Of a stretch of 64,000 bases of DNA, positions 1 through 64,000 are shown in pieces (within the stretch, counting starts at the first letter, position 1; every line of letters starts with the position of its first letter). Source of the DNA: Nitratireductor thuwali (GTDB lineage Bacteria > Pseudomonadota > Alphaproteobacteria > Rhizobiales > Rhizobiaceae); NCBI RefSeq assembly GCF_036621415.1, contig NZ_CP030941.1, positions 682,001-746,000 of the forward strand. Direction: 5' to 3'. The notes beneath the pieces were generated by a model. It worked only from the letters and a program-made list of their open reading frames with translations. It did not search any database and was not told where the DNA came from. The translations under genes and the position numbers were made by a program.

Positions 1-985
1 GCTGCGTCGAAAGCACGACGAAAACGGACACGAGCGAACAGGCGAGCAGGAGATCGATGTCGTTATTGCCCGCCGCCTCCACCAGCGTGAAGCCGAAGCC
101 CTGGTAGCGGAACATCACCTCAACGATCACCACGCCGGTCAAGAGCCATGGAAACTGCAACATGATCACGGTGAATGGCGCAATCAGCGCATTGCGCAGC
201 GCGTGCTTGAGAACCACCGCGTTGAAGCCCAGGCCCTTGAGCCGGGCGGTGCGGATATACTGCTGCGTCATGACCTCGACCATGGAGGCGCGCGTCATCC
301 GCGCGATATAGCCGATGCCGTAGATGGCCATGGTCATGACCGGCAGGGTAAAATTGTAGAAGGTTATGCCCGTATTGGTGGCCGAGGCGGCCGAGCCGTT
401 GAGCCAGCCAAGCCAGGAGGCGAAGATGACGGTGAAGATGACGCCCGAGATGTATTCCGGCGTCGCCGTGGTGGTGATCGAAGCGACCGAGAGCGTCCTG
501 TCGGTACGGCTGCCCTCGCGCATGCCGGCCAATACGCCGATCAGAAGGGAAACGGGCACCATCACCGCCATCACCCAGAACATCAGCAGGCCAGTGGCGC
601 CGAGCGCGGGAACGAGCTTGTCGGCAACCGGAACCTTGAACTTGGTCGAGCAGCCGAAATTGCCCTGCAAAATCCCTGCAAAACGCGCTTCCGCCGGCTC
701 GTTGCAATAGGAAAAGCGCGGGCTCGAAATCCCCGTCTGTGGATCGACATTCGGTTGCTTCGGCACCACGCCCAGCCACTGGCCGTAGCGCACGAAGAAG
801 TTCTGCCGATAGCCGTTCCGCTGCAGCCAGCTTTCCAGGTCTTCCGCCGAAGAACGCATGTCGAGCTGGCTGATCGCCAGCTTCTTCAGATTCGGCTCCA
901 GATTGACCAGAAAAAACACCACCAGCGACAGACACAGCATCGTCAGCGCCATGACACCAAGGCGGCGAAGAATGAAGCTCAGCAC
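1..985 (-). CDS. Peptide/oligopeptide ABC transporter permease, DppB-like (3' end cut by window)
   Basis: Inner-membrane permease of a family-5 (peptide/nickel/opine type) ABC importer. The minus-strand frame from GTG at 985 opens VLSFILRRLGVMALTMLCLS, the usual N-terminal helix of DppB/OppB proteins, and continues with hydrophobic segments and a binding-protein-dependent transport motif near the end of the visible part (MVEVMTQQYIRTARLKGLG). A GAGGGGA ribosome-binding site lies just upstream of the GTG. The C terminus runs off the left edge, so about 328 codons are visible. It follows the binding-protein gene in the same direction with an 81-base gap carrying a strong hairpin. Substrate cannot be read from sequence; peptides are the family default. 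Confidence 0.85.
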   Translation of the reverse strand, partial: MLSFILRRLGVMALTMLCLSLVVFFLVNLEPNLKKLAISQLDMRSSAEDLESWLQRNGYRQNFFVRYGQWLGVVPKQPNVDPQTGISSPRFSYCNEPAEARFAGILQGNFGCSTKFKVPVADKLVPALGATGLLMFWVMAVMVPVSLLIGVLAGMREGSRTDRTLSVASITTTATPEYISGVIFTVIFASWLGWLNGSAASATNTGITFYNFTLPVMTMAIYGIGYIARMTRASMVEVMTQQYIRTARLKGLGFNAVVLKHALRNALIAPFTVIMLQFPWLLTGVVIVEVMFRYQGFGFTLVEAAGNNDIDLLLACSLVSVFVVLSTQ

Positions 986-1033
986 TGTTTCCCCTCACCC
1001 CGTTCGGAGTTGTTGTTTATTATTGATCGTTGC

Positions 1034-1059
1034 GGGAGGGGCCGTCGCCGGCCCCTCCC
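1034..1059 (-). other. Intercistronic hairpin between binding protein and permease
   Basis: Perfect 11-bp inverted repeat (GGGAGGGGCCG at 1034-1044, CGGCCCCTCCC at 1049-1059) with a 4-base loop and no T-run on either side. Position after a binding-protein gene and before its permease fits the mRNA-stabilising hairpins that raise binding-protein expression relative to membrane components; this role is inferred. A rho-independent terminator is unlikely without the T-run. Confidence 0.6.
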
Positions 1060-1066
1060 TTGCGTC

Positions 1067-2716
1067 CTACTCGTCGAGCCACACGTCGTGCAGGTCGATC
1101 TCGAAGGTCTGATGCATGCCGTGGTTCTTCACCGCCGGCACCGAGTGGTTGTAGAGCTTGCGCCAGTAGGGCTGGATGATGATGCCGGCATCCTGGATGT
1201 GCTGCTGGATGTCCTTCATCACCGTGCGGCGCTCGTCCGCGTCCGGCATGGTCAGCGCCTTTTCGATCAGCGCATCGAGTTCGGCGTTGGAATAGGCGGT
1301 CTCGTTCCAGGCCTCGCCCGTGCGGTACGCCAGGGCGACCACCTGGATGCCGAGCGGACGCATGTTCCAATTTGTCATGGACCATGGATATTTCGTCCAG
1401 TCGTTCCAGAAGGTAGAGCCCGGCAGCACCTCGCGCTTCACCTTGAACCCTGCCTCGCGGATCTGCGCGGCAATGGCATCGCCCGTATTCTTGTGCCAGT
1501 CCTCGTCGACCGTGATGAGCACGTGCTCATGATCCATCTGGCCGGCCTCTTCCATCAGCGCCTTGGCCCGATCGACATCACGCGTGAAGGGCGCGAGTTC
1601 GGCATATTCGGGGTGGATGGGGCAGACATGATGGTTCTCCGCCGCCTCGCCGGCATTGTCGTAGCCGAGGGCAAGAACGGTGGCGGGGTCGACGGCAAGC
1701 TGCAGCGCCTTGCGCACGCGCTGGTCTTCATACGGCGGATTGCCGACATTGGTGCGGGCGACGATGGTCGCCGCCGTCACCACTTCCGATCTCTCCAGTC
1801 CCAGCCCGTCAAGGATGTCGATATAGTCGGCGCTGGTCTCGTAGTTCGTATGCACCTCGCCGGATTCGAAGGCCGAGACCATGGTCGAAGGATCGGTGCC
1901 GTAGTCGATGAACTCGATACCGTCGAGATAAGGTTCGCCGCCCCACCACTGGCCGTTCTCGCGCCGCTTGAGCACGACCCGGTTGCCCACCTCGTAGGAA
2001 ACCAGCTCGAACGGGCCGGTCCCGATTGGGTTGGCGACGAAATCGCGCCCCGTCTCGTCGAAACTCGGGTGAACGATCAGGGCCGGGTAGTCGACGAAGC
2101 CGGCGATGATGGAGATATCTGGCTCCGGCAGCACCAGCTTGACCGTGTGGTCGTCCACCTTCTGGATGGCGCCCTCGCGCGCCTTCTTCGTTTCCGGATC
2201 GATGACGCTGGCCATGCGTGCGGCCATCGAGTTGCCCTCGACGGACTGGTCGCACCAGCGGTTGAGGTTGTAGATCACGTCGTCGGCGGTGAAGGCGTCG
2301 CCATTGTTCCAAGTGACCCCCTGGCGCACGTTCAAAACATACTCGGTGGCGTCCTCATTGACTTCCCAGCCTTCCAAAAGCCGGCCTTCGAAGGTGAAGT
2401 CGCGCGTATACTTGACCAGGGGCTCCAGCGTCTGGCGCATCGCATTGGCGATTTCCGACCAGTCTGCGGTCATCGGATCCTTGTTTTCCTTGATCCACAT
2501 GGCGACCTTGAGCACGCCGCCCCGCTTCGGCTCCTGTGCCACCGCCCGCGTCGGCGCCGCCATGCCCAGCATGGCGTAGGCGCCCGCCGTCGTCGCGCCG
2601 AAAGCGCTCGCCAGCGCCAGGAACTCGCGACGGTCCAATGCTCCGGATTTGGCCTCCTCGGCCAGCGCGGCAATGCGTGCCGGCACGCTTCCACTGTTGC
2701 TCTTGAAGAATCTCAT
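1067..2716 (-). CDS. ABC transporter periplasmic binding protein, family 5 (peptide type)
   Basis: Periplasmic solute receptor feeding the adjacent DppB-like permease. The start at 2716 ([10 protein letters not shown]) follows a GGGAGTGG ribosome-binding site and gives 549 residues; an upstream start at 2761 is less likely. The N-terminal region has a twin-arginine signal, [13 protein letters not shown] at about residues 28-40, then an Ala-rich stretch and a likely cleavage after AVAQ (residue 61). The mature protein has the SBP_bac_5 signature region ([21 protein letters not shown]) and normal family length. Export through Tat implies folding in the cytoplasm, which is common in rhizobial family-5 receptors. 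Ligand unknown. Confidence 0.88.
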
Positions 2717-3036
2717 CGACCCACTCCCATTTCCTGCCTGTTTCGCATGCCCGTGTGACATCTGCCTGCCGGGTTAGCATTCCGCATCGAAACGCCGATG
2801 TCAAAGAAGCTTGCCCCACTGGATATGCTGGATTGACGGCTCCAGTCTGCGGTCAGATTGCTGCATTGGATGCGGTATTGAAGGCGGAGAATGCGACAAG
2901 TTTGACGCAAAAGCGATAGCCGAAGGAGAATCTGCGATATTTTGGGCAGACCCGGTCGAAGCGCCGGTGCGAAAGGCGTATGCCAGCCGTCGCTTCGATT
3001 GACGCTGTTGGCGCGCCTTGCTAATCGTCTCGCTCT
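2717..3036. other. Intergenic region between peptide transporter and B12 riboswitch
   Basis: About 320 bases separating the divergent binding-protein gene and the cobalamin-controlled operon. It must hold promoters for both directions. I see no convincing reading frame, repeat or RNA signature in it, and no promoter hexamers clear enough to call. Confidence 0.5.
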
Positions 3037-3222
3037 GCCTGAGGTGCCCCGTCAGCCATCTGCCGGGGTAAAAGGGAATACGGGCGACGCATCACGCGTC
3101 GGGGCCGTAGCTGCTCCCGCAACTGTAAGCGCCGAGGCTTTCCTCACATGCCACTGGGCAGTTCTGCCTGGGAAGGCGGGGAAGCCGAAGACGCGCGAGC
3201 CAGGAAACCTGCCTCGGGCCGT
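3037..3222 (+). promoter_or_regulatory. Cobalamin (adenosylcobalamin) riboswitch
   Basis: The order of conserved elements matches the cobalamin riboswitch: GAGGTGCCCC (3041), GGGTAAAAGGGAATACGGG (3066-3084), GCTGCTCCCGCAACTGTAAGC (3110-3130), CCACTGGG (3151), GGGAAGGC (3170), and the B12 box AGCCAGGAAACCTGCC (3198-3213). It lies 130 bases upstream of a TonB-dependent receptor on the same strand, the standard arrangement for btuB. Between aptamer and start codon, GC-rich stems (for example around 3290-3305) could form the expression platform. Binding of cobalamin should switch the uptake operon off. Confidence 0.95.
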
Positions 3223-3350
3223 CACCTGCCGGATGCGGGAAGCTTCCGGGGCTGTGGTTTTCGCAGTGGTGGCGTTTCGTCATCGCTGGTGGAGACCGGG
3301 CGGGCGCCCGTTCCTTCCAGTACCTCTTGAGCCGTTGCGGAGGAACGCCC

Positions 3351-5258
3351 ATGGCCGCAAATCAGATCAAAGCCGCACTTGCCACTGCCGCGTCGGTGCT
3401 CGCACTGGCACTCGCCGTCTCCACGCCGACCATCGCCCAGGACCTTGACCTGGGGGAGATCGTCGTCACTCCGAACAGGATGGCCACCGAACTGTCCAAA
3501 ACGGGCTCCACGGTGACCCGAATGGAGATCGAAGAGCAATCGCAACCGCTGGTGGTCGACTATCTCGCCCAGGTGCCGGGCATTACCCTCAGTTCCGCGG
3601 GCGGTCCGGGCGCCGAAGGCAGCTTGTCGCTCCGGGGCGCGCCGCGACGTTATGTGAAGACGCTCTACAACGGCATCGACATCTCCGATCCAACCAGCAC
3701 CCAGGTGCAGACGTCCTATCAGTACCTCCTGTCCGGCGGCATCGACTCGATTGAGGTTCTCAAGGGTTCCCAAAGCACCCTTTACGGCTCCGACGCCATC
3801 GCTGGCGTCATCAGCCTTTCGACGCTCGGCGATATCGAACCCGGCATCTCCCATCTCGTCTCCGGCGAAGGTGGGTCGCGCGGAACCGCGCGCGGCTCCT
3901 ACGGCCTGCGCGCGGCAAAAGGCAACGGCCGCCTCACCTTCAATCTCCTTGGCTTTCATACCGACGGCATCTCGGCCGCAGCCGCGGGCTCCGAACGCGA
4001 TTCCTACGATAACATCAGCGCCGATATCGGCGGCGAGTACAGGTTCAGCGAGAATTTCGCCGTGTTCGCCTCGGGCCTCTATATAGACGCCGAAGCCGAG
4101 TTCGACGACGCCTTCGCGGACCCGCCGCAGGACGATCCGTTCCACACCAACATCAACCGCAACCGCCAGATCGCCGGCCGCATGGGCTTTGACCTCGACC
4201 TGATGGACGGCCGACTGAAGAACACCTTTGCCATGCAGGGTTTCTCGCTCGACCGCAGCCTCCACAGCGATTCCACGTTTGGTCCCTACAACGCGGATTA
4301 CGAGGGCAAGCGCCTCAAGGCGGAGTATCAGGGATCGTTCGAGGCAACCGAATGGCTGACCTTGCAATACGGGGCGGACCACGAGCGCCAGAGCGCCAGC
4401 TTCACCGACGACGCCGGCTCTCTGCCTATCGACGATTCGGTCGATATGACCGGCGTATGGACGCAAGGCATTCTCGACCCGATCGAGAACCTTACCCTCA
4501 GCCTCGGCTTGCGCCACGACGAACACAGCAGTTTCGGCGGCGAGACGACTTACCGCGTGGCGGGCGCCTATCTTTTCGCCGACACGGGCACCAGGCTGCA
4601 CGCCTCCGCGGGCACCGGTTTTCGGGCGCCAAGCCTCTATGAGCTCTTCGCTCCCCCGCTTTACGTAGGCGGTGCTCCCGTCGGCAATCCGGACCTGAAG
4701 CCGGAAACCAGCACCAGCTTCGATATTGGCGTTGAACAGCGTCTCCTCGACGAGCGGCTTGTCGCCGACCTGACCTACTTCCAGATCGAGATCGACAATT
4801 TGATCGATTGCGTCGAGACAGCGCCTTTTGAGTGCCGGTATGCTCAGGTACCCGGCACCACACAGATGCGCGGCGTGGAGGCGTCCTTCGCCTATGCGGC
4901 CACCCCCTGGCTCGATCTCGGCGCGAGCTATACCTACACCCAGTCCGAAGCACCCGACGGCAGCCGCAGTGCCCGCGTGCCGCGCCACACGGTTGCGCTG
5001 ACGGCGGATTATCGTCCCGCCGAAAAGTGGACGATTTCCGCTTCCGGCCTCGCTGCGCTCGATACAGTGGATACGGGAAACTACGAGCTCGACGACTATT
5101 TCTTGCTCAATGCCAAACTCGCCTACAAGCCGACCGAGAATACCGAACTTTATCTTCGTGGCGAAAACCTGCTCGACCAGGATTACCAGACGGCGCGCGG
5201 CTACGGCACACCCGGCATCTCCGTCTTCGCCGGCTTCAAAGCTAAATTCGGGCCATGA
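3351..5258 (+). CDS. btuB: TonB-dependent outer-membrane cobalamin receptor
   Basis: Outer-membrane beta-barrel importing vitamin B12 with energy from TonB. Start chosen at 3351 (MAANQIKAAL), which has GGAGGA eight bases upstream, rather than the in-frame codon at 3327. A signal peptide ends near residue 30 (STPTIAQ), followed by a TonB-box-like EIVVTPNR at residues 36-43, then a plug domain (VDYLAQVPGITLSSAGG; GSQSTLYGSDAIAGVISLS) and a barrel ending in a typical C-terminal strand (ISVFAGFKAKFGP). Length of 635 residues is normal. The riboswitch upstream and the overlapping transporter genes downstream support cobalamin rather than iron chelates as ligand. Confidence 0.92.
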   Translation: MAANQIKAALATAASVLALALAVSTPTIAQDLDLGEIVVTPNRMATELSKTGSTVTRMEIEEQSQPLVVDYLAQVPGITLSSAGGPGAEGSLSLRGAPRRYVKTLYNGIDISDPTSTQVQTSYQYLLSGGIDSIEVLKGSQSTLYGSDAIAGVISLSTLGDIEPGISHLVSGEGGSRGTARGSYGLRAAKGNGRLTFNLLGFHTDGISAAAAGSERDSYDNISADIGGEYRFSENFAVFASGLYIDAEAEFDDAFADPPQDDPFHTNINRNRQIAGRMGFDLDLMDGRLKNTFAMQGFSLDRSLHSDSTFGPYNADYEGKRLKAEYQGSFEATEWLTLQYGADHERQSASFTDDAGSLPIDDSVDMTGVWTQGILDPIENLTLSLGLRHDEHSSFGGETTYRVAGAYLFADTGTRLHASAGTGFRAPSLYELFAPPLYVGGAPVGNPDLKPETSTSFDIGVEQRLLDERLVADLTYFQIEIDNLIDCVETAPFECRYAQVPGTTQMRGVEASFAYAATPWLDLGASYTYTQSEAPDGSRSARVPRHTVALTADYRPAEKWTISASGLAALDTVDTGNYELDDYFLLNAKLAYKPTENTELYLRGENLLDQDYQTARGYGTPGISVFAGFKAKFGP

Positions 5259-6148
5259 CTGACCGAGGCCGGAAGCGCGTTCTGGCCTTGTCCGGCCTGG
5301 GCCTCATCGCCGGCGCCCTCTTCTTCACGCCGGCGCTTTCGCGAGCGGAAGACGCACCACCCGCCCGCGTCATGTCGCTGAATGTGTGCACAGATCAGCT
5401 CGCAATGATGCTGGCCGCGCCCGGCCAACTGGTTTCGGTCTCCTTCCTCGCCCGCGAGCCCAGCCTGTCGCCGCTGCATGCCGCGGCGCAACGATTTCCC
5501 GTCAACCGCGGACGGGCCGAAGAAGTGTTCCTGGCACGGCCGGACCTCATCGTCACCGGGACCTACTCTCTGCACAACACGACCGAGCTTCTGAAGAAAC
5601 TCGGTTTTCGCGTCGAGGAATTCTCCTTCGCCCAGACCCTCGACACGATCCCCGGCGAAATCCGCCGCATGGGCGCGCTTCTGGGACAGCGGGACGAGGC
5701 GAAGGAAGTCGCCGCCCGGTTCGAGGCGGAGCTCGCCGACATTCGTTCGAGGCAATGCGCGGCAAAGCCCTCCGCCCTCGCCTATGACCAGAACGGCGTC
5801 GCCCTGGGCGCCGGCACTCTGGCCGATTCGGTCGTCGCAGCCGCCGGCTTCCGCAATCTTGCGGCGGAAAAGGGCGTCACCGGCATGGCCCCCTTCCCGA
5901 TCGAGGAGATCGTGGCCGATCCTCCCGACATCATCATCACCTCCGCAGGCGGGGACGACGCTCCGTCGCTGGGCGAGCGCGTCCCCCGCCATCCGGCATT
6001 GCAAAGCCTCCCCGGAACGCGCATTGGCGCTTTCGTGCCGCAAGGCGCCTGGTCCTGCGGCAGCCTGGCCACGCTCGACGCGGTGAAAGCCCTTTTCGCA
6101 TTGCGCCGGGAGATCGCGCCGTGCAGCGAAACGGAGAGCGATTCATGA
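5255..6148 (+). CDS. btuF: Periplasmic cobalamin-binding protein of ABC importer (BtuF-like)
   Basis: Captures the substrate delivered by the outer-membrane receptor and passes it to the FecCD-type permease. It overlaps the receptor stop by four bases (ATGA). 297 residues with a hydrophobic signal segment near residues 9-30 and probable cleavage after SRAED. The body shows the cluster-A binding-protein pattern: PARVMSLNVCTDQLAMML at the start of lobe 1, ARPDLIVTGTYS, a long linking helix, and PPDIIITSAGGDD in lobe 2. Family members also bind siderophores or heme; cobalamin is inferred from the riboswitch. Confidence 0.85.
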   Translation: MTDRGRKRVLALSGLGLIAGALFFTPALSRAEDAPPARVMSLNVCTDQLAMMLAAPGQLVSVSFLAREPSLSPLHAAAQRFPVNRGRAEEVFLARPDLIVTGTYSLHNTTELLKKLGFRVEEFSFAQTLDTIPGEIRRMGALLGQRDEAKEVAARFEAELADIRSRQCAAKPSALAYDQNGVALGAGTLADSVVAAAGFRNLAAEKGVTGMAPFPIEEIVADPPDIIITSAGGDDAPSLGERVPRHPALQSLPGTRIGAFVPQGAWSCGSLATLDAVKALFALRREIAPCSETESDS

Positions 6149-7134
6149 GCCCGCTCCGGCTCAACGCAGCGCTTGCGCTCCTTGCTCTCGTTCTGTTTGC
6201 AGGATCCCTGGCCGTCGGGCCGGCCGACCTGGCGCTGCGCGAAAGCCTTTTTGGCCTGTTCGCCGGCGGCGGAGAGGCGGCCGGCATCATCATGCGCGAA
6301 ATCCGCCTCCCCCGCGCGCTGCTCGGCCTTGCAATCGGCTTCACGCTCGGCCTGTCGGGCGCGGTGCTCCAGGGCTTTCTGCGCAATCCTCTGGCCGAGC
6401 CCGGCATCATCGGCGTCTCCGCCACCGCCGCCTTCGGCGCGGTCGCCGTCTTCTACACGGGCCTCGCCGGCTCTTCGCTCTACGCCTTGCCGGCGGGCGC
6501 ATTGGCAGGCGCACTTGTCGCCGTGCTCATCCTGCTCGCGCTCGCCGCCCGCGGCGGCTCCACGCTGACTTTGATCCTGGCTGGCGTCGCGCTCTCCAGC
6601 CTTTCCGGCGCCCTCACGGCGCTCGTGCTCAACCTTTCGCCAAACCCTTTCGCCAGCTACGAGATCATCTTCTGGCTGCTCGGCTCGCTGAAGGACCGCT
6701 CGATGGCGTTCGTGGTCATGGCCGCGCCCCTGATGGTCGTCGGCTGGCTCCTGATAGCACTGTCGGCGCGCGCCATCGATGCGCTCTCACTGGGGGAGGA
6801 AGCAGGCGCAAGCCTTGGTATTCACATGGGGAAATCGCGTTTCCTGATTGTGGCCGGCGTGGCGCTTGGCGTCGGCGCGGCCACCGCCGTTGCCGGCACG
6901 ATCGGCTTCGTCGGGCTCGTCGTGCCCCACCTCATACGCCCGCTGACCAGCCGCATGCCGAGCCGCCTCCTCCTGCCCGCCGGTCTCGGCGGCGCAGCGC
7001 TTCTTCTGGCCGCCGACATCGCCGTGCGTGTCATCCTGCCTGCGGGCGAGTTGAACGTCGGCGTTCTGACCGCTCTCATCGGCGCTCCCTTCTTCCTGTG
7101 GCTGGTGGTGCGCGGTCGGCGGGAGATGCTCTGA
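6145..7134 (+). CDS. btuC: FecCD-family ABC permease (BtuC-like)
   Basis: Polytopic inner-membrane subunit of the cobalamin importer. The start at 6145 (MSPLRLNAAL) overlaps the upstream stop as ATGA and has GGAGAG upstream; the in-frame codon at 6121 is less likely. 329 residues, almost wholly hydrophobic, with FecCD landmarks: RLPRALLGLAIGFTLGLSGA near the N terminus, NPLAEPGIIGVSATAAFGA, and GTIGFVGLVVPHLIR before the last helices. Ends in a TGATG overlap with the ATPase gene, so the subunits are translationally coupled. Confidence 0.92.
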   Translation: MSPLRLNAALALLALVLFAGSLAVGPADLALRESLFGLFAGGGEAAGIIMREIRLPRALLGLAIGFTLGLSGAVLQGFLRNPLAEPGIIGVSATAAFGAVAVFYTGLAGSSLYALPAGALAGALVAVLILLALAARGGSTLTLILAGVALSSLSGALTALVLNLSPNPFASYEIIFWLLGSLKDRSMAFVVMAAPLMVVGWLLIALSARAIDALSLGEEAGASLGIHMGKSRFLIVAGVALGVGAATAVAGTIGFVGLVVPHLIRPLTSRMPSRLLLPAGLGGAALLLAADIAVRVILPAGELNVGVLTALIGAPFFLWLVVRGRREML

Positions 7135-7916
7135 TGCAGCTTCGGACGGACAAGCTTTCCGTGGTGCTATCCGGCCGCACCGTCCTGCGTGATGTATCGC
7201 TGGCATTGGCAAGCGGCCAGGTCGTCGGGCTCCTCGGCCCCAACGGCGCCGGCAAATCGACCCTCATGCGCGCCATCGCCGCGCAGACCGCCTTTTCCGG
7301 CATCATCGCGCTCGGTGATGACGATCTTGCCCGTCTTTCTCCCGCCGCGCGAGCTCGGCTGCTGGCCTACCTGCCGCAGACCCGCATCATTGGCTGGCGC
7401 CTTTCCGTGCGCGATCTTGTGGCGCTTGGCCGGCTGCCGTGGCGCGCCTTTGGCGCCCGGCCATCGCCTGAGGACGCGGCCGTCGTCGACCACGCACTCG
7501 GTCTGATGGACGTGGCACATCTTGCAGACCGTCCGGCCAACGAGCTTTCCGGCGGCGAGCAGGCCCGTGTCCTTGCCGCGCGCGCGGTCGCCCAGGCGAC
7601 GCCGCTACTGCTGGCGGACGAGCCTGCCTCCGGTCTTGACCCCGCCCACCAGATGATGTTGATGCAGGCGCTGCGCCGGCTGGCTGGCGAGGGACGCGCG
7701 ATCCTCGTTTCGCTGCACGACCTGACGCTCGCCGCCCGCTGGTGCGACCGCGTGATCCTCCTGAAGGACGGGCGGCTGGTCGCCGATGGGCTGCCCGAGG
7801 CGGAGCTCACGCCGCAGCGGCTTGCCGAGGTCTACGGCGTGACGGCCCATATCGCACGGGACGAAGGGGGCATCATTCTCGCGCCGACCGGCCTCACCGG
7901 CAGGCGCCTGCCATGA
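7134..7916 (+). CDS. btuD: ABC transporter ATPase (BtuD-like)
   Basis: ATP-hydrolysing subunit of the cobalamin importer. All nucleotide-binding motifs are visible: Walker A GPNGAGKST, Q-loop in AYLPQTR, signature LSGGEQARV, Walker B LLLADEPASGLD, and H-loop SLHDLTLAA. The start at 7134 shares its A with the upstream TGA, and the gene ends by overlapping the tonB start (ATGA). 260 residues is normal for the BtuD/FecE group. Confidence 0.92.
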   Translation: MQLRTDKLSVVLSGRTVLRDVSLALASGQVVGLLGPNGAGKSTLMRAIAAQTAFSGIIALGDDDLARLSPAARARLLAYLPQTRIIGWRLSVRDLVALGRLPWRAFGARPSPEDAAVVDHALGLMDVAHLADRPANELSGGEQARVLAARAVAQATPLLLADEPASGLDPAHQMMLMQALRRLAGEGRAILVSLHDLTLAARWCDRVILLKDGRLVADGLPEAELTPQRLAEVYGVTAHIARDEGGIILAPTGLTGRRLP

Positions 7917-9001
7917 GCCCCTGGACCGACAGTCGTCCCGGCGGGCCCAGGGCCGAGCCGGAACCGATCACCCCACCCGGCAGCATGGTCGCATCGTCAC
8001 CCCCGCCACCTGTCGAAAAGCCGTCGCGGCTTTCCGCAGGTGACACCGAAGCGCCATCCCTCCCCCGGCCCGCCTCACCACTCCTTGGACGCCCCATGCG
8101 CATGCATCGCCGATCGTTCGGCCTCGCGATAGCGCTCGGGATTTCCGCCGCATTGCATGCCGCCGTGCTTTCGTGGCTCGGCGACCGCCTGCCCAAGCCC
8201 GGGATTGAAACCGCGAGCAATGCCGCTGCCGTCGAGATCATCCTTCAAGCGCCCCCCGCCCCGCCGGTCGAGGCGGTCCAGGGCGAGCAGGCGGCATCCG
8301 ACCAACGATCGGAGACGGCGATCAGTCCCGAAGCTCCGGCCTCGGTCGAGCTGCCCGAGGCGGCAGAGCCGATCGTTCCGGATTCCCCGACGCCTGCGGA
8401 ACCGCCCATGCCTGACCCAGCCTCTCACCGGCTGACGCAAGCTGACGGCGAACCCGCAGCACCGCCGGAGGAGGCGTTATCGGCGTCCGTGATCCTGCCT
8501 TCCGCAGACATTCCCGTTCCCACGCCGAGGCCAGGGCCGCTAAAGGCAAAGCCCGAACCATCAACGAAGACAATGCGTGCCGAGCCGAAGCAGGCAAGTC
8601 CGCCGACCACGGGCAAAGCGCCCGCTCGCAAGGCCGAAAAGGCCATGCCGGCGAAAAACCGTCAGCCTGCCCCTTCCAAGCAGAATGCCGGGCGCAAGGG
8701 CGGCGCCACTACCGGCGAAAAAGCGGCCTATTCGCGCCGGCTGCTCTCCCACGTCCAGCGCTACAAGCGCTACCCGCGCGAGGCGGCCCGCGACGGGCTT
8801 TCAGGCGCGGCGGGTCTGAACATCGCAATTGATCGAAGGGGCAATCTCGCGGGAGCACGTCTGGTGAAGAGCAGCGGACACGCTGTCCTCGATCAAGAGG
8901 CACTGGCAGTGGCGCGCCGCGCGGCACCCTACCCCCGCCCGCCGGAAGGCATCGGTGGCAATACGATCAGCTTTTCAATCACGCTCCGCTTCAAGCGCTG
9001 A
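7913..9001 (+). CDS. tonB: TonB-family energy transducer dedicated to the B12 operon
   Basis: Couples the inner-membrane proton gradient to the outer-membrane receptor. 362 residues: a long cytoplasmic N-terminal tail (about 1-68), one membrane span (LAIALGISAALHAAVLSWL, about 71-89), a Pro/Ala/Glu-rich periplasmic spacer (about 100-270), then a TonB C-terminal domain (YKRYPREAARDGLSGAAGLNI onwards) ending TISFSITLRFKR. It overlaps the ATPase gene by four bases. A second possible start at 8096, just before the membrane span, would give a more usual short tail. No exbB/exbD are present nearby, so these partners must come from elsewhere. Confidence 0.9.
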   Translation: MSPWTDSRPGGPRAEPEPITPPGSMVASSPPPPVEKPSRLSAGDTEAPSLPRPASPLLGRPMRMHRRSFGLAIALGISAALHAAVLSWLGDRLPKPGIETASNAAAVEIILQAPPAPPVEAVQGEQAASDQRSETAISPEAPASVELPEAAEPIVPDSPTPAEPPMPDPASHRLTQADGEPAAPPEEALSASVILPSADIPVPTPRPGPLKAKPEPSTKTMRAEPKQASPPTTGKAPARKAEKAMPAKNRQPAPSKQNAGRKGGATTGEKAAYSRRLLSHVQRYKRYPREAARDGLSGAAGLNIAIDRRGNLAGARLVKSSGHAVLDQEALAVARRAAPYPRPPEGIGGNTISFSITLRFKR

Positions 9002-9026
9002 CGTCAGAGGCAGCGCCGGCCCGAAG

Positions 9027-10496
9027 CTATTGGCCGCCCGCCGCCCGCGCGTTGAGGAGCCCGTACCCATAGTCGTCGTCGCGCCCCGGACGGCCCAGAT
9101 CGGTGGCCGTCTGCGCCAGCCGTGCGGCGATCTCGTCCGCGTCCAGCCTCTCGATGCGCATCAGATTGGCGATGGCGCCCGACACGACGGCGGCCGCGAA
9201 CGAGGTACCCGTTACCGCGTCCACGCCACCTCCCGGTATCGGTGCCAGCAGGTTCACGCCCGGCGCGGAGAGTTCGACGTAAGGGCCGCGATTGGCTTGT
9301 TCCATCAACGCATCCTGCGCATCCGTCGCCGTCACGGCGATGACGCCGTCATAGGCGGCGGGATAGCCGTAAGGTGCGCGCGGGCCGTTGTTTCCGGCAG
9401 CCGCCACCAGCACGACGCCGCGCTCGCGCGCCGCCCGGCATGCGGCCTCGAAAATGAGGTTCTTTGGTCCCACGAAGCTCATATTGATGATGCGCGCTTG
9501 CTGAGCCACCGCCCAGTCGAGCGCCGACAGAAGCACGTCCATGCTGGAGCGCCCGCCCTCGAAGGCGCGCGCATGGTGGATGCGGGCCCCCGGCGCCAGC
9601 CCCCGGAACGGACCGCCGCCGGCGATCAGCCCGGAAATCGATGTGCCATGGCCCCGCTCCTCGATGAAGCGGTCGGGCATGGCGTCGAAAACCCCGACAA
9701 CGGCCTCCTTGAGGGCAGGATGGTTCTCGTCCAGCGCCGTGTCGATCACCGCAATATCGATATCCGCCCCGCTCGCCTGCTCGGCGTTCAGCGCGATGCG
9801 TCCGAAGGCGTAGGGGATGATCTGCGCCGCCTGCTCCAGCGTATAGATATGGTTCGGCGCCTGCCCCAGCGCCCTCCCGTCGGCGGCGAGTTGGGCCAGT
9901 ACCACGCCCACCGGACGACCGTCCGGGATGCCGTAGCGTGCCACTGTCGTGCCAAGCAGCGCGGAGCCGCGCGAGGACCGCACTTCGAGCCCCAGCGCCG
10001 CGGCGACGGCTTCCGCCTCCGCCACGTCGCCGTCGATCGTCACCAGCACCTCATCGGGCACATGGTCGCCGACAACGGCCCGGAGCGGCACTGACGCCGC
10101 GGGCGCGCGCCGGCTGGGTGCAAAACCATTCGCCGGGGCAGCCCCGGCCCGCGCAGGCGAACCGCCATTCGCGCCGTCGGTGGATGAGGCTGGCGATGGG
10201 TTATCGGTCTGCCCGCCATTTGCCGGCGGCGTCGATCGTCTCTCCGGCAGATCGGCCCCCGGCCCTATGCTTCCTGGAGACCTGCCGAAGAGCTCGGCCA
10301 GGATACCTGGAAGGTAGACGACTCCCGGCTGCCGCGCATCCTCCTTCGCCTCTCGGCAACCCGGTTCGCTCTGGTCGTCGGCGCAATCCTGCGGGACCGT
10401 CCGCGTCACCGCCGGCGCATTCGTCTGTGCCTGCGCCATACCCGCCATCAGGGCAATCGCTGCTCCCAACAGAAACGCTGTCGTTTTCACTGTCAT
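9027..10496 (-). CDS. Secreted subtilisin-like (S8) serine protease
   Basis: Exported serine protease of 489 residues. Signal peptide about 1-23 (LLGAAIALMAGMAQAQ). Residues 24-140 form a low-complexity Pro/Ala/Gly/Ser-rich linker, 146-220 a small alpha/beta domain in the position of a propeptide, and 240-489 the S8 catalytic domain with Asp252 (DIAVIDTALDENH), His283 (GHGTSISGLIAGG), oxyanion Asn369/370 (AAAGNNGP) and Ser432 (GTSFAAAVVSG). It is third in an operon after an ECF sigma factor and its anti-sigma factor and overlaps the latter's stop by four bases (ATGA). That context suggests it acts in or on the sigma circuit or on the nearby surface proteins. Confidence 0.9.
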   Translation of the reverse strand: MTVKTTAFLLGAAIALMAGMAQAQTNAPAVTRTVPQDCADDQSEPGCREAKEDARQPGVVYLPGILAELFGRSPGSIGPGADLPERRSTPPANGGQTDNPSPASSTDGANGGSPARAGAAPANGFAPSRRAPAASVPLRAVVGDHVPDEVLVTIDGDVAEAEAVAAALGLEVRSSRGSALLGTTVARYGIPDGRPVGVVLAQLAADGRALGQAPNHIYTLEQAAQIIPYAFGRIALNAEQASGADIDIAVIDTALDENHPALKEAVVGVFDAMPDRFIEERGHGTSISGLIAGGGPFRGLAPGARIHHARAFEGGRSSMDVLLSALDWAVAQQARIINMSFVGPKNLIFEAACRAARERGVVLVAAAGNNGPRAPYGYPAAYDGVIAVTATDAQDALMEQANRGPYVELSAPGVNLLAPIPGGGVDAVTGTSFAAAVVSGAIANLMRIERLDADEIAARLAQTATDLGRPGRDDDYGYGLLNARAAGGQ

Positions 10497-11152
10497 TCGG
10501 CCTCCGGCCGTGCGCCCGCGATGACACGCGCCACCAGCGGCTGAGCTTCTAGTTCGGCGGCCAGACGGTCGTAGTCGGCGGCGGTTGAGACCGGCAGGAT
10601 GACGCGGTAAACGCCGCCCGGAAGCGGTCCCGCATCGATCTCAAGACGCAGCGACTGCAGCACGCCTGTCACTTCCGAGATAGGCGCCTCGTCATCGAAG
10701 CTGACCAGCACGAAAGGCAATTGCACCCGCTCCTCGCTCGTCCCGGCAACCGTATAATCGTCGGCATCCCTGGTAGAAATCCAAGCCGTTTGCGCCGCAA
10801 GCAGCGCGACGGCCAGCGCCGCCGTACCCCACGCCAGGCCGGATGACGGCGCTGCAAACCAGCCGCCCGCCCGTTTCAGCCAGGTTGTGCGGGCAAGGCG
10901 CGGCGGTCCCGATTCGCGCTCCAGCGCTGCCGAAAGCCGCGACAGCGCATCCGCGGGAGGGCGGATCGCCTCATTGCCCATGGCCGCGGCCGAATATTCG
11001 GCCTCCGCCTCTTCCAGCGCGATCGCCGCCGCCGGGTCGGAGGCCAGCCACCGCTCCACCGCTTCGCGCTCGTCGTCGCTCAGCGTACCGTTCAGATAAA
11101 ACGGCAGCAGCGTTTCCAGCTCGTCGCGCCGGTCCAGCTTGTCCGTGTTCAT
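10493..11152 (-). CDS. Membrane anti-sigma factor, zinc-less type
   Basis: Predicted inhibitor of the upstream ECF sigma factor, with which it overlaps by four bases. The start at 11152 gives 219 residues. The N-terminal 1-60 (LETLLPFYLNGTLSDDEREAV) looks like an anti-sigma domain, but the protein contains no cysteine at all, so it is not a zinc-binding ZAS domain. One membrane span lies at about 105-124 (LAWGTAALAVALLAAQTAW). The C-terminal 125-219 would be periplasmic and resembles, by eye, the pre-catalytic domain of the next-encoded protease. Function of the C-terminal part is inferred. Confidence 0.82.
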   Translation of the reverse strand: MNTDKLDRRDELETLLPFYLNGTLSDDEREAVERWLASDPAAAIALEEAEAEYSAAAMGNEAIRPPADALSRLSAALERESGPPRLARTTWLKRAGGWFAAPSSGLAWGTAALAVALLAAQTAWISTRDADDYTVAGTSEERVQLPFVLVSFDDEAPISEVTGVLQSLRLEIDAGPLPGGVYRVILPVSTAADYDRLAAELEAQPLVARVIAGARPEAE

Positions 11153-11781
11153 GGCCAACCTCTGTCGTAGCCGGCGGCCTTCAACGCTTCGCCGAGCTTC
11201 TTTCGGGCGTAGAACATGCGCGTCTTCACCGTTGCCACCGGTATGGCGAGGATCTCGCCGATCTCGCTTACCGACTTGCCGTGGTAATAGGCAAGGTCGA
11301 CGACCGTCCGGTGTTCTTCCGGCAGGTCGTCGATAAAGCGACGCAGCGCCGCGCTCTTGTCGTCCTTCATGGCCGTCACTTCGGGCGTGTCGGCGCCGTC
11401 CTCGACAGCTTCCGCCTGCCCCTCGTCCAGCGCCTGCTCGCGCCGGCGCCTCAGCGCCGAAAGCGCCTTGTAGCGGGCGATGCCGAGGAGCCATGTCGAC
11501 ACCTCCGCCCGCCCCTCGAAGCGCGGAGCCTGACGCCACACCTCCAGAAACACTTCATTTGCGACGTCGTCAGCCATGGTTTCCGATCCTGTCTGGCGCA
11601 TCACGAAACGGTAGACCCGCGCGTGATGGCGCATGAATAACAGCCTGACGGCCGCGCGCTCACCGCGCGCCGCCTGCTCGACGAGTTCCCGGTCCGAAAG
11701 CTGGTTCGACTGCGCTTTCATTCCCGGCGCCGCCCGCTTGGCTCGTTCTTCTGTGTGCTGTGACAGGTCAAAAGGGTTCAT
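11149..11781 (-). CDS. RNA polymerase ECF sigma factor
   Basis: Alternative sigma factor of 210 residues. Region 2 lies around residues 35-100 (ARVYRFVMRQTGSETMADD, EVFLEVWRQAPRF, WLLGIARYKALSALR) and region 4 around 145-200 (EEHRTVVDLAYYHGKSVSEI, helix-turn-helix IPVATVKTRMFYARKKL). A later in-frame Met at 11721 is an alternative start. First gene of the sigma/anti-sigma/protease operon and divergent from the secreted-protein genes, which are its most obvious candidate targets. Confidence 0.92.
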   Translation of the reverse strand: MNPFDLSQHTEERAKRAAPGMKAQSNQLSDRELVEQAARGERAAVRLLFMRHHARVYRFVMRQTGSETMADDVANEVFLEVWRQAPRFEGRAEVSTWLLGIARYKALSALRRRREQALDEGQAEAVEDGADTPEVTAMKDDKSAALRRFIDDLPEEHRTVVDLAYYHGKSVSEIGEILAIPVATVKTRMFYARKKLGEALKAAGYDRGWP

Positions 11782-12172
11782 CGGTTTTTCCCACCCCGGC
11801 GGACGCTAAACCATGGCTTGACGAAAAACCAGATAGTGATGTGACTGAACCTTTTTGCTCCTCCGCCGCACCCATTCTTGTGGGCCGCACTCAATGCGCG
11901 CCGCAAACACAGGAGCAAGAAAGATGAAACGAACTCATGACCGCGCATGGTCAACGGTTTCGCCTCGTCGCTCTCGTCCGCCTGCCGCAAGGCAGCCGGC
12001 ATCGATGGCCGGCGAGGCGCATTCGTTGACGCCGCGTAAGCTCGGGCGTATCCTTCGTTCAACCGAGGTCGGATGCCGCCTCGTTGCGGGGGAAATTGCC
12101 AAAGCCGGAACAACCGATCGCCCTGCCACGGGCTCTTCGGCGGTTTCTGCCACCGGCATCGGGGGGAATGCC
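11782..12172. other. Divergent promoter region of the envelope module
   Basis: 391 bases between the sigma operon and the propeller-protein gene. Both start sites must lie here. On the plus strand GAACC at about 11844 resembles an ECF -35 element, but I cannot pair it with a convincing -10. An AGGAG seven bases before an ATG at 11924 opens the same frame as the downstream gene; using it would add 83 residues ahead of an otherwise well-placed signal peptide, so I do not favour it. Confidence 0.4.
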
Positions 12173-14152
12173 ATGAGCGCGCACCGGCAATACGCAAGCA
12201 ATGGCTTGGGACGGGCGTTCCGGCCCGCTGCCCGGCTTCGGAACACGGCCGCCAGCCTGGCGCTGATGATCGCCGCCAATCTCGGCTTCGCGGCCCCCGC
12301 CGCCGCCCAGGAAGGCGCGATCATTCAACCAGGCTTCATGGCACAGACAGGTTTTCCCGGCACCATCATTCCGGGCTTCGAGGAAGGGCTTCTGCCGGGT
12401 GTCGACCCGGTCGACGAGACCTTCATCGATATGGACCGTGCATCCTTGCGCATTTTCGACATGACCTTCCTCGGCGCGCCGCCGGAAGGCCAGATCGTCT
12501 ACACGCCGCCGCCCTTCGAGGTGATGGCGGGCCAGATCGGCCAGGTGTTCGGCCTAGCCTATGATGACGGCAAGCGCGCCGGCACGCCCGAAATCGTGCC
12601 AAACCTCTATGCCGCCGCCACGTCCTTCCATGGCGTCCAGATTGTCACGCCCGACGAGGACGAGGATGGCAGGCCCGAGCGGCGGCGGCGCGGCGCGCCC
12701 GACGCCCGCTTCATGGACGGCCAGTTCGGCCTCGAGAATGGCGGCGGTCCCGGCTCGATCTGGAAGATCGACGGGCTGACCGGAAAGGTCGGGCTCTTCG
12801 CCGATATCGAGACCAACAGCGGCCCGGGCATCGGCAATATCGCCTTTGACCGCTCGCACAGGCAGTTCTTTGCCTCGGACCTCGATTCCGGCCTCATCCA
12901 CCGCATAGACATCGACGGTAACCTGATCGACACATTCGATCACGGTATCGATGGCAGGCTCGCGCGCGGACTGGACACGATCGCTGACGATGGGGCGGTG
13001 ATGGACATTCGGGGTGCCGCCTTCGATACGGAAGAAACCCGCACCTGGGGCTATACACAAGAGGAGCGCCGCATCTACGGCCTCGCCGTTCACGGCGGCC
13101 GGCTCTATTACGCCGTAGGCGAGGAAGCCGAAATCTGGTCCATCGGCATCGCCCGCGACGGAACCTTCGCCGGCGATCCGCGCTGGGAGCTGACGGTCGA
13201 CGCGGAAGAAGACCTGCCCGTCACCGACATCGCCTTCGATACCAAGGGCTTCATGTATCTGGCCCAGCGCGGCGAGATCGAAAACCGTTACGATTATTCC
13301 AGCTTTGCCGACAGCGGCGAGGCCGAGGTCCTGCGCTACTGGCGCGAGAGCCCCGACGACCCTGAAACCGACAGCATCTGGGTCCCGGTTCCCCAAACCT
13401 ACGCAGTGGGTTTCCCCCAGCCGCATCTGCAGGCGACCGGCGGCATCGATCTTCAGTACGGCTATGATTCGCAAGGCCTCATCAACACCAGTGCCTGCGC
13501 GGCCACGCTGGTGAAGACCGGCGACAAGCTGCGCGACGATCCGGCATTGGCCGACCGCCTTATCGAGGGCGGGCCGCTCTCCGTCCACGGCGTCCAGCTC
13601 ACCGCCTCCTTCCTGGTGCGGCCGCAAAACGAGCCGCCTTTCGGCTCGTGGTTCGCCGATTTCGACGGCTTCTTCGCCGATCCGGAAGTCATGGGCCATG
13701 TCGGCGATGTGGAGGTCTGGCGTCCTTGCGAAGGCCGTGCCGGCTGGTACGAGCCGTTGCCCTATCCCGGCGATCTGCCTGTGCCCGGCTGGCCGCCCGG
13801 ATGGCCGCCAACGGACGAACTGCCCCAATGTCTCGAGGTCGAGGTGGTGGAATATTTCTGCACGCCCGCCGGTCTCGAGGCCGACCTTTATGTCCATGAC
13901 CGCGCCGGCATCGGCGGCGATTCGCTGGTCAGCAAATCGCTCACCCCCGGCGTTGGCGTTTCCCCGTCAAAGCAGACGGTTCCGAGCCTGGCGACGCCCT
14001 TCACGCTTGGCGTGACCGGCCATCTGCCCGGCGAGACCGTCGACCTCGGCCTTTGTTTCTACAAGGATGCCGATGCCAAGGCGGGCGGCTACTTCCCTTG
14101 CTGCAAGGTGACGCTGCCGCTTGAGACGCCCCTTGAATCCTGTGCGCCGTGA
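12173..14152 (+). CDS. Secreted propeller-like protein of unknown function
   Basis: I do not recognise a named family. Start at 12173 has a GGGGGGA ribosome-binding site and puts a signal peptide at residues about 20-50 (AASLALMIAANLGFAAPAAAQ). The 659-residue protein has repeated short beta-type segments typical of propeller folds (GSIWKIDGLTGKVGLFAD, GLIHRIDIDGNLIDTFDHG, RIYGLAVHGGRLYYAVG, VTDIAFDTKGFMYLAQRG), an acidic DEDEDGRPERRRRG insertion, and a Cys-containing C-terminal domain (about 570-659) recalling bacterial adhesin-type domains. It ends in a four-base overlap with a GTG of the DUF11 gene frame and is very probably cotranscribed with it. Divergent from the sigma operon. Probably a surface or periplasmic structural protein. 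Confidence 0.75.
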   Translation: MSAHRQYASNGLGRAFRPAARLRNTAASLALMIAANLGFAAPAAAQEGAIIQPGFMAQTGFPGTIIPGFEEGLLPGVDPVDETFIDMDRASLRIFDMTFLGAPPEGQIVYTPPPFEVMAGQIGQVFGLAYDDGKRAGTPEIVPNLYAAATSFHGVQIVTPDEDEDGRPERRRRGAPDARFMDGQFGLENGGGPGSIWKIDGLTGKVGLFADIETNSGPGIGNIAFDRSHRQFFASDLDSGLIHRIDIDGNLIDTFDHGIDGRLARGLDTIADDGAVMDIRGAAFDTEETRTWGYTQEERRIYGLAVHGGRLYYAVGEEAEIWSIGIARDGTFAGDPRWELTVDAEEDLPVTDIAFDTKGFMYLAQRGEIENRYDYSSFADSGEAEVLRYWRESPDDPETDSIWVPVPQTYAVGFPQPHLQATGGIDLQYGYDSQGLINTSACAATLVKTGDKLRDDPALADRLIEGGPLSVHGVQLTASFLVRPQNEPPFGSWFADFDGFFADPEVMGHVGDVEVWRPCEGRAGWYEPLPYPGDLPVPGWPPGWPPTDELPQCLEVEVVEYFCTPAGLEADLYVHDRAGIGGDSLVSKSLTPGVGVSPSKQTVPSLATPFTLGVTGHLPGETVDLGLCFYKDADAKAGGYFPCCKVTLPLETPLESCAP

Positions 14153-14163
14153 GGGAGGGAGAG

Positions 14164-17100
14164 ATGACCACGTTCACTTTCGCCCCTTCGCGGGAACGCA
14201 ATTCAAATCCGGTCATGGAGACGATCATGAACCCCCTGTACCAGGCCGCGCGCGCGCCGCGCTGGCTTTTGGCGGCAGGCATGGCGCTCTCCACAGCGCT
14301 CATGCCGCTGACCATCGCACCTGCCAATGCGCAGGTTCCCGGAGGCATGGAGCCTCGCATAGAACTCGAACCCCTGGAGCCGGTGGAGCCGGCGCCGGAA
14401 CGTGAAAAGCTCGTCCCCTTCTTCGAGAAGACGGGCCGCCAGCTCGATTGCGATTATGTCCAGTACCGCCTGCGCTTCGGCGTGCGCGGTGATCCGGCCA
14501 TGATCGGCCATCCGATACTGGCGACGCTGCTCGACAATGTCCGCTTCGACCTCCAGGACCAGTTGCCTGGCGACCTGGCGATCGTCGATGTCAGCATATC
14601 GGGTGACATAACAGGGCCGGGCGGCGGTGCCGCGCCCTCTCACACGGTCGGCACGACGGCCACCCCGGACGATTCCCTGTCGCTGGCCGACTTCCGCGTG
14701 TCGGCCGCCGATCTCGATGGCGACGGCAGCCTCACGGAGCGCTATGCCATTATCGAGATCAAGGCGAAGATCGACCAGGCCGCCTTCCCGGCCGTCACCA
14801 ATGTCGACAATCAGGGCAACATCACCCTGCAGCGCGCCGATGTCGGCGGCGGCCTGGGCACAATGCCCTCGCACGACCCGGCCATCCCCGATGACGGCGA
14901 CTGGAAGACCGGCGCGCCGACCACCATCGCCATCGACGTCACCGATTGCGAACCGCCTCCGCCTCCGCCCGGCGGTGACCCGGAAGAGGCATGCTTCGCG
15001 GTCGAGACCGGCGAGGTCGATTGCGTGCCCGGCGGCGGCGCCTACATCTACCGCATGCATGTCGGACCGGAGATGGCGGGCAATGTCGTCATGGTCTCCT
15101 CGACCACGCCTGGCATCGTCATCGATCCGGCTTCGCAGGTGGTTCCCGCCGGCGGCGGCACACTGGAATGGAAAATCATCGGGGCCCTCCCCGGCGAGAC
15201 CGTCCATCTGGTGGTGACCGGCGTCGAGACCTATGCGGGTCCTGCCGAGGGCGTCGGCCTGTGTTGCTCGCAGACCGTCGATATCGAAATCCCGGAGGAT
15301 CTCGATTGCCCGGACGAGGAAGGCGAGCCCGACATCAAGGTCGAAAAGCGCGCCGACGAAGCCATGTGCGAGCCGGAAGGCCCATGCGACTTCACCATCC
15401 GCGTATCGAATGCCGGCGACGCGCCCTATACCGGCAAGATCGTGCTGGGCGAAGTCACCGCCCCCGGCCACGCAGACATCATCGCCGGCCCCAACGCGCC
15501 CTGGACCTGCGTGCCCATGGCCAGCCCCGCTTCCTGCGAACATCCCGAAACCACTCTCAACCCGGGCGAGTTCGTGGACCTGAAGCTTGGCTTCCAGCCC
15601 GGCCCGGCATGGCCCGGAAGCGTCCTCCGCAACTGCGCCGAATACGACTACACGGCCAGCGGCAAGGATGCGTTCGGCGATCCGACCAACGACAAGGCCT
15701 GCGCATCGATCAAGATATGCAAACCCGGCGATCCCGAATGCACGCCTCCCGAGGGCAACACCCCCGACATCGGAATGCGCAAGCGCGCCGAGCCGGCCGT
15801 GTGCACCCCCGACGGCCTGTGCACCTACGTGGTCACGGTCTATAATGCCGGCCCCGCCAACATCGCAGCTCCCATCACGGTGGTCGATACGTTCCCGCTG
15901 GGCGACGTCGCCTCGGCGAGTTTCAGCCCGACCCCGCCCTGGGCCTGCGTGCCGCTGGCCGGCAACCAGTTCGAGTGCAAGCATCCGATGCTGGTGCTGG
16001 CTCCCGGCGCCACCACCGACATCCAGGTGACGGCGGTGGTGGCGGACTACCCGTCCAACATGGTGGAGAACTGCGCCAAGGTGGAAGCTCTCACGGGCGA
16101 AACCAATCTCGCCAACAACGAGGCCTGCGCCAAGGCGACGATCCCCGACCGCCCGGGCGGCGAGCCGCAATTGCGGATACAGAAGACCTGCGAAGCGACG
16201 GTGTCGTCGGGTTCTGTCGCATGCCGCATCACCGTGTCCAATCCCGGCACCGCCGCCCCCATGGGCCCGGTACGGGTGAACGATGCGGCAACGCTGATCG
16301 GCGGCGGTGCGCCTGTCGAGATCGGTTCTGTCTCGCCGGACGGGCCGGAATGGACTTGCGGTGCGGTTCCGGCCGCAACGCTGGCCTGCGAAATCCCCGG
16401 CGCCGTCATGATGCCGGGAACGAGCCGCCACTTCGACGTGACGGTCAACGTCTCGCCCAACGAGCGGTTCGAGAACTGCGCGCGCGGTTCCTTCGGCCCG
16501 GCGCCGGGCGACGATATCGTCTACCCGTTCGGCGAAGCCTGCGCCGAGGGCGGTACTGGAATCTCGGTCGAAAAGACCGGCGACAGCCAGTGCCTGCTGG
16601 GGCAGCCCTGCACATTCGAGATCACCATCACGAATGACGGGCCAGCCGCCATCTCCGGCCCCATGCGCATCGGCGATGCCTTGACGGTCGAGGGTTTCGG
16701 CTCCACGCCGGCGACCATCGTTTCGGTGAACCCGCCCTTCGGCTGCTCGCCGGAGCCTTCGGAACTGCCCTTCGTCTGCGAGACCACCCTCGGCCTGGCG
16801 CCCGGCGAAAGCCGTAGCCACGAGGTCACGGTCGAGCTGCCGCTGGATGCAGACCTGGCCAGTGAGGTCGGCAACGGTGCGCAAGGCCGCAACTGTGCCG
16901 CCGTCATCGGCATGGATGTAGACGTGCGTGAAGGCCCGCGCTCGCTGTCCGAGCCGGCTGGCGAAGCCTCGTCCCGCCCCTTCGACTGCCACGACTTCAC
17001 GGTCCTGGCCGATGAGGAGGAGGAACAATGCTCGCCCGGTTTTGTCCTGAACAATGACGGCCGCTGTGTCTGCCCGGAAGGCACCACCTTCCGCAATGGG

Positions 17101-17793
17101 CAGTGCGTGGGCGACATTCAGACGACGCCCATCCCCGTGCCGACGCCGCGTCCCAACCGGCCGGACCCTCAGCCCAAGCAGCCCGAGCGTCCGCGTCCGC
17201 AGGCGGACCCGCAGTGCAAGCTGCTGCCGGGCCAGATCCGCACCCAGGACGGACGTTGCATCTGCCCCCGCGGAACGCGCCTGCAGAACGGCCGTTGCGT
17301 CAAGCCGCAGGTCCAGCGTGAATGCCCGCAAGGCACGACCGGCCGCTATCCGAACTGCCGACCGGTCGTCCAGGAACGCTGCCCGCCTGGAACCGCCTTC
17401 GTGGCCGGGCGCTGCCGCAGGCCAGAAGTACAGCGGGAGTGCCCGCCCGGCACCACGGGCCGCTACCCCAACTGTGCGCCAATCGTGCGGCCGCGCTGCC
17501 CGCAGGGCACGACGGGGACCTTCCCTAACTGCCGTCCGACCGTGCAGCGTCGTTGCCCGCAAGGCACCACGGGGCAATATCCCAACTGCCGCCCGGTCGA
17601 GCAGCGCCGCTGCCCGCCAGGGACCACGGGACAGTATCCGAACTGCCGGCAGACCACGCCGCCGACGGTTACCCGTCCTCCGCAGGTCACCCGGCCTCCG
17701 GTCCAGCGGCAGGTTCCGCAGTTGAACCGGCCCCAGTTGCAGATCCGGCCGCAACTTCTTCTGCGGCCGCGCACAGACCAGCAAGTCCAGTAG
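14164..17793 (+). CDS. Large secreted DUF11-repeat protein with Cys-rich tandem-repeat tail
   Basis: 1209-residue secreted protein. Start at 14164 has a strong GGGAGGGAGAG site; a signal peptide follows (LLAAGMALSTALMPLTIAPANAQ, about 35-57). Residues about 60-260 form a unique domain, 270-385 a Cys-containing domain like that at the end of the preceding protein, then four DUF11-type beta-sandwich units starting near residues 390 (DIKVEKRADEAMC), 535 (DIGMRKRAEPAVC), 670 (LRIQKTCEAT) and 800 (ISVEKTGDSQC). From about 955 on it is Cys/Pro-rich with CPxGT motifs, ending in six tandem 19-20-residue units and a basic Pro/Gln tail. DUF11 domains occur in long surface proteins; an extended extracellular or outer-membrane-bound structure is inferred. 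A strong terminator follows. Confidence 0.85.
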   Translation: MTTFTFAPSRERNSNPVMETIMNPLYQAARAPRWLLAAGMALSTALMPLTIAPANAQVPGGMEPRIELEPLEPVEPAPEREKLVPFFEKTGRQLDCDYVQYRLRFGVRGDPAMIGHPILATLLDNVRFDLQDQLPGDLAIVDVSISGDITGPGGGAAPSHTVGTTATPDDSLSLADFRVSAADLDGDGSLTERYAIIEIKAKIDQAAFPAVTNVDNQGNITLQRADVGGGLGTMPSHDPAIPDDGDWKTGAPTTIAIDVTDCEPPPPPPGGDPEEACFAVETGEVDCVPGGGAYIYRMHVGPEMAGNVVMVSSTTPGIVIDPASQVVPAGGGTLEWKIIGALPGETVHLVVTGVETYAGPAEGVGLCCSQTVDIEIPEDLDCPDEEGEPDIKVEKRADEAMCEPEGPCDFTIRVSNAGDAPYTGKIVLGEVTAPGHADIIAGPNAPWTCVPMASPASCEHPETTLNPGEFVDLKLGFQPGPAWPGSVLRNCAEYDYTASGKDAFGDPTNDKACASIKICKPGDPECTPPEGNTPDIGMRKRAEPAVCTPDGLCTYVVTVYNAGPANIAAPITVVDTFPLGDVASASFSPTPPWACVPLAGNQFECKHPMLVLAPGATTDIQVTAVVADYPSNMVENCAKVEALTGETNLANNEACAKATIPDRPGGEPQLRIQKTCEATVSSGSVACRITVSNPGTAAPMGPVRVNDAATLIGGGAPVEIGSVSPDGPEWTCGAVPAATLACEIPGAVMMPGTSRHFDVTVNVSPNERFENCARGSFGPAPGDDIVYPFGEACAEGGTGISVEKTGDSQCLLGQPCTFEITITNDGPAAISGPMRIGDALTVEGFGSTPATIVSVNPPFGCSPEPSELPFVCETTLGLAPGESRSHEVTVELPLDADLASEVGNGAQGRNCAAVIGMDVDVREGPRSLSEPAGEASSRPFDCHDFTVLADEEEEQCSPGFVLNNDGRCVCPEGTTFRNGQCVGDIQTTPIPVPTPRPNRPDPQPKQPERPRPQADPQCKLLPGQIRTQDGRCICPRGTRLQNGRCVKPQVQRECPQGTTGRYPNCRPVVQERCPPGTAFVAGRCRRPEVQRECPPGTTGRYPNCAPIVRPRCPQGTTGTFPNCRPTVQRRCPQGTTGQYPNCRPVEQRRCPPGTTGQYPNCRQTTPPTVTRPPQVTRPPVQRQVPQLNRPQLQIRPQLLLRPRTDQQVQ
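17317..17661 (+). repeat. Six tandem CPxGTTGxYPNC coding repeats
   Basis: Six in-frame units of 57 bases (the second is 60 and divergent), beginning at 17317, 17374, 17434, 17491, 17548 and 17605. The consensus is R-R-C-P-x-G-T-T-G-x-Y-P-N-C-R-P-x-x-Q, with two cysteines per unit ten residues apart. DNA of units 4-6 is nearly identical over CCCGCARGGCACSACGGGG-like stretches, so the array is probably prone to copy-number change. Confidence 0.9.
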
Positions 17794-17815
17794 GATTTCG
17801 CCGCAACGACAAGAG

Positions 17816-17845
17816 CCCCGCCGGATGATCTCCGGCGGGGTTTTT
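17816..17845 (+). terminator. Rho-independent terminator after the DUF11 gene
   Basis: Perfect 10-bp stem CCCCGCCGGA (17816-17825) / TCCGGCGGGG (17831-17840) with a 5-base loop, followed by TTTTT (17841-17845). Ends the propeller/DUF11 transcript. Confidence 0.93.
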
Positions 17846-17905
17846 CGTTCGATGCCCTATTTCACGGCGAACAATTCTCGTTCGCGCAGATGCTGAAAAT
17901 GGAGA

Positions 17906-17937
17906 ACCCGGCCGGGTGGAGGGGCATCCGGCCGGGT
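17906..17937 (-). terminator. Possible terminator of the OmpA-domain gene
   Basis: Inverted repeat ACCCGGCCGG (17906-17915) / CCGGCCGGGT (17928-17937), 10 bp with a 12-base loop, about 50 bases beyond the stop codon. On the minus strand it is followed by TCTCCATTTTC, a weak T-run, so intrinsic termination is plausible but not certain. Confidence 0.45.
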
Positions 17938-17986
17938 CTTCCCGCACGACCCGACCAGGCCAGGCCGGGCATTGGCGCAGGAAGCG

Positions 17987-19978
17987 CTACCGACGCTCGG
18001 CCACGGGCGAGACCAGAGGCGTGATCCGGCGAACGGCAACCCGCCGGTTTTCCCGCTCGGGCTCCTGCGTGTCTATTTTCAGGTACTGTTCACCGTAGCC
18101 CTGGGTCACCAGGTTTTCCGGCGGCAGGCCGAAAACGTCTGTGAGCGCCCGCGCGACAGCCTCGGCCCGGCGGTCCGACAGCGCCAGGTTGGCAGTCTCA
18201 GACCCCACGGCGTCAGTGTGACCTTCAATCAGGAAGGTCTCTGCCGGATTCTCATCCAGCAACCGCTCCATGGCCGTCGCCAGCGCCTCGATGTCCCTGA
18301 TCTCGCTTTCCTCGATGCGCGCCGAACCGAACTCGAACTCGATGGTGTCGAGGTCGATGCGCCGCACCATGTCGCGGACCCGGGGCGAGCGCTTCACTTC
18401 TTCGAGCGAATAGAGCCGCTGCACCTGCTCCACCGGAGGCTGGTCAAGGAACTCGTAGTACCGGTCCGGATTTTCAACCCGCTGGGCCTCCAGGACATAT
18501 TCGCTCAAGGGAATCGTGAGCCGGAACGGGCCGAGCTCGATTGCCGGATCCTCATAACGGGCCACCCGGTCGAAGCGGTCCTCCGGCACATACACGAGCA
18601 CATGTTCCCGTCCATCCGGCGTCACCCGCACCCGGCGGAGAACATCGCCGTAGCTGTTGCGGATGGTGATGATCCGCGTTCCGTCCGGACGCTCGATGAC
18701 CTCACGCACGCGACCGTTCCGCAGGTCGTCATAGTAGACCAGGTCGTCGCGACGCACGAGGCGGTCATAATCGGGGCTTTCGATATAGATGTTGTTGTTG
18801 TACTGGATGATCTTGCGGTTATCGTTGTACTCTTCGATCACCTGAGCACCCTCCGGCACGTGCCCCAGGAACGCCTGCCGGCGTACGCGGGTGTCTTCCG
18901 GCGTCTGGCCCAGTTCGATCCGCTCGCCCTCCTCTTCCACCATTTGGCGGATTTCCGTGCGTAGCGTTTCCGGGTCTACCAGATCCGCCTGGGCTTCCCC
19001 GTCGCTTTCAGGCGCGGGCGCTTCCTCTGCGGCCTGTTCTTCCTGCCCGCCCTCGACCGGCGGCTCATGGCCTTCGCCTTCAACCGTGGCGTTCGGCTCG
19101 GCCTGGTCCTTCTGGCTGTCGGGCACTGGAGCCGCATCTTCAGATGGCGCCTCCTGGCCCTCAGCAGCATCGGCCTCGACGCTGGCCTCGGCATCCGCGT
19201 CGGCATCGGCCTCCGCATCCGTCTCGCCGGGCTCTACAGCGGTGCCGCCATCGATGGGTTCGTCTTCGGCGGCCGCATCCGCCGGCGCATCTGCACCCGT
19301 CTCTTCCTCGGCGGCCTGTTCGGCTGCGACACACTCGCCGCCGTCGGGCGCGCGCACCGTGCCGGGCGGGCATTCTTCCACGGCCTCGCCCTCGTCCGGC
19401 GTGGTCTGCTCGGCCTCTCCGGCAGGCTCGATAACGGTTTCCTCCGTGGGTACGGCCTCTTCCGCAGCGGGGCTTTCCATCGGCTCATCGGCTGGCGCTT
19501 CCTCGCCGCCCTCAACCGCAGGCTCTTCCACTGCTTCTGCGGGCGCCTCCATAGTCTCGACCGGCTGGTCTGTCTCCGCACCCGCCGGCGGCGCTGCTTC
19601 CTCCTCGGCAGGAGCAGGATCGGATTCCACAGGCGCGTCGGCAGGGGCTTCCTCACCGCTCTCAGCGGCCGGTGCCTCCTCCGTTTCCGCCGGAGCCTCC
19701 TCCTCCACGGGAGGCGGCTCTTCGGTGGGAGTAGGCTCTGCGGCCGGCTCCTCGGCCTCTTCTTCTACCACTGGCGCGCAGATGCCGTCAGGTTCAGTGG
19801 GCGCCGTGCCTGGCGGGCACTCCTCACCCTCGCCTGCAGGTTCTTCTGCCTGCGCCAGGACGACCACGCTGTCGCGCGTGGCCCAGGGGCTGCCCTCGGT
19901 GCGCTCTTCAGCGGCCACCTGCCCTGCCATCAACAGGCTCAGGGCGGTTCCAGCCATAAACAATTTCGATTTCGTCAT
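17987..19978 (-). CDS. OmpA-family protein with long acidic Pro/Ala/Glu region
   Basis: Envelope protein of 663 residues that should anchor to peptidoglycan by its C-terminal OmpA domain (about 530-655: IEFEFGSARIEESEIRDIEAL, FLIEGHTDAVGSETANLALSDRRA, VTQGYGEQYL). A signal peptide lies at 1-24 (AGTALSLLMAGQVAAEE). Residues about 40-340 are extremely rich in Glu, Ala and Pro, with two islands ECPPGTAPTEPDGICAP and ECPPGTVRAPDGGECVA. Residues 350-520 form a mixed domain of short beta segments. Start at 19978 rather than GTG 19993, since GGAG lies nine bases upstream of the ATG. It faces the DUF11 gene and shares its CPPGT motif. Confidence 0.88.
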   Translation of the reverse strand: MTKSKLFMAGTALSLLMAGQVAAEERTEGSPWATRDSVVVLAQAEEPAGEGEECPPGTAPTEPDGICAPVVEEEAEEPAAEPTPTEEPPPVEEEAPAETEEAPAAESGEEAPADAPVESDPAPAEEEAAPPAGAETDQPVETMEAPAEAVEEPAVEGGEEAPADEPMESPAAEEAVPTEETVIEPAGEAEQTTPDEGEAVEECPPGTVRAPDGGECVAAEQAAEEETGADAPADAAAEDEPIDGGTAVEPGETDAEADADADAEASVEADAAEGQEAPSEDAAPVPDSQKDQAEPNATVEGEGHEPPVEGGQEEQAAEEAPAPESDGEAQADLVDPETLRTEIRQMVEEEGERIELGQTPEDTRVRRQAFLGHVPEGAQVIEEYNDNRKIIQYNNNIYIESPDYDRLVRRDDLVYYDDLRNGRVREVIERPDGTRIITIRNSYGDVLRRVRVTPDGREHVLVYVPEDRFDRVARYEDPAIELGPFRLTIPLSEYVLEAQRVENPDRYYEFLDQPPVEQVQRLYSLEEVKRSPRVRDMVRRIDLDTIEFEFGSARIEESEIRDIEALATAMERLLDENPAETFLIEGHTDAVGSETANLALSDRRAEAVARALTDVFGLPPENLVTQGYGEQYLKIDTQEPERENRRVAVRRITPLVSPVAERR

Positions 19979-20104
19979 CGTCCGTCGCTCCACGGTGGGA
20001 TGTCCCTACGGCGTCGATAAGCGGCAGCGAAGCCGTTGGTTCCCTTGCACCCGTCGTGCCACCCGCCGGCACAGCCCCTTGACGCCCGGCCCTGACCGCG
20101 CGAC

Positions 20105-20557
20105 ATGCCTGCCATGGAGCCGTTCTGGAAGACCAAGAGCCTTGAAGAGATGACGCCGCGCGAGTGGGAATCACTCTGCGATGGCTGCGGCAAATGCTGC
20201 CTGGCCAAGCTCGAGGACGAGGATACCGGACAAATCCACTGGACGAGCGTTGCCTGCCGCCTGTTCGACATCGGCACATGCCGTTGTTCCGATTACGAAA
20301 ACCGCTTCGCCACTGTATCCGACTGCGTGCGCCTGACCCCGCAGAACGTGCGCACGATCACCTGGCTGCCCGCCACCTGCGCCTATCGGCTGCTAGCCAA
20401 TGGGGAGGAACTCTACTGGTGGCACCCGTTGGTGTCCGGCAGCGGGGAAACCGTCCATGAAGCAGGCATTTCGATGAAGGGGCGCGTCAAGACCAGCGAA
20501 AGCAATCTGGCCGAGCCGGAAGATTATCTGCAATACATGCTCGAAGAAGAACCATAG
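20105..20557 (+). CDS. YcgN-family cysteine-cluster protein (UPF0260)
   Basis: 150-residue cytoplasmic protein of the YcgN/YkgJ group, recognised from the N-terminal [20 protein letters not shown], then [38 protein letters not shown] and WWHPLVSG, all in the same order as Escherichia coli YcgN. The clustered cysteines (CxxCxxCC and CxC) suggest metal or Fe-S binding; the biological role is not established. No clear ribosome-binding site; a start at 20114 (MEPFWKT) is equally possible. Confidence 0.88.
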
Positions 20558-20580
20558 CCCGACCAAGGACCGAGACGGCA

Positions 20581-20994
20581 ATGAGCGAAACCGAAACCCG
20601 CGACCTCGTCGAAAACTACCTTGCCGCCTTCAATGCCGGCGATCACGAAGGCATGCTCGCGCTCCTTGCAGACGACGTGGTTCACGATGTCAGCCAAGGC
20701 GGCCGCGAAATCGGCAAGGAAAAATTCCGCTGGTTTCTCGGCCTTATGTCGCGCCACTACCGCGAAACCCTTTCCGACATCGCCATCATGACGGCGCCGG
20801 GCGGCGTTCGGGCGGCTGCCGAATTCACCATGCGAGGAACCTATCTGACCACGGTGGAGGGCCTTCCGGAGGCATCCGGCCAAAGCTATGCGCTGCCCGG
20901 GGGAATTTTCTTCGAGGTCGACGACGGCCTGATCTCCCGCGTTACCGCCTACTACAATCTGGACGAGTGGAAAAGGCAGATTGCCAAGGGCTGA
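20581..20994 (+). CDS. SnoaL/NTF2-like protein
   Basis: 137-residue protein of the SnoaL/nuclear-transport-factor-2 fold: VENYLAAFNAGDHEGMLALL at the N terminus, DDVVHDVSQGGREIGKEKF, and a C-terminal DDGLISRVTAYYNLDEWKRQI strand-helix pair. Such proteins are small-molecule isomerases, hydrolases or unassigned. Starts 23 bases after the ycgN-like gene with AAGGA upstream, so probably cotranscribed. Substrate unknown. Confidence 0.8.
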   Translation: MSETETRDLVENYLAAFNAGDHEGMLALLADDVVHDVSQGGREIGKEKFRWFLGLMSRHYRETLSDIAIMTAPGGVRAAAEFTMRGTYLTTVEGLPEASGQSYALPGGIFFEVDDGLISRVTAYYNLDEWKRQIAKG

Positions 20995-21121
20995 AGCGGC
21001 AACCCTCTACATCCGCCATGCCTGCGGTCACGTGAACGGCCGGTGAATGCCCGGTTCGCGCGGCGTTCAGGCCCGCTCGGCCAGTGTCTCCTCAAGATTC
21101 ACACCTACGAGGAGAACAGAC

Positions 21122-21481
21122 ATGTTCCGCAAGATCCAGATCGCCACCCTTTCCGCCATCCTCAGTCTCGGCGCCTTCGCCGCCGCCCCCACCGCCGCCA
21201 AGGCGGACGGCATCTATTTCAGCTTCGGACAGGGCAGCGGGCACGCCGGCATTCATCTGGGCGAGCGCCATCGCGACTTCCGCCCGCGCCGTCAGCACTA
21301 CCGCCAAGCCTCCTGCTCGCCGCGCCGCGCCTTGCACAAGGCGGAACGAATGGGCCTCAGACATGCCCGAATTACCCGCGTCAACCACCGCGCCATTCGT
21401 GTGACCGGGCGCCAGCATCGCGACCGCGTGAGCATCGTCTTCGCCCGCTCGCCGCACTGCCCGGTGATCCGCTGGCGCTAG
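21122..21481 (+). CDS. Small secreted basic protein of unknown function
   Basis: 119 residues. Start at 21122 has GAGGAGA upstream and gives a clean signal peptide (IQIATLSAILSLGAFAAAPTAAKA, cleavage near residue 28). The mature part is very rich in Arg and His (GERHRDFRPRRQHYRQA) with two cysteines, in ASCSPRRALHKAERMGLRHA and PHCPVIRWR, that could form one disulfide. I recall the CxPxxALxKAxxxGL pattern from uncharacterised rhizobial secreted proteins, with no known role. Confidence 0.75.
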   Translation: MFRKIQIATLSAILSLGAFAAAPTAAKADGIYFSFGQGSGHAGIHLGERHRDFRPRRQHYRQASCSPRRALHKAERMGLRHARITRVNHRAIRVTGRQHRDRVSIVFARSPHCPVIRWR

Positions 21482-21543
21482 CTGTGGGCTTTCAGGAGGT
21501 TGTCCATTCGGACGCACGAAGGACGCTAACTTTCTGAATCTAC

Positions 21544-21587
21544 GCATCGTGCTTTCCGAAAATCGATTCCGATTTTCGGGCCGATGC
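21544..21587. repeat. Rhizobial-type intergenic palindrome
   Basis: Nested inverted repeat: CCGAAAATCG (21556-21565) / CGATTTTCGG (21570-21579) with a 4-base loop, flanked by GCATCG (21544-21549) and CGATGC (21582-21587). The sequence TTTTCGGAAAGCACGATGC (read on the minus strand) is one I recall as common between genes in rhizobial genomes. Function unknown; may act as an RNA hairpin between convergent genes. Confidence 0.6.
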
Positions 21588-21608
21588 TGTAGGCTTCCCA
21601 GCCCCGCG

Positions 21609-21637
21609 AAAAAGGCCGCCGGGTCGCTCCGGCGGCC
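21609..21637 (-). terminator. Terminator of the SIMPL-domain gene
   Basis: Perfect 9-bp stem GGCCGCCGG (21614-21622) / CCGGCGGCC (21629-21637) with a 6-base loop. On the minus strand it is followed by TTTTT (AAAAA at 21609-21613). It lies just past the stop of the minus-strand SIMPL gene. Confidence 0.88.
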
Positions 21638-21660
21638 TTCTGGTTCGAGAGCGGGAGATG

Positions 21661-22383
21661 CTACTGCTCGATGCTGAAGGTCACGTTCACTTCGATCGTG
21701 TAGCTGTTTTCACCGGCTTCGATCGGTACCGCCGCATCGGCCGCCATCTCCGCGCGCATCATCTTTCCAGCCATGGGCATCGGTGGCGGGGTCGCGGCGC
21801 TTTCGGAAAGCTCGATCAGCTTGCCCAGGTTCACACCGGCAGCGTCGGCCAATGTCCTGGCCTTCGTCATTGCGTCCTCTACAGCGCGCTTGCGCGCCTC
21901 GGTCAAGGCTTCGGTCGGGTCGTCGTTGGTGAAGGCGATATGCCCGCCCTGATTGACGCCCAGCGAGACAGAGCGGTCGAGTATCGCGCCCACCTTGTCC
22001 ATGTCGCGGATACGGACGGTCAGCTGGTTTGAGACCTGATACCCGACGATGCGCGGCTCCCGTTCTTCATTGCGCTCGTTGGGGTAGACGTACTGAGGCT
22101 GGATGGAAAGGCCGCTGGTCTGCAGGTCCCGCGCCTCGATCCCTTCTTCCTTGAGGGCGGCGATAACGGCCGCCATGGCGGAACTGTTATCGTCCATCGC
22201 CGCGCGCGCGGTCTCGGCCTCTCGCGTGACGGCCAGCGTGACGATGGCCATGTCAGGGCTCAACCGCGCCTCGCCCTCACCGGTCACCGTAATCTTCGGC
22301 TGCAAGATCTGCTCCTGTGCGAAAGCCTGTGGCACGACAGCCATGGAGGCGGCCAGCGCTATCGGCAGAAAGGAACGCGTCAT
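21661..22383 (-). CDS. Periplasmic SIMPL-domain (DUF541) protein
   Basis: 240-residue exported protein. Start at 22383 (MTRSFLPIAL) follows AGGAG and gives a signal peptide ending AVVPQAFAQEQ. The mature part has the SIMPL/DUF541 pattern: ITVTGEGEARLSPDMAIVTL, LQTSGLSIQPQYVY, GYQVSNQLTVRIRD, and a C-terminal AENSYTIEVNVTFSIEQ-like strand (residues GENSYTIEVNVTF). Members are often called oxidative-stress defence or outer-membrane proteins but their activity is not known. Single gene with its own terminator. Confidence 0.88.
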   Translation of the reverse strand: MTRSFLPIALAASMAVVPQAFAQEQILQPKITVTGEGEARLSPDMAIVTLAVTREAETARAAMDDNSSAMAAVIAALKEEGIEARDLQTSGLSIQPQYVYPNERNEEREPRIVGYQVSNQLTVRIRDMDKVGAILDRSVSLGVNQGGHIAFTNDDPTEALTEARKRAVEDAMTKARTLADAAGVNLGKLIELSESAATPPPMPMAGKMMRAEMAADAAVPIEAGENSYTIEVNVTFSIEQ

Positions 22384-22492
22384 GGAAATCTCCTGTTTGT
22401 TCGAGCAAATCATGGATAGAGCGCGATTATGAATGGATTGCGGCGCATCACGCTTGTGCATGCGCAAAAAAATCACTAACTCATGCCGCACC

Positions 22493-22569
22493 GGGCCTGT
22501 AGCTCAATTGGTTAGAGCCGGCGGCTCATAACCGCTTGGTTGGGGGTTCGAGTCCCTCCGGGCCCACCA
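22493..22569 (+). tRNA. tRNA with CAU anticodon, probably tRNA-Ile2
   Basis: 77-base tRNA including an encoded CCA. Acceptor stem GGGCCTG/CGGGCCC, D-arm GCTC...GAGC, anticodon stem-loop GGCGG-CTCATAA-CCGCT with anticodon CAU, T-loop TTCGAGT. The anticodon arm (GGCGGCTCATAACCGCTTGGT) is close to the Escherichia coli ileX arm as I recall it, and unlike elongator tRNA-Met. It is therefore more likely tRNA-Ile2, whose C34 is converted to lysidine by TilS to read AUA. Automated callers would label it tRNA-Met. Confidence 0.93.
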
Positions 22570-22940
22570 GAAATCTTTTTTCAATGGGTTAACTGGTGGT
22601 TGGCCATATGTGAGCTTGGTATCGCTTCCCGTGCCGATCCGGTCCCACGCGGTTTGGTCGCTTTCGACCGTTGGCGCACGGGCAACAGATCCAGCACCGT
22701 CCCGGTGTCGCTAGGGACCCGCCAGGCAACGTATGCATAACGTTCCAGGCCGCCCTTCACGCGCTCCTGCCATCTCTGCCCAGCGAGCACGGGAAAGGCT
22801 TTCCTGAGCGTGAATTCAGCCATGAAAACGAGTGCTTTGCGGTATTCTTTTCGCCGAATGCTCCGCTGCCGCTCTGCGATGCCTTTTCCATTGCATTTTT
22901 TCTGTATACGTTGAGCACATACCAAGCAGTCGGAGATGAC
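22570..22940. other. Intergenic region upstream of the sugar-acid operon
   Basis: 371 bases between the tRNA and the dehydratase gene. No credible gene is seen; reading frames here are short or begin inside the tRNA. It contains a near-palindromic AACGTATGCATAACGTT at about 22729-22745 and the GTATAC motif at 22904. Confidence 0.5.
22902..22916 (+). promoter_or_regulatory. Candidate GntR operator upstream of the dehydratase gene
   Basis: CTGTATACGTTGAGC, with palindromic GTATAC at 22904-22909, 25 bases before the dehydratase start. The 13 bases GTATACGTTGAGC recur exactly at 27586, before the SDR gene of the same cluster. GTATAC cores are typical for GntR/FadR-type operators, and a GntR gene lies within the cluster. 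Assignment is inferred. Confidence 0.55.
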
Positions 22941-24758
22941 ATGAGCAAGGAAAAAGCCAAGCCCGTTCTGCGTTCGCAGGCCTGGTTCGACAATGAGGGC
23001 AACCCGGACATGACCGCGCTCTATTTGGAGCGCTACCTGAATTTTGGTCTGTCCCAGCAGGAGCTGCAATCGGGGAAGCCCATCATCGGCATCGCCCAGA
23101 CCGGCTCCGACCTGTCGCCTTGCAACCGGCATCACATCGAACTGGCCAAGCGCGTGCGCGAGGGCATCCGCGAGGCCGGCGGCATCGCCATCGAGTTCCC
23201 CGTGCACCCGATCCAGGAGACCGGCAAGCGGCCCACCGCCGCGCTCGACCGCAACCTGGCCTATCTCAGCCTTGTCGAGGTGCTCTACGGCTATCCGCTC
23301 GACGGCGTGGTGCTCACCATCGGCTGCGACAAGACCACCCCGGCCCTGCTCATGGCCGCGGCCACCGTCAACATTCCAGCCATCGCCTTGTCGGTCGGGC
23401 CCATGCTCAATGGCTGGTTCCGCGGCGAGCGCACCGGTTCCGGCACCATTGTCTGGAAGGCGCGCGAACTGATGGCCGCCGGCGAGATCGACTATGCAGG
23501 CTTCGTCAAGCTGGTCGCCTCGTCCGCCCCCTCCACCGGCTACTGCAACACGATGGGCACGGCGACCACGATGAATTCGCTGGCCGAGGTGCTCGGCATG
23601 CAGCTTCCCAGTTCCGCCGCCATCCCCGCGCCCTATCGCGACCGCCAGGAAATGGCTTATCTCACCGGCCTGCGTATCGTCGACATGGTGCATGAGGATC
23701 TCAAGCCCACCGACATCATGACGCGCGATGCCTTCATCAATGCCATTCGCGTCAATTCCGCCATCGGCGGCTCGACCAACGCGCCGATCCATCTCAATGG
23801 CCTTGCCCGCCATCTCGGCGTCGATCTCAGTCTCGACGATTGGCAGGCCTATGGGGAAGAGGTGCCGCTGCTGGTCAATCTACAGCCGGCGGGCGAATAT
23901 CTGGGCGAGGACTACTACCATGCAGGCGGCGTTCCGGCCGTCGTGAACCAACTCATGGGACAGGGCCTCATCAACGAGGACGCGCTGACCGTCAACGGCC
24001 GCTCCATCGGCGACAATTGCCGCGGCGCACTGATCGAGGACGACCGGGTCATCCGCCCCTATGACAAGCCACTGAAGAACAATGCCGGCTTCCGCGTTCT
24101 CAAGGGCAATTTGTTCGACGCGGCCATCATGAAGCTCTCCGTCATCGACGAAGAATTCCGCCAACGCTACCTGTCCAATCCCAGCGATCCCATGGCCTTC
24201 GAGGGGCGGGCGATCGTTTTTGACGGACCGGAAGATTACCATGCGCGCATCGACGATCCCGCGCTCGACATCGATGAGAACTGCGTCCTCTTCATGCGCG
24301 GCGTCGGTCCCATAGGATATCCCGGCGCGGCGGAAGTGGTGAACATGCGGGCACCGGATTATCTGCTAAAGCGCGGCATCCATTCGCTGGCCTGCATCGG
24401 CGACGGCCGCCAGTCGGGCACCTCCGGCTCGCCTTCCATCCTCAACGCCTCGCCCGAGGCTGCCGCTGGCGGCGGACTCGCATTGCTGGAAACAGGCGAC
24501 CGGGTTCGCATAGATCTGAAGAACGGCCGCGCCGACGTTCTGCTTCCCGACGAGGAACTGGATAGGCGGCGCAAGGAGCTTGAGGCCAAGGGCGGATACG
24601 CCTACCCGCCGCACCAGACGCCATGGCAGGAGATCCAGCGCGGCATCGTCGCCCAGCTTGACGCGGGCATGGTGCTGGAGCCGGCGGTCAAGTACCGCAA
24701 GCTTGCCCAGGGCGGGGAGAACGGCGATATGCCGGCCGTCCCGCGCGATAACCACTGA
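22941..24758 (+). CDS. IlvD/Edd-family sugar-acid dehydratase
   Basis: Fe-S dehydratase converting an aldonic acid to its 2-keto-3-deoxy form. Start at 22941 ([10 protein letters not shown]) with GGAGA upstream gives 605 residues, the usual length for the pentonate/hexonate dehydratase branch. Cysteines Cys61 (LSPCNRHH), Cys129 (TIGCDKTTP) and Cys202 ([16 protein letters not shown]) have the spacing I recall for [2Fe-2S] ligands in L-arabinonate and D-xylonate dehydratases, and [15 protein letters not shown] is the C-terminal catalytic-Ser region. First gene of the catabolic cluster. Substrate cannot be fixed; arabinonate, xylonate, fuconate or rhamnonate are candidates. Not the valine-pathway ilvD. 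Confidence 0.9.
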
Positions 24759-24786
24759 CCAACCGCCACGAGGAGGACGGGCTGCA

Positions 24787-25773
24787 ATGCGCATCCTGAT
24801 CATCGGAGCCGCCGGCATGGTCGGCCGCAAGCTGGCCGAAAAGCTCATCACCGAAGGCAGCCTCGGTGGCCGCAAAATCGATACGATTCATGCCTTCGAT
24901 GTGATCGAGCCGTCCTATGGTGCGTCGGACGGCCCGCAAGTGGTGTCGCAGGCCGGCAACGTCGCCGACCCCGTGGTGGTCACGGAATTGATAAAACACA
25001 AGCCCGACGTCATCTTCCACCTTGCAGCCATTGTCTCAGGCGAAGCCGAGGCCGAATTCGACAAGGGCTACGCCATCAATATGGACGGTACGCGTCATCT
25101 TTTGGAAGCGGTCCGTCATGAAGGCGAAGGCTATTGCCCACGGCTGGTCTTCACCTCGTCCATTGCCGTCTTCGGTGCGCCCTTCCCCGATCGGATCGGC
25201 GACGAATTTCTCAATGCCCCGCTCACCAGCTATGGCGTGCAAAAGGCCATCGGCGAGCTGCTTTTGGCGGATTGCACGCGCAAAGGCTTTGTCGACGGCG
25301 TTGGCATTCGTCTGCCCACGATCGTGGTGCGGCCCGGCCGGCCCAACAAGGCGGCCTCAAGCTTCTTCTCCGGCATCATCCGCGAGCCGCTGGCCGGCCA
25401 GGAAGCGATACTCCCAGTATCGGAGGAGGTGCGGCACTGGGTGGCCAGCCCGGCCGCGGCCGTGGGATTCCTGATCCATGCCGCCACCATGGATTCGGCG
25501 ATGCTCGGCGCGCGGCGCTCGCTGACCATGCCCGGCCTGTCGATCACCGTCGGCGAAATGATCGAGGCGCTGAAGCGGGTGGCCGGCGAGGATGTCGCCG
25601 CCCTGATCCGGCGCGAGCCGGACGAGACGATCACCAGGATCGTCGACGGCTGGCCGCGCAATTTCGATGCGAGGCGGGCCGAGCAGGCGGGCTTCACCGC
25701 CGACGCGGATTTTGATTCCATCATACGCGCCCACATTGCCGACGAAGAGGTTCGCAGAGCAGCGCTCGGCTGA
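24787..25773 (+). CDS. denD: NAD-dependent epimerase/dehydrogenase, DenD-like (D-erythronate dehydrogenase type)
   Basis: Extended-SDR enzyme of 328 residues. Start at 24787 follows GAGGAGGA. Rossmann motif GAAGMVGRKLAE at residues 7-18, catalytic Ser in VFTSSIAVFG and Tyr-x3-Lys in SYGVQKAIGE. Overall layout matches D-erythronate dehydrogenase DenD, which oxidises the C2 hydroxyl of D-erythronate. Here no erythronate kinase or isomerase is nearby, so the true substrate may be another sugar acid. 28 bases after the dehydratase, same operon. Confidence 0.8.
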   Translation: MRILIIGAAGMVGRKLAEKLITEGSLGGRKIDTIHAFDVIEPSYGASDGPQVVSQAGNVADPVVVTELIKHKPDVIFHLAAIVSGEAEAEFDKGYAINMDGTRHLLEAVRHEGEGYCPRLVFTSSIAVFGAPFPDRIGDEFLNAPLTSYGVQKAIGELLLADCTRKGFVDGVGIRLPTIVVRPGRPNKAASSFFSGIIREPLAGQEAILPVSEEVRHWVASPAAAVGFLIHAATMDSAMLGARRSLTMPGLSITVGEMIEALKRVAGEDVAALIRREPDETITRIVDGWPRNFDARRAEQAGFTADADFDSIIRAHIADEEVRRAALG

Positions 25774-25847
25774 AACACCGGGGCCACGTTCAAACGGGAA
25801 GACGGGTCAGGATGTCGACGTAAACCCGATCTGGAGGAGAAGACGCA

Positions 25848-26744
25848 ATGGCTGAACGGCAACGCGTGGGCTTTATTGGCGTAGGTCTTATGGGCCACGG
25901 CATGGCCAAGAACATTCTGGAGGCCGGGCACAAGCTCACCGTCCTCGGCCATCGTAACCGGAAGCCGGTCGACGATCTCGTCAAGCGCGGCGCCACGGAG
26001 GCATCGGACGTCGGTGAAATGGCACTTGCTTCCGACGTCATCTTCCTCTGCCTGCCCGGCAGCCCGCAAGTCGAGGCGAGCGTTGCGGACATCATCGCCG
26101 CCAAGGGCGACGTCAGGTTCATCATCGATACGAGCACCAGCAATCCGGTCTCCACCCGCATGCTTGCAGAGCGTTGCGCGAAGGCCGGCATCACCATGGT
26201 CGACGCACCCTTGTCGCGCACCCCCAAGGAAGCCTGGGAGGGCACGCTGGATGTCATGGCCGGCGCGAGCGAAGAGGTGCTCGCCGAGGTCAGGCCGTTG
26301 CTCGAGGCTTTTGCAGGCAAGATCGTCCGGGTCGGGGAATGCGGGGCCGGCCACACGATGAAGCTGCTCAACAATTTCGTGTCCATGGGCTATGGGGCGA
26401 TCTATGCGGAGGCGCTGGCAATCGGCGCAAAGAACGGCATCGACGCCGCCACGTTCGAAAGCGTCATCTCCGGAGGGCGCATGGACTGCGGCTTCTTCCA
26501 GACGTTCTTCAAATATGTCGTCGGCGGGGACCGAGACGCCCACAAATTCGCGCTGCGCAACGCCCACAAGGATATGCGCTACGTCGTGTCGCTGGCCAAT
26601 GAAAGCGGTATCGCCTCCCATGTCTCGTCCAGCATCAAGAACGGATACGCGACGGCAGAAGCGATCGGCCGCGGCGACGACTACGTGCCGATGATCGCGG
26701 ACGTCATCGCCGAGCTCAATGGTATAAGGCCGTCGAAGGCCTGA
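25848..26744 (+). CDS. Beta-hydroxyacid dehydrogenase family NAD(P)-dependent oxidoreductase
   Basis: 298-residue member of the 3-hydroxyisobutyrate/tartronate-semialdehyde/L-threonate dehydrogenase family. N-terminal nucleotide-binding motif GFIGVGLMGHGMAKNIL, catalytic Lys in GAGHTMKLLNNFVSMG, and an all-helical C-terminal domain. The substrate-binding segment normally read DAPVSGG is DAPLSRTPKEAWEGTL here, so its specificity probably differs from the second family member at 29272. Start at 25848 with GGAGGAG upstream. Lies between denD-like and gntR-like genes. Confidence 0.85.
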   Translation: MAERQRVGFIGVGLMGHGMAKNILEAGHKLTVLGHRNRKPVDDLVKRGATEASDVGEMALASDVIFLCLPGSPQVEASVADIIAAKGDVRFIIDTSTSNPVSTRMLAERCAKAGITMVDAPLSRTPKEAWEGTLDVMAGASEEVLAEVRPLLEAFAGKIVRVGECGAGHTMKLLNNFVSMGYGAIYAEALAIGAKNGIDAATFESVISGGRMDCGFFQTFFKYVVGGDRDAHKFALRNAHKDMRYVVSLANESGIASHVSSSIKNGYATAEAIGRGDDYVPMIADVIAELNGIRPSKA

Positions 26745-26786
26745 TACAGTTTGAGCGATTCCGGCGCACACAAACCAGGTGGAACA

Positions 26787-27566
26787 GTGCAGGACGAAGA
26801 AAAACAAGCCATCGAAACAACCGCCAGGCAAGGCGCTAGGGCCAAGTCCGCCGGAAAGGACCTGGTGTCCCGACCGCGTCCGACCCTGCAGACGGTTGCC
26901 GGCATGCCTGCTCGCGATCGGGCCTATCACGATCTGAAGTTTCGCATTCTAGAAGGTCGTCTGCCGCCGGGAACCAGCCTGCTCGAGACCGAGGTGGCGA
27001 GCCTGCTGTCGCTCAGTCGGACACCTGTCCGCGAGGCGCTTATCCGGCTGGAGGAGGAAGGGCTGGTCGAGGTGCGCCCGCGCCACGGCATCACCGTCAA
27101 GGCGCTGTCCATCGAGGAACTGGAGCAGATCTACCAAGTGTTCTCGACCCTTGAGGTGAAGGCCGCGCAGTTGACCGCCCGCCGCGGGTTGAGCGAAGCC
27201 GAGTACGCGAAGCTGGATGGCATCCTCGTCCAGATGGAGAAGGCGACCGGCAAGAAGGACATCGCCCACTGGTCGCACCTCGACGATGCATTTCATTCCG
27301 AAATCGTAGCGCTATGCGGTAATCCACGCCTGCAGGGCATGCTGCGCCAGCTTTGGGACCAGCAATACCGGGCGCGTGTAGCAATCGTTCATCTGCGCCC
27401 CCTACCCGTTCAGTCGGATGAGGAGCATCGAGCTATCCTGAAGGCCATTCACGCCCGCGACGAGGTCGCCGCCACCCGTCTGCATCAGCAGCACCGCGAC
27501 CGCGCCGACGTGCTGGTGCTGTCCCTGCTGCGCCATCCAGGCGCCAGCTCGCTGATCAGCAAATGA
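26787..27566 (+). CDS. GntR-family (FadR/FCD) transcriptional regulator
   Basis: Likely local repressor of the sugar-acid cluster. Winged-helix domain at about residues 40-105 (AYHDLKFRILEGRLPPGT, LLSLSRTPVREALIRLEEEG, VEVRPRHGITVKAL), then a helical FCD ligand-binding domain (HWSHLDDAFHSEIVALCGNP, EHRAILKAIHARDEVAA). GTG at 26787 has AGGTGG upstream and gives 259 residues; TTG at 26751 is an alternative. Begins 42 bases after the previous gene. Candidate binding sites are the GTATAC motifs at 22904 and 27586. Confidence 0.88.
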   Translation: MQDEEKQAIETTARQGARAKSAGKDLVSRPRPTLQTVAGMPARDRAYHDLKFRILEGRLPPGTSLLETEVASLLSLSRTPVREALIRLEEEGLVEVRPRHGITVKALSIEELEQIYQVFSTLEVKAAQLTARRGLSEAEYAKLDGILVQMEKATGKKDIAHWSHLDDAFHSEIVALCGNPRLQGMLRQLWDQQYRARVAIVHLRPLPVQSDEEHRAILKAIHARDEVAATRLHQQHRDRADVLVLSLLRHPGASSLISK

Positions 27567-27584
27567 TCGCCGATGGCGCCGCAA

Positions 27585-27598
27585 CGTATACGTTGAGC
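27585..27598 (+). promoter_or_regulatory. Candidate GntR operator upstream of the SDR gene
   Basis: CGTATACGTTGAGC, repeating 13 bases of the site at 22904. It lies between the gntR-type gene and the SDR/hydrolase genes, about 45 bases before the SDR start, and suggests a second promoter under the same control. Confidence 0.55.
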
Positions 27599-27642
27599 CC
27601 GAAGAAGCGCTGTGCAAAAAGAGGAACGGGAGACTTGGCCAT

Positions 27643-28377
27643 ATGAACAGGATCGATCTGGGCGGGCGCCGCGCCATCGTCACCGGCGGGGCGCGCGGCA
27701 TCGGCCTGGCGACGGTGGAGCGCTTCCTGGATAGCGGTGCGCAAGTCGTCATATGGGACATCGATGCCGGAAATCTCCAGGCCGCGCTCGACCGTTTGCA
27801 AGGCCGCGCCAGCGGTCAGGTCGTGGAACTCACCGACGAGCATGCCGTCGAGGCCGCCACCCATGAAGCGGGCTCTGTCGATATCCTGGTTAACAATGCC
27901 GGCATCACCGGTGGCAACGGCAAGACCTGGGAACTCGCCCCCGACATCTGGCGCCGGACGCTCGAGGTCAACCTCGTCGCCCCCTACCTCACCAGCCGCG
28001 CGCTGGTGCCAGGCATGATCGAGCGCGGTTATGGCCGCATCGTCAATGTCGCCTCCATCGCCGGCAAGGAAGGCAACCCCAACGCATCGCATTATTCGGC
28101 TTCCAAGGCTGGATTGATCGGCCTCACCAAATCACTCGGCAAGGAGTTGGCCAAGACCGGCATCATCGTCAATTGCATCACGCCGGCCGCCGCGCGAACG
28201 CCGATCTTCGACCAGATGAGCCAGGAGCACATCGACTATATGCTCGCAAAGATACCGCTCGAACGGTTCCTGGAGCCGGCCGAGGTGGCCGCCATGATCG
28301 CCTGGCTCGCCTCGGAGGAGTGTTCGTTCTCCACGGGAGCCGTCTTCGACATATCCGGTGGCCGCGCCGTCTACTGA
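27643..28377 (+). CDS. SDR oxidoreductase, probable 2-keto-3-deoxy-sugar-acid 4-dehydrogenase
   Basis: Classical short-chain dehydrogenase of 244 residues. Cofactor motif TGGARGIG (residues 15-22), Asp after beta-2 (WDIDAG) favouring NAD+, NNAG motif (VNNAGITGG), catalytic Ser in IVNVASIAGKEG and Tyr-x3-Lys in HYSASKAGLIGL. Context between a dehydratase and a fumarylacetoacetase-type hydrolase matches the diketo-hydrolase route for L-rhamnose/L-fucose, where an SDR oxidises 2-keto-3-deoxy acid to 2,4-diketo-3-deoxy acid. Role inferred from context. Confidence 0.85.
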   Translation: MNRIDLGGRRAIVTGGARGIGLATVERFLDSGAQVVIWDIDAGNLQAALDRLQGRASGQVVELTDEHAVEAATHEAGSVDILVNNAGITGGNGKTWELAPDIWRRTLEVNLVAPYLTSRALVPGMIERGYGRIVNVASIAGKEGNPNASHYSASKAGLIGLTKSLGKELAKTGIIVNCITPAAARTPIFDQMSQEHIDYMLAKIPLERFLEPAEVAAMIAWLASEECSFSTGAVFDISGGRAVY

Positions 28378-28408
28378 TATTCACTAGCACACGATAAGGA
28401 CCGACGAT

Positions 28409-29251
28409 ATGAAGCTTTTGCGTTATGGACCCGCGGGCAGCGAGAAGCCCGGCCTGATGGCCGATGACGGCACGATCCGCGATCTTTCCGGCATGGTCGA
28501 CGACATCGGTGGCGCGGCGATCTCGCCCGAGGGCCTCGATCGCCTCCGCGCCATAGCGCCCGACAGCCTGCCCGTGGTCGACGGCAATCCCCGCCTCGGC
28601 CCGTGCGTGGCAGGCCTGCAGAAGATCATATGCATCGGCCTCAACTACTCCGACCATGCCGCCGAAACGGGTGCCGTGCCGCCCCCCGAGCCGATCATCT
28701 TCGCCAAGGCTCTCAACGCACTGTGCGGCCCCAATGACGATGTGGAGATGCCGCGCGGCTCCACGGCGCTCGACTGGGAAGTCGAGCTCGCCGTCATCAT
28801 CGGCACCAGGGCCAAATACGTTTCCGAGGCCGACGCCATGGATCATGTTGCCGGCTTCGCCATCATGAACGACGTGTCCGAACGCGATTTCCAGGCCAAG
28901 CGCCAGGGCCAGTGGACCAAGGGCAAGAGCCACGATACCTTCGGCCCGCTCGGCCCCTGGCTCGTTACCCGCGACGAGATTGCCGACCCGCACAATCTGG
29001 ATATGTGGCTGGACGTCAATGGCGAGCGCCGCCAGACCGGCAACACCGACACGCTGATCTTCAACGTGCCCCATGTCGTCTCTTACCTCTCGCAATTCAT
29101 GACGCTGATGCCGGGCGACGTCATATCCACCGGCACGCCTCCGGGCGTCGGCATGGGTATGAAGCCGCCCCAATATCTGAAGCCCGGCGACGTGATGACC
29201 CTTTCTATCGCCGGCCTGGGCCAGCAGAGACAGACCGTGGTCGCGGCGTAG
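28409..29251 (+). CDS. Fumarylacetoacetate hydrolase-family enzyme, probable 2,4-diketo-3-deoxy-sugar-acid hydrolase
   Basis: 280 residues with the FAH catalytic fold: KIICIGLNYSDHAAETG, acidic metal ligands in ALDWEVELAVIIG, FAIMNDVSERDFQ, KGKSHDTFGPLGPW and the C-terminal GDVISTGTPPGVGMG. Cleaves a C-C bond in a 2,4-diketo acid, which in the rhamnose/fucose diketo pathways yields pyruvate and a hydroxy acid. Thirty-one bases after the SDR gene and surely in the same operon. Often annotated ureidoglycolate lyase, which the context does not support. Confidence 0.88.
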   Translation: MKLLRYGPAGSEKPGLMADDGTIRDLSGMVDDIGGAAISPEGLDRLRAIAPDSLPVVDGNPRLGPCVAGLQKIICIGLNYSDHAAETGAVPPPEPIIFAKALNALCGPNDDVEMPRGSTALDWEVELAVIIGTRAKYVSEADAMDHVAGFAIMNDVSERDFQAKRQGQWTKGKSHDTFGPLGPWLVTRDEIADPHNLDMWLDVNGERRQTGNTDTLIFNVPHVVSYLSQFMTLMPGDVISTGTPPGVGMGMKPPQYLKPGDVMTLSIAGLGQQRQTVVAA

Positions 29252-29271
29252 AAGCCGCCGGAGGAACAGTG

Positions 29272-30192
29272 GTGACCATCAGGAACGTAACCCTTATCGG
29301 TACCGGCATTATGGGCGCCCCCATGGCGCGCAATATCGCCCGCGCCGGCTTCAACGTCACGGTCTGGAACCGTACACGGGCCAAGGCCGAAGCGCTGGCC
29401 GATGTCGCCACGGTCGCCGAATATCCACGAGAAGCGGTGGGCAATGCCGACGCCATCATCACGATGGTCGACAACTCCCCGGTCGTGACCGGGATCTATT
29501 TCGGCGAGAACGGCGTGGTCGAGGCCGCGCCTGCCGGTGCGCTATTCGTGGACATGTCGTCGATCCAGCCCGCCGTCGCCCGCGACCATGCGGCCGCCAT
29601 TGCCCGGACGGGTCGGCGCCACGTGGACGCGCCGGTCTCCGGCGGCGAGAAAGGCGCGACCGAGGCGACCCTTGCGATCATGGCCGGCGGCAACCGGGAG
29701 GACTTCGAGGAAGCCCGCGCCCTGCTTTCCGCGATGGGCCGCGCGACCCATGTCGGTGTCCACGGCGCGGGACAGGTCGCCAAGCTCGCCAATCAGGTAA
29801 TCGTCGCCGTCACCATCGGCGCGGTGTCGGAGGCCATGCTTCTGGCTCAGGAGGGCGGGTGCGATCCGGCCGCCCTTCGCGAGGCGCTGATGGGCGGTTT
29901 CGCCACGTCGCGTATTCTCGAACTCCACGGCGAGCGCATGGTCGAGCGCAACTTCGTCCCCGGCGGGCCTCTGGCGCTTCAGCTGAAGGACATCGAGAAC
30001 GCTCTGGAAGTTGCCCGCCAGGCGGGCCTGCGCCTGCCGCTGACCGAGCACGCGCGCGACGCCTTCCACGCCCTTGCCGGCGACATGCGCATGAGCCGCT
30101 ACGACCACTCCGCCTATCTTTTATGGCTGGAGGCCATCAATGACGGCAAGCGGCTGGGCTCCAAGGAGACGCTGGCACCGACGAGTGACTAG
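29272..30192 (+). CDS. Second beta-hydroxyacid dehydrogenase (tartronate-semialdehyde reductase-like)
   Basis: 306 residues. N-terminal VTLIGTGIMGAPMARNIARAG, substrate motif DAPVSGGEKGATEATL in canonical form, catalytic Lys in GAGQVAKLANQVIV, C-terminal LPLTEHARDAFHAL. The canonical motif fits GarR/GlxR (2-hydroxy-3-oxopropionate reductase) or related lactaldehyde/hydroxyacid reductases that would handle the short fragment released by the hydrolase. GTG at 29272 lies seven bases after GGAGG; the GTG just before it (29269) is possible. Last gene of the plus-strand catabolic operon. Confidence 0.85.
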   Translation: MTIRNVTLIGTGIMGAPMARNIARAGFNVTVWNRTRAKAEALADVATVAEYPREAVGNADAIITMVDNSPVVTGIYFGENGVVEAAPAGALFVDMSSIQPAVARDHAAAIARTGRRHVDAPVSGGEKGATEATLAIMAGGNREDFEEARALLSAMGRATHVGVHGAGQVAKLANQVIVAVTIGAVSEAMLLAQEGGCDPAALREALMGGFATSRILELHGERMVERNFVPGGPLALQLKDIENALEVARQAGLRLPLTEHARDAFHALAGDMRMSRYDHSAYLLWLEAINDGKRLGSKETLAPTSD

Positions 30193-30213
30193 TTTTCACC
30201 GCGGCGCCCTGCG

Positions 30214-31113
30214 CTACTCCTTCACCGCCCCGGTCATCGACGAGACGTAGTAGTCGACGAAGAACGAGTAGAGGATGACCACCGGCAGCGAGCCCAGCAG
30301 CGCACCGGACATCAGCGCGCCCCACTCATAGATGTCGCCGCGCACCAGTTCCGTCAGAACACCCACCGGAACGGTCTTGTTCTCCGAGGACGAGATGAAG
30401 GTCAGCGCGTAAATGAACTCGTTCCACGACAGCGTGAAGGCGAAGATGCCGGCCGAGATCAGCCCCGGCACGGCCAGCGGCAGGATAACCTTGGTCAGGA
30501 TCTGCCACCGCGTGGCCCCGTCCACCAGCGCGCTTTCCTCGAGTTCGAACGGGATGGTGCGGAAATAGCCCATCAGCAGCCATGTGCAGAAGGGGATGAG
30601 GAAGGTCGGATAGGTGAGGATCAGCGCCAGCCGGCTGTCGAAGATGCCGACCTGGAAGACGATGAAGGCCAGCGGAATGAACAGGATCGACGGCGGCACC
30701 AGATAGGCCAGGAAGATCAGCAGCCCCGTCACCCGCGCGCCCGTGAAACGCACCCGCTCGATGGCATAGGCCGCGAAGACGGATGCAAGCAACGAGATGA
30801 AGGTCGAGGCAACCGAAACCAGCATCGTGTTCCAGAGCCAGCCCGGATAGGAGGTCTCGAACAAGAGATACTTGATATGGTCCAGGGTCGGCTGCACCAC
30901 CCAGAACGGGCTGTATTCCCGGTAGTTGCTGAGTTGGTGGTCCGGTTTGATCGCTGTGATAGCCATCCAGTAAAAGGGAAACAGCAACACGAAGACGAAC
31001 ACCGCCAGCGGCAGGTACACGACCATAAGCCGCCGCGTCAGCGTGCTGAACTGGTCCAAGCCCTGAACATCGTCGTTCACGGCGATAGGATCGGAGATTG
31101 TCTGCCGGCTCAT
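30214..31113 (-). CDS. Carbohydrate ABC transporter permease, MalG-like
   Basis: 299-residue inner-membrane permease with six predicted spans. The EAA loop reads EESALVDGATRWQILTKVILPL, and SWNEFIYALTFISS follows, both typical of MalG/UgpE/LacG proteins. Start at 31113 (MSRQTISDPI) with GAGGAG upstream; an ATG six bases earlier sits too close to that site. Ends the minus-strand transporter operon and faces the catabolic genes, whose substrate it probably imports. Confidence 0.9.
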   Translation of the reverse strand: MSRQTISDPIAVNDDVQGLDQFSTLTRRLMVVYLPLAVFVFVLLFPFYWMAITAIKPDHQLSNYREYSPFWVVQPTLDHIKYLLFETSYPGWLWNTMLVSVASTFISLLASVFAAYAIERVRFTGARVTGLLIFLAYLVPPSILFIPLAFIVFQVGIFDSRLALILTYPTFLIPFCTWLLMGYFRTIPFELEESALVDGATRWQILTKVILPLAVPGLISAGIFAFTLSWNEFIYALTFISSSENKTVPVGVLTELVRGDIYEWGALMSGALLGSLPVVILYSFFVDYYVSSMTGAVKE

Positions 31114-31124
31114 CGTCATTCTCC

Positions 31125-32057
31125 TCAATCGCTCGCGCCCTGCTGCCATTTGCGCCGCTGCAGCCCGAAGAAGGAGAACAGGATCGCCGCCAGCAGGAAG
31201 GGAATCATCGCCACGGCGATTGCCGCCCCCTCGCCCAACTGTCCGCCGGGAATGGCGCGCTGGAAGGATAAGGTGGCCATCAGATGCGTCGCATTCACCG
31301 GTCCGCCGCGCGTCAGCACATAGATGAGCTGGAAGTCGGTGAAGGTGAAGAGCACCGAAAACGTCATCACCACCGCGATGATGGGCGAAAGCAGCGGCAG
31401 GGTTATCTTGGTGAAGCGCTGCCAGGGCGTCGCCCCGTCCAGCGCCGCCGCCTCGTTCAGCGATTGCGGAATGGTCTGCAGCCCCGCCAGCAGCGAAATT
31501 GCCACAAAGGGAATGCCGCGCCACACATTGGCGGCGATCACCGAGGCGCGTGCATTGTTGGGATCGCCCAGGAAGTTGATCGGCTCGCTGATCAGCCCGA
31601 GATTCATGAGCACATAGGAAATGATCGAGAACTGGGAATCGTAAATCCACCAGAAGGCAAGCGCCGAAAGCACGGTCGGCACCACCCACGGCAGCAGGAT
31701 GATCGCGCGAAAGAAGTTCTTGAAGGGCAGATGCTGGTTCAGGATCAACGCCAGCCATAGCCCCAGCCCGAACTTCAGGACCGACGCAACGGTGGTGTAC
31801 AGTAGCGTGTTGTAGACCGACAGCCAGAAGATCGGGTCGTCGAACAGCCACTCATAGTTTTCCAGGCCGATGAAGATACCCGACCGGCCGATCTTGGTAT
31901 CGGTGAAGCCCAGCCACACGCCGAGCCCCAGCGGATAGGTAAGAAAGCACAGCAGGAAAGCCGCGGCCGGAAGCATGAACAAGAGCCCGAGCCCGTTCTT
32001 GCTTTCCAGCAACCATCCGTAAATCGACGATAGCCTCGTGGGCGCAGCACCCGCCAT
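31125..32057 (-). CDS. Carbohydrate ABC transporter permease, MalF-like
   Basis: 310-residue inner-membrane permease. LLFMLPAAAFLLCFLTYPLGLGVW is the first span, and the EAA loop NEAAALDGATPWQRFTKITLPLL is intact, followed by TFTDFQLIYVLTRGGP. Partner of the MalG-like permease, which starts 11 bases after its stop. Confidence 0.9.
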   Translation of the reverse strand: MAGAAPTRLSSIYGWLLESKNGLGLLFMLPAAAFLLCFLTYPLGLGVWLGFTDTKIGRSGIFIGLENYEWLFDDPIFWLSVYNTLLYTTVASVLKFGLGLWLALILNQHLPFKNFFRAIILLPWVVPTVLSALAFWWIYDSQFSIISYVLMNLGLISEPINFLGDPNNARASVIAANVWRGIPFVAISLLAGLQTIPQSLNEAAALDGATPWQRFTKITLPLLSPIIAVVMTFSVLFTFTDFQLIYVLTRGGPVNATHLMATLSFQRAIPGGQLGEGAAIAVAMIPFLLAAILFSFFGLQRRKWQQGASD

Positions 32058-32110
32058 GAAATCCTGCCTTTCGTCTATCCGTATTGCCGCCGCGTCTGCC
32101 GGCGCAGGAA

Positions 32111-32138
32111 GCGGGCGAACGCGGATGATCGCGCCCGC
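32111..32138 (-). other. Intercistronic hairpin after the sugar-binding protein gene
   Basis: GCGGGCG (32111-32117) pairs with CGCCCGC (32132-32138) across a 14-base loop in the 99-base gap between binding-protein and permease genes. No T-run. Like the hairpin at 1034, it lies just downstream of a binding-protein gene and may protect that mRNA end. Weak support. Confidence 0.35.
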
Positions 32139-32156
32139 CCGCCATGCCGTCTTGCC

Positions 32157-33488
32157 TTAGCGGTAGTAACGGGCGATGCGCCGCTCCGCATTGGCGATGG
32201 CTTCCTCCGTCGAACGCTGGCCGGTCACCGCCTCGGCGAACATGTCGACGAGGACGTAGTCCGCCATGACACCGGCCGATGCGGGCCCAAGCGGTCCCGC
32301 ATAGCCGTTGGGCCGAAGCGTCTCGGAAGCCTTGGCATAGGGCGCGTGGATCGGGTTGGACGTCCACACGGGGTTGTCCTCGAAGGCTCTGAGCGGCTGG
32401 CAGCAATAGGCGCTCGCCCCCTCGATCCACTTGTTCATCTGCTCGGCCTGATACATGAAGTTCAGATAGGCCTTCGCCGCTTGCGGATACTGGCAGTGGT
32501 TGAAGATCGAGATCGTCGACGTCTGGTGCAGTTCGACCGACGAGCCGACCGGCCCGACAGGAAAGTTGGTGGCGCGAAGATCCTCCGCAATCTCCTGCAG
32601 TGTCGGATCCTTGGCAGCGGCATAATAGAGCGATACGCCATTGGCGGTCAGGGAAATCTGGCCGGCGAGGAAGGCGCGGTTGTTGTTGATGTCGAGCCAG
32701 CTTTCCGTGCCGGGGATGAAGGTCGCGTAAAGCTCCTTGGCGTATTCGATGGCCGCCCTCGCCTCCGGGCTGTTGATGGCAACGCCGCCGTTCTCGTCCA
32801 CCGTCTTCCCGCCATGGCTCCACAGCAGCCAGTGCGCGTAGTTGTTGCCGTCACCGACCGCCTTGCCGTGCGGGAATCCGGCCGGCGTGCCGTTGGCTTT
32901 CATGGCCTTGCACAGCTCCAGGAAACCAGCCGTATCTTTTGGAAATTCGCTGAAGCCCGCGGCTTTCATATGGCTGTCGCGATAGCACACGGCGTTGCCG
33001 ATGGCGCAAAGCGGCACGGCGATGAACTTGTCGCCCTGCTTGGCATAGCCTTCGACGCCCTCGTACCAGCCGCCATGCTGCTCGCCCAGCGCGGTCGCCA
33101 AATCCGTCACGTCCACCAGTTTGTCTGGATACTGGAAGGGGTCGTCGAACCAGCTCATCACCATGTCGGGGCCGGAGCCCACATTGGCGGCAACCGCCGC
33201 CTTGGGGCGCACGTCCTCCCAGCTTTCCTGGTCGATGCGCACCTCGACCCCGGTCGCTTCCGTAAAGGCCTTGGTGTTGGCGTTCCAGGCCTCCTCCTCG
33301 CCCGTCACGAAAGGCACCCAGCGCAGAAGGCGCAGCGAGGCCCCCTCTTCCGGGGTGAACGTCGCGGCCGAAGCCTGGGCCAGCGCATGGCGCGGGCTCA
33401 ACGACCCCGCCAGAATGCCGCCGGCGGCCACGCCCGCCGTTCCGGCAAGGAATCTTCTACGGTTGATTGTCCAGTTATTCGTCGTCAT
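32157..33488 (-). CDS. Sugar ABC transporter binding protein, family 1, Tat-exported
   Basis: 443-residue periplasmic receptor. Tat signal INRRRFLAGTAGVAAGG at residues 8-24, cleavage near ALAQA. SBP_bac_1 features follow: FTEATGVEVRIDQESWEDV, VGSGPDMVMSWFDDP, FPHGKAVGDGNNYAHWLLW, and C-terminal NGYAGPLGPASAGVMADYV. Start at 33488 because GGAGGAG is well spaced for it; the GTG at 33494 is too close. Presumed ligand is the sugar or sugar acid degraded by the neighbouring cluster. Confidence 0.9.
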   Translation of the reverse strand: MTTNNWTINRRRFLAGTAGVAAGGILAGSLSPRHALAQASAATFTPEEGASLRLLRWVPFVTGEEEAWNANTKAFTEATGVEVRIDQESWEDVRPKAAVAANVGSGPDMVMSWFDDPFQYPDKLVDVTDLATALGEQHGGWYEGVEGYAKQGDKFIAVPLCAIGNAVCYRDSHMKAAGFSEFPKDTAGFLELCKAMKANGTPAGFPHGKAVGDGNNYAHWLLWSHGGKTVDENGGVAINSPEARAAIEYAKELYATFIPGTESWLDINNNRAFLAGQISLTANGVSLYYAAAKDPTLQEIAEDLRATNFPVGPVGSSVELHQTSTISIFNHCQYPQAAKAYLNFMYQAEQMNKWIEGASAYCCQPLRAFEDNPVWTSNPIHAPYAKASETLRPNGYAGPLGPASAGVMADYVLVDMFAEAVTGQRSTEEAIANAERRIARYYR

Positions 33489-33610
33489 TGACACTTCTCC
33501 TCCTCAAATTCGCGCCCTTGAAGGGTGCGATCGGTGGTTCATTCCCACCATTGCCGGGCGCCAAGGCGCCCTCGTCCGGCACGTCCTCCCGAGACCGCGC
33601 CAGAACCCGC

Positions 33611-34675
33611 TCAGGGCGACAACCGGCGCCCATCATTGGCATCGAACAGATGCAGGGCAGCCGGATCGACCGTCACTTTTATTTCTTCGCCCGGGCCGGC
33701 CGAAATGCGCTCCCGGAAAACACAGGTCACTTCGGTATCGTCGAGATCGGCAATGACATGCGTCTCCGAGCCCGTCGGCTCGACCACCTTCACCTTCAGT
33801 CCGACGTCGCCGCCGAGGCGGATCGCCTCGGGCCGGATACCGCAGACCAACTCCTGGCCGGGCTGGGCTTCGCCTGGATTGTCCACCCTCAGCCGCTGAC
33901 CATCGCCGCTGACGAAACAGGCGCGGTCCTCCGGGTCGAGCTTGCCGGTCACCATGTTCATGGCGGGCGAACCTATGAAGCCGGCGACGAACAGATTGTT
34001 GGGCCGGTCGTAAAGCTCCAGCGGCACCCCCACCTGCTCCACGATTCCGTCATGCATGACGACGATCTTGTCGGCCATCGTCATCGCCTCGATCTGGTCA
34101 TGCGTCACATAGACGGTCGTCGTCTTGAGCCTTTGATGCAGGTTCTTGATTTCGGTGCGCATCGAGACGCGCAGCTTGGCGTCGAGGTTCGACAGCGGCT
34201 CGTCGAAGAGAAACACCTGCGGGTTGCGCACGATGGCGCGGCCCATCGCGACCCGCTGCCTCTGCCCGCCGGAAAGCTGGCGCGGGTAACGGCCGAGAAG
34301 CTGCGTAAGGCCGAGAATTTCGGCCGCCGGCCGCACCTTCGCTTCGATTTCGCTGCGCCGCGCGCCCTTCAGCTTGAGCGAGAAACCCATGTTCTCCGCC
34401 ACCGTTATATGCGGATAGAGCGCGTAGTTCTGGAACACCATCGCGATATCGCGATCCTTGGGCGGCAGCTTGTTGACCACCCTGTCGCCAATCAGGATGT
34501 CGCCGGAGGTGATGTGCTCAAGGCCCGCCAGCATCCGCAGAAGAGTGGACTTGCCGCAGCCTGAGGGGCCGACGAGAACGACGAACTGTCCCTCCTCGAT
34601 GTCTACCGTGACACCATGCAGAACTTCGACCTGCCCGAATGACTTCCGGACATCTCGAAACATCACCGGCGCCAT
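33611..34675 (-). CDS. Sugar ABC transporter ATPase, MalK/UgpC-like
   Basis: 354 residues. Walker [11 protein letters not shown]-loop [10 protein letters not shown], signature [15 protein letters not shown], Walker [18 protein letters not shown]-loop [13 protein letters not shown], then the C-terminal regulatory (TOBE/OB) part with [10 protein letters not shown], as in MalK. It is the first gene of its operon, with the binding protein 122 bases downstream, an order less common than receptor-first. Two AATGTANNCATTG sites precede it. Confidence 0.93.
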
Positions 34676-34689
34676 TCAATCCCCCAATT

Positions 34690-34702
34690 AATGTATCCAT
34701 TG
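34690..34702 (-). promoter_or_regulatory. Candidate operator, proximal site upstream of sugar ABC operon
   Basis: AATGTATCCATTG (plus-strand reading), an imperfect inverted repeat AATG/CATT 15 bases upstream of the ATPase start. It matches the distal site at 34830 in 11 of 13 bases. Regulator unknown; the local GntR protein is a candidate. Confidence 0.4.
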
Positions 34703-34828
34703 TCGCCATACTGGCCGCAATCACAGGCGAGCGCAACACGCGAATCTGAGATATGCGTTGGTCCGGCGGGAATTCCGGGCGGCCGCCTTCGCGCAACCGC
34801 CAGAGCTGCCGGTTCCGCATAAGAACGT

Positions 34829-34842
34829 CAATGTACGCATTG
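34829..34842 (-). promoter_or_regulatory. Candidate operator, distal site upstream of sugar ABC operon
   Basis: CAATGTACGCATTG, with 5-bp arms CAATG/CATTG around TACG. It lies 140 bases from its partner at 34690. Read on the minus strand it contains GTACATTGA, loosely similar to the GTATACGTTGA motif of the facing operon. Confidence 0.4.
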
Positions 34843-34932
34843 GTGAAAGGAAAAGCCCGAAAGCCGCGGGCAGGCCCGTTTGAACGGGAGGAAAACGGAA
34901 ACCGCGCCTGGCTCCGTCTGAAGTCCCGATGC

Positions 34933-35799
34933 TCAGCCGATCACGTTTACCTTCGTGTCGGTCTTTTCGAAAACCTCGTCGGGAACGAAGAAATCTCCGG
35001 CCAATGCGCCCTCCACACCGGGCGCATATTTCGAGAACTCCGTAACGCCCTCCTCACGCAGCACCAGCTCATCGATGAAGAAATTGCCGGTGCATTCGCG
35101 CGAAGGGCGCGTCAGGATCGCATGGGCTGCATCGGCCACGATCTCTGGCGAGCGGCTTATGCTGGCCATCGCCTCCCCGCCCAGGAGATTGCGCACCGCA
35201 GCGGTGTCGATCGCCGTCAGCGGCCACAGCGAATTGACGGCGATCCCGTCGCGGGCGAACTCGGCGCTCATGCCCAGCGTGCACATCGACATGCCGAACT
35301 TGGCCATGGTGTAGGCCACGTGGTTCTTGAACCATTTGGCTTTTATATCGAGCGGCGGCGCAAGATTGAGAATATGCGGATTATCCGCCTTCTTCAGATG
35401 CGGAATGCAGGTTTTGGAAACGAGGAAGGTGCCGCGCGTATTGACCTGATGCATCAGGTCGTAGCGCTTCATGTCGGTCGCCAGCGTGCCCGTGAGCTGA
35501 ATGGCGCTGGCATTGTTGATGCAGATATCGATGCCGCCGAAGGCTTCAACGGTCGCTGCGACAGCGTCGGCCACCTCCTCCTCGTGGCGAATGTCGCACA
35601 ATGCGGGAAGCGCCTTCCCACCCGCCGCCTCGATATCGGCAGCGGCCGTGTGGATTGTGCCGGGCAGTTTGGGATGCGGCTCCGCTGTCTTGGCCGCGAT
35701 CGTCACATTGGCGCCGTCGCGCGCAGCACGCAGCGCGATTGCCAGACCGATGCCGCGGCTGCCGCCGGAAATGAACAGTGTTTTGCCCTTGAGCGACAT
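34933..35799 (-). CDS. SDR-family oxidoreductase, HSDL2-like
   Basis: 288-residue short-chain dehydrogenase resembling the N-terminal domain of HSDL2. Start at 35799 (MSLKGKTLF) after GGGAGGA. Cofactor motif SGGSRGIGLAIAL, INNASAIQLTG, and Tyr-x3-Lys in AYTMAKFGMSM are present. The segment before it reads HILNLAPPLDIKAKW, where relatives I recall have ILNxSPPL, so the usual catalytic-serine region carries Ala. Substrate unknown. Same strand as the sugar transporter, 257 bases upstream of it; membership of that operon is unclear. Confidence 0.85.
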   Translation of the reverse strand: MSLKGKTLFISGGSRGIGLAIALRAARDGANVTIAAKTAEPHPKLPGTIHTAAADIEAAGGKALPALCDIRHEEEVADAVAATVEAFGGIDICINNASAIQLTGTLATDMKRYDLMHQVNTRGTFLVSKTCIPHLKKADNPHILNLAPPLDIKAKWFKNHVAYTMAKFGMSMCTLGMSAEFARDGIAVNSLWPLTAIDTAAVRNLLGGEAMASISRSPEIVADAAHAILTRPSRECTGNFFIDELVLREEGVTEFSKYAPGVEGALAGDFFVPDEVFEKTDTKVNVIG

Positions 35800-35877
35800 G
35801 CCGCGTCCTCCCTGTCTGCGCAAGCCCTGCGGACTCGCAGAACCTCCATGCAAATTAGGCTGACTTTTACGTTAACG

Positions 35878-36579
35878 TCAACCGGTAGCCTTCAACTCCG
35901 AGACCCCACCATGGGCGGCCGACCAATTCAACGGATCGCTGAGAAAGCTCTCGACCTGCGCCAGCGTCTGCGCGTCGAAGCGCCCTTCCTTGCGGCAGAC
36001 CGCCAATATGTCCCACCATGTCGTGAGATGGTGGAGCCGCATGCCCGCAGCTTCCAACCGCTTCGGCGTATCGGGAAAGATGTCGTAGTAGAACACCGCG
36101 AACGTGTCGGTGACGGTAGCCCCCGCCTTGCCGACTGCCTCGGCGAATTTCAGCTTGCTGCCGCCGTCGGTCGTCAAATCCTCGACCAGCAGCACCCGCG
36201 CGCCCTCCGCCAGATTGCCCTCGATCTGGGCATCACGGCCGAAGCCCTTTGGCTTCTTGCGGACATAGAGCATCGGCAGCCCCAGCCTGTCCGAAAGCCA
36301 CGCCGCGAAGGGAATGCCCGCCGTCTCGCCGCCCGCCACCGCGTCGAACTGCTCGAAACCGGCTTGCCGCAGGATCACAGACGCTCCGAAATCGATCACC
36401 GCCGAACGGATACGCGGATAGGAGATCAGTTTACGGCAGTCGATATAGACCGGGCTGGCGATGCCCGAGGTAAAGGTGAACGGCTTGTCCGCCCTGAAAT
36501 GCACCGCCTTGATTTCCAGAAGCATCTTGGCGACTGTCTCGGCGATCAGTGCCTCGTCGGGGAAAGTATTGGCGAACAT
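35878..36579 (-). CDS. pyrE: Orotate phosphoribosyltransferase
   Basis: Converts orotate and PRPP to OMP in de novo pyrimidine synthesis. 233 residues with [49 protein letters not shown] and the PRPP-binding loop [21 protein letters not shown]. The C-terminal tail ([20 protein letters not shown]) is the longer alphaproteobacterial form. Follows pyrC on the same strand. Confidence 0.95.
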
Positions 36580-36605
36580 GGGCTGGCTCTCTGCTGGGCG
36601 TCTCT

Positions 36606-36650
36606 AGAGCAATCCCGGGGAAAGCGGTCATCCGCACGGAATTGCGTAAA
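36606..36650. repeat. Degenerate rhizobial intergenic repeat between pyrC and pyrE
   Basis: TAGAGCAATCCCGGGGAAAG... to CGGAATTGCGTAAAAA. GCAATCCCG (36609-36617) pairs imperfectly with CGGAATTGC (36637-36645). The TCTAGAGCA...GGAATTGCGTA framing is one I recall from a palindromic element scattered through Rhizobiales genomes. Confidence in the family is moderate since only one copy is in view. Confidence 0.5.
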
Positions 36651-36687
36651 AAAGGCAAACGCCCTTCGCTACCAGCATTAGGCGCGC

Positions 36688-37752
36688 CTAGGAAGCATTC
36701 TCCGCCACTTTCCAGTGGATGGGAAACATGGGATCGAAGACCGTGATGGTCTCGCCGTCCGCTTCGATGCTTCTCGGCATCTCAACCGGCATGTCCTGCC
36801 GTTCCAGCGTCAAGCGCTGCTCATTGGCCGGCAGGCCGTAGAAGGAAGGCCCGTGGAGCGAGGTAAAGCCCTCCAGCCGGTCGAGTGCTTCCTCCTCCTC
36901 GAACACATGGGCAAGGCAGGCCATGGTGTTGGGCGCGGTGAATATGCCGGCGCAGCCGCAGGCGGTTTCCTTCAGCTTGTCGACATGCGGCGCCGAATCC
37001 GTGCCGAGGAAAAATCGCTTATCGCCTGAGGTCGCTGCCTGCCGCAGCGCCTGCCTGTGCGTCTCGCGCTTGGCAACCGGCAGGCAGTAATAGTGCGGCC
37101 GGATGCCGCCGGCCAGGATGGCGTTCCGGTTGATGATGAGGTGGTGGGTGGTGATCGTCGCCCCCAAGCGTTCGTCCTGCGCGCGCGCGAACTCGACGCC
37201 GTCCTTCGTCGTGATGTGCTCCATCACGATCTTCAGTTCCGGCAGCCGCTGGCGCAGCGGCGCCAGCACGCGGTCGATGAACACGGCCTCGCGGTCGAAA
37301 ATGTCGATCGCCGGGTCGGTTACTTCCCCGTGCACGCACAGGGGTAGGCCGATATGCGCCATGCGCTCCAGAACGGGCATGACCTTCCCGACATCCCGCA
37401 CGCCGCTCTGTGAATTGGTCGTGGCGCCGGCCGGATAAAGCTTCACCGCATGGACGAGCCCATCGGCAAAAGCCGATTCAACATCATCGGCTTGCGTGGT
37501 TTCGGTGAGGTAGAGCGTCATCAGCGGCTGAAAGCCGCTCCCGGCCGGCAGCGCCGCCAATATCCGCTCCCGATACGCCGCCGCATCGCGGGCGGTCGCC
37601 ACCGGCGGCACGAGATTGGGCATGATGATGGCACGGCCAAAATGCGCGGCCGAATGCGGCGCGACGGCCTTCAGTACCGCGCCGTCGCGCAGGTGCAGGT
37701 GCCAGTCGTCCGGCTTGCGTATGGTCAGCGTCTTCATAGGTACCAGAGACAT
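36688..37752 (-). CDS. pyrC: Dihydroorotase, class II (PyrC type)
   Basis: Cyclises carbamoyl-aspartate to dihydroorotate. 354 residues from ATG 37752; ATG 37737 is also possible and a much longer frame is unlikely. Metal-binding HxH in [26 protein letters not shown] with the carboxylated Lys, [26 protein letters not shown] and [15 protein letters not shown] with the metal Asp, all class II signatures. Neighbour of pyrE; carA and carB are further along in the window. Confidence 0.95.
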
Positions 37753-37829
37753 AACGGGATTCGCCTCGGGCGCAACATCTTTCCTGGGTCGAGGGCGGTG
37801 ACCTTTCAAACAACTATCTCGACCAAGCC

Positions 37830-37856
37830 TGTCGGAATGGGGCATGTTCACCCGTC
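37830..37856 (+). promoter_or_regulatory. Candidate ECF42-type promoter, first YCII gene and sigma factor
   Basis: TGTCGGA (37830-37836), 16-base spacer, CGTC (37853-37856), 27 bases before the first DGPF/YCII gene. The same pair with the same spacing occurs at 39573 and 42528. ECF42 promoters are described, as I recall, with TGTCGA and CG(A/T)C elements. Confidence 0.65.
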
Positions 37857-37882
37857 TTTCAAACGACAGGAGAGTTCCAGCA

Positions 37883-38269
37883 ATGCTGTATGCCATTCTT
37901 TGCTACCATGATGAGGACGTTGTCGAATCCTGGACCAAGGAAGAAGACGACGCTGTTCTGGCAAAGCGCCACAAGGTCCAGCAGGCGCTCGTGGACGAGG
38001 GTCGGATGGGCCCCTCCATCCGCCTCGTGCCTACCACCGCTGCCACCACCATCCGCGCATCGGGCAACGAGCAGATCGTCATCGACGGGCCTTTTGCTGA
38101 GACCAAGGAACAGCTCCTCGGCTTCTACATCGTCGACTGCAGGAATCTGGAAGAAGTGATCGATTTCGCCAAGCGGATGAAGGAGGGCGAATCCTGCACC
38201 TTCGAAATCCGCCCCATACGCATTTTCAATACGGGCGAGTTGCCCGAAAAAGTAGAGGTTGCCGGATGA
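37883..38269 (+). CDS. DGPF/YCII-family protein
   Basis: 128-residue small cytoplasmic protein of the YCII/DGPF fold ([17 protein letters not shown]; the name-giving [21 protein letters not shown]-terminal [12 protein letters not shown]). Such proteins are the standard genetic partners of ECF42 sigma factors, with unproved biochemical function. Start at 37883 with AGGAG. Overlaps the sigma-factor start by four bases (ATGA). Confidence 0.9.
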
Positions 38270-39531
38270 ACGATGTTGCCTGGATCGAGAAAGCGCTCAC
38301 GGCGGCCCGCCCCCAGGCCATGGCCGCGCTGCTGCGCTACTTCCGAGATCTCGACCGGGCCGAAGAAGCATTCCAGGAGGCCTGCCTGCGCGCCATGAAG
38401 ACCTGGCCCGAAAAGGGTCCGCCGCGCGATCCGGCCGCCTGGCTCATCTTCGTCGGGCGCAATGCTGCGCTCGACGCCGTGCGCCGCGAGGCGCGCAACA
38501 CGCAGCTCCCCTCCGACGACGTCCTGTCCGACCTTGACGACGCAGAGGCCGGCATGGCGGAGCGGCTGGACGATGCCCACTACCGCGACGACATTCTGCG
38601 CCTCATGTTCATCTGCTGCCATCCGGACCTTCCTGCCACCCAGCAGATCGCGCTCGCCTTGCGCATCGTCTCGGGCCTTTCCGTGCGGGAAATCGCCAGC
38701 GCTTTCCTGGCCAACGAAAAGGCGGTGGAACAGCGCATCACCCGCGCCAAACGCCGCGTGGCCGATGCCAGTATCCCCTACGCCACGCCTAGCCCCGCCG
38801 AACGCGCCGAACGCCTGGGCGCGGTTGCCGCCATGATCTATCTCGTCTTCAACGAGGGCTATTCGGCCAGCGGCGGCGAGGCGCACATCAAGACGCAGCT
38901 TTGCGACGAGGCCATCCGCCTTGCCCGCCTCCTGCTGCGGCTTTTCCCGACCGAACCGGAGATCATGGGCCTTCTGGCCCTCATGCTCCTCAACCATGCG
39001 CGCACCCCTGCGCGCCTGGACGACGACGGCCAGATCGTCCTTCTGGAGGATCAGGACCGCTCCCTGTGGAACAGCAATTTCATCGCCGAGGGCATCGCCT
39101 TGGTCGACAAGGCGATGCGCCACCGCGAGCCCGGTCCCTATCAGATCCAGGCCGCCATCGCCGCCCTCCACGCCCATGCCAAGACCGCCGCCGAGACCGA
39201 CTGGCGGGAGATTGAACTCCTGTACCGCATGCTGGAGCGCCTGCAGCCCTCGCCGGTGGTGACGCTCAATCGCGCCGTTGCCGTCTTCAAGGCGCAGGGT
39301 GCCGCCCCCGCGCTCGAACTCGTCGAACCACTCGAGGAGAGGCTGTCGAACTACTTCTATTTCCACGGACTGCGCGGCGCGCTGCTCCAGGAACTCGGGC
39401 GGGACAAGGACGCCCGCATCTCGTTCGACAAGGCCATATCGCTGGCCCGTACGCCGGCCGAAGCCAGCCACATCCGGCAACATATAGACCGGCTGGCGGG
39501 CGACGGCGCGAAGCGGCAGGAGGCAGGATAG
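38266..39531 (+). CDS. ECF sigma factor with C-terminal TPR-like extension (ECF42 type)
   Basis: 421-residue sigma factor. Region 2 at about 15-80 (ALLRYFRDLDRAEEAFQEAC, AWLIFVGRNAALDAVRR), region 4 at about 110-165 (QIALALRIVSGLSVREIASA, NEKAVEQRITRAKRRVAD), then the ECF42 hallmark IYLVFNEGYSASGGE and a helical extension to the C terminus (LLALMLLNHARTPARLDD, YLYRMLERL-like and VVTLNRAVAVFKAQG). No anti-sigma factor is adjacent; ECF42 proteins are thought to be regulated through their own extension. Cotranscribed with the DGPF gene before it. Confidence 0.93.
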   Translation: MNDVAWIEKALTAARPQAMAALLRYFRDLDRAEEAFQEACLRAMKTWPEKGPPRDPAAWLIFVGRNAALDAVRREARNTQLPSDDVLSDLDDAEAGMAERLDDAHYRDDILRLMFICCHPDLPATQQIALALRIVSGLSVREIASAFLANEKAVEQRITRAKRRVADASIPYATPSPAERAERLGAVAAMIYLVFNEGYSASGGEAHIKTQLCDEAIRLARLLLRLFPTEPEIMGLLALMLLNHARTPARLDDDGQIVLLEDQDRSLWNSNFIAEGIALVDKAMRHREPGPYQIQAAIAALHAHAKTAAETDWREIELLYRMLERLQPSPVVTLNRAVAVFKAQGAAPALELVEPLEERLSNYFYFHGLRGALLQELGRDKDARISFDKAISLARTPAEASHIRQHIDRLAGDGAKRQEAG

Positions 39532-39572
39532 CCGCGATCGCGCCGGGTGGTGGCAGTTTTGCAAATAAGGAA

Positions 39573-39599
39573 TGTCGGACAAGCCCGCCGCCATCCGTC
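39573..39599 (+). promoter_or_regulatory. Candidate ECF42-type promoter, second YCII gene
   Basis: TGTCGGA (39573-39579), 16-base spacer, CGTC (39596-39599), 34 bases before the second DGPF/YCII gene. Identical in both elements and spacing to the site at 37830. Confidence 0.65.
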
Positions 39600-39632
39600 C
39601 TCTGGCCGCACACGGAAACCAAGGAGGCACCC

Positions 39633-39989
39633 ATGCGGTACGTATGTCTTGTCTACGGCGACGGAACGGCAATCGAGACCCTGCCGGAAGACGAAAAGCG
39701 GAAGCTCGATCGCGATTCCATCGCCTATGACGAGGTCCTTGAACAAGCCGGCCATTTGATCGCCGCCGACGCCCTGGAATCGGTTTCCCGGGCAACCTGC
39801 CTGCGCACGCGCGGCGGCAAGATTGTCAGTACCGATGGTCCCTTCGCCGAATCCAAGGAACAATTGCTGGGCTTCCTTTTGATCGAGGCGAAGGATCGGG
39901 AGGAAGCCATCACCCTTGCCTCGAAGGTGCCCATGGTCCGCTACGGCACGATCGAAGTCCGCGCGACCCACTATATCGAGGCCGACTGA
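39633..39989 (+). CDS. Second DGPF/YCII-family protein
   Basis: 118 residues: MRYVCLVYGDGTAIETLP, STDGPFAESKEQLLGFLLIE, YGTIEVRATHYIEAD. A paralogue of the protein at 37883 with the same core motif. AAGGAGG lies seven bases upstream. Its own promoter-like element suggests it is a separate member of the ECF42 regulon. Confidence 0.9.
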   Translation: MRYVCLVYGDGTAIETLPEDEKRKLDRDSIAYDEVLEQAGHLIAADALESVSRATCLRTRGGKIVSTDGPFAESKEQLLGFLLIEAKDREEAITLASKVPMVRYGTIEVRATHYIEAD

Positions 39990-40013
39990 CAAGACCAAAA
40001 AGTTGGCCCGAAA

Positions 40014-40041
40014 AATGTAGGACCCGCACTCCCGCCGCACG
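40014..40041 (+). promoter_or_regulatory. Candidate ECF42-type promoter (variant), DUF899 gene
   Basis: TGTAGGA (40014-40020), 17-base spacer, CGTC (40038-40041), 50 bases before the DUF899 gene. One base and one spacer position differ from the two perfect sites upstream. Confidence 0.5.
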
Positions 40042-40090
40042 TCCTCCGGCAGTCGCATCAGGCGACGCTTACAGTGAAAGGAGAAGGAGA

Positions 40091-40807
40091 ATGCAGAACA
40101 AGACCGTTTCCCGAGAAGAATGGCTTACCGCCCGCAAAGAACTTCTGACCAGGGAGAAGCAGGCTTCGCGCCTGCGCGACGAGATAGCAGCCGAGCGCCG
40201 CGCCCTGCCCTGGGTGAAGATCGACAAGGAATACGTCTTCGACACGCCGCAAGGCCGCCAGACGCTCGCCGAACTGTTCGATGGCCGCAGCCAGCTCATC
40301 GTCCAGCATTTCATGTTTGCGCCGGACTGGAATGCCGGCTGCCCCGGCTGCTCCTTCGAGGCCGACCATGTCGACGGCCCGCGTCAGCACTTCCTGCACA
40401 AGGGCGTCACCTTTGTCGCGGTGTCCCGCGCGCCGATCGCCAGGATCGAAGCCTATCGAAAGCGCATGGGCTGGTCCTTTCCCTGGGTCTCGTCCGGCGA
40501 CAGTGATTTCAACTATGACTTCAACGTTGCCTTTCGGAAGCAGGACCTGGAGCAAGGCAAAGCGATCTACAACTACGAGGTCATCAAGGATCCCGGCCTC
40601 GACGACCTTCCGGGCCTCAGCGTCTTCTACAAAGACCGCGATGGCGCCGTGTTCCATACCTATTCCACCTATGCGCGCGGCGGCGAGGAACTGCTGGGCG
40701 CATTGATGTATCTCGACCTGACGCCGATCGGCCGCGACGAGAAGACCCCGCTCGACTGGGTGCACCGTCACGACGAGTATCCGGCTCTGCAGAAGGCAGC
40801 TTCCTGA
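40091..40807 (+). CDS. DUF899-family thioredoxin-like protein
   Basis: 238 residues. REEWLTARKELLTREKQASRLRDEIAAERR is the typical start, VKIDKEYVFDTPQGRQTLAELF follows, then FMFAPDWNAGCPGCSFEADHV with a CxxC pair in thioredoxin position, and VFYKDRDGAVFHTYSTYARG near the end. Possibly a redox enzyme; no activity established that I know. Frequently found next to ECF42 sigma factors, as here. Confidence 0.88.
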   Translation: MQNKTVSREEWLTARKELLTREKQASRLRDEIAAERRALPWVKIDKEYVFDTPQGRQTLAELFDGRSQLIVQHFMFAPDWNAGCPGCSFEADHVDGPRQHFLHKGVTFVAVSRAPIARIEAYRKRMGWSFPWVSSGDSDFNYDFNVAFRKQDLEQGKAIYNYEVIKDPGLDDLPGLSVFYKDRDGAVFHTYSTYARGGEELLGALMYLDLTPIGRDEKTPLDWVHRHDEYPALQKAAS

Positions 40808-40962
40808 CAGAGCGCTGGCAGGAGGCCTGTGCCATAAGCGGTTTGGGTCGCCGGCATGCGCTTGCTTCGCCGGCGACCCATCATCGATACTCGGCGTGTC
40901 AGCACGGCCATCACTCGCCGACGGCCATCCCTCGTCGGCAGCGTCTCTGGAAGGATCTTGTG

Positions 40963-42510
40963 ATGAACCACGCTCATGAAGCACCGCGCGCGGGCCGGCG
41001 CGAATGGATCGGTCTGGCCGTCCTGGCCCTGCCCTGCCTGCTCTATTCGATGGACATGACAGTCCTGAATTTGGCGATACCCGCGCTCAGCGCCGATCTG
41101 AAACCAACGAGCTCTCAGCTCCTCTGGATCGTCGACATCTACGGTTTCCTCGTAGCCGGCTCCCTCATCGTCATGGGCACGCTCGGCGATCGGATAGGCC
41201 GGCGCAAGCTCTTGCTCATCGGCGCCACCGCCTTCGGCGTCGCCTCTGCCTTCGCGGCCTTCGCCACCAGCGCGGAGATGCTCATCGCAGCCCGCGCCAT
41301 TCTCGGCGTAGCCGCGGCCACGCTCGCACCGTCGACCCTTTCGCTGCTGCGCAACATGTTCCACGACCCGAAGGAGCGCACCTTCGCCATCGGCATCTGG
41401 ATTTCCAGCTATTCCGCAGGCGCGGCAATCGGCCCGCTGGTGGGCGGAGTTCTCCTGGCCTCCTTCTGGTGGGGGTCGGTTTTTCTGATCGCCGTGCCGG
41501 TGATGCTCCTGCTTCTGGCCGTCGCGCCCTTCCTGCTGCCGGAGTTCCGTGACGAAGAGGCGGGCAACCTCGACATTGTCAGCGCCGTCCTTTCCCTGTC
41601 GGCGGTCCTTACCGTCATCTACGGCGTCAAACATCTGGCCGAGCACGGGCCGGGGCTGGTACCGCTCGTCTTCACGCTGGCCGGTCTCTGCCTCGGCGTG
41701 GTCTTCTTCCGCCGGCAGAAGCGGCTTGCCGACCCGATGATCGACGTCAGCCTGTTCCGTAAGCCAGCCTTCAACGCTGCGCTCGCGACGAATCTCCTTA
41801 GCCTGTTCATCGCCTTCGGAGCCTTCCTCTTCATCGCCCAATATCTGCAACTGGTGCTGGGGCTCACCCCGCTTGAAGCCGGCATCTGGTCGCTGCCGTC
41901 CAGCCTCGCCTTCATCGCCGGCTCGATGATGACCTCGGCCCTGACTGCAAGAATGCAGCCGGCAACCGTGATGGTCGGAGGCCTTCTGATCGCTGCGACT
42001 GGCTTTGCGACTTTGGCCTGGGCCGCGCTTGCGGCCGATCTTGTAATGATCGTGCTGGCATTCACGGTGTTCGCGCTGGGCCTCGCCCCCGTTTTCACCC
42101 TGACCACCGATCTCATCGTCGGCAGTGCGCCGCCGGAGCGCGCGGGCGCCGCTTCGGCCATGTCGGAAACCAGCGCGGAACTGGGCGGTGCGCTGGGGAT
42201 TGCCGTGCTCGGCAGCCTGGTCACGGCCGTCTACCGCAGCACGATGAACGCCGATGCACTGCCCGGCGTACCCGGCCCGCTGACCGAGGCGGCGCGCGAC
42301 ACGCTGGGCGGCGCGGTCGCCGTCGCGGCCGAACTGCCTGCCGGACCGGCAGCCGTGCTGATCGATACGGCGCGGGCGGCGTTCACCAGCGGCCTGGTCG
42401 CCGCCTCCGTCGCCGCCGCGCTCATCGCCATCGCAACCGCGCTCCTCATAGCGCGCATGTTTCGCCTCAAGGGAAGTCCGGACAGGAGCGCGGCCGCTGC
42501 TGCGGAATGA
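40963..42510 (+). CDS. MFS drug exporter, DHA2 (14-span) family
   Basis: 515-residue inner-membrane proton-coupled exporter. Start at 40963 (MNHAHEAPRA) with GGAAGGA upstream. Family motifs: LLYSMDMTVLNLAIPALSADL in span 1, SLIVMGTLGDRIGRRKLLLIG (motif A), GIWISSYSAGAAIGPLVGG (motif C-like), and 14 hydrophobic segments. Resembles SmvA/QacA/LfrA-type multidrug exporters. A weaker promoter-like TGTCAGC-N15-CGAC at 40897 lies upstream, so it may belong to the ECF42 regulon. Confidence 0.9.
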   Translation: MNHAHEAPRAGRREWIGLAVLALPCLLYSMDMTVLNLAIPALSADLKPTSSQLLWIVDIYGFLVAGSLIVMGTLGDRIGRRKLLLIGATAFGVASAFAAFATSAEMLIAARAILGVAAATLAPSTLSLLRNMFHDPKERTFAIGIWISSYSAGAAIGPLVGGVLLASFWWGSVFLIAVPVMLLLLAVAPFLLPEFRDEEAGNLDIVSAVLSLSAVLTVIYGVKHLAEHGPGLVPLVFTLAGLCLGVVFFRRQKRLADPMIDVSLFRKPAFNAALATNLLSLFIAFGAFLFIAQYLQLVLGLTPLEAGIWSLPSSLAFIAGSMMTSALTARMQPATVMVGGLLIAATGFATLAWAALAADLVMIVLAFTVFALGLAPVFTLTTDLIVGSAPPERAGAASAMSETSAELGGALGIAVLGSLVTAVYRSTMNADALPGVPGPLTEAARDTLGGAVAVAAELPAGPAAVLIDTARAAFTSGLVAASVAAALIAIATALLIARMFRLKGSPDRSAAAAAE

Positions 42511-42527
42511 AAAGAAACTCCGACGCC

Positions 42528-42554
42528 TGTCGGATTCCTTCAAACGTGTGCGTC
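42528..42554 (+). promoter_or_regulatory. Candidate ECF42-type promoter, VOC gene
   Basis: TGTCGGA (42528-42534), 16-base spacer, CGTC (42551-42554), 52 bases before the VOC-family gene. Third exact copy in this 5-kb stretch. Confidence 0.65.
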
Positions 42555-42605
42555 TTGATCAGGACCGGTGGATACGGTCGGAACCTGCCATGAAAGGAAC
42601 CAGCA

Positions 42606-43019
42606 ATGTCGGCCATGGAACAAACCCAGGAAATGCCGGAAACCAAGGGGGGCGTCGTCGCCTATCTATCCGTCGACGGCGCCGCCAAGGCGGCCGAGTT
42701 CTACGCGAAGGCGTTCGGGGCGGAGCAGGTCTTCGCCTATCCGCCCGACGAGAAGGGGCGCACCATGCATGTGCATCTCTACATCAACGGCAGTTCCGTC
42801 ATGCTGTCAGACTTCTACCCCGAGCATGGCCATGCATTCGAGAAGCCGCAGGGCTTCACCATGCATCTCATCGTCGACGACATCGACGCATGGTGGGAAC
42901 ATGTGTCCAACACCGAGGGCATGAAAGTCGAACTGCCCTTGCAGAAAATGTTCTGGGGTGACCGCTACGCGACGCTGCGCGACCCCTTCGGCGTTCTGTG
43001 GGCGCTGGTAGGCAAGTAG
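42606..43019 (+). CDS. VOC-family (PhnB/glyoxalase-like) protein
   Basis: 137 residues with the beta-alpha-beta-beta-beta modules of the VOC superfamily: VVAYLSVDGAAKAAEFYAKAF, VHLYINGSSVMLSDFYPEHG, TMHLIVDDIDAWWEHVSN and DRYATLRDPFGVLWALVGK. Closest to the PhnB subgroup often co-occurring with ECF42 sigma factors. Metal-dependent enzyme or binding protein; substrate unknown. AAAGGA upstream of the start. Confidence 0.85.
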   Translation: MSAMEQTQEMPETKGGVVAYLSVDGAAKAAEFYAKAFGAEQVFAYPPDEKGRTMHVHLYINGSSVMLSDFYPEHGHAFEKPQGFTMHLIVDDIDAWWEHVSNTEGMKVELPLQKMFWGDRYATLRDPFGVLWALVGK

Positions 43020-43202
43020 GTCCCCCGCCGCCGCGCCCTTCCTCCCGGCGCGGCGGCTCCTCAAAAAAATCGGACCCGGCGGGTTTACATCGCAGCCTCA
43101 TGCCCTACCCTCGATCGACATCCGCTTGCGGGCGGACGTTCGATGGCGCGCGCATGAGCCGCACGCCCGACATTCAACCCCAGGAACGATTGAGAACATC
43201 AT

Positions 43203-43667
43203 ATGAGCGAGGCAAAGAGCGGCGACGTCGTACGCGTTCACTATACGGGCAAGCTGGAAGACGGCACCGAGTTCGACTCCTCGGTGGGCCGGGATCCGCT
43301 GGAGTTCCAACTGGGCGGCGGCCAGATCATCCCGGGTCTGGAAAAGCAGGTCGAAGGTATGAATATCGGCGAGAAGTCGACGGTGACGATCCCTGCCGAT
43401 CAGGCCTACGGCCCTCGCGACGAGCGCCAGATCCAGACTGTGCCGCGCGAAGCCTTCCCGACAGACCTCGACCTGAAGCTGGGTGCCAGCCTGCAGGCCA
43501 CCACACCGGAAGGCCGTCAGATCCCGCTGACCGTGGTCGATATGAACGATCAGGAAGTGACCGTCGATGCCAACCACCCGCTCGCCGGGCATGATCTGGT
43601 CTTTGACGTGGAGTTGGTCGAGATCGTAGGCCGAGCCGACCAAGCCGCACCAGCACCCCAGCAGTAG
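43203..43667 (+). CDS. FKBP-type peptidyl-prolyl cis-trans isomerase, SlyD/SlpA-like
   Basis: 154-residue cytoplasmic prolyl isomerase. FKBP part: VVRVHYTGKLEDGTEFDSS, PLEFQLGGGQIIPGLEKQVEGM and the C-terminal DLVFDVELVEI. An inserted IF (chaperone) domain, YGPRDERQIQTVPREAFP to VDANHPLAGH, places it in the SlyD/SlpA group. It lacks the His-rich tail of E. coli SlyD and ends AAPAPQQ. Confidence 0.93.
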   Translation: MSEAKSGDVVRVHYTGKLEDGTEFDSSVGRDPLEFQLGGGQIIPGLEKQVEGMNIGEKSTVTIPADQAYGPRDERQIQTVPREAFPTDLDLKLGASLQATTPEGRQIPLTVVDMNDQEVTVDANHPLAGHDLVFDVELVEIVGRADQAAPAPQQ

Positions 43668-43891
43668 CGCGGATAGCCGCGCTTCGGGGACTGGCGTTTG
43701 GCATGCCGAATCCGGCACCCTGAAAGGCGAGGGCTTGTCCTGTTGAGGACAGGGCGGAGCGCGGGGTTTGCACGCGCTTCAGCACCTTGTGCGGAGTCCC
43801 GCCGGCAACCCCTAGGTCCCGGCTCCCCATTCGGACCGGTCTGGCGCTATGATTGCGCAGGCGGGATCCACCGTCCTCTCCTGAGGCGGCC
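43668..43891. other. Structured GC-rich intergenic region of unknown role
   Basis: 224 bases between convergent genes. It contains a hairpin TGTCCTGTTGAGGACA (43736-43751) and several further short complementary GC-rich blocks (for example GGCGGGATCC against GGAGTCCCGCC). The T-run needed for a terminator is absent. It could be a structured small RNA, but I could not match it to SRP RNA, tmRNA, 6S RNA or RNase P by their conserved sequences. Confidence 0.35.
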
Positions 43892-44176
43892 CTAAAAGAT
43901 CGACGTCCCCTGCTCGTCCACCATCTGCTTGCCCTTGCGAAGGGCCTGTTCCGCCGCGAGTTCAGCGCTGGGAAAACGGTCGGCGCGGATGAAGCGATGC
44001 TCCTTCACTTCACCGTCGATCTCCTTGGTAATCACGCCGCAGGTCTGGAACTCGCTGCCCTCGCGAAACGGCGTTGCGCGGATGATGAAACCCTTGTGTT
44101 CCACAGGCTCGCCCACGGTCTGGGTGGCTGGGGTCTCGTCGCCGCCACCGCCAAACAGACGCTTTAAAAATGACAT
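43892..44176 (-). CDS. HlyU-family protein
   Basis: 94 residues, MSFLKRLFGGGGDETP then the compact HlyU (PF10115-type) core EHKGFIIRATPFREGSEFQTCG, GVITKEIDGEVKEHRFIRADRF and AELAAEQALRKGKQMVDEQG. The family is named for a Vibrio haemolysin activator, but this short alphaproteobacterial form has no helix-turn-helix that I can see; role unknown. GGAGG lies upstream of the start. Confidence 0.85.
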   Translation of the reverse strand: MSFLKRLFGGGGDETPATQTVGEPVEHKGFIIRATPFREGSEFQTCGVITKEIDGEVKEHRFIRADRFPSAELAAEQALRKGKQMVDEQGTSIF

Positions 44177-44233
44177 GCTGCCTCCATGAATGGTCTTGCC
44201 CGGCGCACCGTTTCGGCCTGTCCCTGACGCGCT

Positions 44234-44653
44234 TCAGCTCAAATGTAGCACGACTTCACGCCGATGCGGCGCATCGCGATGCTCGAACAGATAGATGCCC
44301 TGCCATGTGCCCAGCATCAAGCGCCCTTTGGCGAGGGGGATGCCGATGGATGTCTGCGTGAGCGCGGCCTTGATATGCGCCGGCATATCATCCGGGCCTT
44401 CGGCCCGATGGACCACCCAATCCATGGACGCATCGTCGGACGGCGGCACCAGCCGCCGGAAGAATACGTGGAGGTCGCGCTTCACGTCCGGATCGGCGTT
44501 CTCCTGTATGATGAGCGAACAGGATGTGTGGCGCACGAAAACCGTCAGCAATCCGTCGCCTGCTCCGGCAGCGCCGGCAAAGCGCTGCGCCTCCCGCGTA
44601 ATCTCGTAGAGGCCCTGGCCCCGCGTCGTCACGGTCACAATCGTCTGCGGCAT
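44234..44653 (-). CDS. YjbQ-family protein (UPF0047)
   Basis: 139 residues from ATG 44653, matching the family's usual length; the frame also offers starts at 44680 and GTG 44704. Motifs: FVRHTSCSLIIQENADPDVKRD, EGPDDMPAHIKAALTQTSIGIP, GRLMLGTWQGIYLFEHRD. Family proteins have been linked to thiamine-phosphate-synthase side activity, with uncertain physiological role. The long-frame GTG overlaps the stop of the VOC gene upstream, so the two may be cotranscribed. Confidence 0.88.
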   Translation of the reverse strand: MPQTIVTVTTRGQGLYEITREAQRFAGAAGAGDGLLTVFVRHTSCSLIIQENADPDVKRDLHVFFRRLVPPSDDASMDWVVHRAEGPDDMPAHIKAALTQTSIGIPLAKGRLMLGTWQGIYLFEHRDAPHRREVVLHLS

Positions 44654-44700
44654 ACGCCGCTGGTGCCTTGGTGAGGTCATTCTGTCAAGGCACGAGGGCT

Positions 44701-45111
44701 TCACGACATGTATTGCTTCATGAATTCCGCACTGGGCGCAATCGGCTTGATGACGTCGATAAGCACGCCGTTCGGGTCACTGGTTATGAAATGGCGCTGG
44801 CCAAAATCCTCATCGCGCAGGGCCTGCAGGATGGGCAGGCCCGCCTCCCTCGCCCGCTGGTACTCCACGTCCACGTCCTCCACCTCGAAGTTCAGTATGA
44901 GTCCGGATATCCGGCCTCGTGCGGCCGGCGGAATGGTCGCATGATCACCATCGAGAACGGCGAGGTTGACGCTCTCATCCTCGCTCGACTGCAGATGCAC
45001 ATACCAGTCGCTTTCGAACACCGGCCGGAAGCGAAAATGCGCCGCATAGAAAGCGGCGGTCCCGGATACGTCCTTGGTCATGATGACCGGATAATAGCTC
45101 GTGCTCTTCAT
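44701..45111 (-). CDS. VOC-family (glyoxalase/bleomycin-resistance-like) protein
   Basis: 136 residues: [64 protein letters not shown]. Start at 45111 with GGGGA upstream; ATG 45120 is too close to that site. Divergent from a TetR regulator with palindromic sites between them, so probably its main target. May confer tolerance to an electrophile or antibiotic; substrate unknown. Confidence 0.88.
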
Positions 45112-45135
45112 TGCTTGCATTCCCCGATAAAAGAA

Positions 45136-45180
45136 ACATACTGCATGTATCCTCCTGATAACATACAGGCTGCATGTATG
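45136..45180. promoter_or_regulatory. Paired TetR operators between VOC and TetR genes
   Basis: Two inverted repeats in the 66-base divergent gap: ATAC-TGCAT-GTAT (45138-45150) and CATACA-N7-TGTATG (45162-45180), sharing TGCATGTAT. The second overlaps the TetR start codon at 45178. Arrangement is typical for a TetR repressor controlling itself and the divergent gene. Confidence 0.7.
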
Positions 45181-45753
45181 CAACGAAAAACCAATCGCGA
45201 GAGGACGGAGACGACCCGCGCCCGCTTGCTGGAAGCCGCCCGCTCCTTGTTTGTGGAGAAGGGATATGCCGATACCGGTACACCCGAGATTGTCGCCGCG
45301 GCAGGGCTTACCCGCGGCGCGCTGTACCATCATTTTCCCGACAAGCAGGCCCTGTATGCGGCCGTCGTCGAGGCCGAGGCAGCGGCCGTCGCCGCCGAGA
45401 TAGAGCAGGCCGCGCCCGCCTCTCTCGAGGTCGTAAGTGCACTCCTCGCTGGCGGCGAGGCCTACCTGGAGGCCATGCAGCAGCAAGGCCGCGCACGCCT
45501 CCTGCTTGTGGAAGGCCCTGCCGTTCTTGGCCGTGCGCGCATGGATGAGATCGACGCCGCACACGGCAACCGTACGCTGCGGGAAGGTCTGGCAACGGCG
45601 ATGAAGGCCGGAGCGCTGAAGCCCCTGCCCCTCGACCCGCTCACGCAGGTGCTGGGGGCGATGTTCGACCGCGCCGCCCTCGCGCTGATCGACGGAGGCG
45701 ATTTGCGGGATCAGATGGCCGTGCTGGGCGCTGTGATAAAGGGCCTGCAATAA
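45178..45753 (+). CDS. TetR-family transcriptional regulator
   Basis: 191 residues. N-terminal helix-turn-helix at about 8-55 ([45 protein letters not shown]), then a helical ligand-binding domain ([21 protein letters not shown]). Begins with ATG 45178 inside an inverted repeat, implying either a near-leaderless message or a promoter overlapping the operator. Regulates itself and the VOC gene by inference. Confidence 0.92.
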
Positions 45754-45754
45754 T

Positions 45755-45783
45755 AAAGGAGCCCCGACGATGCGGGGCTCCTT
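45755..45783. terminator. Bidirectional terminator between tetR-type gene and rpoD
   Basis: Perfect 11-bp stem AAGGAGCCCCG (45756-45766) / CGGGGCTCCTT (45773-45783) with a 6-base loop. On the minus strand it is followed by TATTATTG, on the plus by GTGATTCTGTT; the A/T-rich stem ends supply part of the U-tract in both directions. Lies between the TetR stop and the rpoD stop. Confidence 0.85.
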
Positions 45784-45804
45784 GTGATTCTGTTCCAAGA
45801 CATT

Positions 45805-47805
<2,001 letters not shown>

Positions 47806-48136
47806 GCGTTGCTTTCTCCAACCGGCACGCTGACGGCATCCTGCTCGCCGAATCATGCCGATGCTTTTGCGCGATGACCGAGGCTCTATCCGCCGCTGCG
47901 TTAAAGCCCGATTAACCCTGACATCGAATGCGGGATTCCCCGCACTTCGCCGTCGCGCGTTCTACACTTACATACTGGCAGCCGGGATTCGGCCCGCACC
48001 TTGTCGAATCGATCCTGATTCCCGCAATCGCCGCCAAGGTCAAGCGCCTGTGCCATGATTCGCTTCAAAAAAGCGAATCAGCCGGCTTTTTACCCGCAAT
48101 TCGGTTCGATCTTCACCACGAACGAGAAATCCCGCT
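47806..48136. other. dnaG-rpoD intergenic region
   Basis: 331 bases between dnaG stop and rpoD start. It holds a 9-bp hairpin GATTCGCTT (48057-48065) / AAGCGAATC (48071-48079) and room for a separate rpoD promoter. No credible gene. On the minus strand no T-run follows the hairpin; on the plus strand a CTTTTT lies seven bases further on. It may be an RNA-processing or partial-termination site, as known between dnaG and rpoD in E. coli. Confidence 0.5.
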
Positions 48137-50059
48137 CTAGGACTGACTGGCTCGGCCTGAAAGAAGCCCAAAGCCTTCAATGAGCGCTTCCGTGGCTTGT
48201 ATGTTCCTGAGCTCAGCCTGTATCTCCACGAGGTGCCGATAGTTCTCTTCAGTCGGATCGTCAGCGAGCGCAAGCTCTGCCGCTTTGAGTTCCTTATGTA
48301 GAGAGCCGCTGGAAACGTGCAAGTGCAAGGCCTGCAGAAACGCCTCGCGCGCGTCTTCGAGCGCCGCATCCGCCAGCGCCGGCCATTGCCGCGCGCGCCG
48401 CACCAGCGCCTCGGCCTTTTCCAGAGCCTCGCCGAAACCGGCCGCAGCAAGCGCCTCGCGTACGGCCGTCGCCTCATGCGCCGTGCCATGGGCCATGGCG
48501 TCGAAAAGCGCGCTGCGCAGCCGGGCCATGTCGGGGCTCGTCAGGGTCAGCCGCTCCGCCTTGTCGAAGTGCTCATCCAGCAATGCCGGGTGATTGATCA
48601 AGGCGACGACGATCGTCGCCTCCCTGAGCGTGGTGCCGCCGGTTGCCGCGCGCACCATGCCCGAACGCGCCAGGCTTTCCGAAACGGCCAGGCGGCCCGG
48701 GGCCGCGCCCGGTCGTCCCCGCCCCTGCTGCCCGCCCTTGCGAAAGTCGCCGCCCCGCCCGCGCCGGCTCTGGTCCGCGCCGAAATAGCTGATCACGCGC
48801 TCACGCATATCCTGGGCGTAATGGCGGCGCACATTCTCGTCGCGAATGCGGCCGGTCAGTTCGCGCAGCGCTTTTTCGAGCTCGGCCCGCCGCTCGGGCG
48901 TGTCGAACACCTTGCCCGAGGTTTCGCGGGTCCAGATCAGATCGGCCATCGGCCGGGCCTGCGAGATCAGCGCGTCGAATGCCGCCCGCCCTTCCTCGCG
49001 CACCAGATCGTCGGGATCCTTGCCCTCGGGCAGCAGTGCAAAACGCAGCGAACGGCCCGCCTGCGCCATCGGCAGCGCCAAATCTGCCGCACGCCATGCC
49101 GCGCGCAGCCCGGCGCTGTCTCCGTCGAAGCACAGGACCGGCTCGCCATGTATCCGCCAAAGCAGCTCAAGCTGGTTTTCCGTCAACGCGGTTCCGAGCG
49201 GAGCAACGACATTCTCCACGCCCGCCTGCGCGAGCGCGATCACATCCATGTAGCCTTCGACGGCGATCACGCTTTCGCCCTTCGCCGTGGCGCGCCGCGC
49301 CCGCGCGTGATTGTAGAGCACATTGCCCTTGTGGAAGAGCTCGGTGTCCGGCGAGTTGAGATATTTGGCGGGAATATTGGCCGACAGCGCCCGTCCGCCG
49401 AAGGCGATCACCCGTCCTCGCGTATCCTCAATGGGAAACATGATGCGGCCGCGAAACCGGTCATAGGAGACGGGTATGTCCGGCCCGCTATAGACCAGAC
49501 CGCAGGCCTCCATCTGTTCCTTCGTGATGCCTTTGTCGGCAAGGTGCTCCTTCAGCGCGTTGCGGCTGTCGGGCGCAAAGCCAAGGCGGAAGCTCTGCTG
49601 CGTCGTGCTGGAAAGGCCCCGTCCGCGCAGATAGGCCCGTGCCTCGGCCCCTTCCGGGCCATGCAGCCTTTCCTCAAAGAAGCGGGCTGCCATGTCCATG
49701 ACGTCGGTCAGGCTGGCCCGCTGCTTCTCCCGCTTTTCCGCCTCCGGATCGCGGGCAGGCATGGGCACGCCGGCCATCTCGGCCACGCGTTCGACGGCTT
49801 CGGGGAAGCTCAGCCCGTCCAGTTCCCCAAGAAATTTGAAGTGATCGCCCGAAACACCGCAGCCGAAGCAGTGGTAGCGGCCTTTCTTGTCCTCGCAGTG
49901 AAAGCTGGGCGTATTCTCGCCATGGAACGGACAGCACGCCCAATAGTCGCCGCGGGCCGCATTGGTCTTCCGCTTGTCGAAGGTCACGCGCGTGCCCACA
50001 ACCTGCGAAATCGGCACCCGGTCGCGGATTTCATCGAGGAATGAGGGTGGGAAGCGCAT
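48137..50059 (-). CDS. dnaG: DNA primase
   Basis: Synthesises RNA primers at the replication fork. 640 residues. N-terminal CHC2 zinc finger (YWACCPFHGENTPSFHCEDK and YHCFGCG), primase core with EGYMDVIALAQAGVENVVAPLG and the TOPRIM acidic motif LCFDGDSAGLRAA, and a C-terminal helicase-binding region from about residue 430 (RGRGGDFRKGGQQGRGRPG linker). Start at 50059 matches the conserved MRFPPSFLDEIRDRV. Confidence 0.97.
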   Translation of the reverse strand: MRFPPSFLDEIRDRVPISQVVGTRVTFDKRKTNAARGDYWACCPFHGENTPSFHCEDKKGRYHCFGCGVSGDHFKFLGELDGLSFPEAVERVAEMAGVPMPARDPEAEKREKQRASLTDVMDMAARFFEERLHGPEGAEARAYLRGRGLSSTTQQSFRLGFAPDSRNALKEHLADKGITKEQMEACGLVYSGPDIPVSYDRFRGRIMFPIEDTRGRVIAFGGRALSANIPAKYLNSPDTELFHKGNVLYNHARARRATAKGESVIAVEGYMDVIALAQAGVENVVAPLGTALTENQLELLWRIHGEPVLCFDGDSAGLRAAWRAADLALPMAQAGRSLRFALLPEGKDPDDLVREEGRAAFDALISQARPMADLIWTRETSGKVFDTPERRAELEKALRELTGRIRDENVRRHYAQDMRERVISYFGADQSRRGRGGDFRKGGQQGRGRPGAAPGRLAVSESLARSGMVRAATGGTTLREATIVVALINHPALLDEHFDKAERLTLTSPDMARLRSALFDAMAHGTAHEATAVREALAAAGFGEALEKAEALVRRARQWPALADAALEDAREAFLQALHLHVSSGSLHKELKAAELALADDPTEENYRHLVEIQAELRNIQATEALIEGFGLLSGRASQS

Positions 50060-50257
50060 TTGTGTCCGGCTCTTCTGTCAATCGAGCATATAAGCACAAT
50101 TCTGCCGTCCCGCGAGCGCCGGCTGGCCTTCCTCACCGCTATTCACAGGCGCAGGGATCCCGCCGTCACGGCGCAGCAGCTTCAATGAATGCAAGAAGCC
50201 GGCCCGCCCGGACCGGCTTTCGTCAATCATACCCGTTCACGGGCTTTGGCTCCGTCT

Positions 50258-50707
50258 TTACCGAAGCATGTTCTTGACGATGCCGCTGGCCTTGCCAATG
50301 TCCATGCGCCCGGGAAACTTCTCCTTGAGCGCGTTCATGCAGCGGCCCATGTCGCGCAGGCCACCGGCACCCACCTCGTGAACCACCTGGGCGCAGGCCT
50401 TCTTCATATCGTCCTCGCCAAGCGGCTTCGGCATGAACTCGCCGATAATGGCGATTTCCTCGCGCTCCTGCTCGGCCAGTTCGAGACGGTTCCCCTCTTC
50501 GAAGCCCTTGGCCGATTCCTTGCGCTGCTTCACCATTCGGCCAAGCACTTCCAGAATCTCGTCGTCGCTAACCGGATCCTTGCCGGCGCCGCGATTGGCT
50601 ATGTCGCGGTCTTTGATGGCCGTCTGGATAAGGCGAAGCGTCGAAATCCGACGCTTGTCCTTCTTGGTCAGAGCGTCATTCAGCGCCTGAGCGATTTTCT
50701 CGCGCAT
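50258..50707 (-). CDS. GatB/YqeY-domain protein
   Basis: 149 residues from ATG 50707; AGGAG lies eight to nine bases upstream of it and abuts the in-frame ATG 50716. MREKIAQALNDALTKKDKRR, IAIIGEFMPKPLGEDDMKKA and FPGRMDIGKASGIVKNMLR are typical YqeY features. The domain binds tRNA in GatB; the free-standing protein has no settled function. The gene lies about 200 bases upstream of dnaG on the same strand, an order I recall from Rhizobiales. Confidence 0.92.
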   Translation of the reverse strand: MREKIAQALNDALTKKDKRRISTLRLIQTAIKDRDIANRGAGKDPVSDDEILEVLGRMVKQRKESAKGFEEGNRLELAEQEREEIAIIGEFMPKPLGEDDMKKACAQVVHEVGAGGLRDMGRCMNALKEKFPGRMDIGKASGIVKNMLR

Positions 50708-51125
50708 GGCATTCATCTCCTGTCGCGTTTGCGAACATAGCGCCGACATCGGGCCGGTGCAAACCGTTTCTTCTTCGTTAAGGTACTGGATTTGTTTGGT
50801 AAAACTATCGCAGCCCGTCTGCGGCTGATCCATCGACCGCCAGTTTGCCTTCGTCTATTGTCCGCGACCTGCATGGACACTAAATCACGGCCTTGAGCGG
50901 GTATCGCGCGGGCCTTTCGCCATCGCCCCTTGTGATCCGCCGCGCCATATGGCGTAGGCAGGATCGGAATTCAAGTCCCCCGCTTCAGCTTCCACCCAAG
51001 GATCGAGATCGGTTTTGGGAAAGCAGGACACCTGGATTAGGAGGCCTGGATTGGGTGGTTTACAGCGTCCCTTGCGCATCTTAAATGACGCGCTACGGCA
51101 ATCTGGCCGAACGATGGAGAGAAGA
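50708..51125. other. Divergent region between yqeY and carA
   Basis: 418 bases carrying the promoters of the yqeY/dnaG side and of carA. Short reading frames on both strands lack ribosome-binding sites and protein-like composition. I see no riboswitch signature and no clear regulatory palindrome. Confidence 0.45.
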
Positions 51126-52328
51126 ATGGCGACCAGCATCGCCCCCTGGAGCGAGATCAAGCCGACGGCGCTGCTCGTTCTGGCAGACGGTACCGTCATC
51201 GAAGGGCAGGGATTGGGCGCCAGCGGCGAGGCCGTTGCTGAAGTCTGCTTCAACACAGCGCTGACGGGCTACCAGGAAATCCTCACCGATCCCTCCTATG
51301 CCGGCCAGATCGTCACTTTCACATTCCCGCATATCGGCAATGTCGGCACCAATGAAGAGGACATCGAAGACCTCACTCCGGCAGCCCGCGCCGGGGCGGT
51401 GGGCGCCATCTTTCGCGCCGATGTCACCGATCCGTCCAACTACCGCGCCGCCGACCATCTGGATGCATGGCTGAAACGCCGCGGCATCATCGCCATGGCC
51501 GGCATAGACACCCGGGCCCTTACCGTCCTGTTGCGCGAAAAAGGTGCGGCCAATGCCGTCATCGCCCATGCACAGGACGGAAATTTCGATGTCGACGCGC
51601 TCAAGGAGCGGGCCGCGAACTGGACCGGCCTCCTCGGCCTCGATCTGGCTCGCGAAGTCACCTCCGGCCAAAGCAGCACCTGGACCGAAACGCCCTGGGT
51701 CTGGGAAGAGGGCTACGGCAACACTGACGAGGAAAATATCCATATCGTTGCCGTCGACTATGGCGTGAAGCGGAATATCCTGCGTCTACTGGCAAGTCTT
51801 GGCGCCAGGGTCACGGTCGTGCCCGCCACCACGCCGGCCGCCGACATCGTGGCCTTGGAGCCCGACGGCATCTTTCTGTCCAACGGCCCCGGCGACCCCG
51901 AGGCCACCGGCGAATATGCCGTACCGATGATCAAGGAACTTCTGGAGACGGATATTCCCATCTTCGGCATCTGCCTCGGCCATCAAATGCTCGCGTTGGC
52001 GCTGGGCGCCAGGACGCTCAAGATGCACCAGGGTCATCATGGCGCCAACCATCCGGTCAAGGATTTCACCACCGGCAAGGTCGAGATCGTTTCCATGAAC
52101 CATGGCTTCGCGGTCGACGGCGACAGCCTGCCGGACGGCGTGGAGGAAACCCATGTCTCGCTATTCGATGGAACCAACTGCGGCATCGCGCTGACCGGCC
52201 GTCCGGTCTTTTCGGTGCAGCATCACCCCGAAGCCTCGCCTGGCCCGCAGGATTCCCACTACCTTTTCCGGCGCTTCGCCAATCTGATTCGCCGGCAGCA
52301 TGGCGAGCCGGCACTGGCCGAACGCTGA
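51126..52328 (+). CDS. carA: Carbamoyl-phosphate synthase small (glutaminase) subunit
   Basis: Supplies ammonia from glutamine to CarB for pyrimidine and arginine synthesis. 400 residues from ATG 51126 (GGAGAGAAG upstream). N-terminal domain [20 protein letters not shown] and [18 protein letters not shown]; class I amidotransferase with nucleophile Cys in [16 protein letters not shown] and the His-Glu pair in [15 protein letters not shown]. carB lies 6 kb further on the same strand, separated by unrelated genes. Confidence 0.97.
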
Positions 52329-52337
52329 CCCAAGCAA

Positions 52338-52362
52338 AAGGGCGGCCCGATGGACCGCCCTT
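52338..52362 (-). terminator. Terminator between carA and the TadG-like gene
   Basis: Stem AAGGGCGG (52338-52345) / CCGCCCTT (52355-52362), 8 bp, with further partial pairing inside the loop. On the minus strand the stem is followed by TTGC, giving a CCCTTTTG end that suits the TadG-like gene; on the plus strand CTTGCCC follows carA. May serve both directions weakly. Confidence 0.65.
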
Positions 52363-52392
52363 GCCCGCCCCCCGGGATCACCTCACCCCGGA

Positions 52393-54057
52393 CTACGAAG
52401 AAATGCGGAGCTTCACGATACCGTCGCCAATCTTCTCGAAGACGGCGTCGAGTTGGCTGCGCGACGGCGCGTCGAAGAAGTGCCCTGGCGAGGACGCGCA
52501 TTCCTGCAGCATCATGCCCGTGGCCACATCCGGTTCTTCGAGACGGATCGTGTAGACTTCCACGCCTTCATCCTTGGCGTTCTTGCATGCCTCCAGGGTC
52601 TTCTCGTTCATCGCCGTATTGGTGGCCTTTGCCCCACCGGCCGAGAAGCCGAGCCGCCCGTCCACCAGATATCCGAAGCTGGAATAGGAAGAACCGAGTT
52701 TGACACCGCGATTGCCGAACACATTCGCACCGTCCGACAGCACCACCATGATCTTCTCGATCCGCGGATCGTTCTTGTCGTCCTTGCCCTGCGAGAATGG
52801 TTCGCCCGGCGACAGTACCCGGAATCCCCAGGCCACGCCCTCCATGATGTTGGTAGTGCCGTTGGCCACGAAGGCTTTCACCTTCGACTTAATGTCTGCA
52901 TAGTTGTTCGAAAGCGGTGTGATGGGCTGGGCGAAGCAGTTGTTGTTCGGGCCCTTGCCGTTCCGGAAATCGGCGTGGACACGCTTCCAGCCGGCACCGC
53001 CTGATCCACGACCATCGCGACCTTCACCGTCGTCATCATCATCGCCGCCACCCGGCGAGGCGCCGACCGACTTGCTGATCAGATGATCCGGCACGCCATA
53101 CTTGTCGAGCTTTGCCGCCTCATCCCTGGCCCGCTTGCTCTGGGGGTCGACGGAGGCTCTGATATAGCTGTTCGTATAGGCTTGTTGGTCGGGCTCGTCG
53201 ATGGCGAAAGCTGGCACGAAGTAGCTGTTCTTGTCGCTCTTGTCCGCCGGCGTATCGTCCACATCGTGGGCGCCCTTCTTCGAAGGATAGCGCGTTTCCA
53301 CGCAGCCTTTCCACTCCTGGCCAAGATTATGGTAGACCTCGAAGCGGCTGATCCCGGGCTTAAGCTCGATCTGCGGAATGTCCGCTTCGCCGTCGAGGTC
53401 CAGCCATTCCGCCCCGGTTCCCTTGATGATCTTGCCTTTGTCGTCGAATTTCGGCCCGTATTGCGGCCCCACATTCACGAAGCTCGAGAACGGAACGAGC
53501 GCGAATTTCAGGCGCTCCGGGTCGCTCACCTGTCCGGAAAGGTCGTCGACCAGGCCGATCACCGCATCCTTCATCGACTGCAGCTTGCCGCCGCGCATGG
53601 ACCCAGTCGTGTCGAGCACAAGCGCGACCTCGTAGGTCGAATAGGCGATGTCGGCGCTGGCGATAGCGTTGATGGGCTGGTTGGTGAGCCCGAACAGCCC
53701 CCCGAAGGCCAGCGACGCGTCCGTCTCGGCCTTGAGCGTCACGCGTGTTCCTTCCCGCGACACCTCGAGGTTCCGGTAGATTCCGGCCAAATTGCCGGAC
53801 ATATAATTCTCGGCGATCCGCCGGGCTTCGCTCTTGGATATGTCCGCCCCGCGCTGGGCGACGGCCAGCACGGCGGCATCGATCGCCTGCTGCAATTCAA
53901 CGCGCGTCCGGCTCATGGTGCTGTAGTCGATCGCCAATCCGACCGCGCCGAGCAACGGCAGCGAAAGCAGTGCGGCAAGCATTCCGAAATTACCCGCCTT
54001 GTCGCGTCCGAAGGCGCAAACGGTATCCCGCAGAATTCTCGTCTTCGAAGGTTTCAT
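52393..54057 (-). CDS. TadG-like pilus-assembly protein with von Willebrand A domain
   Basis: 554-residue membrane-anchored secreted protein. N-terminal TadE/TadG-type segment GNFGMLAALLSLPLLGAVGLAIDY (about 22-45), then VELQQAIDAAVLAVAQRG, and a vWA domain with MIDAS motif DTTGSM at 149-154. C-terminal vWA half: KIMVVLSDGANVFGNRG, EVYTIRLEEPDVATGMML. A low-complexity loop GGGDDDDDGEGRDGRGSGG interrupts the domain near 335-355. No other tad/cpa genes are in view. Role in pilus or surface assembly inferred from family. Confidence 0.88.
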   Translation of the reverse strand: MKPSKTRILRDTVCAFGRDKAGNFGMLAALLSLPLLGAVGLAIDYSTMSRTRVELQQAIDAAVLAVAQRGADISKSEARRIAENYMSGNLAGIYRNLEVSREGTRVTLKAETDASLAFGGLFGLTNQPINAIASADIAYSTYEVALVLDTTGSMRGGKLQSMKDAVIGLVDDLSGQVSDPERLKFALVPFSSFVNVGPQYGPKFDDKGKIIKGTGAEWLDLDGEADIPQIELKPGISRFEVYHNLGQEWKGCVETRYPSKKGAHDVDDTPADKSDKNSYFVPAFAIDEPDQQAYTNSYIRASVDPQSKRARDEAAKLDKYGVPDHLISKSVGASPGGGDDDDDGEGRDGRGSGGAGWKRVHADFRNGKGPNNNCFAQPITPLSNNYADIKSKVKAFVANGTTNIMEGVAWGFRVLSPGEPFSQGKDDKNDPRIEKIMVVLSDGANVFGNRGVKLGSSYSSFGYLVDGRLGFSAGGAKATNTAMNEKTLEACKNAKDEGVEVYTIRLEEPDVATGMMLQECASSPGHFFDAPSRSQLDAVFEKIGDGIVKLRISS

Positions 54058-54145
54058 GGCCCCGCCTCTCCCGTTCGATCGGGCACCATAGCGGCAGCGG
54101 CTTAAAGCGCGTTTAAGTGCAACAGTTCAATTTGCAACGATCTTT

Positions 54146-54655
54146 TCACCGACCCCTTACGATCGCGCGCCGTCCCCGCCGGAACGGCAGGGCGATCAGC
54201 CGCGCCGCGCCGAAACCGCCCAGGACGCCGGCGGCGGCCCAGATCAAGCCGTGCGGCGTCACCGGCACCGCGGGCTCGAAAGCGTCCCAGGCGCCCGCGG
54301 CCACCTTTGAGTCCGGCCCCGTCGCGAGGATCACCGGGCGCAGCACGGCCGGCATCGTCTCGAAGCGCCGCGCTTGCGTGCTCAACTGCTCGAACCGGTC
54401 TAGGGCGCGGCGCATGGAACGGCTTCGGTCCGTGAGGAAAGGCTGCCCCGCGGCCTCGTAGGCGGCAAGCGCTTCCTCCCGCTGCAGGCCGTTCCTGGCG
54501 GCATCCGCGTCGAAATCCGCGACCACCTGCACCATTTCATCCAGCGCCCCGCCCAGCCTCTGCCGGTATTGCTGCGCGAACTCGGGCGCCTGGGACATGG
54601 CGATGCCGCCCGCTGCCGCAACCGCCAGCGCGAAAATCGTGCCGATCCTGATCAT
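54146..54655 (-). CDS. DUF2937-family membrane protein
   Basis: 169 residues with a hydrophobic segment at each end: IGTIFALAVAAAGGIAMSQ (about 4-22) and LIWAAAGVLGGFGAARLIALPF (about 137-158). The middle is helical and charged (QQYRQRLGGALDEMVQVVADFDADA). Layout and the APEFAQQYRQRLGGALDE region match DUF2937 proteins, whose function is unknown. Lies 47 bases downstream of the zinc-metallopeptidase gene on the same strand. Confidence 0.8.
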   Translation of the reverse strand: MIRIGTIFALAVAAAGGIAMSQAPEFAQQYRQRLGGALDEMVQVVADFDADAARNGLQREEALAAYEAAGQPFLTDRSRSMRRALDRFEQLSTQARRFETMPAVLRPVILATGPDSKVAAGAWDAFEPAVPVTPHGLIWAAAGVLGGFGAARLIALPFRRGRRAIVRGR

Positions 54656-54702
54656 GAGTCCGACCTTTCAACGTGGGCCGGGCAGATATCCCTGCGCATC
54701 GT

Positions 54703-55623
54703 TCAAACAGGTTCGTTGAACGTGTCGCAGTCGGTCAGCCGCCCGTTCTTGAGCCCCCGCATAAACCACGTGCGCCTTTGCTCGGACGTGCCGTGGTTGA
54801 AACTGTCGGGCACCACATAGCCCTGGGTGCGCCGCTGCAGCGTGTCGTCGCCGATCTGGTTGGCCGCGTTCAGCGCCTCCTCGATGTCGCCTTCCTCCAG
54901 CAGCCCTTTCTGCGCAGTATACCGCGCCCATATGCCGGCGAAGCAATCGGCCTGCAATTCGACGCGGACGGACATCTCATTGGCTTCCACCCGGCTCATC
55001 CGCTGGCGCATCTCGTTGAAGCGCGGCAGGATGCCGGTAATGTTCTGAACATGGTGCCCAACCTCGTGGGCTATGACATAGGCCTGGGCAAAATCGCCGG
55101 CAGCGCCGAACTGGCGGGCGAGCTGATCGAAGAAGCTGGTGTCGAGATAGACCTTCTTGTCGCCGGGGCAATAGAACGGCCCGCTGGCCGAGGACGCCGA
55201 GCCGCAGGCCGAGCGCACCTGGCCGCCGAACAGCACCAAGGAAGGCTCCTCATAGTTAAGGCCCTGAGCCTGAAAGATGCCGTTCCACACATCCTCCGTC
55301 TCGGCCAGAACCACGCTGACGAACTGGGTCATCTCGTCGCTGGCGGCGGAGGACGTGGGCGCCGTCTGCTGTATCGTCGGCCCGCCGGCTGGCCCGCCCG
55401 CCAGCATCTCGAGCGGATCGATGCCGCAGGCCCGCAGCACGAAGAAGAGAACCACGAGAAGGATGATCCCCGACAATCCGCCGCCGCCGGCGCGTCCGGC
55501 CCGGCCTGCGGGAAGGCGTATGCGCGGCCCGCCCCCGCGCCCGAATCCGCCGGGAAACATCCCGCCGCCCTGCCCGCGCCGATCCTCGATGTTGCTGCTT
55601 TGACGACGACCCTTCCAGCGCAT
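54703..55623 (-). CDS. Neutral zinc metallopeptidase, YpfJ family
   Basis: 306 residues from ATG 55623 (MRWKGRRQSSNIEDRRG, the conserved family start; GAGGA upstream), not the ATG four codons earlier. Gly-rich N terminus, one membrane span at about 50-66 (LSGIILLVVLFFVLRACG), then a periplasmic domain with zinc motif HEVGHH at 186-191 and ELQADCFAGIWARY. Substrates are not known for the family. Confidence 0.92.
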   Translation of the reverse strand: MRWKGRRQSSNIEDRRGQGGGMFPGGFGRGGGPRIRLPAGRAGRAGGGGLSGIILLVVLFFVLRACGIDPLEMLAGGPAGGPTIQQTAPTSSAASDEMTQFVSVVLAETEDVWNGIFQAQGLNYEEPSLVLFGGQVRSACGSASSASGPFYCPGDKKVYLDTSFFDQLARQFGAAGDFAQAYVIAHEVGHHVQNITGILPRFNEMRQRMSRVEANEMSVRVELQADCFAGIWARYTAQKGLLEEGDIEEALNAANQIGDDTLQRRTQGYVVPDSFNHGTSEQRRTWFMRGLKNGRLTDCDTFNEPV

Positions 55624-55812
55624 GCTTCCTCGCATCCTCTCGACCGGTGCTGAACGGCAACAACGCGGCCGGGGCCCCGTTGCGGCAGATTAGAACATCG
55701 CCCCGCCATTTGAAATCAATTCTGTCGCGCGGCCAGTTTGCGGGGAGTCTTGACTGCGGACGAGGCGAAGGTTCCGCCAAAGTGCATCACACTGCAATGC
55801 AGGGTGGAAGCC

Positions 55813-57165
55813 TCAATGCGGCCTGTTGGCTAGCCCAGTGGCGTGCTGCGTCATCAGCCACAGAATGCTCGCAGCAGCAGCGAGGCCCAGGCAGAAACCT
55901 GTCCAAATGCCGGAGGCACCGAGGCCGAATGGCTCAGCCAGCAGGAGCCCGCCGCCGAGACCTATCGCCCAATAACAACTTGCGCTTGCGATCATCGGCA
56001 CCACCGTCCTTCTGAGACCACGGAGCGCGTGGACGAAAAGGAGTTGCCAAGCATCGAGGACGAACAAGGGTGCTGTCCAGCGCAAAAGTGATCGCATCAG
56101 GGAAACGGTTGCGGGTGCGATCTCCTGTGTGGCGAAGATCGCGACGGCACCGTCTGCGAAGATGGCGACAAGCAGCGCGAAAGCTGCAGCCGACCCGCCG
56201 CTTAAAACGACGGCAATGCGAAAGAGACGCCGTGCTTCGCATCGGCGTTCCAGCGCCCGCAGCCGTGCGAGGCGTGCGGCGAGCACCTCTCCAAGCGCGC
56301 TGTTCAACGCAAAGTTGAGCTCCATTACAGCGAAAACAACCGTGCCGGCAGCAAGCCAGTCTGCCGAGTATATGCCAAGAGCGAAGAGAACCGCGACGAA
56401 CAGCACGCTCTCCAGCCCCTGCTGGCCGCCCGCCGCCCATCCGAGCCTGAGCACCGCACCGGCCCACTGCAAGACAGCCATGGTGCGCAACCGCACAAAA
56501 GTGAGCAAGCCCCGGCTGAAACAATGAATTGCAAGAATACCGGCAGCCCCGAGATTGACGACCACCGTCGCCCAAGCTGCCCCGGCAACGCCGAGGCCCG
56601 GCCATGTGCCGAAGCCGTGAACGAGGACGATGCTGCCTGCAAGATTGCCGAGAACGATACCTGCCGAGAGCCAGAAGATAACTTGAGTGCGTTCTACGGC
56701 ATTCAGCACGTTTTTCAGTGCAGCGAAGATCATGGCGGGCGCAATCGCCCAAGCGAGGATTCCGGTATAGGCGTCGTAGAGCGTTGCGAGATCCGGTTCA
56801 TAGCCGCCCCATGCAAGCACCCGCCCACTTTCCACCCCGATGGCAAGCGCGACCGCCGCAAACGGCAGCGTGACCAGCAGACAGGCGGCGAACACTTCTC
56901 CGCAGCGTCGTGGCGAGGGGCCTTCGGCCATGAAAACCGTTCCCGCCGACAGCACCGCGAAGCCAATGGTCAGGAAGGAAAGCAGAACGGTCTTGCCCAG
57001 ACCGACGGCCGCGAGCGGCGCAGTGCCGAGTGCGCCCACCACCGCAAGGTCGGTGAGGCCGACGAGAATCTCGGTGAGGTAGAAGCTCGCTATCGGGAGG
57101 GCCGGACGCAAAATGGACTGGACAATTGTCCAGCCGGCGAGCGATGGTTTGGTCTTGCCAGTCAT
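55813..57165 (-). CDS. MATE-family efflux transporter
   Basis: 450-residue inner-membrane exporter with twelve hydrophobic segments. ILRPALPIASFYLTEILVGLTDLAVVGALG is the MATE N-terminal pattern, repeated in the second half (AGGQQGLESVLFVAVLFALG, NFALNSALGEVLAARLARL). Related to NorM/DinF proteins exporting cationic drugs in exchange for sodium or protons. Start uncertain: ATG 57165 and ATG 57180 both have only weak GGTGA sites. Single gene. Confidence 0.85.
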   Translation of the reverse strand: MTGKTKPSLAGWTIVQSILRPALPIASFYLTEILVGLTDLAVVGALGTAPLAAVGLGKTVLLSFLTIGFAVLSAGTVFMAEGPSPRRCGEVFAACLLVTLPFAAVALAIGVESGRVLAWGGYEPDLATLYDAYTGILAWAIAPAMIFAALKNVLNAVERTQVIFWLSAGIVLGNLAGSIVLVHGFGTWPGLGVAGAAWATVVVNLGAAGILAIHCFSRGLLTFVRLRTMAVLQWAGAVLRLGWAAGGQQGLESVLFVAVLFALGIYSADWLAAGTVVFAVMELNFALNSALGEVLAARLARLRALERRCEARRLFRIAVVLSGGSAAAFALLVAIFADGAVAIFATQEIAPATVSLMRSLLRWTAPLFVLDAWQLLFVHALRGLRRTVVPMIASASCYWAIGLGGGLLLAEPFGLGASGIWTGFCLGLAAAASILWLMTQHATGLANRPH

Positions 57166-57458
57166 AGGATCACCGTGCATCGCACGGTCACCCTGAGAGC
57201 TGGTGACCACAGACCGCGAACCCCTCAGGATAAGGAGCCGCGGGGCAGCTTACCGAGGATATGGATAGCAAGACCGCGGGTTCCGCTCAAGATCGGCAGA
57301 TGTGGGAATACCAATGCCGGAGCGAGATCGTCCCTTCGTCAGTCTGTTCACGAAACTCCACCGTCTGGTAATGACAGGAGCGCCACATCCCCTCATTGTA
57401 TTGCCCCAGATGTTCTCTTATTGTTCTCCCGCACGGATTTTGAATCTAGAGGAACCAC

Positions 57459-58130
57459 ATGCGGCTTTATTCGGGACCCCTCAGCCTTTTCTCGCGCAAG
57501 GTGGAGATCGCGCTTTGTGAGAAGGACATCGATTTTGAGCGCGTGGAGGTCGCCTTCACGCAAGACGAAGGCTACAGGCCAAAGCACCCTGCCGTCGCCG
57601 CCGCCAATCCCAAGGGCCAAGTGCCGGTGCTGGTCGACGGAGACCTGACGATCTTCGATTCGACCGTCATCCTCGAGTATCTAGAGGATGCCTATCCGGC
57701 TCCTCCCCTTTATCCCGCCGATCCCCGGGGAAAGGCCCGCTGCCGCCTGGTCGAGCTCGATGCCGACGAAATCCTGTTCGCCGACGTTCGCCGCCTGCTT
57801 TATCGCACCGAGCCGCCGCTTGCCGATGCCGGGCACCAGAAGGCGCGGCAGGAGGAAGGCCAGCGCGGCGAGAAGGGCATACTCGCCCACTACCGCCGGC
57901 TTGAAGAACAGCTCGGCACGCGGGACTATTTCTGCGGCGTCTTCACCGTGGCCGACATCGGCATGTTCATGACGATCCACTACGCCGTCAGGACGAACGG
58001 CCCGCCTCTCGACGCCTTTCCCGCTCTCGCCGCCTGGTACCGGCGCATCGCTACGCGCCCGAGCGTTGCCCGCGTTGTGGAGGAAATCGCCGAGGCCGAC
58101 CGCAGGCTGTCCTCGCCGCTCAGCCCCTGA
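57459..58130 (+). CDS. Glutathione S-transferase family protein
   Basis: 223 residues. Thioredoxin-fold N-terminal domain with MRLYSGPLSLFSRKVEIALCEKD (Ser at the usual glutathione-activating position), VPVLVDGDLTIFDSTVILEYLEDAYP (cis-Pro and gamma-glutamate-binding Asp-Ser), and a helical C-terminal domain (FCGVFTVADIGMFMTIHY with the N-capping box). Substrate unknown. GAGGAA lies upstream of the start. Confidence 0.92.
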   Translation: MRLYSGPLSLFSRKVEIALCEKDIDFERVEVAFTQDEGYRPKHPAVAAANPKGQVPVLVDGDLTIFDSTVILEYLEDAYPAPPLYPADPRGKARCRLVELDADEILFADVRRLLYRTEPPLADAGHQKARQEEGQRGEKGILAHYRRLEEQLGTRDYFCGVFTVADIGMFMTIHYAVRTNGPPLDAFPALAAWYRRIATRPSVARVVEEIAEADRRLSSPLSP

Positions 58131-58322
58131 GCAGGAAGCGCCGCGCCGGCCCGGCAGCCCCCGGATACTGCCGTCCCTTCCGCCGATTGGCCGTGGAGCC
58201 CTGCATTTTCGGGGTTCCGTCCGCCCTTTCCATTGCCTATAAGGCCCGCCTAGCCTCACAATTTCCGCTTGGCCCGCCCGCTCATGCGCGAGGCGGCCTG
58301 CGGCAGCACGAACGGAACTCCC

Positions 58323-61817
<3,495 letters not shown>

Positions 61818-62032
61818 GCGCCAGGCGCCGCGATCCAGCCTTTCGCGCGCCATCGCGATCACCGCCCCAGCGTCGACGGAATCTCCCCTCTTCTCTTGCA
61901 ATTCAAATGCTAGAGGTCGCAAGATATCTTCCTAGAGTCCCGCTCCCACTTCGACCCTGGGAACCGTCCCCCGACCCTCCGAAACATGAACTTGTCATAC
62001 CAGGCAATGGCCGGCGAACCTTCACCCGCCGC

Positions 62033-63010
62033 CTACCCCTCAACCCGCTCCCGGAACTGCCGCCGATACGCCATTGGCGAAACCGAAAACGCCGCCGAGA
62101 AATGCTGGCGCAGCGTCACCGCGGAGCCGAAGCCAACGGCTTCGGCGACCGCTTCCATCTTGCGGTCGGTGGTCTCCAAAAGCCGCTGTGCCAGTGCCAG
62201 GCGCTGCATCAGGATCCAGTGCGACACGGTAACGCCGGTCGCCTTGCGAAAGCGGCGGGAGAAATTGCGGCGGCTCATCGCCGCGCGCTCGGCCAGAAGG
62301 TCCAGGCAGAGCGGTTCCTTCAGGTTTTCCGCCGCCCATTCCAGCGTGCTCGCCAGCCTGTCGCCGCCCTCGGCCTTCGGCAGCGGCTGCTCGATATACT
62401 GCACCTGGCCGCCGCTGCGGTGCGGCGCCACCACCATGCGGCGGGCCACCTTGTTGGCGATCTCGGCGCCGTGGTCGCGGCGTAGGAGATGCAGGCAGCA
62501 ATCGATGGCCGCCGCCGTGCCGGCCGATGTCAGCATGTTCCCCTCGTCCACGTAGAGCACGTCGCGGTCCAGCCTGACGGCGGGAAACCGGGCGGCGAAA
62601 TCATCGGCCCATATCCAATGAGTGGAGGCGGTGCGGCCGTCCAGAAGCCCCGCCTCCGCCAGCACGAAGGCACCGAGGCACAGGCCCACCATCCGCGCGC
62701 CCCGCGCATGCGCCGCGCAGAGGGCCTCGACCAGTTCCGGCGAAGGCGGCGTGTCGGGATCGGCCCAGGCGGGAACGATCACCGTATCCGCCTCCCGCAG
62801 CGCCGACAGATCGTTCGGCACGTCGAGCGAAAACCCCGAAAGCGTGGCGATGCTGCCTGGCCGTTCCGCGCATACCGTCAGGTCGTAGCGCGGCGCGCCG
62901 AGCCGGGCCAGATCGTCCCCGAACACCATGCAAGGCACCGACAGGTGGAACGGGCTGATCCCCTCGAACGCGACCACCGCGACGCGGTGCGCAGCTTTTT
63001 TCTGCAACAT
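62033..63010 (-). CDS. GlxA/FtrA-family transcriptional regulator (DJ-1-like plus AraC domains)
   Basis: 325 residues. N-terminal amidotransferase-like (DJ-1/PfpI) sensor domain: VAVVAFEGISPFHLSVPCMVF, GARMVGLCLGAFVLAEAGLLDG, STHWIWADDFAARFP, MLTSAGTAAAIDCCLHLL. C-terminal AraC helix-turn-helix pair: MSRRNFSRRFRKATGVTVSHWI and AVAEAVGFGSAVTLRQHFSAAF. Divergent from an isochorismatase-type hydrolase, its likely target. Reductive-stress, quaternary-amine or other roles are known for relatives; ligand here unknown. Confidence 0.92.
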   Translation of the reverse strand: MLQKKAAHRVAVVAFEGISPFHLSVPCMVFGDDLARLGAPRYDLTVCAERPGSIATLSGFSLDVPNDLSALREADTVIVPAWADPDTPPSPELVEALCAAHARGARMVGLCLGAFVLAEAGLLDGRTASTHWIWADDFAARFPAVRLDRDVLYVDEGNMLTSAGTAAAIDCCLHLLRRDHGAEIANKVARRMVVAPHRSGGQVQYIEQPLPKAEGGDRLASTLEWAAENLKEPLCLDLLAERAAMSRRNFSRRFRKATGVTVSHWILMQRLALAQRLLETTDRKMEAVAEAVGFGSAVTLRQHFSAAFSVSPMAYRRQFRERVEG

Positions 63011-63030
63011 GGCCCGATCCCATCGCTTTT

Positions 63031-63044
63031 TGTCATTTGGGACA
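63031..63044. promoter_or_regulatory. Possible operator in the GlxA-type/isochorismatase gap
   Basis: TGTC-ATTTGG-GACA, a short inverted repeat 20 bases upstream of the regulator start in the 141-base divergent region. Arms are only 4 bp, so this is weak. Confidence 0.3.
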
Positions 63045-63151
63045 CTTGTGAAGGGGCGCGAGGTAAACGAATTTGCCGACGATTACAAGGCGAGTAGTCC
63101 TCGGTTCGCCGTTTACGTAATATCCACTACAGCGACAAGGAAAGAGTGCTC

Positions 63152-63763
63152 ATGAGCAACCCTACGATCAGAACCCTCGTCGGCGCCACGGCGCCGCAGA
63201 AGATCGACCGCAGGAGCACCGCGCTTCTGGTGATCGACTTCCAGAAAGAGTATTTCTCCGGCAGGATGCCGATACCCGGCGGCACGGATGCGCTTGCCAA
63301 TGCCAGACGCCTCATCGCCATGGCCGATAAATCCGGCATACAGGTTTACCATGTACAGCACGTAACACCGGCCGGCGCGCCCATCTTTGCCGAAGACGGC
63401 GAGACGGTTGCCTTCCACCCCGACATCACCCCGGGCCCGGACCATAAGGTGCTGCGGAAATCCTCGGTCAGCGTCTTCCCCACTACGGATATCGACGCGC
63501 AACTGAAAGCCGAGGGCATCGAAACCCTCATCATTGCCGGCCTGATGACCCATGCCTGCGTTTCGGGCGCCGCGCGCGATGCCGTGCCGCTCGGCTATGG
63601 CGTCATCGTCGCAGCCGATGCCTGCGCAACGCGCGACCTTGACGGACCGGACGGCAAGACGGTCTCGCATGAGGCGCTGCATCAGGCTGCCCTCGCGACC
63701 CTGGCCGACACATTTGCCGATGTGCTCGGCACTGACCAAATCCTGTCGCTGCCTCACGCCTGA
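63152..63763 (+). CDS. Isochorismatase-family cysteine hydrolase
   Basis: 203 residues. Catalytic triad Asp29 (ALLVIDFQKEYF), Lys103 (KVLRKSSVSVF) and Cys136 (AGLMTHACVSGAARDA) are all in place. The group includes nicotinamidases, carbamoylases and isochorismatases; sequence does not decide. ATG 63152 is chosen since AAGGAAAG is well spaced; GTG 63146 is possible. Divergent from the GlxA-type regulator and 66 bases before the next gene. Confidence 0.9.
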   Translation: MSNPTIRTLVGATAPQKIDRRSTALLVIDFQKEYFSGRMPIPGGTDALANARRLIAMADKSGIQVYHVQHVTPAGAPIFAEDGETVAFHPDITPGPDHKVLRKSSVSVFPTTDIDAQLKAEGIETLIIAGLMTHACVSGAARDAVPLGYGVIVAADACATRDLDGPDGKTVSHEALHQAALATLADTFADVLGTDQILSLPHA

Positions 63764-63829
63764 AACGCGGCAAGATCGATTATGAGCTTTTTCATTACCC
63801 CTGCATTTCACCCAAAGGAGTTTTAAGAA

Positions 63830-64000
63830 ATGAAGACATTCACAAGGATCGCCCTGCCGCTTGCCGCGGTGCTGTTCGCCTCCATCGCTTCCGCACAGGA
63901 TGCCGGCAAGAGCGATGCGTTCGTCTCCTACCCCGCCTCGCAGCTGAACTGGATCGAAATCCCGGACACCGGCGGCATCAAATACGCCAATGTTCGCGGC
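63830..64000 (+). CDS. Secreted protein, N-terminal fragment (cut by window edge)
   Basis: First 57 residues of a protein beginning MKTFTRIALPLAAVLFASIASAQDAG, with a clear signal peptide cleaved after ASAQ and AAAGGAG upstream of the ATG. The following LNWIEIPDTGGIKYANVRG resembles the start of exported cupin-type (DUF4437-like) proteins, but too little is visible to be sure. Follows the hydrolase gene on the same strand and may be cotranscribed. Confidence 0.75.
   Translation, partial: MKTFTRIALPLAAVLFASIASAQDAGKSDAFVSYPASQLNWIEIPDTGGIKYANVRG

What the first reader, a model, noticed from the sequence alone, without database searches (positions are those of the whole stretch)
9027..11781. 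Anti-sigma periplasmic domain resembles the pre-catalytic domain of the adjacent secreted protease
Seen: in the sigma/anti-sigma/S8-protease operon, anti-sigma residues about 148-212 (VLVSFDDEAP, LQSLRLEIDAG, YRVILPVS, DRLAAELEAQ) line up by eye with protease residues about 150-218 (VLVTIDGDVA, AALGLEVRSS, VARYGIPDG, AQLAADGRAL) in the same order and spacing. Known: S8 propeptides fold the protease and inhibit it, and anti-sigma factors are released by proteolysis. Inference: the anti-sigma C-terminal domain may be a propeptide mimic that docks to or is cleaved by the protease, or the two domains may be exchanged in a sensing switch. I know of no described sigma circuit of this design.
Basis: partly seen in the sequence, partly recalled or inferred. 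Interest (0 to 1): 0.78.

Follow-up and report, generated by a model that had tools for sequence, protein, structure and literature searches.

The report
Anti-sigma factor wearing a protease propeptide
A bacterial gene switch is held off by a membrane protein whose outer end is built like the detachable folding piece of the secreted protease made by the next gene, so the protease may dock on and cut its own switch; the likeness and the gene pairing are well supported, the docking and cutting are not yet tested.

Summary
The raw pair is not significant (shuffle p=0.17). The bridge is stronger: six non-operon subtilase prodomains match the C-domain at P=1e-7, and a homologous C-domain passes Pfam's PF22148 cut-off. 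AlphaFold gives a confident beta-alpha-beta-beta-alpha-beta domain. The sigma/anti-sigma/S8 trio is widely conserved; S8 presence tracks the C-domain (58 of 64 with, 1 of 20 without). New here: most C-domains lack the propeptide's inhibitory tail (median 2 residues after the last strand); a juxtamembrane YxTAS motif; a promoter motif upstream of sigma in 76 of 147 operons; divergent secreted proteins conserved in other genera. Best reading: a tail-less propeptide copy recruits the protease to its anti-sigma, probably for site-1 cleavage. Docking is untested. A sigma-S8 pairing was known (S. meliloti rpoE6), without this domain.

The parts
11149..11781 (-). ECF sigma factor; the annotated ATG overlaps the candidate -35 element, so translation more likely starts at Met21 (11721)
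   Evidence: Pfam Sigma70_r2/r4; NF009168 283 bits over cut-off 236; start inferred from the promoter site and the reading frame
10493..11152 (-). anti-sigma factor, 219 aa, single-pass membrane protein
   Evidence: NCBIfam antisigma E=9.6e-10, below its curated cut-off; AF2 model pLDDT 85
10967..11131 (-). anti-sigma domain, residues about 8-62, helical; zf-HC2 and DUF4880 matches below their cut-offs
10775..10843 (-). transmembrane helix, residues 104-126
   Evidence: helix 104-126 in AF2; hydrophobic in the sequence
10739..10756 (-). conserved juxtamembrane motif, residues 133-138 (family consensus YxTASG; here YTVAGT), candidate site-1 cleavage site
   Evidence: column statistics over 84 sequences; strict [YF]xTA[SGA] in 78 of 156 C-domain anti-sigmas and 0 of 32 others; the window's own copy does not fit the strict form
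10517..10717 (-). propeptide-like C-domain, residues 146-212, beta-alpha-beta-beta-alpha-beta
9027..10496 (-). secreted S8 (subtilisin-family) serine protease, 489 aa; signal peptide about 1-24 (read by eye)
   Evidence: Pfam Peptidase_S8 E=4.1e-44; D252, H283, S432 invariant in 54 of 54
9843..10055 (-). protease prodomain, residues about 148-218
   Evidence: PF22148 weak in this protein (E=0.066), matched by 28 of 54 relatives at E<=1, best 4e-7
9060..9764 (-). S8 catalytic domain, residues 245-479
11752..11780 (-). candidate sigma-dependent promoter of the operon, TGAACC-N16-GCACACA
   Evidence: the -10 half differs from the family consensus CGAC
11846..11874 (+). candidate sigma-dependent promoter pointing to the divergent secreted-protein genes, TGAACC-N16-GCACCCA
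   Evidence: about 300 bases ahead of the ATG at 12173
12173..14152 (+). divergent gene 1, secreted protein, 659 aa, no Pfam match at E<=0.01; relatives lie on the opposite strand upstream of the sigma gene in 11 of 209 loci searched (many have little upstream sequence)
14149..17793 (+). divergent gene 2, surface-type protein with DUF7929, DUF11 and C-terminal CPxGTxGxYPNC repeats

Best explanation
The operon is a self-contained envelope-sensing switch. SHOWN by sequence: an ECF sigma factor, a single-pass anti-sigma factor and a secreted S8 protease are encoded together; the anti-sigma's periplasmic C-domain is a divergent relative of the subtilase prodomains (PF22148-like) that in most members ends right after its last beta strand; a YxTASG-type motif is conserved between membrane and C-domain; a conserved promoter motif lies upstream of the sigma gene in many relatives. 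INFERRED: the sigma factor reads that promoter and, in the window, also drives two secreted proteins. The co-encoded protease docks on the membrane-tethered C-domain the way a subtilase holds its own propeptide. Because the tail that would plug the active site is missing, the docked protease stays active and cuts the anti-sigma at or near the juxtamembrane motif (site-1); a site-2 protease then frees sigma. When secreted substrates occupy the protease the anti-sigma is spared; when free active protease accumulates sigma is released.
For: Domain homology: C-domain vs 6 non-operon Fervidolysin-type prodomains P=1e-7, score 38.0, permuted maximum 16.6 of 200; operon prodomain vs the same set P=3.4e-11; a homologous anti-sigma C-domain passes the PF22148 cut-off (22.8 vs 21 bits, G157); P0263 reaches 20.9 vs 21. 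Fold. Partnership: S8 in the locus for 58 of 64 C-domain loci vs 1 of 20 others, 62 of 75 named-genome loci, 13 of 19 vs 1 of 10 in another class; in 5 of 7 named genomes without adjacency a strong prodomain-covering S8 match lies elsewhere. Tail-less: median 2 residues after the last strand. A solved complex of a subtilisin with a propeptide lacking its five C-terminal residues exists (3a3o, entry title). Motif. Promoter.
Against: No docking, cleavage or expression data; co-folding could not be run. The fold is common: Lrp/RAM, ACT-type and NapD structures score as well as propeptides. Direct C-domain vs own-prodomain score (22.4) does not exceed the NapD control (24.5). P0001 itself does not reach PF22148 and keeps 7 tail residues. 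With close relatives only, the bridge falls to P=4.2e-4. Coevolution is weak: partial r given sigma 0.27 for C-domain/catalytic, 0.17 for ASD/catalytic. 78 of 156 C-domain anti-sigmas lack the strict motif. Sixteen loci called C-domain-positive have over 1 kb downstream yet no S8 hit in the stretch held: L008, L023, L044, L086, L088, L112, L124, L125, L151, L152, L160, L162, L174, L179, L183, L194. The synteny count is partly circular, since the search seeds were operon members.
Confidence: 0.48

Rival explanations
1. Tethered inhibitor or anchor: the C-domain binds the mature protease as a trans-acting propeptide, holding it inactive or at the membrane; when secreted substrate or misfolded protein pulls the protease away, the anti-sigma changes state and sigma is released.
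For: Same domain homology and synteny. A small secreted protein with an above-cut-off PF22148 domain starts right after an S8-like frame in another genome (L222; the S8 frame judged by eye), which suggests trans-acting propeptides exist. 25 of 84 anti-sigmas keep tails of 6-12 residues, P0001 with 7 among them.
Against: 43 of 84 anti-sigmas have 1 or 2 residues after the last strand, probably too short to reach the active-site subsites (inferred from recalled propeptide structures).
Confidence: 0.2
2. The protease cuts the anti-sigma or is only a regulon member, and the propeptide-like fold of the C-domain is an old common ferredoxin-like sensor domain that does not contact the protease.
For: Fold is common; the NapD control scores as high as the direct comparison; sigma-S8 pairing also occurs where the anti-sigma match lacks this domain (S. 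meliloti rpoE6; L053).
Against: The PF22148 bridge is specific relative to the two fold controls (38.0 vs 24.5 and 17.1), and S8 presence tracks the C-domain.
Confidence: 0.25
3. The C-domain resemblance is a chance likeness of Ala/Leu-rich sequence.
For: Pairwise comparison is not significant.
Against: Column-permuted nulls are beaten, the fold prediction is confident, and a homologous C-domain passes a curated cut-off.
Confidence: 0.04

Closest known systems
S. meliloti RpoE6-EcfR6-SMa0142 (group ECF26)
   Same: ECF sigma, anti-sigma and a divergently transcribed serine protease that RpoE6 activates (PMC6180224, passages seen); on pSymA the protease divergent from a sigma gene matches the A5 S8 profile at E=1.1e-85. 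That this frame is SMa0142 is judged from the arrangement; the fetched stretch carried no annotation.
   Different: The anti-sigma match covers profile positions 19-147 only, without the propeptide-like C-domain; the passages seen give no mechanism.
Regulated intramembrane proteolysis of anti-sigmas (E. coli RseA with site-1 protease DegS)
   Same: Single-pass anti-sigma freed by a site-1 periplasmic serine protease, then a site-2 protease (PMC8103513 passages; PMC10202637 passages).
   Different: DegS is an HtrA/PDZ protease; the passages I saw in five papers describe no subtilisin-type site-1 protease of an anti-sigma and no propeptide-derived docking domain.
S8 propeptides, PF22148 Fervidolysin_NPro-like
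   Same: Same predicted fold and a profile relationship.
   Different: Here the domain is on a different polypeptide, C-terminal, membrane-tethered and mostly tail-less.
Free-standing propeptide-like subtilisin inhibitors of family I9 (POIA1, yeast PBI2; recalled, no call)
   Same: A propeptide fold acting in trans on a subtilase.
   Different: Those carry the inhibitory tail (recalled); most members here do not.

Membership tests
PF22148 Fervidolysin_NPro-like (subtilase prodomain) | score at or above the Pfam gathering score, window anti-sigma itself | tested here: not met
   no PF22148 match listed for P0001 up to E=10
PF22148 Fervidolysin_NPro-like (subtilase prodomain) | score at or above the gathering score, a homologous anti-sigma | tested here: met
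   G157:C1:54527-54712, 22.8 vs 21 bits, within the ORF of anti-sigma L036; P0263 just misses at 20.9
PF22148 Fervidolysin_NPro-like (subtilase prodomain) | beta-alpha-beta-beta-alpha-beta fold | tested here: met
   AF2 strands 147-152, 171-177, 181-185, 207-212 and helices 158-167, 191-202, block pLDDT 89-98
PF22148 Fervidolysin_NPro-like (subtilase prodomain) | lies directly N-terminal to an S8 catalytic domain | tested here: not met
   it ends the anti-sigma protein
PF22148 Fervidolysin_NPro-like (subtilase prodomain) | C-terminal tail that reaches the active-site cleft | tested here: inconclusive
   median 2 residues after the last strand in 84 sequences, which is too short in most; range 1-12 and P0001 has 7, so its own case is open
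Membrane-bound anti-sigma of an ECF sigma factor | cytoplasmic anti-sigma domain, one transmembrane helix, adjacent ECF sigma gene | tested here: met
   (81 of 84 match NCBIfam antisigma at E<=1)
Membrane-bound anti-sigma controlled by regulated intramembrane proteolysis | site-1 then site-2 cleavage | not testable with these tools
   needs protein assays
S8 peptidase | Asp-His-Ser triad | tested here: met
   D252, H283, S432 invariant in 54 of 54; PF00082 E=4.1e-44
ECF26 | ECF26 sigma profile | not tested
   no ECF group models at hand; the promoter motif here (TGAACC-N16-CGAC) looks unlike the RpoE6 sequences printed in PMC6180224 (passage)

The most novel reading that the evidence does not exclude
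A new class of sigma control in which a subtilase is its own site-1 protease and receptor: the anti-sigma carries a tail-less copy of a propeptide that docks the active protease next to a dedicated YxTASG cleavage site, so that sigma activity reports how much protease is free of its secreted substrates, and sigma in turn makes both protease and substrates.
Probability: 0.3. Interest if true: 0.87.

Novelty: new variant of a known kind. Interest (0 to 1): 0.68.

Why it matters
If true, a protease-folding domain has been re-used as the sensor arm of a transcription switch, giving a direct molecular route from extracellular protease status to gene expression. It would supply a candidate site-1 protease, cleavage site, promoter and target genes for a large anti-sigma family (named members here from Alpha- and Gammaproteobacteria, and by protein names Betaproteobacteria). 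The prediction is easy to test in harmless soil and marine bacteria.

Tried and rejected
Raw pairwise alignment as proof: rejected, p=0.17, BLASTP best E 4.7 in other regions. Shallow profiles: inconclusive, P=0.12. Fold comparison as proof: rejected, since 11 of the 50 rows shown are subtilase or proprotein-convertase proforms or propeptides (my count from entry titles) but they tie with Lrp/RAM, NapD and others. Coevolution by distance matrices: weak. Recent within-operon duplication or domain exchange: own-operon pairs rank only slightly better than chance (0.404, SE 0.026, 0.5 = chance, n=122), which lineage composition may explain. PDB sequence search with the anti-sigma family: 20 matches at E<=10, led by ChrR in the N-terminal half, no propeptide among them. 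Plasmids: no match for P0001. ECF group assignment: not possible. The large ECF re-classification paper is not held, so a statement about this synteny there cannot be excluded. Ten literature searches listed, by title and abstract start, nothing about a propeptide-like anti-sigma.

Rows dropped or left out: L031-L033 as duplicates (still, hence 149 there and 147); L024 and L025 had no anti-sigma hit under the profile, nor L181; one search kept 122 operons with all three genes and a prodomain, below L195; of 8 non-operon prodomains chosen, 2 came out empty because their loci are cut short, leaving 6. Alignment A4 holds 84 anti-sigmas of 310 at hand, A5 54 proteases of 241. Loci of one genome fetched twice (for example L019 and L034, L028 and L090) were not removed, so counts are not of independent lineages. 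'C-domain present' was set by profile coordinate (>=185, >=195 of another profile), so divergent C-domains such as L163 and L191 fall in the negative class. The promoter's -10 half was loosened from CGAC to SSAC after I had looked at the window, and the pattern was written from the two window sites, so its 0.01 expected measures only how rare such a pair is; the TGAACC half and the spacing came from other genomes.
Full report
WHAT IS THERE. The window probably comes from a relative of Nitratireductor luteus (closest named protease 88% identical). On the - strand lie an ECF sigma factor (11149-11781), an anti-sigma factor (10493-11152, 219 aa) and a secreted S8 protease (9027-10496, 489 aa) with overlapping ends. 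The protease has a signal peptide (by eye), a long Pro/Gly/Ala-rich stretch, a prodomain (about 148-218) and a catalytic domain (Pfam 245-479) whose triad residues D252, H283 and S432 are invariant in 54 of 54 aligned members.

IS THE RESEMBLANCE REAL? Between the two single sequences it is not distinguishable from chance. A harder control tempers this: the same C-domain profile scores 24.5 against NapD and 17.1 against AsnC, unrelated families of the same general fold, versus 22.4 against the operon prodomain. The direct comparison therefore shows a shared fold class and no more.

THE BRIDGE. Independent subtilase prodomains settle it better. Six PF22148 prodomains from S8 genes with no anti-sigma hit in the short loci held align to the C-domain with P=1e-7 (score 38.0, permuted maximum 16.6 in 200), and to the operon prodomain with P=3.4e-11. 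The signal depends on family depth: with 121 close relatives of P0001 alone it falls to P=4.2e-4. Pfam agrees: among 84 anti-sigmas, PF22148 is the second most frequent family at E<=1 (11 of 84, best 3.1e-4); of ten anti-sigmas scanned singly six show it, each time in the C-domain; and in a search of 200 genomes one of 12 above-cut-off matches is the C-domain of a homologous anti-sigma (G157, 22.8 vs 21 bits). P0001 itself is below detection by Pfam.

PARTNERSHIP. In loci L001-L089, those whose anti-sigma match extends through the C-domain have an S8 gene in the stretch in 58 of 64 cases (54 downstream on the same strand), the others in 1 of 20. In one-per-species named genomes 62 of 75 loci hold S8 (53 downstream, 8 upstream, 1 on the other strand). 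Of the 13 without, six have under 1,000 bases downstream. Of the seven with room, five genomes carry a strong prodomain-covering S8 match elsewhere and two only a weaker match to the catalytic part. In the class of G827, another class of the phylum, 13 of 19 C-domain loci and 1 of 10 others hold S8. Members of one lineage count many times and the seeds were operon members, so these are neither independent nor unbiased samples. G013, of the window's genus, has an orphan C-domain protein whose match starts at query residue 41, with no sigma or S8 hit in its locus and no S8 match in the genome, which fits joint loss.

(1) The C-domain mostly stops at or just after its last strand: median 2 residues follow (range 1-12, 84 sequences; 43 have 1 or 2, 25 have 6 or more), whereas the proteases have 32-60 residues from the matching point to the start of the catalytic core. 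The inhibitory tail of a propeptide is missing in most members. P0001 has 7 residues there, so the window's own protein is a less clear case. (2) Between membrane and C-domain, in a variable linker, lies a conserved [YF]xTAS motif: Y 73% / F 15%, T 71%, A 76%, S 59%. A strict form occurs in 78 of 156 C-domain anti-sigmas and 0 of 32 others. In the window it reads YTVAGT, which does not fit the strict form. A short conserved motif next to the membrane is what a site-1 cleavage site would look like (inference).

PROMOTER AND TARGETS. TGAAC-N15-19-CGAC occurs upstream of sigma in 76 of 147 operons; 76 of the 79 sites have a spacing of exactly 17, median 44 bases from the sigma match. Dyad counts in block-shuffled sequence are about 0-2. 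The window carries two variants, TGAACC-N16-GCAC..A, one in front of sigma (11780-11752, -) and one pointing the other way (11846-11874, +); that pattern was written from these two sites, so its chance expectation (0.01) is no independent test. A looser pattern has 4 matches in the 4.75 Mb genome, 0 for the reversed control, the third in front of a small secreted BA14K protein. The divergent genes (12173-14152, no Pfam match; 14149-17793, DUF7929, DUF11 and Cys repeats) have relatives upstream of sigma on the other strand in other genera: gene 1 in 11 of 209 loci searched, most with little upstream sequence, gene 2 in five of these. The same Cys repeats appear in N-terminal extensions of operon proteases (L015, L134), and in two Rhodoplanes loci the unlinked S8 forms the C-terminus of GLUG-repeat proteins (L196, L197; by eye). 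This suggests surface proteins as substrates (inference).

MECHANISM. The anatomy fits a tail-less propeptide that recruits the active protease to the anti-sigma. Site-1 cleavage at the linker motif is my leading reading (0.48 for the whole model); a tethered inhibitor (0.2) and a non-interacting common fold (0.25) remain open. Which way the circuit runs, and whether substrates compete, is speculation.

KNOWN AND NEW. A sigma-protease neighbourhood is in print for ECF26: rpoE6 of S. meliloti lies divergent to a serine protease gene it activates (PMC6180224, passages). I find that the protease divergent from the sigma gene at that place matches the S8 profile (E=1.1e-85) while the anti-sigma match stops before the C-domain. 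ECF54 sigmas with subtilase domains in their context, without an anti-sigma, are mentioned in PMC8999054 (passage). My literature searches listed no paper that by title and abstract start describes a propeptide-like anti-sigma domain; the main ECF re-classification paper is not held.

Noticed in passing
window 12173-17793 (+): Two secreted proteins divergent from the sigma operon: a 659-aa protein without Pfam match and a DUF7929/DUF11 protein with eight matches to a loose CPxG..C repeat pattern; in L120, L139 and L142 relatives of both lie in one frame, and similar Cys repeats occur in N-terminal extensions of operon proteases (L015, L016, L134).
   Followed up: partly
L196, L197 (genomes of Rhodoplanes loci L112 and L125): Prodomain-S8 modules form the C-terminus of long GLUG-repeat (GGLVGxN) proteins, as if a protease rode on an adhesin (by eye).
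   Followed up: no
L222, frame 1003-1701: A small secreted protein with an above-cut-off PF22148 domain starts right after an S8-like frame (by eye): a possible trans-acting propeptide.
   Followed up: no
L008 (G013, same genus as the window): Orphan membrane protein with the C-domain but most of the anti-sigma domain missing, no sigma or S8 hit in the locus and no S8 match in the genome.
   Followed up: partly
window 17987-19993 (-): OmpA-family protein with an acidic Pro/Glu-rich stretch and CPPGT motifs like those of the divergent surface protein.
   Followed up: no
L287 11426-14770 (S. meliloti pSymA): Divergent S8 protease beside a sigma/anti-sigma pair, followed by a frame of NSSS tandem repeats.
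   Followed up: no
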